Part shown: piece by piece, positions 1-42,193 of the stretch
Numbering within the stretch: position 1 is the first letter of the stretch
How the letters are laid out: each line of letters begins with the position of its first letter
Assembly (NCBI GenBank): GCA_944326055.1
Contig: CALVCT010000068.1
Coordinates: 1-42,193 of the forward strand
Source: an uncultured Erysipelotrichaceae bacterium
GTDB taxonomy: Bacteria; Bacillota_I; Bacilli_A; Erysipelotrichales; Erysipelotrichaceae
Length of the DNA stretch: 42,193 nt
Reading direction: 5' to 3'
Position numbers and translations under genes: made by a program
The notes under the pieces: model-generated
Databases searched by the model: none
Told to the model about the DNA's origin: nothing
The model's input: the letters and a program-made list of their open reading frames with translations, nothing else

Positions 1-1101
1 AGGTCGAGCCAAAAACATTTTGACAGGATCTTTGAAAGATACGGTCTTGGCTATGCCTCGGCACTCTTTCTGACCATCATCTATGAAGATGAAGGGATCA
101 CGATGAATGAGGTAGCTATCAGTGGTAGCTTTGATAAAGGAACGATCACAAAGTCCATCCAAAAGCTCCAAGAGCAGGGTCTTGTCGAAGTTCGAATATC
201 GACTGAAGACAAAAGACAAAAGAAGCTCTATACGACCGCGAAAGCTCATGAGATCATGACTGATATCTATCTGCAAAAACAAGCTTGGTGGGACTATCTA
301 TTACAAGATGTCGATGATACAGAGCTTGATGAATATCTACGTGTCTCAGCGAAGATCATGGCCAGGGCAAAAGAGTACGATAAAAAAGAGGAGAGCGAAG
401 CAGATGTGAAGTTCTTTGGACTTCAAAAAGTTACTTTGCTTGATTATCCAGGCAATGTCGCGTCGACACTGTTTACTGGTGGTTGTAACTTCCGCTGTCC
501 ATTTTGCCAAAATCGGTCCCTTGTATTTTTAGATGAAGGTAATACAGAACTTGATAAGGATGAGATCTTGAGTTATCTAAAAGAGCGTTCAAAGATCTTA
601 GATGGCATCTGTATCAGTGGTGGTGAGCCACTGATACACAAAGGACTCAAGTCCTTCATCATCAAAGTCAAAGAGCTAGGACTCAAAGTCAAGCTCGATA
701 CTAATGGTTCCTTCTATGAGGAGCTTAAGGACCTCATCGATGAGGGCATCATCGATCATGTGGCGATGGACGTCAAGAATGCGAAAGAGGCATATGCTAT
801 GACGATAGGTCTTAAAGAGTATGACCTTACAAATATCGAAAAGAGTGTCGACTTATTGAAGGAAGGACGAGTCGACTATGAATTTAGGACGACGATCGTA
901 AGAGAGTTCCATGATCTGGATAGGATAAGAGAACTCGGAGAATGGTTGAAAGGTGCTAAGCGCCTCTATTTGCAAAATTTTGAGGATGGACCTACATGTA
1001 TCATGCAAGGTCTGCATCAGGTAGACAAAGAAATGATGTATGAGATGCGCGACATCTTACGCACATATGTACCAAATACAGATATCAGAGGAATGGAATA
1101 A
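1..1101 (+). CDS. nrdG: MarR-like wHTH fused to anaerobic RNR activating protein (NrdG type), 5' partial
   Basis: The frame is open from base 1, so the true start lies outside the window; 366 codons are visible. Codons 1 to about 115 read as a MarR winged helix: YGLGYAS, then ITMNEVA, FDKGTITKSIQKLQEQGLV and the wing DKRQKKLYTT. After a charged linker (DKKEESEAD) comes a radical SAM domain with CxxxCxxC at codons 162, 166 and 169 (GGCNFRCPFCQ) for the 4Fe-4S cluster, and a GGEP SAM-binding motif. The domain opening FFGLQKVTLLDYPG is typical of NrdG2-type activases, which make the glycyl radical on NrdD. The next gene, 11 nt on, is nrdD, which supports the role. Fusion to MarR is unusual. A GTG at 406 behind GAGGAG (388-393, 12 nt away) could also give a free activase, but that spacing is long. 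Activase role is strong; DNA binding is inferred. Confidence 0.85.
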   Translation, partial: RSSQKHFDRIFERYGLGYASALFLTIIYEDEGITMNEVAISGSFDKGTITKSIQKLQEQGLVEVRISTEDKRQKKLYTTAKAHEIMTDIYLQKQAWWDYLLQDVDDTELDEYLRVSAKIMARAKEYDKKEESEADVKFFGLQKVTLLDYPGNVASTLFTGGCNFRCPFCQNRSLVFLDEGNTELDKDEILSYLKERSKILDGICISGGEPLIHKGLKSFIIKVKELGLKVKLDTNGSFYEELKDLIDEGIIDHVAMDVKNAKEAYAMTIGLKEYDLTNIEKSVDLLKEGRVDYEFRTTIVREFHDLDRIRELGEWLKGAKRLYLQNFEDGPTCIMQGLHQVDKEMMYEMRDILRTYVPNTDIRGME

Positions 1102-1112
1102 GGAGAGCAGTT

Positions 1113-3503
1113 ATGTATCAGGTTATCAAGAGAAATGGAAAGACCGTCGATTTCGATATCGACAAGATCGCTGCAGCGATCGAAAAAGCATTCGTGGCAT
1201 GCGAGAAACAATATCACCCAACTGTCATCAATATGCTAGCGCTAAGCGTTACAAGCAATTTTGAGCCAAAGATCAAGGATGAAAAGGTCTCTGTCGAGGA
1301 CATCCAGGACAGCGTAGAGGAAGTATTGTCAAATGCAGGATATGCTGATGTCGCTAAGGCTTATATCTTGTATCGTAAACAACGCGAGAAAGTAAGAAAC
1401 GTCAGTGAGACGATGCTTGACTATAAAAAACTCGTTGACCAATATCTCAATGTCAGTGACTGGCGTGTTAAAGAGAACTCGACTGTCACTTACTCAGTCG
1501 GCGGCTTGATCTTATCAAATAGTGGCGCTATCACAGCGAACTATTGGTTGAGTGAGATCTATGATGAAGAGATCGCTAATGCCCACCGCTCAGGCGATAT
1601 CCATCTTCATGACCTTAGTATGTTGACAGGCTATTGTGCTGGCTGGTCCCTAAAACAACTCATCCAAGAAGGTCTAGGTGGCGTTAAAGGCAAGATCACA
1701 TCAAAGCCTGCAAGACATCTGAGTGCTCTATGTAATCAGATGGTCAACTTCTTAGGCATCATGCAGAATGAATGGGCAGGTGCTCAAGCTTTCTCATCGT
1801 TTGATACTTACTTAGCACCATTTGTTAAGATCGATAACTTGGATTATGACACAGTCAAACACTGCATCGAGTCTTTTGTGTATGGTGTCAATACACCATC
1901 ACGTTGGGGCACCCAAGCACCATTCTCTAATATCACTCTTGATTGGACGGTACCAGATGATCTTGCTGAACAATATTGCATCGTTGGTGGTAAAGAAGTC
2001 GATTTCAAGTATAAAGATTGTAAAAAAGAGATGGATATGATCAATAAGGCTTTCATCGAGGTCATGCTAGAAGGAGATGCTGATGGCAGAGGCTTCCAAT
2101 ATCCTATCCCAACATATTCGATCACAAGAGATTTTGACTGGTCTGAGACTGAGAATAATAAACTCTTATTTGAACTTACAGCGAAATATGGTACACCTTA
2201 TTTCTCAAACTATGTCAATTCTGATATGAAGCCAAGCGATATCAGATCGATGTGCTGCCGTTTACGACTTGATCTTAGAGAGCTTAGAAAGAAGAGTGGT
2301 GGATTCTTCGGTAGTGGCGAGAGTACAGGTTCTGTTGGTGTCGTCACTGTCAACTTACCACGTATCGCCTATCTTGCAAAAGATGAGAAGGATTTCTATG
2401 ATAGATTAGATCACATCATGGATATTAGCGCTAGATCGCTCAAGGTCAAGCGTGAAGTCATTACAAAGCTTTTGGAAGCTGGCTTGTATCCATATACAAA
2501 ACGTTATTTAGGTACTTTCAATAATCACTTCTCGACTATCGGTCTTGTCGGTATGAATGAGACAGCTCTCAATGCGAAGTGGCTCCATAAAGACTTGACA
2601 CATAAAGAAGCACAAAAGTTCGCTGTTGACGTTCTCAATCACATGCGTGAAAGGCTCGTCATCTATCAAGAGGAGTATCACGATCTATACAATCTTGAAG
2701 CGACTCCAGCTGAAAGTACATCGTATCGTCTAGCTAAACATGATGTCGAGAAGTATCCAGACATCATCACGGCTTCAAAGAAAGGTGAGACACCATATTA
2801 TACAAATAGCTCACATCTACCTGTAGGAAGTACAGATGACGTCTTTGCAGCCTTAGATGTTCAAGATGAATTACAGACGCTCTATACATCAGGAACCGTC
2901 TTCCATACATATCTAGGTGAGAAATTACCTGATTGGAAAGCGGCAGCGACTCTAGTCAAGAAGATCTCGGACAACTATCGTCTTCCATACTATACGATCT
3001 CGCCAACTTATTCGATCTGTCCTGAACATGGATATATCAAAGGTGAAGAGTATACATGTCCGATCTGTGGCAAGACGACGGAAGTCTGGTCAAGGATCAC
3101 TGGTTACTATCGTCCGGTCCAAAATTGGAACGATGGTAAAGCTAAGGAATTCATCGATCGTAAAGAATATGATCTAGAAAGCTCTTTCTTACATGGTAAA
3201 GAGAAGATCGTGGAAAACAAGTTCGATGAAGATAGGTCTCTTTCTGAACAACTGACTTTTTCAAAAGATGATCTTGGTGAAGTCTTAGTCTTCACGACCA
3301 AGACTTGTCCTAATTGCAAGATGACAGAGAAGATGCTTGATGAGAAAGGTATCAGTTATACAGAGATCGATGCTGCAACTAACCAAGATCTCGTTGCTGA
3401 GTATGATGTCATGGCTGCACCAACTGTCATCTTAAAGAAAGATGACAAGATCACAAAACTAGCAAGCTACGCTGAAGTTCAAAACTTCATGCATCAGCTT
3501 TAA
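1113..3503 (+). CDS. nrdD: Anaerobic ribonucleoside-triphosphate reductase with C-terminal redoxin domain
   Basis: Class III ribonucleotide reductase, 796 aa, converting NTPs to dNTPs by glycyl-radical chemistry. An N-terminal ATP-cone (about 1-95, MYQVIKRNGKTVDFD) provides allosteric control. The catalytic barrel holds adjacent cysteines C381-C382 (SMCCRLRLDLREL), near where the thiyl-radical cysteine is expected. The C-terminal metal site is C636-x2-H639 and C649-x2-C652, and the glycyl-radical loop is RITGYYRP with G664. Unlike formate-dependent enzymes, the chain continues into a roughly 75-residue thioredoxin/glutaredoxin fold with CPNC (732-735) and a cis-Pro motif MAAPTV, so a disulfide reductant is probably built in. 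Redoxin-using NrdD subtypes are known; assignment to that subtype is inference. AGGAG at 1101-1105 serves the ATG. Confidence 0.95.
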   Translation: MYQVIKRNGKTVDFDIDKIAAAIEKAFVACEKQYHPTVINMLALSVTSNFEPKIKDEKVSVEDIQDSVEEVLSNAGYADVAKAYILYRKQREKVRNVSETMLDYKKLVDQYLNVSDWRVKENSTVTYSVGGLILSNSGAITANYWLSEIYDEEIANAHRSGDIHLHDLSMLTGYCAGWSLKQLIQEGLGGVKGKITSKPARHLSALCNQMVNFLGIMQNEWAGAQAFSSFDTYLAPFVKIDNLDYDTVKHCIESFVYGVNTPSRWGTQAPFSNITLDWTVPDDLAEQYCIVGGKEVDFKYKDCKKEMDMINKAFIEVMLEGDADGRGFQYPIPTYSITRDFDWSETENNKLLFELTAKYGTPYFSNYVNSDMKPSDIRSMCCRLRLDLRELRKKSGGFFGSGESTGSVGVVTVNLPRIAYLAKDEKDFYDRLDHIMDISARSLKVKREVITKLLEAGLYPYTKRYLGTFNNHFSTIGLVGMNETALNAKWLHKDLTHKEAQKFAVDVLNHMRERLVIYQEEYHDLYNLEATPAESTSYRLAKHDVEKYPDIITASKKGETPYYTNSSHLPVGSTDDVFAALDVQDELQTLYTSGTVFHTYLGEKLPDWKAAATLVKKISDNYRLPYYTISPTYSICPEHGYIKGEEYTCPICGKTTEVWSRITGYYRPVQNWNDGKAKEFIDRKEYDLESSFLHGKEKIVENKFDEDRSLSEQLTFSKDDLGEVLVFTTKTCPNCKMTEKMLDEKGISYTEIDAATNQDLVAEYDVMAAPTVILKKDDKITKLASYAEVQNFMHQL

Positions 3504-3505
3504 AG

Positions 3506-3534
3506 AAGGGCTGGGATGATCCCCAGCTTTTCTT
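3506..3534 (+). terminator. Rho-independent terminator after nrdD
   Basis: GCTGGG at 3510-3515 pairs with CCCAGC at 3522-3527 around a short loop, followed by TTTTCTT. It closes the nrdG-nrdD operon. Confidence 0.85.
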
Positions 3535-3687
3535 ATATAGATGAATAAGAGCCACTTTGCCCTGGCAATGATCTATAGTTTTGGATATGTGTTTGACGTA
3601 AGTATCATGATCTATTCTTTATTAGTTTATGGACCAGCTTTTGTCGTTTGAAAGCTTTGTCATTTTGATCGACGGATAAGATGAGTG

Positions 3688-3696
3688 TGTTATAAT
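3688..3696 (+). promoter_or_regulatory. Extended -10 promoter of the TetR gene
   Basis: TGT followed by TATAAT (3691-3696) is a perfect extended -10. TCGACG at 3669-3674 is a weak -35 at 16 nt. A GTG at 3685 lies upstream of the expected transcript start, so translation must begin at the ATG at 3715, behind GGAAG (3705-3709). Confidence 0.65.
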
Positions 3697-3714
3697 GAGC
3701 TGAAGGAAGAGATC

Positions 3715-4302
3715 ATGCGCACAAGAGCTGGCTATGCTGAAGAAGTAAAGAAAGAGATCGTCGATGTCTGCAAGTCTATCTATGAGAAGAAAGATTTTTA
3801 TGATGTGACGATCAAAGAGATCAGCACGAAGACCCGCCTTTCAAGGCCAGCCATCTATGACTATTTCATCTGTAAAGATGAGATCTTGCTGGAGATACTT
3901 ATTGAAGGGTTTATCGATATCACAAAAGATCTGAAGGCCATCAAGACTGATGATAAAAAAGAAGTAGTCGACCATATCGCTCTTGCCTTTAGTTTACATA
4001 TGACCCTACTTCGTCTTGTCAATAAAGATCTCTCAGAGATCGAAAAGAATAGTCGCATCGAACGTTTAGTCACACTAAAAAGTGTCTATGCAGAAATGGT
4101 GGAGGTACTTGAAGAGATCTTCGCCAAAGTCTTTGATGATAAAGGTGGTACGATCTATTTTTTAGCGTTTGTCTTTGGTCTTTATCCTTTCATCAAACAT
4201 ACACCAAAACAACTAGAAGCGATGAAGATGGCAGGCATCAAGACACCAGATCTTTCAGCATCTGAGCTCGTAGCTGGCTATCTTAAAAGATACCTTTCAT
4301 AA
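3715..4302 (+). CDS. TetR/AcrR-family transcriptional regulator
   Basis: A 195-aa protein with an N-terminal TetR helix-turn-helix: VKKEIVDVCKSIYEKKDFYDV, then TIKEISTKTRLSRPAIYDYF, where the recognition helix and the family YxYF signature sit, followed by KDEILLEIL. The C-terminal 130 residues are a helical ligand and dimer domain with no residues that name a ligand. I start it at ATG 3715 because the candidate -10 box (3691-3696) rules out the upstream in-frame GTG at 3685. It is a single-gene unit between the nrd terminator and the CBS-Bce block; its target is not visible. Confident of family, not of function. Confidence 0.85.
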   Translation: MRTRAGYAEEVKKEIVDVCKSIYEKKDFYDVTIKEISTKTRLSRPAIYDYFICKDEILLEILIEGFIDITKDLKAIKTDDKKEVVDHIALAFSLHMTLLRLVNKDLSEIEKNSRIERLVTLKSVYAEMVEVLEEIFAKVFDDKGGTIYFLAFVFGLYPFIKHTPKQLEAMKMAGIKTPDLSASELVAGYLKRYLS

Positions 4303-4346
4303 AGTGTACATAGTTTTGGTCTATAATCATAGCGAGGTACAAAAAG

Positions 4347-4769
4347 ATGAACATATTATTCTTTCTGACTCCAAAAGTCAAACTGCAATATCTTGAAGAT
4401 GATGACACTGTGCGTCAAGCTATCGAGAAGATCAGAGTAAAAGGTTATACAGCTATTCCTATCATCTCTAAGAAAGACGGCTCCTATGTCGGTACTGTTT
4501 CTGAAGGTGATTTTTTATGGCATCTTATCGACGAGAATACATGGAACATCTATGAATTAGAAAAGGAAAAAGTGGTCGATATCATCGATAAAGATCGCTA
4601 TCGTCCAGTTAAAGTAAGCGCAGAGATCGATGATCTACTACAACTGATCATGAATCAAAATTTTGTGCCGGTCGTCGATGATCGTGATGTCTTTATGGGC
4701 ATCATCACTAGACGTCGAGTCATCGATTATTTTTATAATGAGAGTCGCAAATGCAATACCGCATCATGA
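4347..4769 (+). CDS. CBS-domain protein, translationally coupled to a BceR-like regulator
   Basis: 140 aa made almost only of two CBS motifs: VRQAIEKIRVKGYTAIPIISKKDGSYVGTVSEGDFL (about 22-57) and IDDLLQLIMNQNFVPVVDDRDVFMGIITRRRVIDYF (about 96-131). Paired CBS motifs (Bateman modules) usually bind adenine nucleotides and act as energy or dinucleotide sensors. There is no enzyme or membrane domain, so it probably acts by binding a partner. Its last 19 nt overlap the response-regulator gene, indicating coupled translation. A TATAAT at 4322-4327 lies upstream and a weak GAGG at 4333-4337 precedes the ATG. Its link to peptide resistance is inferred only from the coupling. Confidence 0.85.
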   Translation: MNILFFLTPKVKLQYLEDDDTVRQAIEKIRVKGYTAIPIISKKDGSYVGTVSEGDFLWHLIDENTWNIYELEKEKVVDIIDKDRYRPVKVSAEIDDLLQLIMNQNFVPVVDDRDVFMGIITRRRVIDYFYNESRKCNTAS

Positions 4770-5440
4770 TCGTTGAAGACGATGAAGTGATCGCAGATGC
4801 GATAGCTTCTAAATTAGGTAAATGGGCTTTTGATGTAAGGAAGATCAGAGACTTCAAAGCTGTAGACCACGAATTCATCGAGTATGATCCACAGCTAGTG
4901 ATACTCGATATCAACTTACCTTTTTATGATGGTCATCATTGGTGTGAAAAGATCAGAAAAGTATCAAAAGTTCCTGTTCTTTACATCTCTTCTATTTCCG
5001 ACAACATGAATATCATCATGGCGATGAATATGGGTGGCGATGATTTCATCTCAAAACCCTTCGATCTTGATGTGCTAGTAGCTAAAGTACAAGCTTTACT
5101 GAGACGTGCTTATGACTACCGGACTGACCAAAGTTTCATCGAAGTCAAAGGCGTCATCTTACGTCTTAATGATCAGACACTTTTATATAACGATCAGACG
5201 GTAGAACTCACTAAGAACGAATACCGTATCTTACATACGCTCTTTGATCGGCTCAATAATGTCGTGACACGTGATGAACTCATGGAGAAGCTTTGGGAGA
5301 CAAGCGAGTTTATCGATGACAATACTTTGACTGTCAATATGACAAGACTCAGACGCAAGTTGGAGGATGTCGGGATCTTAGATCTTATCGAGACGAAGAA
5401 AGGGCAGGGCTATATCGTCAAAGATGAGAGACTTTCTTGA
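4751..5440 (+). CDS. OmpR-family response regulator, BceR-like
   Basis: 229 aa. The receiver domain has the acidic pocket VEDDE (8-12), phosphoacceptor D53 (VILDINLP) and K102 (ISKPF). The C-terminal winged helix (about 130-225) has LTKNEYRILHTLF, RDELMEKLW and the recognition region VNMTRLRRKLE. It is followed, overlapping, by a short two-helix histidine kinase and then by a BceAB-like ABC pair, which is the conserved order of Bce-type detoxification modules. It should activate the transporter genes when the kinase is stimulated. The start overlaps the CBS gene. Candidate binding sites lie at 6402-6437. Confidence 0.93.
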   Translation: MQYRIMIVEDDEVIADAIASKLGKWAFDVRKIRDFKAVDHEFIEYDPQLVILDINLPFYDGHHWCEKIRKVSKVPVLYISSISDNMNIIMAMNMGGDDFISKPFDLDVLVAKVQALLRRAYDYRTDQSFIEVKGVILRLNDQTLLYNDQTVELTKNEYRILHTLFDRLNNVVTRDELMEKLWETSEFIDDNTLTVNMTRLRRKLEDVGILDLIETKKGQGYIVKDERLS

Positions 5441-6401
5441 TTATATAAGGCATAAAAAAGGTACTATCTGCTTATTTTTAGGGCTTCTTGCCATCTTTGA
5501 TAGTGGCTTATTTCTCTACGATAGTAATATCGAAGTCTTTTTGTATGTCGATACTTTAGCTTTAGTCTTTTTTCTTATCTATCTTTTCTTTTCATACCAA
5601 AAGTTCAAAACGAAGATCAGTATACTAAAAGAAGCAAAAGAGAAGATCATGCTTGAAGATATGATGATCGATGATCCATCAAAGATCGATGATCTCTATC
5701 TTGCGATCATTGAAGATCTTAAAGATCTAGTCAAAGAAGATCGCGATGAAAGATCATCTATGTATCGGGAGATGATCGATTATTACACCCTTTGGGCCCA
5801 TCAGATCAAGACACCTATAGCAGCATTGAAACTATTATTGGCTCAAAGCAACGACACTAAGATCAAGATCGAAGTCCTCAAGATCGAGAGCTATGTCGAG
5901 ATGGTCATGACTTACCTTAAGTTAAATGAAGACAGTAAAGATTATGTCTTTGAAAAAGTCTCTTTGGCTAAAGTGATCAAAGAGGAGATACGTTATCATT
6001 CAACGATCTTCATCTATAAGAAGATCGAAGTGAGCTATGATGGTATCGATGTCTATGTGCTCTCTGATGAGAAATGGCTAGCTTTCATCATTTCACAGAT
6101 CATCTCTAATGCCCTAAAATATACAAATAGTGGCGGACATATCAAGATCAGTTATCGTGATGAAAGACTGATGATCGCCGATGATGGGATAGGGATACGC
6201 AAAGAAGATCTGCCTCTCGTCTTTGAAAAAGGCTATAGTGGTACTGTTGGAAGAGAAGATAAAAGAGCTAGTGGCATTGGTCTATACCTTACTAAAAAGC
6301 TTTGCGATATCCTTGGTATCAAGATCACTATCGATTCAAAGCTTGATGAGGGGACCATCGTCACACTTACTTTCAACAATAAGAGCAAGACTTTTGAATA
6401 A
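5424..6401 (+). CDS. Intramembrane-sensing histidine kinase, BceS-like
   Basis: 325 aa. Two closely spaced N-terminal membrane helices (about 13-32 and 36-57) have almost no extracellular loop, the mark of intramembrane-sensing kinases that take their signal from the partner ABC transporter. The HisKA region has H126 in WAHQIKTPIAALK. The ATPase domain shows the N box ISQIISNALKYTNSGG, the G1 box DDGIGI and the G2 box ASGIGLYLTKK. It overlaps the regulator gene by 17 nt, so the pair is made together. By family it responds to bacitracin, lantibiotics or similar peptides; the actual inducer cannot be read from sequence. Confidence 0.93.
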   Translation: MRDFLDYIRHKKGTICLFLGLLAIFDSGLFLYDSNIEVFLYVDTLALVFFLIYLFFSYQKFKTKISILKEAKEKIMLEDMMIDDPSKIDDLYLAIIEDLKDLVKEDRDERSSMYREMIDYYTLWAHQIKTPIAALKLLLAQSNDTKIKIEVLKIESYVEMVMTYLKLNEDSKDYVFEKVSLAKVIKEEIRYHSTIFIYKKIEVSYDGIDVYVLSDEKWLAFIISQIISNALKYTNSGGHIKISYRDERLMIADDGIGIRKEDLPLVFEKGYSGTVGREDKRASGIGLYLTKKLCDILGIKITIDSKLDEGTIVTLTFNNKSKTFE

Positions 6402-6437
6402 CTTACGAAACTGTAAGAATGAAGCTTCAAGTGTAAG
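6402..6437 (+). promoter_or_regulatory. Candidate BceR-type binding sites upstream of the ABC genes
   Basis: TTACG-N4-TGTAA at 6403-6416 (inside the inverted repeat CTTAC/GTAAG at 6402-6417) resembles the TnACA-N4-TGTAA consensus reported for BceR-like regulators. A second TGTAAG at 6432-6437 lies exactly 20 bp after the first (6412-6417), on the same DNA face. A -10-like TAGAAT at 6470-6475 has no good -35, as expected for an activated promoter. GGAGG precedes the transporter ATG. Confidence 0.6.
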
Positions 6438-6496
6438 ATAGATAGCGAGATTCTTTTTTCTTTGGATCTTAGAATATAGCTGTAGGAGGATAAAAC

Positions 6497-7258
6497 ATGG
6501 AACTATTAGATGTAAGAGATGTACGTAAGGTCTATGCCTCACGTCTCACAAGCAAGACTACAGCTTTAGATGGCGTGACTTTCAAAGTCAAAGAAGGGGA
6601 GTTTGTGGCCATCATGGGTGAATCAGGAAGCGGTAAGACTACTCTTCTCAATATCTTAGCAGCATTAGATCGTCCAACAGATGGAGCTGTCTATCTTAAA
6701 GGTCAAAACCTCAGTGCGATCAAAGATAAAGATATTACGATCTTTAGGCGCAATAACTTAGGTTTCGTCTTTCAAGAGTTCGACCTACTCAGCAATTTCT
6801 CTAATGAAGACAATATCTTATTGCCACTAGTGTTAGCTAACTATCACTATAAAGATATGATGGCACGTTTAGGACCTATCGCAGAAGCTTTGGGTATAAA
6901 AGAATTGCTCAAGAAGTATCCTTATGAGATATCTGGTGGTCAAAGGCAGCGTGTCGCTGTGGCCAGAGCTTTGATCAATGAACCAAAGATCATTCTAGCA
7001 GATGAGCCGACAGGAGCGCTCGATTCTAAGTCGAGCGATGAATTGCTTTCGATCTTTGAAAAGATCAATAAGGCTGGTCAGACCATCCTCATGGTCACAC
7101 ACTCTGTCAAAGCTGCTAGCTTTGCATCAAGAGTCCTCTTCATCAAAGATGGTAAGATCTTCCATGAACTATATAAAGGTGATCTAAGTTACGAAGACTT
7201 CTTTATCAAGATCTCTGATACATTGACTTTCTTACTTAAAGGAAGTGATAGAAGATGA
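6497..7258 (+). CDS. ABC transporter ATPase, BceA-like
   Basis: 253 aa nucleotide-binding subunit of the MacB/LolD/BceA group. Walker A GESGSGKTT (41-49), Q loop FVFQEFDLLS, signature SGGQRQRVAVARAL, Walker B ILADEPTGALDS and switch MVTHS are all intact. FQEFDLL is typical of BceA-type proteins. It pairs with the FtsX-fold permease, whose start overlaps its stop by 4 nt. In this family the pair frees cell-wall targets such as undecaprenyl pyrophosphate-peptide complexes and also signals to the kinase. The 95-nt gap before it holds its own regulated promoter. Confidence 0.95.
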   Translation: MELLDVRDVRKVYASRLTSKTTALDGVTFKVKEGEFVAIMGESGSGKTTLLNILAALDRPTDGAVYLKGQNLSAIKDKDITIFRRNNLGFVFQEFDLLSNFSNEDNILLPLVLANYHYKDMMARLGPIAEALGIKELLKKYPYEISGGQRQRVAVARALINEPKIILADEPTGALDSKSSDELLSIFEKINKAGQTILMVTHSVKAASFASRVLFIKDGKIFHELYKGDLSYEDFFIKISDTLTFLLKGSDRR

Positions 7259-9201
7259 AAGCTTTGACAATTAGGCTCGCTAAAGATGATATCCTTAAAA
7301 GTAAGCGTCTCTATCTACCTTTCATCTTATCAGCGACCGGTATCATCGCTTTAGCTTATATCGTCAATTCATTGGCTAATAATGAGTCTTTACTTGAGAC
7401 ATATGCCGGATCTTATGTATCGATGTTTCTGATGATGGGGACCTTCATCATCTATTTCTTTGCGATCATCTTCTTTTTCTATACGAATAGCTTCATCTCT
7501 AAGAAAAGACGCAGTCAATTAGGTCTTTATAATATTTTAGGGCTATCGAAGATCGATCTTGTGAAAGTCGTCTTCTTTGAGACAGCGATCGTTTTTCTTA
7601 TAGCACTGATCTTTGGTACAGCACTTGGGATCTTGCTTGAGAAGTTAGCTTTCTTATTGATATTGCGTTTTATCGATGTTGAAGTCATCTTTGGTTTTAC
7701 GATCAACTTTAAAGTCATCACTGCAAATGCAATATGGTTCTTTGGCATTTTCTTAGCTCTATTCATCTATAGTGCTATCACAGTCATAAGGAATGATCCG
7801 ATCAGATTGCTTAGATCAAAAGAAGTAGCAGAAAAAGAACCAAAAGCGAAATGGCTCATCACTTTGATCGGTATCATCTTTATGGGGTTTGGTTATTATC
7901 TGGCTAATGCTACAAGTGGTGCTATGGAGTCTCTGGCTTTCTTCTTTCCAGCTGTCTTTTGTGTCATCATCGGTACCTACTTACTATTTACATCAGGCAG
8001 CATCGCTCTTTTGAAGTTTCTTAAAAGCCGTAAGAACTACTACTATAAGACAAGGCATTTTATCACGATCTCCCATCTCATCTTCCGCATGAAGAAGAAT
8101 GCAGCAGGACTAGCTTCGATATGCATCATGGCAACGATGATCCTTGTCATGACGGCTTCGACGACCAGTATGTGGTTTTCGATGGAGTCAACGATCGAAC
8201 GTCTATTTCCTAGAGATATGCTGATCGAGATCCAAGGATTAGATGAGAGCGAGGATGAAAGAGTCATCAAGATCATCGACGACTCACTTTCAAAGATCGA
8301 TAACAGTGCTTTAGACATGTCGGTATTCGATAGTGGTGAGATCTATGGCACGATAGTCGATGACACACTTGAGGTCCATGATTCGATATACAATAGTTCG
8401 CAAGTCTTTACGATCATCAAAGCAAGTGACTACACATATCTGACGGATGAGCAATTAGATCTTGGCGCAAATGAGATAGCTCTCAGCACTGAATCGTACA
8501 CTTATGATCATAGCTATCTTTCGATCAAAGGCGAAGACTATAAGATCAAAGAAGTGTATCGCGGCAATATCGCTGGCTTACCCGATACGAATTCAGTCAA
8601 CCAAAATGGAGAGATAGTGATCATCATGAATGATGCGGATGTGTCTAAGATCACAGACATGTGGCGCAATTACTACTTTGATTTTAAAGATCGTCTAGAT
8701 ATCTCTAATGATCGATTTCAGATGTTCGACGATCTAAAAGAGGCATATAGCGATTATGCAATGTCTATCTCCAATAAAGGTGAGTTTGACCAGATCTTGC
8801 GCGGTATGTATGCATCTTTCCTTTTCTTAGGTATCTTCTTAGGTCTGACGTTCATGTTGAGTATCGTGCTCATCATGTACTATAAACAGATATCAGAGGG
8901 GGATGAAGACAAAGGACGCTATGAGATCATGAGCAAAGTCGGGCTCAGCGATAAAGAGATCAGACGCACGATCGATTCTCAAGTCATCTTCGTCTTCTTC
9001 ATGCCGCTTGTCGTCGCGATCATCCATCTTTTGGGATCATACAAGATGGTAAATAGTCTACTCGTTGCTTTGAGTCAACTTCCGACGGATACATATCGAT
9101 ATACGATGATCATCTCGCTTGTCGCTTTTATCATCTTCTATGTCGTCGTCTATATCCTTACTAGCAGGACTTACTATAAGATCGTTACTAAAAATGCATA
9201 A
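7255..9201 (+). CDS. ABC transporter permease, BceB-like (FtsX fold)
   Basis: 648 aa. The layout matches BceB: one N-terminal helix (about 20-40), a block of helices (about 55-80, 105-130, 150-175), then two more (198-250), a seventh at about 285-308, a large extracellular domain of about 190 residues (roughly 310-500), and three C-terminal helices (about 512-540, 570-595, 613-640). The large loop between helices 7 and 8 is the hallmark of BceB-type permeases and is where the peptide or lipid-peptide complex is sensed. It completes the kinase-regulator-transporter module. No frame break. The next gene downstream is foreign, so the operon ends here. Confidence 0.92.
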   Translation: MKALTIRLAKDDILKSKRLYLPFILSATGIIALAYIVNSLANNESLLETYAGSYVSMFLMMGTFIIYFFAIIFFFYTNSFISKKRRSQLGLYNILGLSKIDLVKVVFFETAIVFLIALIFGTALGILLEKLAFLLILRFIDVEVIFGFTINFKVITANAIWFFGIFLALFIYSAITVIRNDPIRLLRSKEVAEKEPKAKWLITLIGIIFMGFGYYLANATSGAMESLAFFFPAVFCVIIGTYLLFTSGSIALLKFLKSRKNYYYKTRHFITISHLIFRMKKNAAGLASICIMATMILVMTASTTSMWFSMESTIERLFPRDMLIEIQGLDESEDERVIKIIDDSLSKIDNSALDMSVFDSGEIYGTIVDDTLEVHDSIYNSSQVFTIIKASDYTYLTDEQLDLGANEIALSTESYTYDHSYLSIKGEDYKIKEVYRGNIAGLPDTNSVNQNGEIVIIMNDADVSKITDMWRNYYFDFKDRLDISNDRFQMFDDLKEAYSDYAMSISNKGEFDQILRGMYASFLFLGIFLGLTFMLSIVLIMYYKQISEGDEDKGRYEIMSKVGLSDKEIRRTIDSQVIFVFFMPLVVAIIHLLGSYKMVNSLLVALSQLPTDTYRYTMIISLVAFIIFYVVVYILTSRTYYKIVTKNA

Positions 9202-9340
9202 GACCTTTAAACATGACATCACAAAAAATGACTCTCTATTAAGAGTGTCGACATAAGAAAACAAGCAAAAAACCAGTAAATCAACGCTTTTAAGGACAGA
9301 GGGCAAACAGGTTAGCTCAAAAACTGAATAACCAAGCGAC

Positions 9341-9374
9341 AAAAGGGATGTTACCGCAAGGCAGCATCCCTTTT
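9341..9374. terminator. Bidirectional terminator at the 3' end of the abiE operon
   Basis: AAAAGGGATG (9341-9350) is perfectly complementary to CATCCCTTTT (9365-9374) around a 14-nt loop that itself has a CC/GG pair. It gives an A/T-flanked hairpin usable on both strands. Confidence 0.75.
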
Positions 9375-9379
9375 CGCAT

Positions 9380-9420
9380 ACGCCGACGCTATAGATTTTG
9401 AAAAAGTCTACGGCGTTTTT
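9380..9420 (+). terminator. Terminator-like hairpin in the element's left flank
   Basis: ACGCCG (9380-9385) pairs with CGGCGT (9411-9416), with an inner AGA/TCT stem, followed by TTTTT at 9416-9420. The upstream gene it once served appears to have been lost. Confidence 0.5.
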
Positions 9421-9625
9421 CTTCCCAAACCCAAAAAGGTTAACTATCAATGTGTTACCCGCACCCATATCAGCAGCAATGCCGATACGGGCGCTTTTCT
9501 TATGTCACGCTTTTAACCTTAATATTTCATTCCGGCAAGAAAAACATACAAGCAAGCTATTTTTCCACGCTGGGAAGCCTTGCTACAAGCTGGGAAATGG
9601 CACTCTAAACGGTGACAGACTGGCG

Positions 9626-10492
9626 TTATACATAGCTGTCCTGTGCTTTGAAATACAGACTGTCCATAATGCACCGGACAGTATCGCAGGCATCGTCAAA
9701 GGAAATATCTTTTGCATAGTCAAAATCACGCTGATACTTTTTCCAGAAGCCCCGGAGCTGTTCGCTTGCGCGGATCTCCGCGATAATGTCCGGGTAGACT
9801 TCCAGCACTTTGCGGCTCCCTCGCTTGTCCGCTGTCCGTTTTAGAGCTTGCAGCAGCGTCTTTGCATTGCATTCTGCGCCGCGTAGGGCGTGTAGAATAT
9901 GTATGTCGTAAAAATCTCTCGGACGGGTATTGGCAATGCTGCGGGACAGTACAGTTTCGATCTTCTCTGCCAACACCGTTTCAAGATTATAGGCAAGGAT
10001 GCTGATTGTGTGGTCATCAAACAGCAGAGAAAAGGTATATTCGATCTCCCTTGGCGTGATAATATCCCCAGTAGTCACATCCACGGTCAAGGGTACGCTG
10101 ATCGGCGGGTAGTTCGCTTTCAGAGCAACGCGGATGCCCGGATAATCGTCACGCTCACGGATGTCCGAAATGTCCACCAGCTCAAACTTCACATCGTCGG
10201 CAATTTCCACGGCGCAGATTTCTCCGAATATCTCTTGGATGGATTCATGCGTCAGCGTAAAGCCTTTGATCGTAGTATCTAAATCCATTGTCGCCCTTGT
10301 GTCCAGACCGACGATTGCGGAAATGAGGAAACCACCTTTGAGTATGAAATTGTGCTTGTACTTTGACAGCGAAATTCGTTCCAGAAGTCTTTCCAGCATA
10401 TAGTTCTGCATGACGAGCTGAGCAGAGATATTCTTTTCCGCAGCTTTCTTTTTGATAAAGGTTTTGAGCTGCATCGGATTCTTTGTAATCAT
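9626..10492 (-). CDS. abiEii: AbiEii/AbiGii-family nucleotidyltransferase toxin
   Basis: 288 aa, full length for the family. Toxin of the type IV toxin-antitoxin and phage-defence system AbiE: a DNA polymerase beta-like nucleotidyltransferase acting in the cytoplasm. Motif I is LKGGFLIS (G53-G54), motif II is MDLDTTI (D70, D72), a third acidic residue is D138 in PLTVDVT, motif III is LAEKIET (E176, K177) and motif IV is RPRDFYDI (R192, D193, D196). All expected catalytic residues are present, so it is probably active. Its start overlaps the antitoxin stop by 4 nt. It lies on a GC-rich mobile remnant, consistent with recent transfer. Confidence 0.92.
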   Translation of the reverse strand: MITKNPMQLKTFIKKKAAEKNISAQLVMQNYMLERLLERISLSKYKHNFILKGGFLISAIVGLDTRATMDLDTTIKGFTLTHESIQEIFGEICAVEIADDVKFELVDISDIRERDDYPGIRVALKANYPPISVPLTVDVTTGDIITPREIEYTFSLLFDDHTISILAYNLETVLAEKIETVLSRSIANTRPRDFYDIHILHALRGAECNAKTLLQALKRTADKRGSRKVLEVYPDIIAEIRASEQLRGFWKKYQRDFDYAKDISFDDACDTVRCIMDSLYFKAQDSYV

Positions 10493-11082
10493 AATAATAC
10501 CTCCATATAGCGCAGCACTTTGGGCTTCACACGAAGCTGATCTGCGTACTGCATCAGTTTGTGTATGTCTTTTTCTTTGGAAGTCGCGTACTTTTTCATT
10601 GCCGCACCTACGATCTGAATATCGCTGCCGCTACCGCGCAGAATGTCACACAGCGTCCTTTCAAGGTCATAGACACGGATGGGATTACCGCAGGGGGATT
10701 TCAGTTCAATCACACCAAAAGAATAGTTCTCCGGCACAACTCGCTTAATGTTGATGCTTTCCTGTTTCAACGACGGCGAATTATAACCTTTGGGAAATGT
10801 CATGGTGTACTTCGCCGGGGTACGATCAGAATAGCCCAGCAGATACAGCGCGGTATCGTGTGAGTATATCCCACGCCCGTACTTGCGCTGCAACAGGTAA
10901 AAATCATCTTCCCATACGTTGCTGCGCACATACAGGCCGCGCCCAAAACGGTAAAGCTCCCCGTTCTCTACAAGATCCTGTAAAATGCTGCGGTGCAGCC
11001 CTGCGGCTGTCACCTGTTCTGCGGTAATCGTTCCGTCCGGCGACGCTTCCAATAGTTCTTTGATTTTTTCTTTGTCGGCCAT
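10489..11082 (-). CDS. abiEi: AbiEi-family antitoxin/transcriptional repressor
   Basis: 197 aa. The N-terminal winged helix (about 1-75) includes ITAEQVTAAGLHRSILQDLVENGELYRFGRGLY, which is the AbiEi_4-type antitoxin signature. The C-terminal domain (about 85-195, YSHDTALYLLGYSDRTP and VYDLERTLCDILR) is the part that neutralises the toxin in studied AbiEi proteins. I use ATG at 11082 because the in-frame GTG at 11091 lies inside the GAGGTG ribosome-binding site. The gene starts the abiE operon, and an array of repeated motifs upstream fits known AbiEi autorepression. Confidence 0.92.
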   Translation of the reverse strand: MADKEKIKELLEASPDGTITAEQVTAAGLHRSILQDLVENGELYRFGRGLYVRSNVWEDDFYLLQRKYGRGIYSHDTALYLLGYSDRTPAKYTMTFPKGYNSPSLKQESINIKRVVPENYSFGVIELKSPCGNPIRVYDLERTLCDILRGSGSDIQIVGAAMKKYATSKEKDIHKLMQYADQLRVKPKVLRYMEVLL

Positions 11083-11107
11083 AGCTGCCACCTCACTTTC
11101 GACTACT

Positions 11108-11198
11108 ACACATTATATTATAGAGAGATAATGTGTCATTGTCGATAAGATAACGACAATTACACATCAAATTCTTTATAAATAATGTGTGATTGTCA
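11108..11198 (-). promoter_or_regulatory. abiE promoter with three copies of an operator motif
   Basis: The 15-bp motif AATGTGTNATTGTCR occurs at 11130-11144 (plus), at 11154-11168 (minus, one end mismatch) and at 11184-11198 (plus). Copies one and two form an inverted repeat, GTGTNATTGTCG/CGACAATNACAC. ACACATTAT/ATAATGTGT (11108-11116, 11128-11136) is a further perfect inverted repeat. On the minus strand TCGACA (11145-11140) and TATAAT (11122-11117) are 17 nt apart, so the operator covers the -35. Confidence 0.75.
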
Positions 11199-11260
11199 GT
11201 GTAGTTACAACGCTTTTCCTGTTCGCGCCCACAGACATGGTGCAAAACGCTGTCGATATT

Positions 11261-11581
11261 CTATTTAACGGCATCATACTCCTGGAGCTGCTTTTTGAGC
11301 TTGCCATACTTGGTATACAGCGCGTCCTTTTCAGCGATAAGGCGTTTGTATTTGGCTTTGAGCTTTGTCGGATCGGAAAGCTTGCCAGACACGCCGAATG
11401 CTTTTAGTGCCTTTGAAACAGCTTCAAATAGGATGATTTCACTTTCATACCCACGCAGATATTTTTCTTTGTCACGGGATTTCTTGTATTCGTCATACAG
11501 CGGCTTTAGCTCCTTGTATGTGGTGATGTTCTTAATGAGTAATGCCATATCGGACAAGCTGTCAGATGACAGATTTATCAA
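11261..11581 (-). pseudogene. Relaxase C-terminal fragment
   Basis: About 106 codons, beginning INLSSDSLSDMALLIKNITT and continuing YKELKPLYDEYKKSRDKEKY, then a helical charged tail ending LQEYDAVK. This is the characteristic C-terminal end of relaxase/mobilization-nuclease proteins on Firmicutes integrative elements. The catalytic N-terminal two thirds are absent: the reading frame begins abruptly at the junction near 11581 and the only start is an improbable TTG. It marks the island as former conjugative or mobilizable DNA. Confidence 0.75.
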
Positions 11582-11980
11582 AAATGTCCCACGACTACGA
11601 GTTGGAACAGAGTAACCTTAAATCGATGGCAGAGGTTTTGCGCAAGGAGTTGAAACAGCAGGAACAGCAGAAAAACCAATGCCAAGGCATTTGTCGCAGC
11701 GGTGAAGAAGTACACTGATATGCAGGAGCTAGACGCGGCAGTTCTCCGAGAATTTATAGACCGCATCGAAGTGTCCCACACAGACAAGAAATCCAAGACG
11801 AGGAAAATTACCATTGTCTACGATTTCATCGGTACATTTGACTTTGCACGGGCTATCGAAGAAGCCCATAATACAACTGAAAAACAGCAAAAAGACGGCA
11901 TAACCGTCGAGCTAAACCGTCTTTTGTTTCAATATTTTCTTAAGTCACTGCCCCATTTAGGAGTCATTTTTGGTATATAG
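11582..11980 (+). pseudogene. Large serine recombinase C-terminal fragment, frameshifted
   Basis: Frame one (from 11586) reads KMSHDYELEQSNLKSMAEVL and on to EQQKN, the coiled-coil part of a TnpX-like large serine recombinase. One extra base near 11680 then breaks it: the second frame continues NAKAFVAAVKKYTDMQELDA and REFIDRIEV, the DUF4368-type C-terminal region, to the stop at 11978-11980. The catalytic serine resolvase domain and zinc-ribbon region are gone. It abuts the relaxase stub, so an internal deletion fused the two genes' remains. It lies at the edge of the element, where such recombinases normally sit. Confidence 0.78.
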
Positions 11981-11986
11981 GAGCTT

Positions 11987-12820
11987 TTATCTTTTCTCTA
12001 TAAAGACGATACCATAAGCACCAAGGCCAACGTGGGCACCGATCGTTGGACCGATCTGGATGCGATCATCGATCTTGATATCTTCGAGCTTTTCTTCAAG
12101 CTTTAAAGTATTCTCTTCACCTTTAGTGTAGACAGTATAGATGTCATAATCTTCATCTATCTCATACTCAGCTATCTTTTCTTTGATATATTCGATAGTC
12201 TTTGCTGTACCGCGTTTTTTAGCTATGACATCGACCTTGCCTTCTTTAGAAACGGTGATCACAGGTTTGATATTAGCTAAGCCACCGATAGTTGCGACTG
12301 TCTTGGAGACACGTCCACCTTTACAAAGATATTCTAAGGTATCGACGCCGGCAATGATCGTGATCTTCGATTTGATATCTTCGATCTTTTTGACGATCTC
12401 ATCAGCGCTTTTTCCACTATCGCGCATACGTATCGCTTCTTCAACTAGGACACGGATACCTATCGTCGCACTTAGGCTATCGACAAGATAGATACCATCA
12501 TACTCACACATCTCTTTAGCTAATCTAGCGCTTTGAAAAGTCCCGCTTAGGGCAGAAGACAATAGGATGCAGACGACCTCGTCACCCTTATCTTTTGCCT
12601 CTTCAAAGATAGATAAGAAAGCGTTAGGTGATGGTTGTGAAGTCTTAGGGAATTCTTTTGACTTAACTAAGATCTCGTAGAATTCGTCCTTTTTAAGATC
12701 GATACCATCGTAGTAATGTTTATCGCCTATCGTTATCTGTAAAGGGACCATCGTGAGTCCTCTTTCATCCAGTTCTTTACTTGTGTAGTCACTTGATGAG
12801 TCGACTAATAATCTGATCAT
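11987..12820 (-). CDS. DegV family fatty-acid-binding protein
   Basis: 277 aa. DegV fold: MIRLLVDSSSDYT at the start, GDKHYYDGIDL, the ligand-loop motif TSQPSPNAF, ILLSSALSGTFQSARLA, and GRVSKTVATIGGLANIKPVITV. DegV/FakB proteins hold a fatty acid for phosphorylation by FakA; whether this one serves FakA is inferred. Its start overlaps the stop of the upstream marR-like gene by 4 nt, so both are one operon. The foreign element ends 6 nt from its stop codon and has probably replaced its terminator. Confidence 0.92.
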   Translation of the reverse strand: MIRLLVDSSSDYTSKELDERGLTMVPLQITIGDKHYYDGIDLKKDEFYEILVKSKEFPKTSQPSPNAFLSIFEEAKDKGDEVVCILLSSALSGTFQSARLAKEMCEYDGIYLVDSLSATIGIRVLVEEAIRMRDSGKSADEIVKKIEDIKSKITIIAGVDTLEYLCKGGRVSKTVATIGGLANIKPVITVSKEGKVDVIAKKRGTAKTIEYIKEKIAEYEIDEDYDIYTVYTKGEENTLKLEEKLEDIKIDDRIQIGPTIGAHVGLGAYGIVFIEKR

Positions 12821-13230
12821 AATTCCTCCTTAGCTATCTTGGCTATCTCGTGTAAGATATCTATCGCCTCTATACTCTTTTTTGTCCCAAGACGCTTTGT
12901 GATCTTCGAGACGATCTTTAAGATGTCAGCGTGTTGGTCGTAGAATGTCTTATCATCACTAGGCAAGATGAAGATGTCGCGCTTATCTTCAGTCGAGCGC
13001 TTTTTTTTGATGAGAGCTTTCTTTTCAAGGTTACCTAAGATACGATTCATCTGTGATTTTAAGATGCCAGTCTTCTCACATAGAGAGCTCAAGGTCTCTT
13101 TTGAACCGTGTAAGTAGATGAAATGACAGACAAGTGCTTCACCATAAGTGAGATCCTTGACTAAGCGATCGTTATTGATGGCAGTAGATATATCTAGCCA
13201 AGCTTCAAGTAATCTTTCTTCTAATTCCAT
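12817..13230 (-). CDS. MarR-family transcriptional regulator
   Basis: 137 aa from ATG 13230, or 142 aa from GTG 13245. Core winged helix: LTYGEALVCHFIYLHG, LSSLCEKTGILKSQMNRILGNLEKKALIKKK and the wing STEDKRDIFIL. It overlaps degV and may regulate it. FabT-like MarR proteins control lipid genes, so a lipid-linked role is possible but unproven. The perfect palindrome at 13240-13254 overlaps the GTG start and the expected transcript start, implying autorepression. No Shine-Dalgarno is seen before either start. Confidence 0.88.
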   Translation of the reverse strand: MELEERLLEAWLDISTAINNDRLVKDLTYGEALVCHFIYLHGSKETLSSLCEKTGILKSQMNRILGNLEKKALIKKKRSTEDKRDIFILPSDDKTFYDQHADILKIVSKITKRLGTKKSIEAIDILHEIAKIAKEEL

Positions 13231-13239
13231 AGTATTACA

Positions 13240-13288
13240 GTTCACAATGTGAACGATAATATTTTAATTGAATGTCTATCATTGTCAA
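13240..13288 (-). promoter_or_regulatory. marR-degV promoter with a palindromic operator
   Basis: On the minus strand a consensus -35 TTGACA (13288-13283), 16 nt, then TAAAAT (13266-13261). The predicted +1 falls at about 13254, the first base of GTTCACA-A-TGTGAAC, a perfect 7-1-7 inverted repeat (13240-13254). A bound repressor would block initiation directly. Confidence 0.75.
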
Positions 13289-13380
13289 GTTCATATTTTT
13301 TAGTGTTGATATATATTAACTTATAGTGACAAGATAATAAACTCATTATCATTATAAGTAAATATATATTGCATAGATAC

Positions 13381-13409
13381 TTGATATATGAAACTTCTTG
13401 CGCTATGAT
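13381..13409 (+). promoter_or_regulatory. dinB promoter, predicted leaderless transcript
   Basis: TTGATA (13381-13386), 17 nt, TATGAT (13404-13409), then 6 nt to the ATG at 13416. The predicted +1 is the A of ATG, and no Shine-Dalgarno is present. Confidence 0.65.
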
Positions 13410-13415
13410 AAAGCC

Positions 13416-14681
13416 ATGGAATGGAGAAGATATATCGTACATGCAGATTTGAATCATTGTTATGCGCAGATCGAAGAAATGAAAGATCCGCATCTTCGTG
13501 ATATAGCGATGGCTGTCGGCGGAAATGAAGAGAAGCGGCATGGCATCATCTTAGCTAAGAATGACAAAGCTAGACTTTATGGGATCAAGACTGGTGAATC
13601 ACTTAGAGAAGCTTATCGCAAATGCCCTGAGCTCTATTTCATAAAGCCACATTATGAAGAATATATCTACTACACATCGAAGGTCAAAGATATCTATAGG
13701 CGCTATACGGACAAAGTCGAGTCTTTCGGTCTTGATGAAGCATGGTTCGATCTGACTGATACTAAAAAGCTCTTTGGCGATCCACTCAAGTTAGCTAGAA
13801 AGATACAGATGGAAGTATATGAGGAATATGGTCTTACAGTCTCAATGGGCATCTCTTTCAATAAGATCTTCGCTAAGCTTGGTTCTGATATGGATAAAAA
13901 GATGGGCTTTACGATCATCGCTCCTGATGATTTCAAAGAAAAGATCTATGGTCTAGCTGTTGATGATCTGTTATATGTTGGAAAAGCGACGAAGAAGAAA
14001 CTTGAGGAAAGAGGCATCATGACAATAGGTGATCTAGCACATCGTGATATCCACTACTTGAAGTCTATCTTAGGTAAAAATGGTGAGATGCTTTGGTATT
14101 TTGCAAGTGGTCATGAATATAGTGAAGTCAAAGACGTGAGTTATACAAGGGCCGTTAAGTCCATCAGCAACGGAGTCACAGCGATCAGAGACCTGAGAAC
14201 GATCGACGATATAAGGATGATACTTTGGAACTTGGCTGAGTCTGTCGCATCACGTCTTAAAGATATCGCTAAGCTTGGCTTTACTGTATACCTTGCGCTA
14301 AGAGATAAAGACCTCTCTTATATCACAAGACAAAAAAAGATCCCTTTTGCGACAGATATCGCCAGTGAGATCTTTGGTGCAGCGATGGAGCTTGTCTATA
14401 TGAATGTGAGGATCTATAAAAGTGGTGAACTGGAAAACCATTATCGTTCGATCACACTTGGCATTTCAGATCTTATTATGAAGCCTTCATATATCGAAGA
14501 TGACTTCTTTGGCGAAAGTGCGAAAAGAGAGAAAGAACGTAAGATCGATAAAGCGATGGATGAGATCAGAAGTAAATATGGTTTCTCGAAAGTCAAGCGC
14601 CTTGTCGCTGAACTTGATGAAGAGCTTACTGATTTCGACCCCAAGGGCGATCATATCATCCATCCGGAAAGCTGGTTTTAG
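13416..14681 (+). CDS. dinB: DNA polymerase IV (Y family)
   Basis: 421 aa translesion polymerase of the ImpB/MucB/SamB family. Palm motifs are VHADLNHCYAQIE (metal ligand D11, aromatic steric gate Y16) and SFGLDEAWFD (catalytic D107-E108). VSMGISFNKIFAKLGSDMDKK is the finger/palm signature, followed by the thumb helix-hairpin-helix (LLYVGKATKKKLEERGIMTIGDLA) and the little-finger domain (about 240-355). No beta-clamp peptide stands out at the C-terminus. I prefer ATG 13416 because a good promoter ends 6 nt before it; the upstream TTG at 13398 lies inside that promoter. It is followed after 2 nt by a small gene. No LexA-like box is seen. Confidence 0.93.
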   Translation: MEWRRYIVHADLNHCYAQIEEMKDPHLRDIAMAVGGNEEKRHGIILAKNDKARLYGIKTGESLREAYRKCPELYFIKPHYEEYIYYTSKVKDIYRRYTDKVESFGLDEAWFDLTDTKKLFGDPLKLARKIQMEVYEEYGLTVSMGISFNKIFAKLGSDMDKKMGFTIIAPDDFKEKIYGLAVDDLLYVGKATKKKLEERGIMTIGDLAHRDIHYLKSILGKNGEMLWYFASGHEYSEVKDVSYTRAVKSISNGVTAIRDLRTIDDIRMILWNLAESVASRLKDIAKLGFTVYLALRDKDLSYITRQKKIPFATDIASEIFGAAMELVYMNVRIYKSGELENHYRSITLGISDLIMKPSYIEDDFFGESAKREKERKIDKAMDEIRSKYGFSKVKRLVAELDEELTDFDPKGDHIIHPESWF

Positions 14682-14683
14682 TT

Positions 14684-14974
14684 ATGTACCTATATAAACG
14701 TTATATACCTGTCATCGCCCTGATCGATGAGAAAGGGGAAGTCATACCGATGTTTATCATTTGGGAAAAGGACGGTGATAAGAAGGTCTATCGTGTCGAT
14801 AAGATATTGCATAAAAGGAAGTCTTTTTCAAAAGTCGGAGGTTGTGGCATCCTTTATGAATGCATGATCTTACATAAGAAACGCAAGCTTTATTATGAAA
14901 GAGATAAATGGTTCATCGAGGCTCAAGGCATCGCGCAAGGACCTTATCCAAAAGAGCCCTATAGGAGGCATTGA
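14684..14974 (+). CDS. Small conserved-looking protein cotranscribed with dinB, unknown function
   Basis: 96 aa, basic, beginning 2 nt after the dinB stop, so surely in the same transcript. MYLYKRYIPVIALIDEKGEVIPMFIIWEKD and VYRVDKILHKRKSFSK read as a beta-rich single domain with conserved-looking aromatic and basic residues. No signal peptide, membrane helix or known motif. I do not recognise the family with certainty. The context suggests an accessory to translesion synthesis or an unrelated rider. Its last 62 nt overlap, tail to tail, the WYL regulator gene on the other strand. Confidence 0.7.
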   Translation: MYLYKRYIPVIALIDEKGEVIPMFIIWEKDGDKKVYRVDKILHKRKSFSKVGGCGILYECMILHKKRKLYYERDKWFIEAQGIAQGPYPKEPYRRH

Positions 14975-15842
14975 CTTCTTCATCTAAGATCTTGATCTTA
15001 TCGCCATAACTTAAAAGTTTAGAGAAGAAAAGATCGGAGATACGTACTTTGATATGGACAATGTCCTTATTGACGATCACATCATCAAAGCTGTTTACCA
15101 TGTCATCTAAGATATAAGAAGTAGTGTCTAAGATCCTGATACTCACATCTTTTAGCTTACCACTGCTATAAGATGAGACGCTCTCTTTGATGATCTTTTG
15201 ACATTCCTCAAAACGCATAGGTCTTTTGTGTTTGAAAAAAGTAGGATGTAAGCTCTTGATATTGTCAAAGCGCACATGATAGATCTGCTTATTGTCGATA
15301 TAGGAATAATAGAGATAGTATTGGTTATTTGTAAGGTGCAAGAGATAGGGCATTATCTCACTTTGACGCTCTTTGATCCTTATGATCAGCGTCTCTTCTT
15401 TTTTGATCGCTTTTAAGATCTCTTCAAGGTAGTTAAGGTCTTGTCGGCGTCTATCCTTCCTTTCGATAGCGATCTTCTGAAAGAGTTTCTCATTGTATAT
15501 CGAAGTAAAGGAATAGAGTTTAGCGATCAGCTTTTCGCGACTTTTATCATCGATATTAGAGAAGCCGAAGACAAGATCGCTGAGCAATTTGATCTCTGAG
15601 GGACTAAAAGGTGTGAGATCAAGACGATAGCCAAGTCTTGGCGATGAATCGATCTTATAGCCCATAGTTCGTAGCGCCCTGATGTCATAAAGGACGGTCT
15701 TACGCTCGATCTCAGGCAGATCGTATTCTTCTAAAAGATGCATCTGGATATCTTTTGTATTCAGATAGTGTTCACTATCAGAATAGCGGATAAGGCATGT
15801 GAGCAGGGCGAGAAGTCTTTCTTTATACATCGCAGTCTTCAT
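14913..15842 (-). CDS. WYL-domain transcriptional regulator
   Basis: 309 aa. An N-terminal HTH_11-like winged helix (about 1-70: RLLALLTCLIRYSDSEHYLNTKDI, then ERKTVLYDIRALRTMGYKI) precedes a WYL-type ligand domain (about 150-230: TLIIRIKERQSEIMPYLLHL, NQYYLYYSY, HVRFDNIKSL) and a C-terminal extension. WYL proteins sense nucleic acid or nucleotide signals and control DNA-damage, defence or stress genes. It is divergent from a membrane-protein pair, the likeliest target. The transcript appears leaderless (see its promoter). Its 3' end overlaps the dinB partner gene convergently. Confidence 0.88.
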   Translation of the reverse strand: MKTAMYKERLLALLTCLIRYSDSEHYLNTKDIQMHLLEEYDLPEIERKTVLYDIRALRTMGYKIDSSPRLGYRLDLTPFSPSEIKLLSDLVFGFSNIDDKSREKLIAKLYSFTSIYNEKLFQKIAIERKDRRRQDLNYLEEILKAIKKEETLIIRIKERQSEIMPYLLHLTNNQYYLYYSYIDNKQIYHVRFDNIKSLHPTFFKHKRPMRFEECQKIIKESVSSYSSGKLKDVSIRILDTTSYILDDMVNSFDDVIVNKDIVHIKVRISDLFFSKLLSYGDKIKILDEEVNASYRALLDKVLARCLEPR

Positions 15843-15848
15843 ATCTAT

Positions 15849-15877
15849 ATCTTAATATAGTCCGTTTATAAGTACAA
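15849..15877 (-). promoter_or_regulatory. WYL regulator promoter, predicted leaderless
   Basis: On the minus strand TTGTAC (15877-15872), 17 nt, TAAGAT (15854-15849), then exactly 6 nt to the ATG at 15842. No Shine-Dalgarno. Confidence 0.6.
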
Positions 15878-15925
15878 TAGTCCTTTATTATCGCAATAGA
15901 ATATAGGCACATGGAGGTGGGGAAG

Positions 15926-16426
15926 ATGCAAAGATTATATTGGATAGAACTCATTGGTATCATGGCCAGTGCTATCGCACTAATAAATGGTGCAGCTTAT
16001 ATAGCTATAGGTCTACTACTGGTTCTCGCTTTTCTTTCATTACTATTTATTAAAGAGCGTGACTTTTTAAAGATCATGTTTCAAGGGGCTATAGCTTATC
16101 TTATCTTATATCTCTTGGCTCATAGCGGGTCTTTGGATTATGAAGGACTTGAAGTATATCTACTATTTTTAAGTATCGATCTTTCTTTACTATTCGAATC
16201 ATTGAAAGAGACACATGATTTTGGGGCGATGCTCAGTCCATATCTCTTCAGTTTTTTGGCGCTGCTCATTTTTACGATCTTAGTCATAGCTCTCAAAGAC
16301 AGTGCATTCATCACCGAATACTATCCTTTGGGTAGTTTCTCACTTCTTTGTATCATCGATATCGTCTTTCTACCATACCTAGCTTGTTTGACTTTATCAT
16401 TTTTGGTACATGAGTATAATAAATGA
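15926..16426 (+). CDS. Small integral membrane protein, unknown function
   Basis: 166 aa, almost entirely hydrophobic: about five to six membrane helices (WIELIGIMASAIALINGAAY, IAIGLLLVLAFLSLLFI, then IMFQGAIAYLILYLLAH, VYLLFLSIDLSLLF, LLIFTILVIALK and the last about 140-160). No transport or enzyme motif is recognised. The start is ATG 15926, behind a strong GGAGG (15913-15917); the ATG at 15911 sits before that site. It overlaps the next membrane gene and lies divergent from the WYL regulator, so the two membrane proteins probably form one regulated unit. Confidence 0.75.
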   Translation: MQRLYWIELIGIMASAIALINGAAYIAIGLLLVLAFLSLLFIKERDFLKIMFQGAIAYLILYLLAHSGSLDYEGLEVYLLFLSIDLSLLFESLKETHDFGAMLSPYLFSFLALLIFTILVIALKDSAFITEYYPLGSFSLLCIIDIVFLPYLACLTLSFLVHEYNK

Positions 16427-16805
16427 CATGACGAACGGTATGAAAATAGGTCTTTTTACGACAGTTTTGGCGATCGCTTCTTGGTTCATCTTGGAGCTCA
16501 TCGGCCTTGTCATCTCGATGAGTCTTAGGCCACGCTTCACACTAGTCTTTTGTCTTATGGGCATCATCGGCATCTTGATCTTACTGGTTTCTTATGTCTC
16601 AAAGAAACTCAAGATGCAAAGTAAGAAATATATGTTGGCAGTGTGGGTGATGGTCGAGATGATCGCGATCATCATCTGTATCTTCTTTAGTTTCTTCTTA
16701 CTTTTAAACTTACCAACAGAAAACGAGACCACTGAGGGCCTCGTCATTAGCTACATCGATCGTGATGAGCTTATCACTGATTATAATTTTGTCTATTATC
16801 GATGA
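16410..16805 (+). CDS. Small integral membrane protein, unknown function
   Basis: 131 aa with three clear helices (GLFTTVLAIASWFILELIGL, FTLVFCLMGIIGILILLVSY, VWVMVEMIAIIICIFFSF) and a polar C-terminal tail ending DYNFVYYR. The start overlaps the upstream membrane gene by 17 nt. A TATAAT at 16415-16420 lies 7 nt before an alternative in-frame ATG at 16428, so a second leaderless start is possible. No family recognised. The last 32 nt overlap the convergent aminotransferase gene. Confidence 0.72.
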   Translation: MSIINDMTNGMKIGLFTTVLAIASWFILELIGLVISMSLRPRFTLVFCLMGIIGILILLVSYVSKKLKMQSKKYMLAVWVMVEMIAIIICIFFSFFLLLNLPTENETTEGLVISYIDRDELITDYNFVYYR

Positions 16806-17979
16806 CTTTTTTGATCTTTGATGCTAGACCTTGAAGTTTAGCTTTGGGGATGCTGCAGATGGCGATACGGATGCCATGATATACTTTGACAGTGTAGATG
16901 TGTTCTTCGATGAGCCCTTTGAAGACTTCATCACTCATCTTGTCATCGTTCATCTTGACAGTGATAAAAAAACCTTCATCATAACGATATAGTTTTAGAT
17001 CTACTTCATTTGCTTCCTTAAGGAAGATCATAGCTCTTTCATGAAGGAGCTTTATCGCTTCAGCTTTTTCTTTATAGAATGCTTCATCAGCTATCGTCTT
17101 ACTGAAAGCGATCATCGCGGCGTTATTCGTGTTGGACCAGATATTGCGACAAGAGCGCACAAGGGCGTTATGAGTCTCTTTTATCACCTCTTCATCCTTG
17201 TGGATAGTGATCAGAGCACCAAGGCGCAGACCATAAGCTGTCATCGTCTTGGAGATCGAAAAAGCGATAGCGACAAGGACGTTGTCAGCTATCTCATCGA
17301 AGAGATCGAAGTGGCTATGAGCTTTAGTTAGATCATAGCTGTAATCGATATACGCGACATCGTCCAAGATGACGACCTTCTTATCAAGACTACTAGCTGT
17401 ATCGATGATCATCCTCCACTCTTCTTTACTATAACTGATGCCTGTAGGGTTATGACATGGCGAATTGATGATGACTAGGATATGATCTTGTCTAGTGGCT
17501 ATCTCTTGCATCTTTGATAACATATCCTCTATCTCATTTACGTCATAAGTCTGATAGTCAAGGCCGTATTCTTTAGCCATCGTCTTATATGAAGCCCAAG
17601 CGACATCAGGGGCTAAGACACTTTCACCTTCTTTTAAAAAGTCTTTAAGGCATAAAGAGACAGCACCACTACCACCAGCAGTAGCGATGATATCGTGAGG
17701 GATCTTGATGCGCCCTTCAAGCAAGTGTTTTTCGACCGCTTCTTTGTATTCCTTATTTCCTTCAGGGCTATCGGCATATTTCGCTTTTAAGCGATCATCG
17801 ATCTTATCAAAGTTATCATAGAAGCTTTTAAAAGCGACGATCTTACCATCTTCATCAAAGAGCGAACCTATCGTCGCGTTGACTGTTTTGGGACTATCAT
17901 CGGCACTTGCCATCCTTGATATAGCGAATACTGGATCATCGATCTTCGATATATCGAGGCCATCTTTCACAAAACGCAT
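16774..17979 (-). CDS. Class I/II PLP-dependent aminotransferase
   Basis: 401 aa fold-type I aminotransferase, AspC/aromatic aminotransferase-like. Visible: TAGGSGAVSLCLKDFL (cofactor phosphate loop), NSPCHNPTG with N177, VVILDDVAYIDY (D207, Y210) and the Schiff-base lysine K244 in SISKTMTAYGLRLGAL. The C-terminal RIAI arginine probably binds the substrate carboxylate. It probably exchanges amino groups between aspartate or aromatic amino acids and 2-oxoglutarate; the exact substrate is not readable. It is divergent from the HPrK-like gene with only 49 nt between starts, so their promoters overlap. SD-like AAAGGT lies upstream. Confidence 0.9.
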   Translation of the reverse strand: MRFVKDGLDISKIDDPVFAISRMASADDSPKTVNATIGSLFDEDGKIVAFKSFYDNFDKIDDRLKAKYADSPEGNKEYKEAVEKHLLEGRIKIPHDIIATAGGSGAVSLCLKDFLKEGESVLAPDVAWASYKTMAKEYGLDYQTYDVNEIEDMLSKMQEIATRQDHILVIINSPCHNPTGISYSKEEWRMIIDTASSLDKKVVILDDVAYIDYSYDLTKAHSHFDLFDEIADNVLVAIAFSISKTMTAYGLRLGALITIHKDEEVIKETHNALVRSCRNIWSNTNNAAMIAFSKTIADEAFYKEKAEAIKLLHERAMIFLKEANEVDLKLYRYDEGFFITVKMNDDKMSDEVFKGLIEEHIYTVKVYHGIRIAICSIPKAKLQGLASKIKKVIDNRQNYNQ

Positions 17980-18015
17980 CTTATCACCGACCTTTCATTT
18001 TATCTTCAAATAGCC

Positions 18016-18021
18016 TATAAT
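18016..18021 (+). promoter_or_regulatory. -10 box of the HPrK-like gene, predicted leaderless
   Basis: TATAAT at 18016-18021 ends 7 nt before the ATG at 18029. There is no Shine-Dalgarno and the -35 is weak (TTTCAT at 17993-17998). Confidence 0.55.
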
Positions 18022-18028
18022 CACATGT

Positions 18029-19711
18029 ATGGATACATTATATATCAAAAAACGTTTGGCTTTGATCGATTTTACTAAAGCCTACTATGATAACTATGAA
18101 GAGCTCTTATCTTCTAAAGAGTTCAAGACCTTTTTGGGTGCATTCTTAGATGATCTTAAGAAAAGTGATCCAGTGCTCTACACTTGGCTTGAGAGGTTTG
18201 GTGAAAGGGAGGCCATTATCGAGCATCTTATCATCACGCTAAAATATCTGACGGTCATCAGTTATGATGAGACGACTTCTTTGAACAAGCACGAAATCCC
18301 GATCATGTTGAATATCGTGGAGAAAGCTTATAACTTCTGGCGTGATCTGCATCGTTTTTCGATCATCTATTCCAAAGAAGACAATGGTCTTCTCATGTCA
18401 CGTTTTATTGCTTCTGATGTCGCTTTCAATGAGCTGATCATCTCTTTTTATCGCCTATGCGAAGAGAAACTACAAGGTCATCGTAACTTCGTCTATCGTC
18501 AATTACAAGCTGGTACGAATGCTGCCCTATTTCTTTCAAGAGCTAAGACAGCTTTGCCTGAGAAATATGATGTCTTAGCTAAAGTCCCATTTGTGACAAA
18601 AGTCATGATGCGCTCACCAATGATCATCCATCTAGATCACAATAAGCGTCTTGGCACTTTTTTAGAGACAAAGAGCGATCCACTTGGCAAAGGACAGTAT
18701 CGTGATTTTATCTGTTATCCGATCTTAGTTGGTGAGTGTTTGACTTTCGTCTATTTCCATAAGGATTTCATGGCTAGTGCCATCGGACTTGCGAATCTTT
18801 TTGAGTTTGCTCCTCCTGAGCTATGGCACAAGAAACCTGACTGTATCATCCTTTTTGGTGTCAAAGACAATAAGAAAGACACTGTTTATTATCATGATGT
18901 AGAAAATGATATCTATGTCGGTAAGATCTCGTATCAGCCGATCATTGAATACTTTGGTTATTTCAAGAAGATGGCTCTAACTTTACACAATCTTGTGATG
19001 ATGAGAAGAGGCTATCTACCGATACATGGGGCGATGCTTGAGATAAGACTGAAAGATGGTAAGACAAGAGGCGTTTGTCTGATGGGCGATAGTGGTGCTG
19101 GTAAGTCAGAGACGATCGAAGCTATGAATAAGATCGCTGAGCTTATCGAAGCGCAAGTCGTCATCTTTGATGACATGGGCGTCATGTATGTGAAAGATGG
19201 GGAAGTCTATGCGAAGGGCACAGAGATCGGTGCTTTCGTCAGACTTGATGATCTCGATAGTAGCGCGATGTATCGTGATATCGATAGATCGATCTTCTTC
19301 AATCCTGGAAACAATAACTCACGTGTCATCACGCCAGCGAGCCCTTATTCTGTCGTCATCGCGCCGCATAAAGTCGATATCTTCTTATATGCCAATAACT
19401 ATGATGATAAGAAGGGGCTTAGAGTGATAGATGATCTAAATGAGGTCAAAGATATCTATGTCCGTGGGAAGAGATTCGCTTTAGGTACGACAAATGAAGT
19501 CGGCATCTCTGAGACTTATTTCGCTAATCCTTTCGGCCCGATGCAAGAGAAGGAGCGATGTGATGTCCTTATCGATAAAGTGCTCAAGGCTTGTAAGGAA
19601 AGCAATGTCAAACTTGGCGAGATCTATACGAATCTTGGACTTAAAGATAAAGGTGAAGGTGGTATCATCGACGCCGCAAGAGCACTGATCGATCTGATCA
19701 AAGAGTCATGA
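18029..19711 (+). CDS. HPr kinase/PEPCK-superfamily P-loop protein, substrate unknown
   Basis: 560 aa. The C-terminal half (about 335-510) carries a P-loop GDSGAGKSE (353-361, K359), matching the HPr-kinase form GDSGxGKSE, preceded by the histidine motif LPIHGAMLEI and followed by an acidic pair in VVIFDDMGVMYV, as in HPrK and PEPCK. TYFANPFGPM lies near the C-terminus. The N-terminal 330 residues are a helical region not found in HprK (about 310 aa in all). It is far larger than HprK and lacks the usual ATP-PEPCK GLSGTGKTT form, so it probably phosphorylates a protein or small molecule I cannot name. Its stop overlaps a ZIP transporter start by 4 nt. Confidence 0.75.
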   Translation: MDTLYIKKRLALIDFTKAYYDNYEELLSSKEFKTFLGAFLDDLKKSDPVLYTWLERFGEREAIIEHLIITLKYLTVISYDETTSLNKHEIPIMLNIVEKAYNFWRDLHRFSIIYSKEDNGLLMSRFIASDVAFNELIISFYRLCEEKLQGHRNFVYRQLQAGTNAALFLSRAKTALPEKYDVLAKVPFVTKVMMRSPMIIHLDHNKRLGTFLETKSDPLGKGQYRDFICYPILVGECLTFVYFHKDFMASAIGLANLFEFAPPELWHKKPDCIILFGVKDNKKDTVYYHDVENDIYVGKISYQPIIEYFGYFKKMALTLHNLVMMRRGYLPIHGAMLEIRLKDGKTRGVCLMGDSGAGKSETIEAMNKIAELIEAQVVIFDDMGVMYVKDGEVYAKGTEIGAFVRLDDLDSSAMYRDIDRSIFFNPGNNNSRVITPASPYSVVIAPHKVDIFLYANNYDDKKGLRVIDDLNEVKDIYVRGKRFALGTTNEVGISETYFANPFGPMQEKERCDVLIDKVLKACKESNVKLGEIYTNLGLKDKGEGGIIDAARALIDLIKES

Positions 19712-20460
19712 TCCTTAAGCTTCTTATACCATTTATCGGTACGACACTTGGCTCAGCTTGTGTCTTCTTAGTGCACAAAGAAAAACTCGATGAGCGCATC
19801 GAGAAGGCTTTTTTAGGGTTTGCAAGCGGCGTGATGGTCGCTGCATCCTTCTTTTCGCTGCTTCTTCCATCTTTAGATAGTGGTGATATCACTATGGCTG
19901 TGATCGGCTTACTATCAGGAATGGGTTTTCTTCTTTTGATGGATAGCCTTTTGCCACATCTGCACTTGCATACTGATGAACCAGAGGGCCTTAAGACGAA
20001 AAAGAGATTATCGAAAGTCTTCATGATGTTTATGGCGGTGACGTTGCATAATGTGCCAGAGGGGGCAGCTGCAGGCATCGCGATGGTCTCAGGTACTGAT
20101 ATCATAAGTGAGAGTGCCAGTCTAGCACTGCTCATCGGTATCGCGATCCAAAATTTCCCTGAAGGAGCGATCGTCGCCTTACCTTTAAGAACAAGTGGCA
20201 TGTCTCGCTTCAAAGCTTTTCTTTATGGAACAGCTACAGGGGCTGTTGAACCTGTGGCGGCACTATTGATGTTTGTGATAGCACCGATGATCACGCCTTT
20301 TATGCCTTTGGCGCTGAGTTTCGCTGCAGGAGCTATGTTATATGTCGTGATCGAAGAACTCATACCAGAAGCTAGTGTCGGTAAACATTCTAATATCGCT
20401 ACAGTGGCTTTTGCTTTAGGTCTGGCATTGATGATGGTCTTGGATGTGACATTGTCTTGA
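19708..20460 (+). CDS. ZIP-family divalent metal transporter
   Basis: 250 aa, about eight membrane helices. The two ZIP metal-site motifs are present: AVTLHNVPEGAAAG in helix 4 and IQNFPEGAIVAL in helix 5, with a histidine-containing cytoplasmic loop (LLPHLHLHTDEP) between helices 3 and 4. The family moves Zn(II), Fe(II) or Mn(II) into the cytoplasm. The 4-nt overlap with the HPrK-like kinase gene means the two are made together, possibly so that the kinase has its metal or controls uptake. That link is inference. ZupT/GufA-like subgroup. Confidence 0.9.
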   Translation: MILKLLIPFIGTTLGSACVFLVHKEKLDERIEKAFLGFASGVMVAASFFSLLLPSLDSGDITMAVIGLLSGMGFLLLMDSLLPHLHLHTDEPEGLKTKKRLSKVFMMFMAVTLHNVPEGAAAGIAMVSGTDIISESASLALLIGIAIQNFPEGAIVALPLRTSGMSRFKAFLYGTATGAVEPVAALLMFVIAPMITPFMPLALSFAAGAMLYVVIEELIPEASVGKHSNIATVAFALGLALMMVLDVTLS

Positions 20461-20493
20461 GTATCTCATACTTATAACGATATCAAAATAAAC

Positions 20494-20509
20494 GGAGGCT
20501 TTTGCCTCC
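20494..20509. terminator. Bidirectional terminator between the ZIP gene and ispG
   Basis: GGAGGC (20494-20499), TTTT loop, GCCTCC (20504-20509), with T-rich sequence on the exits of both strands. It serves two convergent genes. Confidence 0.85.
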
Positions 20510-20510
20510 T

Positions 20511-21548
20511 TTAGAATTTATCGATCTCTTCTTTAAGTGTCTTGACGATATCTTTGGCTGCGATCGTCTTTATGATCTGGCCTTTTTTAAATAGTAGTGC
20601 ACTATCTTTCATGCCTGCAATACCGATATCAGCACCTCTAGCTTCACCAGGGCCATTGACTGCACAGCCCATGATCGCCACTTCAATGTCTTTATCTACT
20701 GTATAGAGATACTCTTCGATCTCTTTGACGATAGGCAACATATCATACTGGATACGACCACAAGTCGGGCAAGCTATGAGATTAGGCACAGCTTTATATA
20801 AGCCACAGGCTTTAAGGAGCTTCTTAGCGATGATGACTTCTTTGACAGGATCATCAGATATCGATATGCGTATCGTGTCACCTATGCCCTCAAGCAAGAG
20901 GTTGCCTAAAGCCAGTGATGATTTGAGTGTACTATCGATCAGTGTGCCTGCTTCTGTGACACCAAGATGCAAAGGGTATTCAAAAGTATCAGCAGCCAAA
21001 CGATATGCCCGTATCGTCTCAAGAGGGTCTGATGATTTGAATGATAGACATATGTCGTGGAAGTCTAATGCCTCTAAGATGCGGATGTGGTCTTTGGCAC
21101 TTTCGATCATCGAGACTTCTGAGCGCTCATATTTCTTGTTTAAGGAGCCAGCATTGATGCCGATACGTATCGGTACATTTCGACTTTTGGCTAATAAGAC
21201 TACTTCTTTGATCTTGGCTTCATCTTCGATATTACCGGGATTGAGCCTGATCTTATCAACGCCATTTTGGATGCACTTGATAGCGAAATCAGCATTGAAA
21301 TGGATATCAGCGACGATAGGGATACCTATCTCTTTTTTGATCTCACTTATCGCATATGCATCATCTTCATCTAAAACAGCGACACGTATGAGCTCACATC
21401 CGACTTCTTCAAGCTTTTTGATCTGGGCAACAGTTGCTTTTACATCTTTAGTCTTAGTGTTGGTCATCGATTGGATGACGACTTTATCCTGGTGGCCTAT
21501 CTTTAAGCCACCGACTGTTATCTCTCTTGTATTCTCTCTTCTTAGCAT
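20511..21548 (-). CDS. ispG: 4-hydroxy-3-methylbut-2-enyl diphosphate synthase (flavodoxin type)
   Basis: 345 aa, single-chain bacterial GcpE. It catalyses the penultimate step of the MEP isoprenoid pathway, reducing MEcPP to HMBPP with a 4Fe-4S cluster. The N-terminal TIM barrel has VVIQSMTNTKTKDV, VADIHFNADFA and KIRLNPGNI. The cluster ligands are C260, C263 and C295 plus E302 (ACPTCGR and MGCAVNGPGEA). It shows the cell makes isoprenoids by the MEP route. The ATG is 6 nt from an extended -10 with no Shine-Dalgarno, and it diverges from a GNAT gene with just 16 nt between start codons. Confidence 0.97.
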   Translation of the reverse strand: MLRRENTREITVGGLKIGHQDKVVIQSMTNTKTKDVKATVAQIKKLEEVGCELIRVAVLDEDDAYAISEIKKEIGIPIVADIHFNADFAIKCIQNGVDKIRLNPGNIEDEAKIKEVVLLAKSRNVPIRIGINAGSLNKKYERSEVSMIESAKDHIRILEALDFHDICLSFKSSDPLETIRAYRLAADTFEYPLHLGVTEAGTLIDSTLKSSLALGNLLLEGIGDTIRISISDDPVKEVIIAKKLLKACGLYKAVPNLIACPTCGRIQYDMLPIVKEIEEYLYTVDKDIEVAIMGCAVNGPGEARGADIGIAGMKDSALLFKKGQIIKTIAAKDIVKTLKEEIDKF

Positions 21549-21564
21549 ATTATGATATTAGCAT
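21549..21564. promoter_or_regulatory. Overlapping divergent promoters of ispG and the GNAT gene
   Basis: Minus strand: TGC-TAATAT, with the hexamer at 21560-21555, exactly 6 nt from the ispG ATG. Plus strand: TATGAT (21551-21556), 8 nt from the GNAT ATG at 21565. The two hexamers share bases, so the genes probably compete for polymerase, and both mRNAs would be leaderless or nearly so. Confidence 0.55.
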
Positions 21565-22107
21565 ATGAATGCAGATATCGATATAAGTAGTGTCTCACTG
21601 AAGACAAAAAGATTGCTATTGAGACCCTTTAAAAGAGAGGATCTTCATGATTTTTATGAGTATGCGAAAGTTGATGGCGTTGGTGAGATGGCTGGCTGGA
21701 AACATCATGAGAGTATCGAGACTACCAAGATCATTCTAGAGGACTTCATCAAGACGAAGAAGACTTTCGCTATCGTCTATAAGGATAAGGTCATTGGCTC
21801 ATTTGGCATCGAAAAGTATGATGAAGAAGAATTCAAAGAATTTAATGACCTCAAGTGCCGTGAGATCGGTTATGTTCTAAGTAAAGATTATTGGGGGAAA
21901 GGACTGATGCCGGAAGCTGTCACAAGTGTATGTGACTACCTTTTTTCTTGTGTAGGACTCGACCTTATTCTTTGTGCTTATTTCGATTTCAATGAAAGGT
22001 CAAGACGTGTCATAGAAAAATGTGGCTTTAAGTACTACAAAGAATATATGCGCAAAGAGATGGGGGATGAATACCTATGCGTCATGAACACACTTGAGCA
22101 CAGATGA
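21565..22107 (+). CDS. GNAT-family N-acetyltransferase, RimJ/RimL-like
   Basis: 180 aa. Acetyl-CoA fold of the ribosomal-protein-serine acetyltransferase group: LKTKRLLLRPFKREDLHDFYEYA at the start, IGSFGIEKYD, then REIGYVLSKDYWGKGLMPEAVTSVCDYLF containing the WGKGLMPEA acetyl-CoA loop, and FNERSRRVIEKCGFKYYKEY. The acceptor is unknown; related proteins modify ribosomal proteins, aminoglycosides or small amines. No Shine-Dalgarno. It shares a 16-nt promoter region with ispG. Confidence 0.9.
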   Translation: MNADIDISSVSLKTKRLLLRPFKREDLHDFYEYAKVDGVGEMAGWKHHESIETTKIILEDFIKTKKTFAIVYKDKVIGSFGIEKYDEEEFKEFNDLKCREIGYVLSKDYWGKGLMPEAVTSVCDYLFSCVGLDLILCAYFDFNERSRRVIEKCGFKYYKEYMRKEMGDEYLCVMNTLEHR

Positions 22108-22163
22108 TGATCCCTATCTTGATCAACTAAAGTGATCTATCGGTGCAAACGACACTTTCCAAT

Positions 22164-22182
22164 AGAAAACACGTGGTTTTCT
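22164..22182. repeat. Short perfect inverted repeat upstream of the ABC exporter
   Basis: AGAAAAC, 5-nt loop, GTTTTCT. There is no following T-run, so it is either a weak GNAT terminator or a regulatory hairpin. Confidence 0.4.
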
Positions 22183-22239
22183 GATGGGGCTATTTAGTAT
22201 CGTGTTATCATATAGTCATTAAGTGGACAAAGAAAGCAT

Positions 22240-23824
22240 ATGAAGCTCCTATTTAAGTATTTTCTAGATAGTGTAATAAAGTTTCCTAACTTTTTTATTG
22301 GTTCTCTTTTTATGTGTATAATGTGCGCGTTATGCACAGCTTCTTTGCCAATATTACTGCAGAACACCTTGAATGATGTGACATCGTTATCTGATGGGTT
22401 TTATATACAGATTTTGCTGATAATAATCGTATTAGTATTATCTATCGTATTGGAGATCTGTAAGTACATCTCTTTAGATAAAATGGGTGGTAATTACATT
22501 TCTAGTCTTCTTTCAAGACTCGAAAAAGCACTTTTAGATCTAGATGAACTTTCGATCAACAAATACGGAAAAAACAAGATCGACCACATTCTGTACTCTG
22601 ATGTGCTCGATGTTTTTAGAGTAATAGGGAATTTTTTACCAAGCATTACCACTTCGATCTTGATCTCGATTTTGTTGTTTGTGATATCTGCCATCATCGA
22701 TGTCAAAGTTGCTGTATTTCTCATATCAGCAGATCTGATTGGATTATCGATATCTTATATTTCTAAGAATAAGATCAGGAATACTTCATCTAACACAAAC
22801 AAAATAATAAAAGAGTTACATTTGCTACTTGAGGATTTCACAAGTACGATGTCATTTATCAAAGTCAATGGTCTAGGTCGATATTATTCTGAAAGGACTA
22901 CAAACTGTATCAACGATTTTATATCTTCATCTATAAGTGAGGATAAGACTATCTACTTTTATGGCGGCTTGATGAGTAAGATCATCTCGCTGTTGCAAAT
23001 ACTATTTTCAATCATATTAGCGGCTATGATCTCAGACAATACTGTATACCTTGATATTCGATCTAGCTATGAATGAAACAGGAAAGATCGAAACTTTATT
23101 GAACCAGATCAATAGGTCTTTTGTGTGTTTTAAAAATGTTGACGATATTCTCGGTAATATCGAACATTACTGTTCAAAAGGGATCATACTTTCTTCAATA
23201 GATCATCTAGATGTTCGTGTAGATGGTTTTAGCTATAGCGATGATGGGGAAGATATCCTCTCAAATATCGATCTCCATCTTACTAGAGGAGACACGATGA
23301 TGTTGAAGGGCAAGAATGGTTCTGGCAAAAGTACACTTTTAAAATTGATCGTCAGAATAATAGGTAACTTTTCAGGTTCGATCAAATTAAACGATATCGA
23401 TATAAAAGATGTTGATGTGAACAGTCTGTATGACAATATCTTATATGTATCTCAAAGCGATTATTTTGTTGGGGAAACGATATACGACTATCTATGTCTT
23501 ACAAGTCATAGAATCATCGATAAAAATGAATTGGTGAGGCTATTTGATGATCTTGGTCTAAATGTTGACATAGATACAGCTATAGATACGCTTGCATCAA
23601 ATCTTTCTGGTGGCCAAAGAAAGAAGTTACAGATCGCCAGGATCTTACTATCTAAAGATAAATCAGTGATCATTATAGATGAAGTCGATGCTGGCCTTGA
23701 TACTGAATCTAAAAAAATATATGAAGAGACCATAAATGGTATTGCTGCTAGTAAAAATAAGATCATGATCATGATCCAACACACAGACAACAACATACGA
23801 TACAATAAAGAGCTCTATTTATAA
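22240..23824 (+). pseudogene. ABC exporter half-transporter split by a frameshift
   Basis: Two frames together give about 530 residues, the usual length of a fused membrane-ATPase exporter. Frame one (22240-23076, 278 aa) has about five to six membrane helices and a large cytoplasmic loop. It ends at DNTVYLDIRSSYE. Frame two (open before 23051 to 23824) continues the expected linker, FDLAMNETGKIETLLNQINR, into an intact ATPase: Walker A GKNGSGKST, QSDYFVGETIYDYL, signature LSGGQRKKLQIARIL, Walker B IIIDEVDAGLD and the switch histidine in IQHT. The frames overlap 26 nt with no ribosome site for the second. A single +1 shift near 23040-23075 explains it. A sequencing error or programmed shift is possible; the substrate is unknown. 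Confidence 0.75.
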
Positions 23825-23825
23825 A

Positions 23826-24290
23826 GTGGTATGTCCAAATGCTTTACTATCAGATCTTACGAACTATGAGACGATCTTTCTGGTGCCCATATTAATGATC
23901 GCTACCTATAATGATGATGGAACAGTCAATGTGATGAATGCTGCTTGGGGGCAAAACAGTAAAGAATACCAAGGCGAGAAAAGCGTCTACTCTCAGTATT
24001 GCTGGTAGTAAACATGTTGCCGAAGCTGATTATTTTGGAGTCGTATCTGCCAACAGCACACTAAATAAATTTGAAGTCAGTGGTCTTAGCACATCAAGAT
24101 CTGAGAAGGTCGATGCTCCTATCATCAATGAATTTCTGATCTGTTTTTGAGTGTGAGTTTATTGATATCAAGATGGTGAATATGGCTTTGGTGTCATAGG
24201 AAATGTTATTAATGTCACAGCATAGGAGAAGTTTTCAAGGTATGATAATCCACTAGGATATGCATGGAGCTTGCTTGACTTGCTTGATAA
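23826..24290 (+). pseudogene. Flavin reductase-like protein, degraded
   Basis: Pieces of an FMN-binding split-barrel flavin reductase lie in order in different frames: PNALLSDLTNYETIFLVPIL, IATYNDDGTVNVMNAAWG, then after a deletion and frame change KTVKNTKARKASTLSIA, EADYFGVVSANSTLNKFEVSGL and KVDAPIINE, then in another frame EYGFGVIGNVINVTA (24177-24221). These match the family core, including the AWG and DAPLINE-like motifs, but the roughly 30 residues after MNAAWG are missing and several stops interrupt it. It lies directly behind the broken ABC exporter, so this stretch of the chromosome is decaying. Confidence 0.75.
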
Positions 24291-24327
24291 GAAGAATGAA
24301 TTTGATCAGACTTTTTCATCATCGACC

Positions 24328-25206
24328 TTATATCTTGACATCGCTATGATAAGTCACGGTAAAAGACATTTTAGGATCATCCATGCTGCATAGGTAAGGG
24401 TACTCATCTTTGCCTGCTTCATTACAATTCTTGATATCTTTTTGATCTAAAGATACCTGATCGACCCATACATCGATGATGGTCCCATCATCTATAGGGA
24501 TAAGACTGATGATGACTTTCGCATCCATGTCGCTGTCATAGATGATCTCGTATTCTCTGAACCACTCATAAGCTACGTTGCGAAAGTTTCGATCTTTGAC
24601 GGGTTTGATATTCTGATCTTCAATGACGGCTTTTAGATATGAATCTTTATAATCGACGCCTAAAAGGGAGAGCGAAGAGTCAGCGAAGTCTGGGTCATCT
24701 ATCTTTGGGCCGATGATCGTTACGCAAGATGTGAGGCTGGTATCGTTTTCTAAATTAGGTAACAGATCCTCTAATGATAGAGCAGCATTGATCATATGAT
24801 CGAGTTCCCATCTAGCATTCGTTGAATCGACACCATTTTTCTTGAATAAACGATCCAGTTTATAGCGCCATGGCAAACTATCAGTGGTGATCGTATAACC
24901 ATCGTACTTAGATAGACTGCTTGTCTTAACATCTCTTATGATGTAGGTATTATCTTCAAGTGTCGATACAGTAGAAGATTGCTCTGAATATAATACAGGC
25001 GAACCCGGCATATCGATCTCGCCATAATATAAGATATCATCAGTATCCATCATATCCTTGATATACTTTATCTGTGTTTCAGCATTCGTCGCCTCACTAA
25101 GAGATGGCTCATCAGCATTTGGCGTAACACTTTCATTTGTGCACCCTGTTAAAAGCAATGTGACAATAATTAAAACGATGGACCATTTTAAATCGATCAT
25201 GATCAT
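24328..25206 (-). CDS. Putative lipoprotein, unknown function
   Basis: 292 aa. The lipoprotein signal peptide is clear: a basic start (DLKW), hydrophobic core SIVLIIVTLLL and lipobox LTGC with C22, followed by a Ser/Thr/Asn/Glu-rich tether (to about 45). The mature part is acidic and beta-rich with no motif I recognise. The four extra cysteines are few enough for one or two disulfides (for example NCNEAGKDEYPYLC). AAGG lies 6 nt before the ATG. It is divergent from an XRE-TPR regulator; a 9-bp inverted repeat between them suggests that regulator controls it. Confidence 0.8.
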   Translation of the reverse strand: MIMIDLKWSIVLIIVTLLLTGCTNESVTPNADEPSLSEATNAETQIKYIKDMMDTDDILYYGEIDMPGSPVLYSEQSSTVSTLEDNTYIIRDVKTSSLSKYDGYTITTDSLPWRYKLDRLFKKNGVDSTNARWELDHMINAALSLEDLLPNLENDTSLTSCVTIIGPKIDDPDFADSSLSLLGVDYKDSYLKAVIEDQNIKPVKDRNFRNVAYEWFREYEIIYDSDMDAKVIISLIPIDDGTIIDVWVDQVSLDQKDIKNCNEAGKDEYPYLCSMDDPKMSFTVTYHSDVKI

Positions 25207-25307
25207 CTGTAACCTTCACACCCTCCTTTGTATCTTTCTTTGCAAATATTACTGATGCATCTAGCTATATTTACTATCTATAAAATAACATGTTTTATAT
25301 CTATTGC

Positions 25308-25399
25308 ATGTGACAAATATAAATTAGAGCCATTATCTTGATTTATCATTGCATTTCTTTAGTTATCAACATTTCTTTGGACTAAAATGCTTGTCACAT
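25308..25399. promoter_or_regulatory. Widely spaced inverted repeat between the lipoprotein and XRE-TPR genes
   Basis: ATGTGACAA (25308-25316) and TTGTCACAT (25391-25399) are perfect reverse complements 74 nt apart, in an otherwise very AT-rich 252-nt gap. This spacing suits a looping regulator dimer. Confidence 0.5.
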
Positions 25400-25443
25400 C
25401 ATCAATTATTAGAAAATCCTAATAGAAGAGATAAGTATTATTA

Positions 25444-25452
25444 TGCTAAGAT
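25444..25452 (+). promoter_or_regulatory. Extended -10 of the XRE-TPR gene, predicted leaderless
   Basis: TGC followed by TAAGAT (25447-25452), exactly 6 nt before the ATG at 25459, with no Shine-Dalgarno. Confidence 0.55.
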
Positions 25453-25458
25453 GAGAAT

Positions 25459-26679
25459 ATGGAAATGCGTCATCAAGAGATCATAAGGAGACTTGTGGTT
25501 CACTATCGTTTGAAGAAAAATATGACTCAAGAAGACCTTGCGAGAAGGCTCTATATTGATCGTAGTCTTATCTCACGATTTGAGAATGGCAAACGATCCC
25601 TATCGTCAGATATGTCGAGGGATATCTTCGATGTCTTGAATATCAACCTGTCAATCGACGAAAAGTGCCTATCTCGATATGACAAGCTATTTGAAGAGCT
25701 TTATTTGAGAGTCATCAAGAGCGATAAAGATGGAGCAAAGGAGTTCAGCGACAAACTAGATAATTGGAAAGACGAGATCTTGGCATCTATCGACAGATAT
25801 CGTTATTATCTATATATTTCTTTTTACAAATCATATTTAAGAGAGTTGGACGATATTGAAGTTTTGCGATTATTTGACTATGAGGCTTTTTATGACGATG
25901 AAGACAGGCAACTTTTATATATGGAAATGGGGAAAGTGTATTACTGGAAAGAGAAGAATGATGAGGCAGAAAAGTGGCTCAATAAAGCTATAGAGATAAA
26001 TCCAGGTAACCTACGATCGACTATGTGTAAATACTACATGATCAAGATATTTTCTGACAGGGATAAGCATTATGAAGCTTACATATTGCTTCACGATTGT
26101 ATAAAGACATTCATGAAATATGATATCAAGGCAAAAGCTGTAAACTGTATCGAGATGCTGGCGATCATACATATCAGGACCAAACAATATGCTGCAGCTG
26201 CTAATATCTTTTCGTCCCTATTAAAAAAACATGCAAAAAGGTCAAAGGATATAAAGCGTCTCACAAACAGCTTGCTTTGGGCGCTGATAGAAAAAGGCGA
26301 CAGGCAAGGCGCATATCACCTGATCACCAAAAATCTTGATGATCCTAAGTTTTTGAATTATAGGACTTTGTCATCGATAACTTATTTTGCATGTATGAAT
26401 GATGATGGCGAACTGATAGACAGATGTACTCAAACATATGATAAGATCGATGATCATAACGATATATGTGAGTTGATGTCTGAGTATTTTATTGCTTGTC
26501 AAAGAAGATATTTGCTTAAGGCAAAAGAGATATATCGAACACTTTTTCCTCTTTTACAACAACCTCAATATGCTGATGAACTTGAGATGATCTTAGAAAC
26601 TTTGGCGAAGCTATATTCAGATCTTGGAATGTATAAGGATGCTGTCGAGATCTATCGGAATGATCGTCATGGCGTTTAG
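25459..26679 (+). CDS. XRE-family regulator with TPR-like domain (Rgg/PlcR-like layout)
   Basis: 406 aa. N-terminal XRE helix-turn-helix (about 8-62): HYRLKKNMTQEDLARRLYID, RSLISRFENGKRSLSS. The remaining 340 residues are helical repeats resembling TPRs (DRQLLYMEMGKVYYWKEKND, EAEKWLNKAIEINPGN, AKLYSDLGMYKDAVEIYRN). This is the architecture of peptide-binding regulators such as PlcR, Rgg and NprR. No peptide pheromone gene is seen beside it. The neighbouring lipoprotein is the likely target. Codons are more A/T-ending than in the glycogen genes. Confidence 0.85.
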   Translation: MEMRHQEIIRRLVVHYRLKKNMTQEDLARRLYIDRSLISRFENGKRSLSSDMSRDIFDVLNINLSIDEKCLSRYDKLFEELYLRVIKSDKDGAKEFSDKLDNWKDEILASIDRYRYYLYISFYKSYLRELDDIEVLRLFDYEAFYDDEDRQLLYMEMGKVYYWKEKNDEAEKWLNKAIEINPGNLRSTMCKYYMIKIFSDRDKHYEAYILLHDCIKTFMKYDIKAKAVNCIEMLAIIHIRTKQYAAAANIFSSLLKKHAKRSKDIKRLTNSLLWALIEKGDRQGAYHLITKNLDDPKFLNYRTLSSITYFACMNDDGELIDRCTQTYDKIDDHNDICELMSEYFIACQRRYLLKAKEIYRTLFPLLQQPQYADELEMILETLAKLYSDLGMYKDAVEIYRNDRHGV

Positions 26680-26746
26680 ATCGTGATACTATGTCTATAA
26701 AGCAAGTCATGTGGGTGATCGTCAGTGGCAGTATCTCTCAGATGCA

Positions 26747-26775
26747 TTGTAAAAGTAATGAGATATTAGTATAAT
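26747..26775 (+). promoter_or_regulatory. glgP promoter
   Basis: TTGTAA (26747-26752), 17 nt, TATAAT (26770-26775). The +1 would be near 26782, so translation starts at ATG 26801 behind GGAG (26791-26794) and not at the ATG at 26780. Confidence 0.75.
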
Positions 26776-26800
26776 AGTTATGTTTTTGCAGGAGAAAATT

Positions 26801-29194
26801 ATGTTTGAGAATAAAGAGACTTTCAAAGCTGATCTAGAGCTTGCGATGGAGAGTGAATTCGGCAAGAGTCTAGAGGAAGCTACATCTAGTGAAAAATATA
26901 TCGTCTTGGCTTCGATGGTCAAGAGTGCGATAAATGAATCATGGCGCTATAGTAAGGAAGTCACAAGAGGCGGGCATGTCAAGCAGATGTATTACTTCTC
27001 ACTTGAGTTCCTTATGGGACGTATGCTTACGAACAATCTGATGAACCTCGGTGCTTATGGGGTCGTTAAGGAAGGACTGGCAGATCTTGGTATCGATCTT
27101 AATGAACTAGAGGATATCGAAAGTGATGCAGGACTTGGCAATGGTGGCCTTGGTAGACTAGCAGCTTGCTTTTTAGATTCCCTTGCTTCTTTGGGTTATG
27201 CTGGTAATGGCAATACGATACGCTACCAATATGGTCTTTTCAAGCAACTCATCGTCAATAACGAACAAGTCGAAGTACCAGATCAATGGCTCAAGCTTGG
27301 AAATCCTTGGGAAGTAAGGAAACCAGATAAAGCAGTTACGATACGTTTCTATGGTCATGTCGATATCGATCGTAATGAGAAAGGACAACTCGTCTTCCAT
27401 CATGTCGATACACAGGATGTCGTCGCTGTACCATATGACATGCCTATCGTTGGTGAAGATCGTCGTCAGACGAATACGCTACGCATGTGGTCAGCAGAGC
27501 CTAGTGACAATTTTGAAGGTGATTTTAGGAAATATCTAGGTAGAGTCAATGATATCTGTCTCAATGTCTATCCTGATGACTCGACAGTTGAAGGACGCTA
27601 CTTACGCATCAAACAAGAGTATTTCTTTGTCTCGGCTGGTCTGCATGCGATCGTCAGAGAACATATGCGCATCTATGGTACTCTATCTAACTTACATGAG
27701 AAAGTCGTCATCCAACTCAATGATACGCACCCAGCTTTAGCTATTCCTGAGCTCATGCGCATCTTGATGGACGATTATGGTTATGATTGGGATCACGCAC
27801 TATATATCGTCACTCATACATTTGCATATACAAATCATACGGTCATGGCTGAAGCTTTAGAGAAATGGCCAGTTGAATACATCAAAAATCTGCTTCCACG
27901 TATCTGGCTCATCATCGAAGAGCTTGATAAGAAGTTTGCAGAGTATGTCTATGGTGTTGGTCATTCTAAAGACTTCTTAGATCGTGTCAGTATCGTTTCA
28001 CGCGACAATAATGTCAGGATGGCACATCTATGTATCGTTGGCTCTTTTTCAGTCAATGGTGTTGCCAAATTACACAGTGAGATCTTAAAGAGCGACCTCT
28101 TTAAAGATTTCTATGCGCTCTATCCTGAAAAGTTCAACAACAAGACTAACGGTATCACGCATCGTCGTTGGCTCTTACATACAAATCCAGAGCTTGTCGC
28201 CCTCATCGAGCGTTATATCGGTCCTGGTTTCAAGAAGGACATCAGCGAGCTCTCAAAATTATTGGATCATGTCGATGATCCTGAACTGCAGGATGCTTTT
28301 AATGAAGTCAAATACCAAAGGAAGCTCATCTTGGCTGATTATCTCAAGAAACATTATGATATCGAACTTGATCCAAATTCGATCTTCGATACGATAGCTA
28401 AGCGACTACACGCTTATAAAAGACAATTGCTTGATATCTTGCATGTCATCTATTTGTACTTCCGTATCAAAGAAGATCCTAACTTCTATATGCCAAAGAC
28501 GACATTCATATTTGCCGCTAAAGCAGCAAGTCAGTATGCATTAGCTAAAAAGATCATCAAGCTCATCAACTGCGTCGCTGATGTCATCGATAATGATGAA
28601 AGAGCTAAACAGTTCATCAAAGTAGTCTTTATTCCTAACTATCGTGTCACGATCGCTGAGAAGTTGATGAATGCTACTGATGTCTCAGAGCAGATCTCGA
28701 CGGCTGGTAAAGAGGCTAGTGGCACTGGCAATATGAAGTTCATGATGAATGGAGCAGTGACACTTGGTACGATGGATGGTGCTAACGTTGAGATCCATGA
28801 ACTTGTTGGGGATGATGATATCGTGATCTTTGGTCTGAGTTCTGATGAAGTCGTCGACCTTAGACATCATTATGATCCATATCAGTACTATCTCCATGAT
28901 GGCAGACTCAAAAGGATCGTCGACAGTCTTATCGATGGTACTTTCTCAAGTGATAGAAATGACTTCCGTATCATCTATGACGACTTACTATCGAAAGGCG
29001 ATGAGTATTGTGTCATGGCTGATTTCGATAGCTATGTCAAAGCTCATGAGTATATCGATAGCTTATATACCGACAGACGTCGCTATGCACGTATGTGTCT
29101 GATAAATATCGCTAAGTCAGCTTATTTCTCAAGTGACAGGACGATAAAGGAATATGCTGATGAGATCTGGCATATCGAACCGATAAAGAGATGA
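26801..29194 (+). CDS. glgP: Glycogen/alpha-glucan phosphorylase
   Basis: 797 aa, the usual length. It releases glucose-1-phosphate from the non-reducing ends of glycogen using PLP and phosphate. Signatures: MYYFSLEFLMGRML, DAGLGNGGLGRLAACFLDSLASL, GITHRRWLL, and the PLP site EASGTGNMKFMMNGA with K646 as the Schiff-base lysine. A GGAG site decides the start. Its stop overlaps the next gene, a pullulanase-type debranching enzyme, by 4 nt, making a breakdown unit with its own promoter. Confidence 0.97.
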   Translation: MFENKETFKADLELAMESEFGKSLEEATSSEKYIVLASMVKSAINESWRYSKEVTRGGHVKQMYYFSLEFLMGRMLTNNLMNLGAYGVVKEGLADLGIDLNELEDIESDAGLGNGGLGRLAACFLDSLASLGYAGNGNTIRYQYGLFKQLIVNNEQVEVPDQWLKLGNPWEVRKPDKAVTIRFYGHVDIDRNEKGQLVFHHVDTQDVVAVPYDMPIVGEDRRQTNTLRMWSAEPSDNFEGDFRKYLGRVNDICLNVYPDDSTVEGRYLRIKQEYFFVSAGLHAIVREHMRIYGTLSNLHEKVVIQLNDTHPALAIPELMRILMDDYGYDWDHALYIVTHTFAYTNHTVMAEALEKWPVEYIKNLLPRIWLIIEELDKKFAEYVYGVGHSKDFLDRVSIVSRDNNVRMAHLCIVGSFSVNGVAKLHSEILKSDLFKDFYALYPEKFNNKTNGITHRRWLLHTNPELVALIERYIGPGFKKDISELSKLLDHVDDPELQDAFNEVKYQRKLILADYLKKHYDIELDPNSIFDTIAKRLHAYKRQLLDILHVIYLYFRIKEDPNFYMPKTTFIFAAKAASQYALAKKIIKLINCVADVIDNDERAKQFIKVVFIPNYRVTIAEKLMNATDVSEQISTAGKEASGTGNMKFMMNGAVTLGTMDGANVEIHELVGDDDIVIFGLSSDEVVDLRHHYDPYQYYLHDGRLKRIVDSLIDGTFSSDRNDFRIIYDDLLSKGDEYCVMADFDSYVKAHEYIDSLYTDRRRYARMCLINIAKSAYFSSDRTIKEYADEIWHIEPIKR

Positions 29195-31203
29195 GACTAA
29201 AAGCTTACTTTGACGATGTACGCATGATCTGCGTATATCACAGTGGCGTAGAGATCAAAGATGTCACACTATATAAAGGTGACAGCGTTTTAGAGAGCAT
29301 CGTTAAAGAAGCAGGCTTTGAACACACTTTCATATATTTAAAAGAGGATATCGATTTTAAGGCGCGATATTCTTTTTTATGTCAAGGAAAGATGTATCCG
29401 ATAAAGCTTAGGCACATCGTAAAGACGGCTTTCTTTGAAGATTATTTCTATCATGATGTCCATGATCTTGGGAGTTTCTATACGAAAAAGAAGACGACTT
29501 TTCGTTTATGGGCACCATATGTCGATAGTGTCGATCTTCTTATCAGCGGTGATAAGATCAAGATGCAAGATAGGGGAAGAGGGATCTATGAAGTGGTGGT
29601 CGATGGTGATCTGGATAAGATGCGCTATCGCTATCGTCTTAGAAGATATGGTGAGACTATCGATGTGATCGACCCTTATAGTTACTCAAGTTCAGTCAAT
29701 GCCAAGTGGTCAGTCGTCATCGACACCAGTAAATGTCAAAGTAAGAAGATCAAGCCTAAAGATGAGATAGTACGCTATACAGACGCGATCATCTATGAGC
29801 TAAGTATCCGTGATATGACAGCGATGAAAGGACTTAAAGTCAAGTATCCTAAGACTTTTAAAGGACTGATGCAAGATGTCAGACTACAAGGTGAATCGAC
29901 TGGTATCCCTTATATCAAAGACCTTGGTGTCACCCATGTACAGATCATGCCAGTCTTTGATTTTGCGCGTATCGATGAAGAAGATCCGCACGGTTACAAT
30001 TGGGGCTATGATCCTGTCGCTTATAATGTCACCGAAGGCACATATACGACCGATCCCTATGATCCATATAAAAGAGTCACAGAACTACAAGAGCTCATCG
30101 ACTATATCCATCAAAACGATCTATATGTAAACCTTGATGTCGTCTTCAATCACGTCTATGAAGCAGATTCTTTCGCATTAGCGAAGATCTTGCCATATTA
30201 CTACTTCCGCTATCGTAATGAGACAGAGCTATCAGATGGCTCGTTTTGTGGCAATGAACTAAGGACAGAGGGTCGCATGTGTCGTGACTATCTGTGTCTT
30301 ATGGTCGAAAGATATATCGATCTTTTCGATATCGATGGATTGCGCTTTGATCTCATGTCTTTGATCGATGTGACGACGCTGACTAAGATCAGGGATATAG
30401 CTAAGAAAAAAAAGCCCTATTTCATGATGTATGGCGAAGCTTGGGCTATGGATTGTGGTCTGCCTAAAGATCAAAGGTCTGATCTGAATAACTATAAAGC
30501 ATATGAAGGTATCGCTTATTTTGATGGCTCTTTCCGTGATGAAGTACGCGGTAATACCTATGGCAAAGAATATCCTGGTTATATCAATGGTGATCTTGGA
30601 CGCAAAGATGCGATCGTCAGATGTCTCATCAATAAAGAAGTCGATCCTTCAGCACATATCAATTTCTTAGAATGCCATGACAATCGGACTTTTTATGATT
30701 CGATGAAAAGGTTCCATCCACATGAATCAGAAGCTGATGACCGTCTACGCATCAAGCTTTCGCTGGCTTTTGTCATCTTAGCTCAAGGCATACCTTTCTT
30801 GCATAGTGGTGAAGAGTTCGCCAGGACGAAGTTTGATGATGAGAACAGTTATCGTTCAGGCGATAAGGTCAATATGATCGATTATGTAAGGCGCTTCGCT
30901 TATCGTGAGATAACTTACTTTCTTAAAGATATGATACATGTCCGTAAAACTTATGATTGTCTAAGGTATGAAAAAGCCTCTGATCTAAAGAGCAAGTCAC
31001 AGGTCTATTTTGTCGATGAGTTACTGGTCTATGAGGTCGATAAGCTAAAGATCATCATCAATCCGACACTTGAAGATCGTTATCTCTATCTGCAAGGACA
31101 TTATAAAGCGATCTATGATCGTGATCATTTTGTCGATTTTTATATGCAAGATACGACAGCTCCTATCGAGCATCTCTCACTTGCGATATTAGAGAAAGTT
31201 TAA
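29191..31203 (+). CDS. pulA: Type I pullulanase/glycogen debranching enzyme (GH13)
   Basis: 670 aa, no signal peptide, so intracellular. A beta-sandwich N-terminal region (about 1-95), a CBM48-like domain (about 98-180, FRLWAPYVDSVDLLI), a GH13 barrel (about 195-580) and a small C-terminal beta domain. The type I pullulanase signature YNWGYDP is at 269-275, VNLDVVFNHV is region I, the nucleophile is D387 (DGLRFDLMS), the acid/base E416 (YGEAW) and the third acid D497 (ECHDN). It would cut alpha-1,6 branches left by GlgP. It overlaps glgP by 4 nt. The YNWGYDP signature favours pullulanase over GlgX/TreX. Confidence 0.93.
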   Translation: MRLKAYFDDVRMICVYHSGVEIKDVTLYKGDSVLESIVKEAGFEHTFIYLKEDIDFKARYSFLCQGKMYPIKLRHIVKTAFFEDYFYHDVHDLGSFYTKKKTTFRLWAPYVDSVDLLISGDKIKMQDRGRGIYEVVVDGDLDKMRYRYRLRRYGETIDVIDPYSYSSSVNAKWSVVIDTSKCQSKKIKPKDEIVRYTDAIIYELSIRDMTAMKGLKVKYPKTFKGLMQDVRLQGESTGIPYIKDLGVTHVQIMPVFDFARIDEEDPHGYNWGYDPVAYNVTEGTYTTDPYDPYKRVTELQELIDYIHQNDLYVNLDVVFNHVYEADSFALAKILPYYYFRYRNETELSDGSFCGNELRTEGRMCRDYLCLMVERYIDLFDIDGLRFDLMSLIDVTTLTKIRDIAKKKKPYFMMYGEAWAMDCGLPKDQRSDLNNYKAYEGIAYFDGSFRDEVRGNTYGKEYPGYINGDLGRKDAIVRCLINKEVDPSAHINFLECHDNRTFYDSMKRFHPHESEADDRLRIKLSLAFVILAQGIPFLHSGEEFARTKFDDENSYRSGDKVNMIDYVRRFAYREITYFLKDMIHVRKTYDCLRYEKASDLKSKSQVYFVDELLVYEVDKLKIIINPTLEDRYLYLQGHYKAIYDRDHFVDFYMQDTTAPIEHLSLAILEKV

Positions 31204-31220
31204 GTTTGTAAGAAATCTAT

Positions 31221-31258
31221 TGAAAGAGCTTTCACAAATCGATCTTAATGCGTATAAT
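31221..31258 (+). promoter_or_regulatory. glgC promoter with palindromic operator
   Basis: The palindrome TGAAAG-AG-CTTTCA (31221-31234) covers a -35-like TTCACA (31231-31236); TATAAT follows at 31253-31258 after 16 nt. The overlap suggests a repressor of glycogen synthesis. GAGGTG at 31284-31289 serves the ATG. Confidence 0.65.
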
Positions 31259-31296
31259 AAAGTCATAGATATATATAAGAACAGAGGTGCAAGTTC

Positions 31297-32457
31297 ATGA
31301 AACAAAAGAAAATGGTAGCAATGATACTAGCTGGTGGACGTGGAACACGCCTGTATGACCTCACAAAGAAGGTCGCTAAACCAGCCGTCCACTTCGGGGG
31401 GAAGTATCGGATCATCGATTTCCCTTTGAGCAACTGTGCTAACTCTAATATCACGACTGTTGGAGTCTTAGTACAGTATGAATCAGTCTTACTGAACTCG
31501 TATATCGCCAAAGATCATATCTGGGGCTTAGATATCGATGGCGGTGGCGTATATTGTTTACCACCGCGCGAGAAGGATGTCACAGGTCTTGGCCTATATC
31601 AGGGTACAGCTGATGCGATCACACAGAATCTCGACTTCTTAGATCAAGAAGATGCTGAGTATGTTCTTATCTTGTCAGGTGACCACATCGATAAGATGAA
31701 CTATGAGAAGATGCTCTCAGAGCATATCGCTAAAGGTGCTGATGCGACGATCGCTGTCTTGGAAGTACCAATGAAAGAAGCAAGCCGTTTTGGCATCATG
31801 AATACAGATGAGGATGATAGGATCATCGAATTCGAAGAGAAGCCGGCTGAACCAAAGTCGAACTTAGCTTCGATGGGTATCTATATCTTTACATATAAGA
31901 CACTACGTCGTTATCTCAAGGAAGATGAAAAAGCGAAAGATTCCAATCATGACTTCGGTAAAGATATCATTCCAAACTATCTTAAAGATGGTCTCAAGCT
32001 ACAAGCATATCGCTTCAAGGGTTATTGGAAAGATGTAGGAACGATCGATAGTCTTTGGGAAGCAAATATGGACCTTATCTCTGATAAGAATACACTTGAT
32101 CTTTCTGATCCAACTTGGAAGATCTACACAGGTGATAATAATGCCATTCCTCAGATCATCGGTCCTAATGCCAAGATCGATGTCGCTTATATCACACAAG
32201 GCTGTGTCGTCGATGGCGAAGTAAAAAGATCAGTGCTCTTTACAGGCTCAAGAGTCGATGAAGGAGCTAAGGTCATCGATTCAGTCATCATGAATGGAGC
32301 ACGCGTTGGTGAAGGGGCCGTCCTTGAGCGCTGTGTCGTCATGGATGATGTGAAGGTCCCAGCACATATGCATCTGGGATCAAAGAATTCAAAGAATATT
32401 CTTTTAGTCACAAAAGCATTAGTCAATAAGAAAGCAGAGGGTAAAGATCATGAGTAA
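31297..32457 (+). CDS. glgC: Glucose-1-phosphate adenylyltransferase, catalytic subunit
   Basis: 386 aa. It makes ADP-glucose from glucose-1-phosphate and ATP, the committed step of glycogen synthesis. The nucleotide-binding start is [21 protein letters not shown] with [11 protein letters not shown]; the catalytic region has GTADAITQN and [11 protein letters not shown]; the sugar-phosphate lysine motif is IEFEEKP; and a C-terminal left-handed beta-helix (about 285-370) has repeating V/I hexads. It has its own promoter with a palindrome, separating synthesis from breakdown. It overlaps glgD by 8 nt, fitting a GlgC-GlgD heterocomplex. Confidence 0.97.
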
Positions 32458-33559
32458 TAAGATGTTAGGTATCGTTAATCTGGAACCAGCTAATGTGCAT
32501 GTCGAGGGCATCGATGATTACCGCCCTGTCTCCGCGACGAGCTTCTTAGGTCGTTATCGTATCCTGGACTTCATGATCTCGAATATGACAAATTCACATA
32601 TCGATGATATCCAGATCTACATCAAGAACCGTCCTCGCTCGACGATCGAGCACATCTTAGGCACGAACTATAATGTCAACTCGAAAAAGGGCAGGTTCTC
32701 GATCTTATATGGGGAGATCCAAGGTAATAACGAACTATATAACACCGATATCGCTAACTTTAAAGCGAATATCGAATACATCGAACAATCGACAGCTGAT
32801 TATGTCGTTATCGCACCATCACACTTCGTCTATATCGAAGACTTCAATGAGATGCTGGCATATCATGAGAAGATGGGAGCGGATGTGACGATCATGTATC
32901 AGAGCGTCAGTACAGCTAAAGAGGACTTTGCGATGTGTGATATCTTAGAGTTCTCCGAAGGTAAACGTGTCGCAGCGATGTCAAAGAACACTGGTAAGTT
33001 CAAGAACCGTGACATCTCACTTGAGTGCTATATCATGTCACGCAATCTCTTCATCGAACTGATCCAAAAGGCGACAGCGACTTCTAGTCTTTTCTGGTTA
33101 TCAGATGTCGTTTCGGATAGTCTTGGTGATCTGAAAGTCGTTGGTTATCCACATAAGGGCTATGTCACATGCATCAATTCACTCAAGACTTACTATAAGG
33201 CTAATCTAGAGCTTAGAGATCGTTTAGATGATCTTGTCACAGAAGGATGGCCTATCTATACGAAGACCAACGATACACAACCAACGCTCTATCGCGAATG
33301 CGCAAGAGTCAGCGGTTCACTCATCGGTAATGGCTGTGAGATCGAAGGCACGGTCATCGACAGTGTCATTGGACGAAATGTCGTCATCAAGGCTGGAGCC
33401 GTGGTCAAAAATGCTGTCATCATGCCTTCTGTGCTCATCAATAAGAACGCTAAGATCGAAAATGCTGTCATCGATAAGTATGCGATGATCACCCATATCA
33501 AAGAGCTCAAGGGTACAGAAGATGAGCCGATCTATGTCAAAAGGAGGGATCGTATATGA
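32450..33559 (+). CDS. glgD: GlgD, regulatory paralogue of glucose-1-phosphate adenylyltransferase
   Basis: 369 aa. It has the same fold as GlgC, but the nucleotide-binding GGRGTRL loop is replaced by [12 protein letters not shown] and the catalytic acidic residues are not conserved ([10 protein letters not shown] in place of SGDHIY), as in Firmicutes GlgD. Known GlgD proteins raise GlgC activity as partner subunits. [20 protein letters not shown] aligns with the GlgC substrate region, and a C-terminal beta-helix (about 285-360) is present. It overlaps glgC by 8 nt and glgA by 4 nt, so the three are translationally coupled. Confidence 0.95.
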
Positions 33560-34998
33560 TCAATGTCCTCTTTGTCTCATTTGAGTCTTTACCTTTTGTG
33601 AAGACAGGTGGTCTAGCTGATGTCGTTGCAGCTTTGCCACAGGCATTAGACCATGAGAAATATGATGTGAAAGTCGTCTTGCCACTTCTCAAGACGATCA
33701 AAGATAAATATATGAGCGATCTTCACTATGTCGATCATATCTATATAAACTCTGGTATCATCCATGAAGAAGCGAATATCTACAATCTCTATCTCAATAA
33801 CTTAGAGTATATCTTCATTGAGAACGATACATATTTCTATCGTGATGGTGTCTATGGTTATAACGATGATGTGATCAGGTTTGCTGTATTCAATAATGCA
33901 GTATTAGAGATGATGATCAAATGTGATTATTATCCTGATATCTGTCACGAGCATGATTATCATACAGCTGTCTTACCAGCTCTTTGTAAGATCAGATATG
34001 ATGCGATCGAGAAGATCAGACGTATCAAACATGTCTTTACGATCCATAATCTAGCATATCAAGGTGTCTACAATAAGAAAGTCTTGTTTGATTTCTTGGG
34101 TTTTGACTATCGTTATTTCGAAGATGGTTCTTTGCGTTTCAATGATGATGCGAACTTCATGAAGATCGGTATCGTCTTTGCGGATATCGTGACGACAGTC
34201 TCAAAGACTTACTCATATGAGATCCAGACGCCACAGTTTGGCGAGAATCTTGAAGCAGTCTTACAATATCGTCGTGGTGATCTATATGGTATCGTCAACG
34301 GTATCGATACGAAGCTCTTTGATCCAGCGAAAGACCCAGACATCCGCTATAACTTCAGTGTCCGAAACTATAAAGCTGGTAAACGAGAGAATAAAGCAGC
34401 TGTCCAAGAGTCTTTGGGACTGCAGGTACGTCCAAATACTTTCTTAGTTGGTATGATCTCAAGACTCACATCGCAAAAAGGTGTAGATCTACTCATCTCG
34501 AGCATCGATCATTGGATGCAAAGAGATTGTGAGATCGCGATCTTAGGCACAGGTGATTCTAAGTATGAATATCAGCTCAAGATGATGGAAGAGCGCTATA
34601 AGACAAGGTGTGTCTATTATTGTGGCTATAATGAAGCACTAGCACATCAGATGTATGCTGGTCTTGATCTACTACTTATGCCATCAGTCTTTGAACCATG
34701 TGGTATCTCACAACTCATCGCGATGCACTATGGCACACTACCACTTGTAAGAGAGACGGGTGGTCTAAGAGATACTGTTGAACCATATAACGAATATACA
34801 AAAGAGGGTCGTGGTTTCAGTTTTGGACCATATGATCTCTTTGCGATGCAGCATGTCTTTGACTATGCTTATGATACATACTATGATCGTCCTCAGGATT
34901 GGGCAATGCTGATCAAGAATGCGATGAAGTATGATGTCTCTTTCAGTAAGAGTGCTAAAGAGTACGAAGAAGTCTACGAAAGAGCTCTAAGCAAGTAG
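33556..34998 (+). CDS. glgA: Glycogen synthase (ADP-glucose type, GT5)
   Basis: 480 aa, the typical length. It transfers glucose from ADP-glucose to glycogen. The N-terminal KTGGLADV (K15 onward) binds the nucleotide sugar, then HEHDYHTAVLPA, FTIHNLAYQG and GIVNGID. The C-terminal Rossmann half has GMISRLTSQKGVDLL and the conserved MPSVFEPCGISQL glutamate motif with TGGLRDTVEPY. The start overlaps glgD by 4 nt behind AAGGAGG. The branching enzyme follows after 7 nt. Confidence 0.97.
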   Translation: MINVLFVSFESLPFVKTGGLADVVAALPQALDHEKYDVKVVLPLLKTIKDKYMSDLHYVDHIYINSGIIHEEANIYNLYLNNLEYIFIENDTYFYRDGVYGYNDDVIRFAVFNNAVLEMMIKCDYYPDICHEHDYHTAVLPALCKIRYDAIEKIRRIKHVFTIHNLAYQGVYNKKVLFDFLGFDYRYFEDGSLRFNDDANFMKIGIVFADIVTTVSKTYSYEIQTPQFGENLEAVLQYRRGDLYGIVNGIDTKLFDPAKDPDIRYNFSVRNYKAGKRENKAAVQESLGLQVRPNTFLVGMISRLTSQKGVDLLISSIDHWMQRDCEIAILGTGDSKYEYQLKMMEERYKTRCVYYCGYNEALAHQMYAGLDLLLMPSVFEPCGISQLIAMHYGTLPLVRETGGLRDTVEPYNEYTKEGRGFSFGPYDLFAMQHVFDYAYDTYYDRPQDWAMLIKNAMKYDVSFSKSAKEYEEVYERALSK

Positions 34999-35005
34999 TG
35001 ATACT

Positions 35006-36868
35006 ATGAAAGAGCAACGTTACGATCTATTCTTTGCGGGCTTTGAAAGCGAAGCATACAAGCTTTTTGGTTGTCATAAGATAAAAGGAGGCGTTTCTTT
35101 CAGCCTTTATTGTCCTGATGTCTATAAAGTTGAAGTCATTTCAGAGTTCAATGATTGGCAAGGACTAGAGATGAAGATGATCGATGATCGTGGTATCTTT
35201 TATCTTGAAGTCAAAGATATCGAACCAGTCTATATGTATCGCTATCGCATCTATAAAGATAAGACTACATATCATGATAAGATCGATCCTTATGCATATT
35301 ATGCGCAAAAGAGGCCGGATAATGCTTCTTTGATGTATGATCTTGACTATTACAAGTGGCAAGATGAGGCTTATATAAAAGAGCGCCGCTTTTCTTACAA
35401 AGACCCGCTAAATATCTATGAGTTACACATCAATGGATTTAAAAAAGAAGAAGGACAGGAGTTAGAGACTTATCGTCATCTCAAAGAGACTGTCATCCCC
35501 TATGTCAAAGAGATGGGCTTCACACATATCGAACTGATGCCGATCTTTGAACATCCTTTCGATGGCTCTTGGGGCTATCAGGCGTCTGGTTTCTTTGCGG
35601 CTACTTCTCGCTATGGCACACCATATGATCTCATGGAATTCATTGACGCTTGTCATTTGGAGGGTATTGGTGTCATCCTTGATGTCGTCTATGTCCACTT
35701 CGTCCCTGATGATTGGGGACTAAGAAACTTCAATTTCAAAGCTCTCTATGAATATCAAGAAGCTCACTTACAAAAGTCAGAATGGGGAACATATTATTTC
35801 GATCTCAATAGTGGTCCTGTCCGTTCTTTCTTACGCTCAAGTGCCGACTTTTATCTTGAGCGCTATCACATCGATGGGTTGAGGTTCGATGCAGTGTCAC
35901 ACTTCATCTATCACAAAGGCAATCGTGACCTTGGTGAGAATATCGAAGGTCTCAACTTTATCAAGAGCCTCAATGTGACGATCAAAGAGCGACACCCAGC
36001 GGTCATGTTGATAGCGGAGGATTCGACAGATTATCCAAAAGTCACTGTTGAGACAAAGTGGGATGGTATGGGCTTTGACTATAAGTGGGACCTGGGTTGG
36101 ATGAACGATACTTTGCGCTATTATAAGATGGATCACGAGTATCGTAAGTATCATCATAATCTCATCACTTTCTCGATGGCTTACTTCTACAATGAGAAGT
36201 TCTTACTACCACTTTCTCATGATGAAGTAGTACATTCTAAAGGAACGATCATCGATAAGATGTTTGGAACTTATGAAGAGAAGTTCCATCTCTGTCGCAA
36301 TCTTTTCGTCCTCATGTATACGCATCCTGGAAAGAAGCTCAATTTCATGGGCAATGAGATCGCTCAATTCAGAGAGTTCGATGAAAAGAAAGATATGGAT
36401 TGGTCACTTTTAGATTATCCACTACACGATTCTTTCCATCGTTTCTTCAAAGACATGTCCTTGATCTATATGAATCACCCATGTCTCTATCGTGATGATT
36501 ATGACTGGCACTACTTCAAATGGATCGATGTCGATAATAATGCTCAAAGTATCTTTTCGTATTATCGCGAAGATGAGAAAGAGTGTCTTGTCGTCATCTT
36601 GAACATGATGCCTATCTCTTATCACGCTTATGATGTCGGTGTTCCATATGGGGGCACTTATACAGAGATCATGAACAGTGAGAAAGACATCTATAGTGGA
36701 TGCAATATGTGTAACTTTGAACCGATCAAAGCTAAACGACGCAAGAGACACGGATTCACACATGCGATCACGATCGATCTAGCACCGTTTGCGGGGATCA
36801 TCTTCAAGACTAAAGTTCAAAAGCCACGCAAACCAGCAAAATCTAAGGCGAAAAAGAAGAAGGCGTGA
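35006..36868 (+). CDS. glgB: 1,4-alpha-glucan branching enzyme with basic C-terminal tail
   Basis: 620 aa GH13 branching enzyme. A CBM48-like N-terminal domain (about 25-115), a barrel with DVVYVHF, nucleophile D295 (GLRFDAVSHF), E338 (LIAEDST) and D406 (LSHDEVVHSKG), and a C-terminal beta domain. All catalytic residues are intact. It ends in an odd 18-residue tail, KVQKPRKPAKSKAKKKKA, with ten Lys/Arg, beyond the usual end of the family; it may bind polyanions or be disordered. No clear Shine-Dalgarno is seen before ATG 35006, so it may depend on glgA translation. Confidence 0.96.
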   Translation: MKEQRYDLFFAGFESEAYKLFGCHKIKGGVSFSLYCPDVYKVEVISEFNDWQGLEMKMIDDRGIFYLEVKDIEPVYMYRYRIYKDKTTYHDKIDPYAYYAQKRPDNASLMYDLDYYKWQDEAYIKERRFSYKDPLNIYELHINGFKKEEGQELETYRHLKETVIPYVKEMGFTHIELMPIFEHPFDGSWGYQASGFFAATSRYGTPYDLMEFIDACHLEGIGVILDVVYVHFVPDDWGLRNFNFKALYEYQEAHLQKSEWGTYYFDLNSGPVRSFLRSSADFYLERYHIDGLRFDAVSHFIYHKGNRDLGENIEGLNFIKSLNVTIKERHPAVMLIAEDSTDYPKVTVETKWDGMGFDYKWDLGWMNDTLRYYKMDHEYRKYHHNLITFSMAYFYNEKFLLPLSHDEVVHSKGTIIDKMFGTYEEKFHLCRNLFVLMYTHPGKKLNFMGNEIAQFREFDEKKDMDWSLLDYPLHDSFHRFFKDMSLIYMNHPCLYRDDYDWHYFKWIDVDNNAQSIFSYYREDEKECLVVILNMMPISYHAYDVGVPYGGTYTEIMNSEKDIYSGCNMCNFEPIKAKRRKRHGFTHAITIDLAPFAGIIFKTKVQKPRKPAKSKAKKKKA

Positions 36869-36874
36869 TATAAT
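36866..36874 (+). promoter_or_regulatory. Extended -10 of the second degV, predicted near-leaderless
   Basis: TGA-TATAAT (hexamer 36869-36874) lies partly inside the glgB stop region and 9 nt before ATG 36884; no Shine-Dalgarno. Confidence 0.55.
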
Positions 36875-36883
36875 CACTTTCAT

Positions 36884-37732
36884 ATGAAGAATATTGCAGT
36901 GTTGACTGATTCTGGCTCTGATGCCAAGAAAACAGATGAAAAAGAGTTAGGCATCCAAGTCGTTAGGATGCCTATCGTCGTTGATGATAAAGAATATATC
37001 GATGAAGAGACTATCGATTCTGATAAACTCTTCAAACTGATGAACCAAAAGAAGTTAGCTAAGACTGCTCAAGTCTCACAAGGCATCCTAAAAAACAAGT
37101 ATGATGAATTACTTCGTGACTATGATGCAGTCTTACATATCCCGCTTTCAAGCGGCCTATCGGGTCAATATGAGAGTGCTTTTCAGCTAGCTAAGCTTTA
37201 TAAAGGCAAAGTCGTCGTCGTCGATGCAAAAAGTGCTTGTTTTCCATTAGCTATACTGGCTCATGATGCCAAGAGATTACTTGATCAGGGAGTGGATATC
37301 AATGAGGTCAAAGAGATGATCGAACACAATATGAATCTTGAAGCGATCATCATCCCTTACGATATCAATTATCTAAAGATGGGCGGCAGGATCTCAAAAG
37401 CAGCAGCGTCCTTAGCCAATCTTTTAAAGATCGTGCCATTACTAGAAGTAAAAGATGGTATGATCGATGTCTATGATAAAGTCAGGACGGAAAAAAGAGC
37501 TATCCAGAAAGGTCTTGAATATGTCAGTTCTATCGATCATAAAGAAGACTATTATTGGATGGTCATCCATGATCATCGAAGAGAAGATGCAGAAGCGATA
37601 GCTAAAGAGCTAGAAGCTTTAGTGCATGAAGAAGTGCTCATCGAAGAGTTTGGACCAGTCATCCTTTCGCATGCCGGACCAAGGACGATCGCCTTTGGCT
37701 ACTTCAAGAAGCTCGATACGGATCTTCGATAA
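36884..37732 (+). CDS. DegV family fatty-acid-binding protein (second copy)
   Basis: 282 aa. DegV fold with AVLTDSGSDAKKTDEKELGI, KEYIDEETIDSDKLF, the ligand-loop TAQVSQGILKNKY, HIPLSSGLSGQYESAFQLA and GGRISKAAASLANLLKIVPLLEV. It differs enough from the 12-kb copy to be a true paralogue, perhaps with another fatty-acid preference. It follows glgB by 15 nt but has its own extended -10, so it may be read both with the glycogen genes and alone. A link to glycogen is positional only. It overlaps the following gene. Confidence 0.92.
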   Translation: MKNIAVLTDSGSDAKKTDEKELGIQVVRMPIVVDDKEYIDEETIDSDKLFKLMNQKKLAKTAQVSQGILKNKYDELLRDYDAVLHIPLSSGLSGQYESAFQLAKLYKGKVVVVDAKSACFPLAILAHDAKRLLDQGVDINEVKEMIEHNMNLEAIIIPYDINYLKMGGRISKAAASLANLLKIVPLLEVKDGMIDVYDKVRTEKRAIQKGLEYVSSIDHKEDYYWMVIHDHRREDAEAIAKELEALVHEEVLIEEFGPVILSHAGPRTIAFGYFKKLDTDLR

Positions 37733-38375
37733 GGACTTTATAGTCCAGATCGAAAGAAAACCAAATAAGAATATCTACTTGCGCCTTATCAGTGCGCAAG
37801 TTTTATACGTTACCTGCCCCTATGAGACGACCGATAGCTATATCGAGAAGTTCATCAAAGATAAAGCTAAGTGGATATATGTGAAGTCATTGGCACTTTC
37901 AAACTCAAGGAAGGACTTTAAAGATCCTATCTATTACGTGGGAAAAGCTTATCATTTAAAGATCGAAGATGGTTACTCGAAGATCAAGATAACTGATGAT
38001 ACGATCATCATCCATGTGAAGGATGCTGACTTTGAAAAGGCAAGAAGATACTTTTATACAAAGGCGGCGAAAGTCTTGGATGAACTTGTCACCGGTTTTA
38101 AAGATAAGTATCTAGAGATATTGCGCAGTTATGGTTATCAAAATGAGATCAAACTCAAGTATCATCTTGTCAAGACGCGTTGGGGCACTTGTTATACAGG
38201 GCGTGATCTTATCGAGCTCAATGAACTGCTCATCCACTTTGAACCTATATGTCTCGAATCAGTCTTCTGGCATGAATGTGTCCATCTTTTAGTTCCAAAT
38301 CACTCAAAACGCTTCTATCAGATACTCGAATATCATATGCCAAGATATAAAGAGATCCAAAAGCTTTTAAAGTAA
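37671..38375 (+). CDS. YgjP-like (DUF45) metal-dependent hydrolase
   Basis: About 234 aa. The zinc motif HECVHLLVPNHSKRFY (HExxH with a third histidine) near residues 203-218 and the preceding LKYHLVKTRWGTCYTGRDLIELN (WG-C region) define the YgjP/SprT-like M48-related family. N-terminal VQIERKPNKNIYLRL is the family's beta start. The role of these proteins is uncertain (a peptidase-like fold, with a nucleotide hydrolase activity proposed for one). The start is unclear: the domain begins near 37704, so ATG 37671 (62 nt inside degV) or ATG 37626 would both add a meaningless leader. Probably coupled to degV translation. Confidence 0.82.
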   Translation: MPDQGRSPLATSRSSIRIFDKDFIVQIERKPNKNIYLRLISAQVLYVTCPYETTDSYIEKFIKDKAKWIYVKSLALSNSRKDFKDPIYYVGKAYHLKIEDGYSKIKITDDTIIIHVKDADFEKARRYFYTKAAKVLDELVTGFKDKYLEILRSYGYQNEIKLKYHLVKTRWGTCYTGRDLIELNELLIHFEPICLESVFWHECVHLLVPNHSKRFYQILEYHMPRYKEIQKLLK

Positions 38376-38448
38376 GAGAAGTGCTACCATATCATCAAGA
38401 TATCTAATGTATCTCAAAGAGCTGATCTAGATTTGTAAGATGTTGATA

Positions 38449-38477
38449 TTGCATTTTGGCATAAAAGCGTTTACACT
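38449..38477 (+). promoter_or_regulatory. Promoter of the 26-codon small ORF
   Basis: TTGCAT (38449-38454), 17 nt, TACACT (38472-38477). The +1 would be about 38484, upstream of GAGG (38494-38497). Confidence 0.55.
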
Positions 38478-38502
38478 AAAGGCAGAGAAACAAGAGGTAT
38501 TC

Positions 38503-38583
38503 ATGATGATGGCTAATAGATCAGAAAACATTGTTTTAGGGGTACCAGCAGCTACACAAGTAGCTAATGTTTCTTTGATATGA
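38503..38583 (+). CDS. Small ORF, 26 aa, possible leader or signalling peptide
   Basis: MMMANRSENIVLGVPAAT followed by QVANVSLI. It has every part of a gene: a promoter at 38449-38477, GAGG 5 nt before the first of three consecutive ATG codons, a stop at 38581-38583 and a hairpin terminator 8 nt later. There is no signal sequence and only weak hydrophobicity. It lies just before the ankyrin gene, for which no other promoter is evident, so the terminator may act as an attenuator. I recognise no family; it could also be a non-coding small RNA of about 130 nt. Confidence 0.45.
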   Translation: MMMANRSENIVLGVPAATQVANVSLI

Positions 38584-38590
38584 TGATTTT

Positions 38591-38616
38591 AAGGTGAATA
38601 ATGTTTCGCCTTTTTA
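38591..38616 (+). terminator. Terminator or attenuator between the small ORF and the ankyrin gene
   Basis: AAGGTGAA (38591-38598) pairs with TTCGCCTT (38605-38612), one wobble, loop TAATGT, ending in a T-rich run to 38616. It lies only 24 nt from the ankyrin start. Confidence 0.7.
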
Positions 38617-38639
38617 TTTACTTATAGGAGGACGATATT

Positions 38640-39311
38640 ATGGATCAAACAGTAAATAAAGAATTCTTTGATGCCTGTGCAGCTGGTGATTTTGCCAAGG
38701 TCTGCGCAACTATCGCTAAGGGTGCTGATGTAAATATGGCTAATGGCGATGGACGTACAGGACTGATGCGTAGTGCTAAGCGTGGTTATACAGACATCGT
38801 TGGGACACTGATCGACAATGGTGCTAATGTCAGAGCCCGTGACAAAGATAATAAGACAGCACTCATGGGAGCAGCTAAGAAAGATCGCTTAGATATCTGT
38901 AAGATGTTGGTGGAGGCAGGTGCTGATGTCAATTCACATGACAATAATGGACGTACAGCCCTGATGCGTGCAGCATTCTTAGGAAATATCGATGTCGTTG
39001 AATATCTAGTTGAGAAAGGTGCTAATATCGATGCACAAGACAATAAAGGACGCACTGCACTTATGGAAGCTGTCCTAGCATTCAAAGTCGATGTCATCCA
39101 CTATCTGATCGCTAAGGGTGCTGATATCAATAAGAAAGACAATAATGGCTGCACATGTCTCATGCGTGCTAGTTATGGTGGTTATTCTGATCTTGTCATC
39201 TATCTACTCAATAGAGGAGCGGATAAGGATGTTACTGATAATGAAGGTAATAAGGCTATCCACTATGTTCGCACTGAATGCTTTGATGAACTCAAAGGCT
39301 ATCTGAAATAG
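38640..39311 (+). CDS. Ankyrin-repeat protein
   Basis: 223 aa, about six ankyrin repeats of 33 residues from about residue 8, each with the consensus (D)NxGRTALMxAA...VVxYLVEKGANID. Examples are NGRTALMRAAFLGNIDVVEY and KGRTALMEAVLAFKVDVIHY. No signal peptide, so it is cytoplasmic and would bind a protein partner. AGGAGG lies 8 nt before the ATG. It precedes an EF-G-like gene by 18 nt, so the EF-G paralogue or a ribosomal protein is a candidate partner (inference). No promoter is evident between the upstream terminator and its start. Confidence 0.9.
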   Translation: MDQTVNKEFFDACAAGDFAKVCATIAKGADVNMANGDGRTGLMRSAKRGYTDIVGTLIDNGANVRARDKDNKTALMGAAKKDRLDICKMLVEAGADVNSHDNNGRTALMRAAFLGNIDVVEYLVEKGANIDAQDNKGRTALMEAVLAFKVDVIHYLIAKGADINKKDNNGCTCLMRASYGGYSDLVIYLLNRGADKDVTDNEGNKAIHYVRTECFDELKGYLK

Positions 39312-39329
39312 AAAGGGGAACATAGACAT

Positions 39330-41402
39330 ATGAAAGATTATTTAGCTAACGATATCCGTAACGTTGTTTTACTTGGGCACTCAGGTGCTGGAAAGAGCAC
39401 ATTAGTTGAAGCTAGCGAATATTTTACGAAAGCTATCGATCGCATGGGCTCTGCTAAAGATGGAAATAGTACAGTCGATTTCGACCCTGAAGAGATCAAG
39501 CGTGGCATGTCAGTCTTTTGTGCCATCGCACCTTGTGAGTGGCGTGAGAAGAAGATCAACTTCATCGATGTACCAGGCTATTTAGATTTTGAAGGTGAAC
39601 TAGCTAGTGGTTTCTCTGTCGGCGATAATGCGATCATCGTCGTCTCGGCTAAAGATGGTGTCGAGTCAGGTACTGAGAAGGCAGTGAAGATGGTCAATAG
39701 AGCGAAGATGCCTACGATCTTCTTCATCAATAAGATCGACGATGAGAATGCATCATTCGATAAAGTCTATGGTGAACTGAGAGATAAGTTTGGTAAGAAC
39801 GTCATTCCATTTGAACTACCGATGATCAAAGATGGTAAAGTCATAGGTTCGATCAATATCTTGCGTAAGAAAGCTTGGTTCTATGATGATAGTTCTAGTG
39901 CTAAGGAAGTACCAGATGAATATAAAGATGAAGTCGAGGCTTACTATGGTCAGATCGCTGAAGCTATCGCGATGACTGATGATGATCTGATGGAGAAGTT
40001 CTTCAGTGGCGAAGAATTTGACGAAGGAGAGCTAGCTAAAGGTCTTAGGATCGGTGTCAGAAGCGGTGACATCAGACCTGTCTATTGCGGCAGCGCGATC
40101 AATTGTATCGGTATCGAAAGACTCTTAGATCTTATCACAGAGTACTTCCCAAGCTATGCTGAAAAAGGAACAGTCATCGCTTTAGATAAAGATGAGAAAG
40201 AAGTCGTTTTAGAGACAAATGAACATGAAGCTTTCAGTGCTATGGTATTCAAGACGATCGTCGATCCATTCGTTGGTAAGATCTCTTATATCAAGGTCAT
40301 GAGTGGTGTCCTTACATCTGATTCACAGATCTACAATGTGAATAAAGCTCAAGCTGAAAAGATCAACCAGATCTATATCATCAAAGGTAAGAACCAGATC
40401 GCTGTCGGTAAGCTCTTTACTGGCGATATCGGCGCGGTCGTCAAACTACAATACACTCAAACAAATGACACCCTAGCAACCAAGGAAAAAGCTGTCCACT
40501 ATGCACCGATAAACTTCCCAGTACCGATGTTAGGATATGCGATCAGTCCAAAGACGAAAGCTGATGAAGATAAGATGTCATTTGCACTTCAAAGAGTGCT
40601 TGAAGAAGATAAGTCATTACGTTTTGTAAGAAACAACGAGACACATGAACAAGTCCTCTATGCAATGGGCGATCAGGCTGTCGATGTCGTCGTCAACAAG
40701 CTCAAAAACAAATACAAAGTCGAGATCACGACAAAAGAACCTAAAGTCCAATATCGTGAGACGATCAGAGGCAAAGTCGAAGCTGAAGGTAAACACAAGA
40801 AACAATCAGGCGGCGCTGGTCAATATGGTCATGTCTGGATCAGGTTTGAACCGTGTGAGAGTGAAGAGATGGTCTTTGAAGAAGACATCTTCGGTGGCGC
40901 TGTCCCTAAACAATACTTCCCGGCTGTCGAAGCTGGACTTAGAGAGTGTATGGAGAAGGGTGTCTTAGCTGGTTATAAAGTCGTTGGTGTCAAAGCGACA
41001 TTATATGATGGTTCATACCATGAAGTTGATTCTAAAGAGATCGCCTTCAAAGCAGCAGCTAGATTAGCTTATAAAGCTGGTATGCCAAAAGCTAAGCCAA
41101 TCATCCTTGAACCTATTGGAAAAGTCACAGTCTATGTCCCTGAGGAATACACAGGTGCGATCGTTGGTGATTTCAATAAGCGTCGCGGTATGATCGTCGG
41201 TATGGAGATGACTGATGATGGTGATCAGAAGATCGATGCGGAAGTACCGATGGCTGAGATGATGAAATATGCGACTGAATTAAGATCGATGACCCAAGGT
41301 CGTGGTTCATATGTCATCGAATTTGATCGATATGAACCAGCTCCTCAACAAGTAGCTGATAAAGTCATCAAGGAAGCTAAAGTCGATCTTGATGAAGAAT
41401 AG
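39330..41402 (+). CDS. Elongation factor G-like GTPase (EF-G2 type paralogue)
   Basis: 690 aa with all five EF-G domains. G1 GHSGAGKST (16-24), G4 NKID and G5 GSAIN are intact. G3 reads DVPGYLDF instead of DTPGHVDF, so Y84 stands where EF-G has its catalytic histidine; switch I reads RGMSV with S61 in place of the near-universal threonine of RGITI. Domain IV (GGAGQYGHVWIRFEP, DGSYHEVDSKEIAFKAAARLA) is complete. Such EF-G2-like paralogues exist in many bacteria, and slow GTP hydrolysis is expected. The canonical fusA should lie elsewhere with rpsL and rpsG. Cotranscribed with the ankyrin gene. Confidence 0.9.
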   Translation: MKDYLANDIRNVVLLGHSGAGKSTLVEASEYFTKAIDRMGSAKDGNSTVDFDPEEIKRGMSVFCAIAPCEWREKKINFIDVPGYLDFEGELASGFSVGDNAIIVVSAKDGVESGTEKAVKMVNRAKMPTIFFINKIDDENASFDKVYGELRDKFGKNVIPFELPMIKDGKVIGSINILRKKAWFYDDSSSAKEVPDEYKDEVEAYYGQIAEAIAMTDDDLMEKFFSGEEFDEGELAKGLRIGVRSGDIRPVYCGSAINCIGIERLLDLITEYFPSYAEKGTVIALDKDEKEVVLETNEHEAFSAMVFKTIVDPFVGKISYIKVMSGVLTSDSQIYNVNKAQAEKINQIYIIKGKNQIAVGKLFTGDIGAVVKLQYTQTNDTLATKEKAVHYAPINFPVPMLGYAISPKTKADEDKMSFALQRVLEEDKSLRFVRNNETHEQVLYAMGDQAVDVVVNKLKNKYKVEITTKEPKVQYRETIRGKVEAEGKHKKQSGGAGQYGHVWIRFEPCESEEMVFEEDIFGGAVPKQYFPAVEAGLRECMEKGVLAGYKVVGVKATLYDGSYHEVDSKEIAFKAAARLAYKAGMPKAKPIILEPIGKVTVYVPEEYTGAIVGDFNKRRGMIVGMEMTDDGDQKIDAEVPMAEMMKYATELRSMTQGRGSYVIEFDRYEPAPQQVADKVIKEAKVDLDEE

Positions 41403-41418
41403 TTAATACATATTAACT
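41401..41418. repeat. Perfect palindrome at the EF-G-like stop codon
   Basis: AGTTAATA-CA-TATTAACT, 8-bp arms with a 2-nt centre, overlaps the TAG stop and precedes the terminator. It could be an operator for the following WYL gene. Confidence 0.5.
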
Positions 41419-41426
41419 GAAATACG

Positions 41427-41457
41427 CGGGCTCTTTATGAAAGGGCCCGTTTGTTTT
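41427..41457 (+). terminator. Terminator after the EF-G-like gene
   Basis: CGGGC-T-CTTT (41427-41436), ATG loop, AAAG-G-GCCCG (41440-41449), one wobble, then TTTGTTTT. Confidence 0.85.
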
Positions 41458-41471
41458 AGAATAGGATTACC

Positions 41472-42193
41472 ATGGAAATACCAAAGAAAGCAGCTATCAT
41501 TGCCTGTCTTATGACTCTGGCACACTATTCTGATGAAGAACATCCTTTGAGTACATCTGAGATCATCAAGCATATGTCAGATGACTTTGGTCTTGAGCTC
41601 TGCCGCCAATCAGTAGCAGAATATCTCAAGATCTATGAGATGTTGGGTATCGAGATCGGAGAGATCAAACGTAAGTATTATTATGATGATAGAGAACTAC
41701 AGAACGAGGAAGTAGAAGTACTGTGTCATTCGATCATGGCCAATAATACGATACCACTATCTTACTCTAAAGAGCTCATCAACAAACTAAAGAAGACCCA
41801 AGGCCCATACTTCGCCAAAAACAAGAACCTTGATTTCAATATCTTCAATATCGATAAGCGCAATAATAAAGAGATCTATATGAATATTGCCACGATCTCT
41901 AAAGCTATCGATGAAGGAAGGAAGATCAGCTTTGATTATTATCACTATGATCATGATAAACGATCAGTCAAAAGCAGAGAAGAGCGCTATAAAGTGATAC
42001 CATGCAGAACTGTATCTGTCCAAAGTAGGTTCTATCTTGTCACTTACAGCGAGAAATATAAAGATTATGTCCACTATCGTATCGATAAGATGAAAGATGT
42101 ACGCATCGAAGAGAAGATGAACACGATATATAAGATCGATCCTTATCAGTACACTAGACATCGCTTATATATGCAAGCCGGAGAGATAAAGGA
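41472..42193 (+). CDS. WYL-domain transcriptional regulator, 3' partial
   Basis: 240 codons, open at the window end. The N-terminal winged helix (about 1-65) has MTLAHYSDEEHPLSTSEIIK and CRQSVAEYLKIYEMLGIEI, like the WYL regulator at 15 kb. The WYL domain (about 140-205) has AIDEGRKISFDYYHYD, EERYKVIPCRTVSVQSRFYL and YVHYRIDKMKDVRI. TAGAAT (41457-41462) is a possible -10 and AGGA (41463-41466) may be a Shine-Dalgarno 5 nt before the ATG. It follows a terminator, so it is a new transcription unit. Its targets lie outside the window or are unknown. Confidence 0.85.
   Translation, partial: MEIPKKAAIIACLMTLAHYSDEEHPLSTSEIIKHMSDDFGLELCRQSVAEYLKIYEMLGIEIGEIKRKYYYDDRELQNEEVEVLCHSIMANNTIPLSYSKELINKLKKTQGPYFAKNKNLDFNIFNIDKRNNKEIYMNIATISKAIDEGRKISFDYYHYDHDKRSVKSREERYKVIPCRTVSVQSRFYLVTYSEKYKDYVHYRIDKMKDVRIEEKMNTIYKIDPYQYTRHRLYMQAGEIK

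Follow-up and report, generated by a model that had tools for sequence, protein, structure and literature searches.

The first gene of a 42,193-nucleotide stretch of Erysipelotrichaceae DNA encodes a MarR winged helix and a radical SAM activase of the NrdG2 type in a single chain. We consider it probable that this fusion is a bifunctional activase-repressor of ribonucleotide reductase (RNR) genes, and that in some lineages it has turned into a pure regulator. The fusion recurs in related bacteria, a palindrome precedes it and certain other RNR genes, and in a divergent set of loci the neighbouring NrdD has lost its radical-cysteine loop, with the DNA-binding motifs of the fusion retained.

A winged helix and a radical SAM activase share one frame

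The stretch analysed, referred to here as the window, comprises bases 1-42193 of contig C68 in a 1.38 Mb assembly that is 98.5% complete. Its first frame (Table 1) encodes 366 aa with no stop and is open at the 5′ end. The start of the gene is missing because the window begins at base 1 of the contig, and relatives possess an N-terminus about 14-17 residues longer (M...LSLDSSILYR). The winged helix that marks a MarR family regulator was recognized above curated cut-offs by two Pfam models, MarR_2 (PF12802; residues 14-73, 37.1 bits) and MarR (PF01047; residues 22-73, 36.3 bits), and residues 139-327 of the same frame matched the NCBIfam NrdG2 model TIGR02495 with 202.7 bits (cut-off 131.15). 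Together with this score, the CxxxCxxC motif and the nrdD neighbour identify the C-terminal half as an NrdG2-type activase of class III RNR. The first-pass annotation, which had read a MarR winged helix joined to an NrdG activase in one uninterrupted frame, was therefore borne out, with both domains over curated cut-offs.

An AlphaFold2 model of the fusion, built as a monomer (as were all structure models of the fusion) with 27 homologues, reached a mean pLDDT of 90.2 and a pTM of 0.63; linker residues 129-132 fell below a pLDDT of 50. In a Foldseek search the N-terminal half of the model matched the MarR protein 3bpv (TMt 0.75), and pyruvate formate-lyase activating enzyme (3cb8, TMt 0.76) was the match for the C-terminal half. 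The arrangement would place an enzyme and a DNA-binding domain in one chain, as in enzyme-repressors, and the predicted role of the activase half is to install the glycyl radical on NrdD.

Table 1. Features of the fusion gene and the adjacent nrdD (window coordinates unless residues are stated)
Feature	Position	Strand	Remarks
MarR-NrdG2 fusion gene	1..1101	+	Open frame, Pfam and NCBIfam matches, relatives; 5′ end past contig edge
MarR half	1..375	+	Winged helix at about residues 14-80, dimer-type helices flanking both sides
DKGT and DKR motifs of MarR half	residues 45-48 and 70-72		
NrdG2 activase half	406..1098	+	TIGR02495, 202.7 bits; pyruvate formate-lyase activating enzyme-like fold
Internal GTG, put forward earlier as a second start	406..408	+	Not conserved
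CxxxCxxC cluster motif (C162, C166, C169)	484..507	+	
GGEP motif (residues 207-210)	619..630	+	
nrdD	1113..3503	+	ATP-cone, NRDD domain, C-terminal glutaredoxin-like domain
ATP-cone of NrdD, residues 3-92	1119..1388	+	PF03477, 82.8 bits
Cys-Cys of radical-cysteine loop SMCCRLR, NrdD	2253..2258	+	Absent from 17 divergent partners
Glycine of RITGY glycyl-radical motif, NrdD	3102..3104	+	

The fusion gene ends 11 bases 5′ of nrdD. The radical-cysteine loop of the encoded NrdD aligns with CCRL of 4coi/4u3e; in the Prevotella enzyme the radical initiator Cys416 sits in this loop (PMC11226230). The C-terminus of NrdD carries a glutaredoxin-like domain (window 3282-3428, residues 724-772), and the Cys-Cys pair in the radical loop is arranged as in Thermotoga-type NrdD. 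These two features suggest a built-in redoxin reductant.

Two further gene groups in the window stand apart from the RNR genes. A response-regulator-like frame, a histidine kinase (HATPase), an ABC-ATPase-like frame and an FtsX permease follow one another at 4751-9201, a row that we take to resemble Bce-type peptide-antibiotic sensing modules. On the minus strand at 9626-11091 lies an AbiEii toxin / AbiEi antitoxin pair of the type IV toxin-antitoxin class (138.5 and 30.7 bits), adjoined by a DUF4368 fragment (11702-11980) that is possibly a recombinase remnant; the region may accordingly be a mobile insertion.

The fusion is old and conserved

The full-length fusion was found in one frame in 27 of 60 relatives, at 38-80% identity. 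This recurrence rules out a frameshift or an assembly join, and the possibility raised in the first-pass annotation, that the two domains might always be separate in relatives, did not hold. Two of the 60 relatives carry a stand-alone NrdG2 (235 and 231 aa), and no separate MarR gene was matched within the 1.5 kb flanks of stand-alone NrdG2 at L035 and L036. Among 296 genomes of the window's class, NrdG2 matched 79 times above cut-off; 17 of these matches, counting that of the window, fall in frames 366-425 aa long, and every one of the 17 opens with a MarR-like half. Their holders belong to the window's family, to another family of the same order and to one family from a different order.

When one genome per species (84,980 species) was scanned with the MarR half, 191 relatives emerged, of which the best 80 were analysed. 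At all 80 loci the MarR half continues into the activase half and an nrdD-like frame lies directly 3′ of the fusion. These best 80 include many Erysipelotrichaceae metagenome-assembled genomes (MAGs) together with Sharpea, Kandleria, Eggerthia, Holdemania, Longicatena, Dielma, Beduini, Faecalicoccus, Faecalitalea, Holdemanella, Catenisphaera, Absicoccus and Floccifex, mostly gut bacteria. The MarR-NrdG2 fusion is old and conserved. In Holdemania filiformis (G356:C28) the nrdD adjacent to the fusion is split. Its two same-strand pieces (124304-125155 and 194897-195721) lie about 70 kb apart and cover NRDD profile residues 1-273 and 274-562, respectively, reminiscent of the insertion of a large element into the gene.

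Stand-alone NrdG occurs in addition to the fusion in 26 of 29 fusion genomes, and the fusion is therefore not the sole activase in most of them. The other three genomes (G359, G360 and G363) lack a stand-alone NrdG over cut-off, making the fusion their likely activase. The earlier suggestion that the internal GTG yields a free activase beside the fused product found no support from conservation. A GGAG lies 12 bases 5′ of this codon, but a start codon within -4 to +3 codons of the GTG column was present in only 15 of 78 loci (12 exactly there; five with a Shine-Dalgarno-like core; L050 and L115, with no start codon assigned, were left out) and was absent from the closest relatives, L037-L039.

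A palindrome precedes the fusion genes

The palindrome TAGTTG-N6-CAACTA was first seen 5′ of 26 fusion genes. With up to two mismatches it lies at -69 to -27 before 70 of the 80 fusion genes, placing near the own gene the kind of palindromic site expected of a MarR family regulator. Over the 80 loci the best site has no mismatch in 36, one in 27, two in seven and three to five in ten, counts that come from related lineages and are not independent. Sites with at most one mismatch were found at 63/80 fusion loci versus 0/1372 control windows; at most two mismatches were reached in 8/1372 control windows of the same loci. Letter shuffles gave 1/1560 and 16/1560 at these two thresholds. The 68 own sites with an assigned start (again without L050 and L115) comprise 41 distinct 18-mers.

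The loci fall into 63 of intact type, a label based on activase motifs, and 17 that are divergent (described below). An own site with at most two mismatches is present in 63/63 intact-type loci versus 7/17 divergent loci; all ten loci without one are divergent. A permissive search run with no control found a TATAAT-like hexamer near 75 of 85 sites (68 own sites and 17 at second-nrdD loci), 3′ of the palindrome in 37 and 5′ in 38. Such a position, on or beside the core promoter, would fit a repressor. The promoter of the window's own fusion gene is beyond the contig edge, and its operator is predicted from the relatives. The first-pass annotation had proposed an autoregulatory sensor-enzyme, and the predicted operator, a palindrome ahead of this gene in relatives, backs the autoregulatory role.

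The palindrome also precedes other reductase genes

The sole exact palindrome in the window's genome (C29:6886-6903) lies 50 bp 5′ of the start codon of the class I gene nrdE. Three sites in this genome have one mismatch; two overlap longer open frames and the third (C50:330) is upstream of a putative secreted-protein gene. Upstream regions were scored in 27 of the 29 relatives that matched for a large subunit (the upstream sequence of G035 being only 19 bases long). A class I/II large subunit is encoded in 13 fusion genomes: two of the window's genus have an exact site (at -50 and -48), two more of that genus have three mismatches and the other nine have 4-5; in the 13 fusion-free genomes whose upstream sequence was long enough, the best site has 3-6 mismatches. 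Control of class I genes as a general rule is thus ruled out, and it would at most be local to the window's genus.

Across 29 fusion genomes there are 34 exact palindromes, compared to 15 for a reversed control pattern. Nineteen of the 34 stand before a second nrdD, ten before the fusion and five elsewhere. One of the latter five, in a Beduini genome (L164, G353:C3:114932), lies 28 bp upstream of an unrelated frame that encodes 260 aa; it may mark a further target or be the site of another MarR protein.

In divergent fusion genomes the palindrome precedes the second nrdD in 16/16 cases (15 exact, one with a single mismatch), and in 10 of the 16 this is the only exact palindrome in the genome. 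None of eight fusion-free genomes of the order has a site with fewer than three mismatches before its ATP-cone reductase frame (0/8), these controls being the genomes in which such a frame, a putative nrdD, had been located. Both an own and a second-nrdD site occur in Sharpea (two species; the second-nrdD site of the second, G352, was assigned by coordinates), Kandleria and G041. No palindrome precedes the second nrdD in five intact-type loci, L117-L120 and L129 (two Holdemania, Dielma, Longicatena and one MAG), which rules out control of the second nrdD everywhere. Outside the fusion family, an exact palindrome stands before a stand-alone MarR gene in the fusion-free genome G049 (C52, L245 521-538). 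The palindrome is therefore not unique to the fusion family, and this type of site is common to at least one other MarR protein.

Divergent pairs lose catalytic features and keep putative regulatory ones

The 17 divergent loci (L087, L088, L090, L092, L094, L096, L098, L100, L101, L102, L105, L106, L107, L108, L109, L114 and L116) all lack the radical-cysteine loop in NrdD. The loop is shortened and without cysteine in 15; L094 and L102 have no recognizable NRDD domain, and only the ATP-cone was recognized in their nrdD-like frame. NrdD is shortened in L094, L102 and L106, and that of L087 was read as 672 aa yet is absent from the ORF listing. The start motif of the ATP-cone is present in 17/17 divergent partners, the Pfam ATP-cone matched all five that were scanned (68-80 bits), and most keep the zinc cysteines and the glycyl loop. 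Among intact-type partners the radical-cysteine loop is present in 56/56 that were readable; six others are cut by a contig end and the L086 frame ends at 125 aa.

The activase half of the divergent fusions is affected less uniformly. L109 and L116 have a broken cysteine triad, and L090, L092, L094 and L114 a broken GGEP motif, leaving six of the 17 without triad or GGEP but with the MarR motifs kept; the other 11 keep both. Only one of the 63 intact-type fusions deviates (L091, with GGEA for GGEP). The recognition-helix and wing motifs are kept in 80/80 loci, with variants that are single and conservative. Mean pairwise identities for the winged helix are 0.648 among 16 divergent rows (L106 left out of this per-domain comparison) versus 0.597 among 64 intact-type rows, whereas for the activase core they are 0.403 versus 0.622. 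For pairs matched at a winged-helix identity of 0.6-0.7, the activase core values are 0.390 and 0.627, respectively. A model of the Absicoccus fusion still contains both folds (pLDDT 89.5).

A tree of 81 sequences places two changes to the divergent state, one in a clade of 16 (SH-aLRT 99) and the other in Eggerthia, nested with Sharpea (SH-aLRT 99). Adding G147, G286, G122 and G210 gave four changes, three of them forced by supported branches, in a tree from which 22 near-copies had been dropped, in which L233 and L234 were labelled from their sisters and in which the outgroup fell apart rather than holding as monophyletic. The added branches are long, and "two or more" is therefore the safe count of conversions. 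Two partners read among the added four are frames of 509 and 516 aa without the glycyl motif. The fusions at G122:C2 and G210:C5 (L232, L233) have an intact MarR half and no cysteine triad, with a short ATP-cone NrdD 3′ of the fusion in G122; they perhaps represent a further independent conversion. All 16 divergent genomes analysed (that of L116 lying outside this set) encode a second NrdD that has both the radical cysteine and the glycyl motif, as well as a stand-alone NrdG over cut-off.

A model for the fusion and its alternatives

In the model that we consider probable, the C-terminal half would install the glycyl radical on the NrdD encoded next to it, and the MarR half would, as a dimer, bind TAGTTG-N6-CAACTA in its own operon promoter and also, in the window's genome, at the class I nrdE promoter, repressing both. 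Relief would probably come through the activase half, according to whether or not it is engaged with NrdD, whose ATP-cone would read ATP/dATP, and perhaps also according to the presence of the cluster and SAM. In some lineages the pair would no longer act as a reductase, NrdD having lost its radical-cysteine loop and some fusions their activase motifs; the MarR half and the ATP-cone would persist as a trans regulator of the second, intact nrdD operon, with the dead NrdD as the likely nucleotide sensor. The retention of the activase half and the ATP-cone beside a reductase that appears dead points to a signal that most likely travels from NrdD by way of the activase half. A signal from the cluster or SAM is unlikely in the six divergent fusions that have lost triad or GGEP and yet keep their MarR motifs; the ATP-cone of the partner NrdD is a more plausible source there. 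A redox or radical signal is possible in the 11 of 17 divergent fusions with triad and GGEP.

Alternatively, the MarR half might sense a small ligand or oxidant of its own, the fusion serving only co-production and the state of activase and NrdD playing no regulatory part. Ligands of known MarR proteins bind within the dimer domain of the regulator itself, and the MarR half of the fusion appears complete in the structure model. A free-standing MarR would need neither an activase half nor an ATP-cone partner, yet all 17 divergent loci keep both beside an NrdD without radical cysteine, and we regard this explanation as unlikely. It is less probable still that the palindrome belongs to a different MarR family protein and that the fused MarR is a dimerization or scaffold module of the activase. 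The window's genome encodes five other MarR proteins which, with the site before the stand-alone MarR gene of G049, mean that the binder could be another member of the family. Against this, the recognition-helix and wing motifs persist in 80/80 loci, even where activase motifs are gone, the nrdD site tracks the fusion (16/16 versus 0/8 in fusion-free genomes), and the fusion gene itself is preceded by the site in 63/63 intact-type loci.

The loss of the radical-cysteine loop, the shortened NrdD of L094, L102 and L106 and the loss of the own site in 10/17 divergent loci might also be read as the decay of pseudogenes rather than as the emergence of regulators. The frames are nevertheless open across the clade of 16 and Eggerthia (apart from the L087 nrdD missing from the ORF listing), the winged helix is more conserved than in intact lineages, the ATP-cones of the five scanned partners still match at 68-80 bits and the second-nrdD site is kept throughout, which makes decay very improbable. 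Under the activase-repressor model, we tentatively suggest, with rather less than even confidence, that class III RNR and its activase turned at least twice into a two-protein analogue of NrdR, in which the MarR-fused activase would bind DNA and the ATP-cone of the dead NrdD would sense dATP/ATP. The intact pair would then be enzyme and sensor at once, reporting its own state to anaerobic and aerobic reductase genes.

If this holds, a transcription regulator arose from an enzyme and the enzyme that activates it, by stages that are still alive in cultured bacteria: an intact pair preceded by its own site (Holdemania, Longicatena), an intact pair with an added site before the second nrdD (Sharpea, Kandleria), a dead NrdD beside intact activase motifs (Eggerthia, Faecalicoccus) and, lastly, damaged activase motifs (Absicoccus, Faecalitalea). 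Expression of RNR genes must match need, and a class with no detected NrdR needs another regulator, a role for which the fusion, with its defined site and targets, offers a concrete candidate. Signalling from an ATP-cone to a foreign DNA-binding domain also becomes testable.

Comparison with known systems

The fusion is built from parts of known kinds; the combination, the palindrome and the apparent conversion to a regulator pair found no account in the literature searched, which excluded preprints and most subscription journals from its scope, and the fusion is not described in the available portions of PMC12548448, PMC2795772, PMC11226230 and PMC4390871. Compared to NrdG and NrdG2, the fusion shares the radical SAM fold, CxxxCxxC, GGEP, the nrdD neighbour and a TIGR02495 score over cut-off; it differs by the MarR domain at its N-terminus. 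Of the 79 NrdG2 matches above cut-off in the class sample, 62 lie outside such long frames. With MarR regulators such as MTH313 (3bpv) and SlyA (1lj9) the fusion shares the winged helix, the dimer helices and a short palindrome at its own promoter, but here the MarR domain is fused to an enzyme and its proposed targets are RNR genes.

NrdR controls RNR genes in most bacteria (PMC2795772). The NrdR model TIGR00244 scored over cut-off in 0/296 genomes of the class, fusion holders and others alike, and in 9/14 control genomes. A loss of NrdR specifically where the fusion occurs is thus ruled out, and the absence is not special to fusion holders. The fusion is not itself an NrdR, because its Pfam matches include neither an ATP-cone nor a zinc ribbon. 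The proposed action on RNR promoters and, for the divergent pairs, the proposed link between an ATP-cone and DNA binding resemble NrdR, and dATP/ATP-responsive repression of the NrdR type may serve as a working likeness. The differences are that DNA would be bound by a MarR winged helix on the activase rather than by a zinc ribbon, that the ATP-cone sits in a second protein, NrdD, and that the palindrome is another one.

The closest parallel in architecture is found in enzyme-repressors ("trigger enzymes") such as PutA, BirA and NadR, which combine an enzyme and a DNA-binding domain in one polypeptide and control their own pathway. Unlike these, the enzyme half of the fusion is predicted to activate another enzyme, and in some lineages catalytic features have been lost from both proteins while the putative regulatory parts were kept.

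Follow-up and report, generated by a model that had tools for sequence, protein, structure and literature searches.

The closest described systems are the ATP-dependent phosphoenolpyruvate carboxykinases (ATP-PEPCK; PF01293, EC 4.1.1.49), with structures from T. thermophilus (2pc9/1j3b) and E. coli PckA (1aq2), the GTP-dependent enzymes (GTP-PEPCK; PF00821, EC 4.1.1.32) and, by its P-loop, HPr kinase (HprK; PF07475). The PEPCK reaction, its CO2 site and its needs for Mn2+/Mg2+ have been summarised (PMC8100219). Papers on lactobacilli use the PckA/pck name without assays (PMC3022021, PMC7911632), and we liken their proteins to the family described below by name only. One plasmid copy from L. 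fermentum (AYP99509.1), 42% identical to our protein over 96% of the query, is annotated "phosphoenolpyruvate carboxykinase". Our literature search, which left subscription papers mostly outside, returned no characterisation or assay of this family.

The window (the whole stretch of DNA analysed, 42,193 nucleotides) encodes on its forward strand a divergent PEPCK-like enzyme of 560 amino acids, which starts with ATG and occupies positions 18029..19711. The sequence-only reading had reported a 560-residue frame with the P-loop GDSGAGKSE, and both are present, the motif being residues 353-361 (19085..19111, forward strand). Full-length homologues, nearly always in single copy, were found in 45 of the 60 related genomes, and we thus regard the frame as a real gene; its start codon is supported by homologues that begin at the same place. 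In the phylum sample, strong-scoring homologues occur in 61 of 295 genomes, and a scan of genome contigs gave at least 475 relatives among the matches listed, with carriers in Erysipelotrichaceae, Mogibacterium, Peptostreptococcus, Clostridium, Anaerococcus, Turicibacter, Limosilactobacillus, Levilactobacillus, Companilactobacillus and others. A tree built from 117 sequences groups them largely by taxon. One homologue is plasmid-borne, and a search for phage homologues returned none. The gene is widely kept and no local oddity. A TATAAT sequence at window positions 18016-18021 lies 7 bp 5′ of the start codon, inside the 49-bp gap to a divergent gene, and could yield a leaderless transcript; it is absent from the promoter-scan list.

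An AlphaFold2 model of the full-length protein, built on a 24-sequence alignment of the family, reached a pLDDT of 85.5 and a pTM of 0.85, and the best 50 rows of a Foldseek search with it were all PEPCKs. When the model was compared with T. thermophilus ATP-PEPCK by VIA, 341 residues aligned at 3.0 Å with a Z score of 19.4, and residues 176-560 superposed on chain residues 3-455. This span indicates that both PEPCK domains are present, so the model, Foldseek and VIA together reveal the two-domain fold. GTP-PEPCK has the same fold (Z ~17, ~375 residues by VIA), and PF00821 matches 1 of the 24 family members (E=0.041). Searches of the PDB by sequence only gave P-loop matches alone, to ABC transporters, ChlI and HprK. 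A weak match to DUF4914 (PF16260) appears in 10 of the 24 members (best E=3.8e-4), and from these sequence matches DUF4914 is perhaps another branch of the PEPCK superfamily.

The model also redefines the layout of the chain. Previously, some 330 N-terminal residues had been set aside as a region of undefined role, which is too large. The PEPCK N-terminal domain occupies residues ~166-306 (18524..18946, forward strand), with the VIA alignment running from model residue ~170, and the C-terminal catalytic domain occupies residues 307-560 (18947..19708, forward strand). This leaves residues 1-165 (18029..18523, forward strand) as an added, mostly helical domain, in which R142, R157 and Q158 are near-invariant. 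Modelled alone, on an alignment without one plasmid-derived row, these residues were predicted confidently (pLDDT 88). Structure prediction thus placed part of the region in the PEPCK fold, but gave the rest no significant fold match: residues 1-172 alone yielded a best Foldseek E of 0.68 and a best VIA Z of 6.3, to globins, a resemblance that in the model may be merely a shared helix arrangement. Three shorter, distant paralogues (G035:C146:1446-2549, G279:C18:40260-41198 and G326:C9:28317-28937, in open frames of 479-489 amino acids) match from about residue 163 onward and, by sequence, seem to lack the helical domain.

To compare the active sites, the protein was aligned in local mode (hhalign) with a profile of canonical PEPCKs taken from related genomes, giving E=2e-6 over 205 columns and residues 306-534. 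In this alignment, Y308-F-G310-Y-F-K313-K314 (18950..18970) faces the canonical Y-S-G-E-I-K-K, H333 (19025..19027) faces the His of M-H-C-S-A/S-N, the two P-loops pair, and N430-S-R432-V (R432, 19322..19324) faces N-T-R-V; D381-D382 (19169..19174) pairs by motif with the D-D of L-I-G-D-D, as the putative counterpart of the kinase-2 Asp pair. Numbers and roles at these positions, all on the forward strand, follow E. coli PEPCK: the counterparts of Tyr207, Gly209, Lys212, Lys213, His232 (a metal ligand), P-loop Lys254 and Arg333 are all kept, as is, by motif, that of Asp269. R207 (18647-18649, forward strand), in the PEPCK N-terminal domain, is likely the counterpart of Arg65. Across 117 homologues, Bacillota-wide, Y308, G310, K313, K314, H333, K359, D381, D382, R432 and R207 are invariant. 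Most of these homologues were retrieved with search patterns that included the P-loop and FANPFG motifs, so the conservation of these two motifs is not independent evidence, whereas that of the other residues is.

Against this shared core stand clear differences from ATP-PEPCK. Both fold domains (~340 residues) and the active-site Tyr, Gly, Lys-Lys, His, P-loop Lys, Asp-Asp and Arg are common to the two, but sequence identity is only ~13-15%, the P-loop is HprK-like, a domain is added at the N terminus, and the chain stops at PEPCK chain residue ~455-466, so that the final stretch of PEPCK has no counterpart. Many further residues are invariant within the 117 homologues and specific to the family, among them E399, R405, D407, D408, N457 and E490. 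The 560-residue protein scores 17.7 bits against PF01293, below the Pfam cut-off of 26.5, and 27.3 against NF006821, for which the cut-off is 369; such a cut-off is a curator's threshold and not a defining biochemical feature. Family members tested fall far below the NCBIfam PEPCK models and mostly below the Pfam cut-off, which a few relatives just pass.

We then considered which other enzymes of PEP and oxaloacetate the source genome encodes (1.38 Mb, 98.5% complete). Family searches, positive in control genomes, detected in it no canonical ATP-PEPCK, PEP carboxylase, pyruvate carboxylase/OAD, Ldh/Mdh C-domain (malate/lactate dehydrogenase) or malic enzyme; the PEPCK search covered the ATP type. 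In the family of the source genome, canonical PEPCK is present in 0 of 22 genomes with the PEPCK-like gene and in 6 of 14 without it, a mutual exclusion with a Fisher p of 0.0015 (0.016 by genus), calculated without phylogenetic correction. A full canonical PEPCK is missing from 24 of 27 named carriers, one of which (Family XIII, G358) has a divergent third type. Outside one family, f2, the phylum sample shows an overlap with canonical PEPCK of 0 (51 with 9), for a chance expectation of only ~1.6. Members of f2 usually have both proteins, so the PEPCK-like protein does not simply replace the canonical one in all lineages.

The most widely shared neighbour is an aspartate aminotransferase (AspAT)-like gene (PF00155; 16774..17979, reverse strand), divergently transcribed and separated from the PEPCK-like gene by the gap noted above. 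Its R-N-I-W-S-N aligns with R-A-N-Y-S-N of E. coli AspAT, as also in the two nearest structures, and the distal-carboxylate Arg (Arg292) is kept. It adjoins the PEPCK-like gene in every member of the genus where the contig allows. Elsewhere, an aminotransferase gene lies directly upstream in the same direction (L086, 1-bp gap; L110, ~22-bp gap), divergently (L081) or at a distance of 4-6 kb (L049, L052, G025 and G028). In Clostridium, Pfam assignments gave the order aconitase, isocitrate dehydrogenase, argG, argH and PEPCK-like gene in L099, and argG and argH precede the gene in L092 and L111 as well. The aminotransferase and argG-argH would plausibly work alongside an enzyme that provides or consumes oxaloacetate for aspartate.

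From the predicted fold, the conserved active-site positions, the gene neighbourhood and the undetected alternative anaplerotic enzymes, we reasoned that the protein probably represents a divergent, unrecognised class of PEPCK, interconverting PEP and oxaloacetate at the oxaloacetate/aspartate node. The enzyme would combine a two-domain PEPCK core (~170-560) with a helical domain of residues 1-165 presumably added to it. It would most likely convert PEP, CO2 and a nucleoside diphosphate to oxaloacetate and a nucleoside triphosphate, reversibly, with Mn2+ in the active site. ATP is the favoured phosphoryl donor, and GTP or PPi could also serve. We favour carboxylation, from PEP to oxaloacetate, because the searches of this small genome turned up no other source of oxaloacetate, and the divergent AspAT-like enzyme would turn the product into aspartate. 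If so, the family would supply a missing step of central metabolism in many gut Erysipelotrichia, clostridia and lactobacilli, which seem, by standard profile searches, to have no enzyme linking PEP and oxaloacetate, and it would be overlooked by metabolic models that rely on Pfam or NCBIfam cut-offs. A lineage of PEPCKs whose P-loop is HprK-like would also help to relate the PEPCK and HprK families.

A true PEPCK could instead work mainly in decarboxylation, taking aspartate through oxaloacetate to PEP for aspartate catabolism. Such a role has been proposed, from annotation, for PckA of L. bulgaricus (PMC3022021), and the reaction is near equilibrium, its direction varying among organisms (PMC8100219); against it, an enzyme of this kind would have no evident source of oxaloacetate here, as neither PEP carboxylase nor pyruvate carboxylase was found. 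We consider this direction improbable, and, being a variant of the main reading, its chance is already contained in the one given to that reading.

It is similarly doubtful that the protein is a PEPCK-fold kinase acting on another small substrate near aspartate/arginine metabolism, which would make the PEPCK name wrong. An HprK-type P-loop with Glu361, the many family-specific invariant residues, the private N-terminal domain and the coexistence with canonical PEPCK in f2 would all suit such a kinase. However, every mappable residue of the oxaloacetate, Mn and phosphate sites is kept, which is unexpected for a changed reaction, and the conversion between PEP and oxaloacetate in the source genome would be left unexplained. 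The sequence-only reading had proposed an uncharacterised kinase acting on a metabolite. Of this, a P-loop enzyme of the PEPCK/HprK superfamily stands, a metabolite substrate is possible, and no characterised close relative was found.

With about the same low probability, the family stands apart within the PEPCK superfamily as a class of its own, marked by the HprK-type P-loop and the private N-terminal domain and differing from known PEPCKs in its substrate or its phosphoryl donor. It could then catalyse a novel reaction at the oxaloacetate/aspartate node or use PPi as donor, and would have spread among Erysipelotrichia, Clostridia and Lactobacillaceae, its PEPCK name being a borrowed one.

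The P-loop had also been described as of HPr-kinase form. The motif is indeed HprK-like, but the fold and active site suggest PEPCK chemistry rather than an HPr-type protein kinase. HprK shares with the protein its H-G and G-x-S-G-x-G-K-S-E motifs, a likeness that ends after 28 columns (E=1.1e-5), and the protein has neither the length nor the N-terminal domain of HprK. That short likeness, a score of 12.8 bits against PF07475 (the HprK C-terminal kinase domain; cut-off 33.3) and a separate HprK in the same genome (G000:C73:1265-1774) led us to reject HprK identity. A regulatory protein kinase of HprK type controlling a ZIP transporter or metal uptake is accordingly very improbable: beyond the P-loop and H-G motifs it has in its favour the overlap with the ZIP gene, and it is opposed by the complete PEPCK fold, with its substrate domain, by the separate HprK and by a ZIP pairing found in one genus, most carriers having been seen with other neighbours.

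The ZIP-family metal transporter (250 amino acids; 19708..20460, forward strand; PF02535 Zip, E=8.6e-20) begins inside the last codons of the PEPCK-like gene, whose stop overlaps the ZIP start as had been noted, the two frames sharing the 4 bases ATGA, and is probably co-transcribed with it. A terminator-like hairpin at 20494..20509 lies between ZIP and the convergent ispG. ZIP directly follows the PEPCK-like gene in G000, G003, G004, G007 and G008; one B12-radical SAM gene is inserted between them in G001 and G005, and no ZIP follows in G006. Outside the genus, ZIP was seen only in L078, distant and divergent. The survey of the pair in other genomes thus confined it to one genus and found it broken even there, in G001, G005 and G006; the coupling claim thus fails the test that the sequence-only reading had set for it, and the suggested control of metal uptake is unsupported. 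ZIP is a genus-level companion only, and coupling to it was rejected as the key to function since the pairing is not conserved; there is better support for the AspAT-like aminotransferase as a partner and, in certain clostridia, for argG-argH. One may speculate that the Mn2+ requirement of PEPCK explains the local pairing. The gene directly downstream in the three exceptions encodes a B12-binding radical SAM protein (DUF4080; L174:259-1863 in G001, L041:1225-2832 in G005 and L173:3350-4975 in G006).

Several minor observations were made along the way. A full-length homologue at G231:C18:71726-73429 contains two in-frame TGA codons, and this sequence suggests that the lineage reads TGA as an amino acid. 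Homologues in L088 (a Methanovirga MAG) and L110 (a Holosporaceae MAG) lie on contigs labelled archaeal and alphaproteobacterial, under MAG names of insect-gut type; these contigs are probably misbinned Bacillota, with transfer as the alternative. Frames of ~550-650 amino acids in G083, G101, G107, G153, G158, G177, G210, G258, G281, G017 and G358 match PF01293 at ~50-75 bits over most of the profile length and, judging from these matches, apparently form a separate third PEPCK-like class, which coexists with the 560-residue type in G101 and G153. Farther along the window, at 22240-23824, an ABC exporter appears to be divided between two frames (22240-23076 and 23051-23824) that overlap by 26 bases in different reading frames, through a frameshift or a sequencing error or as two subunits.
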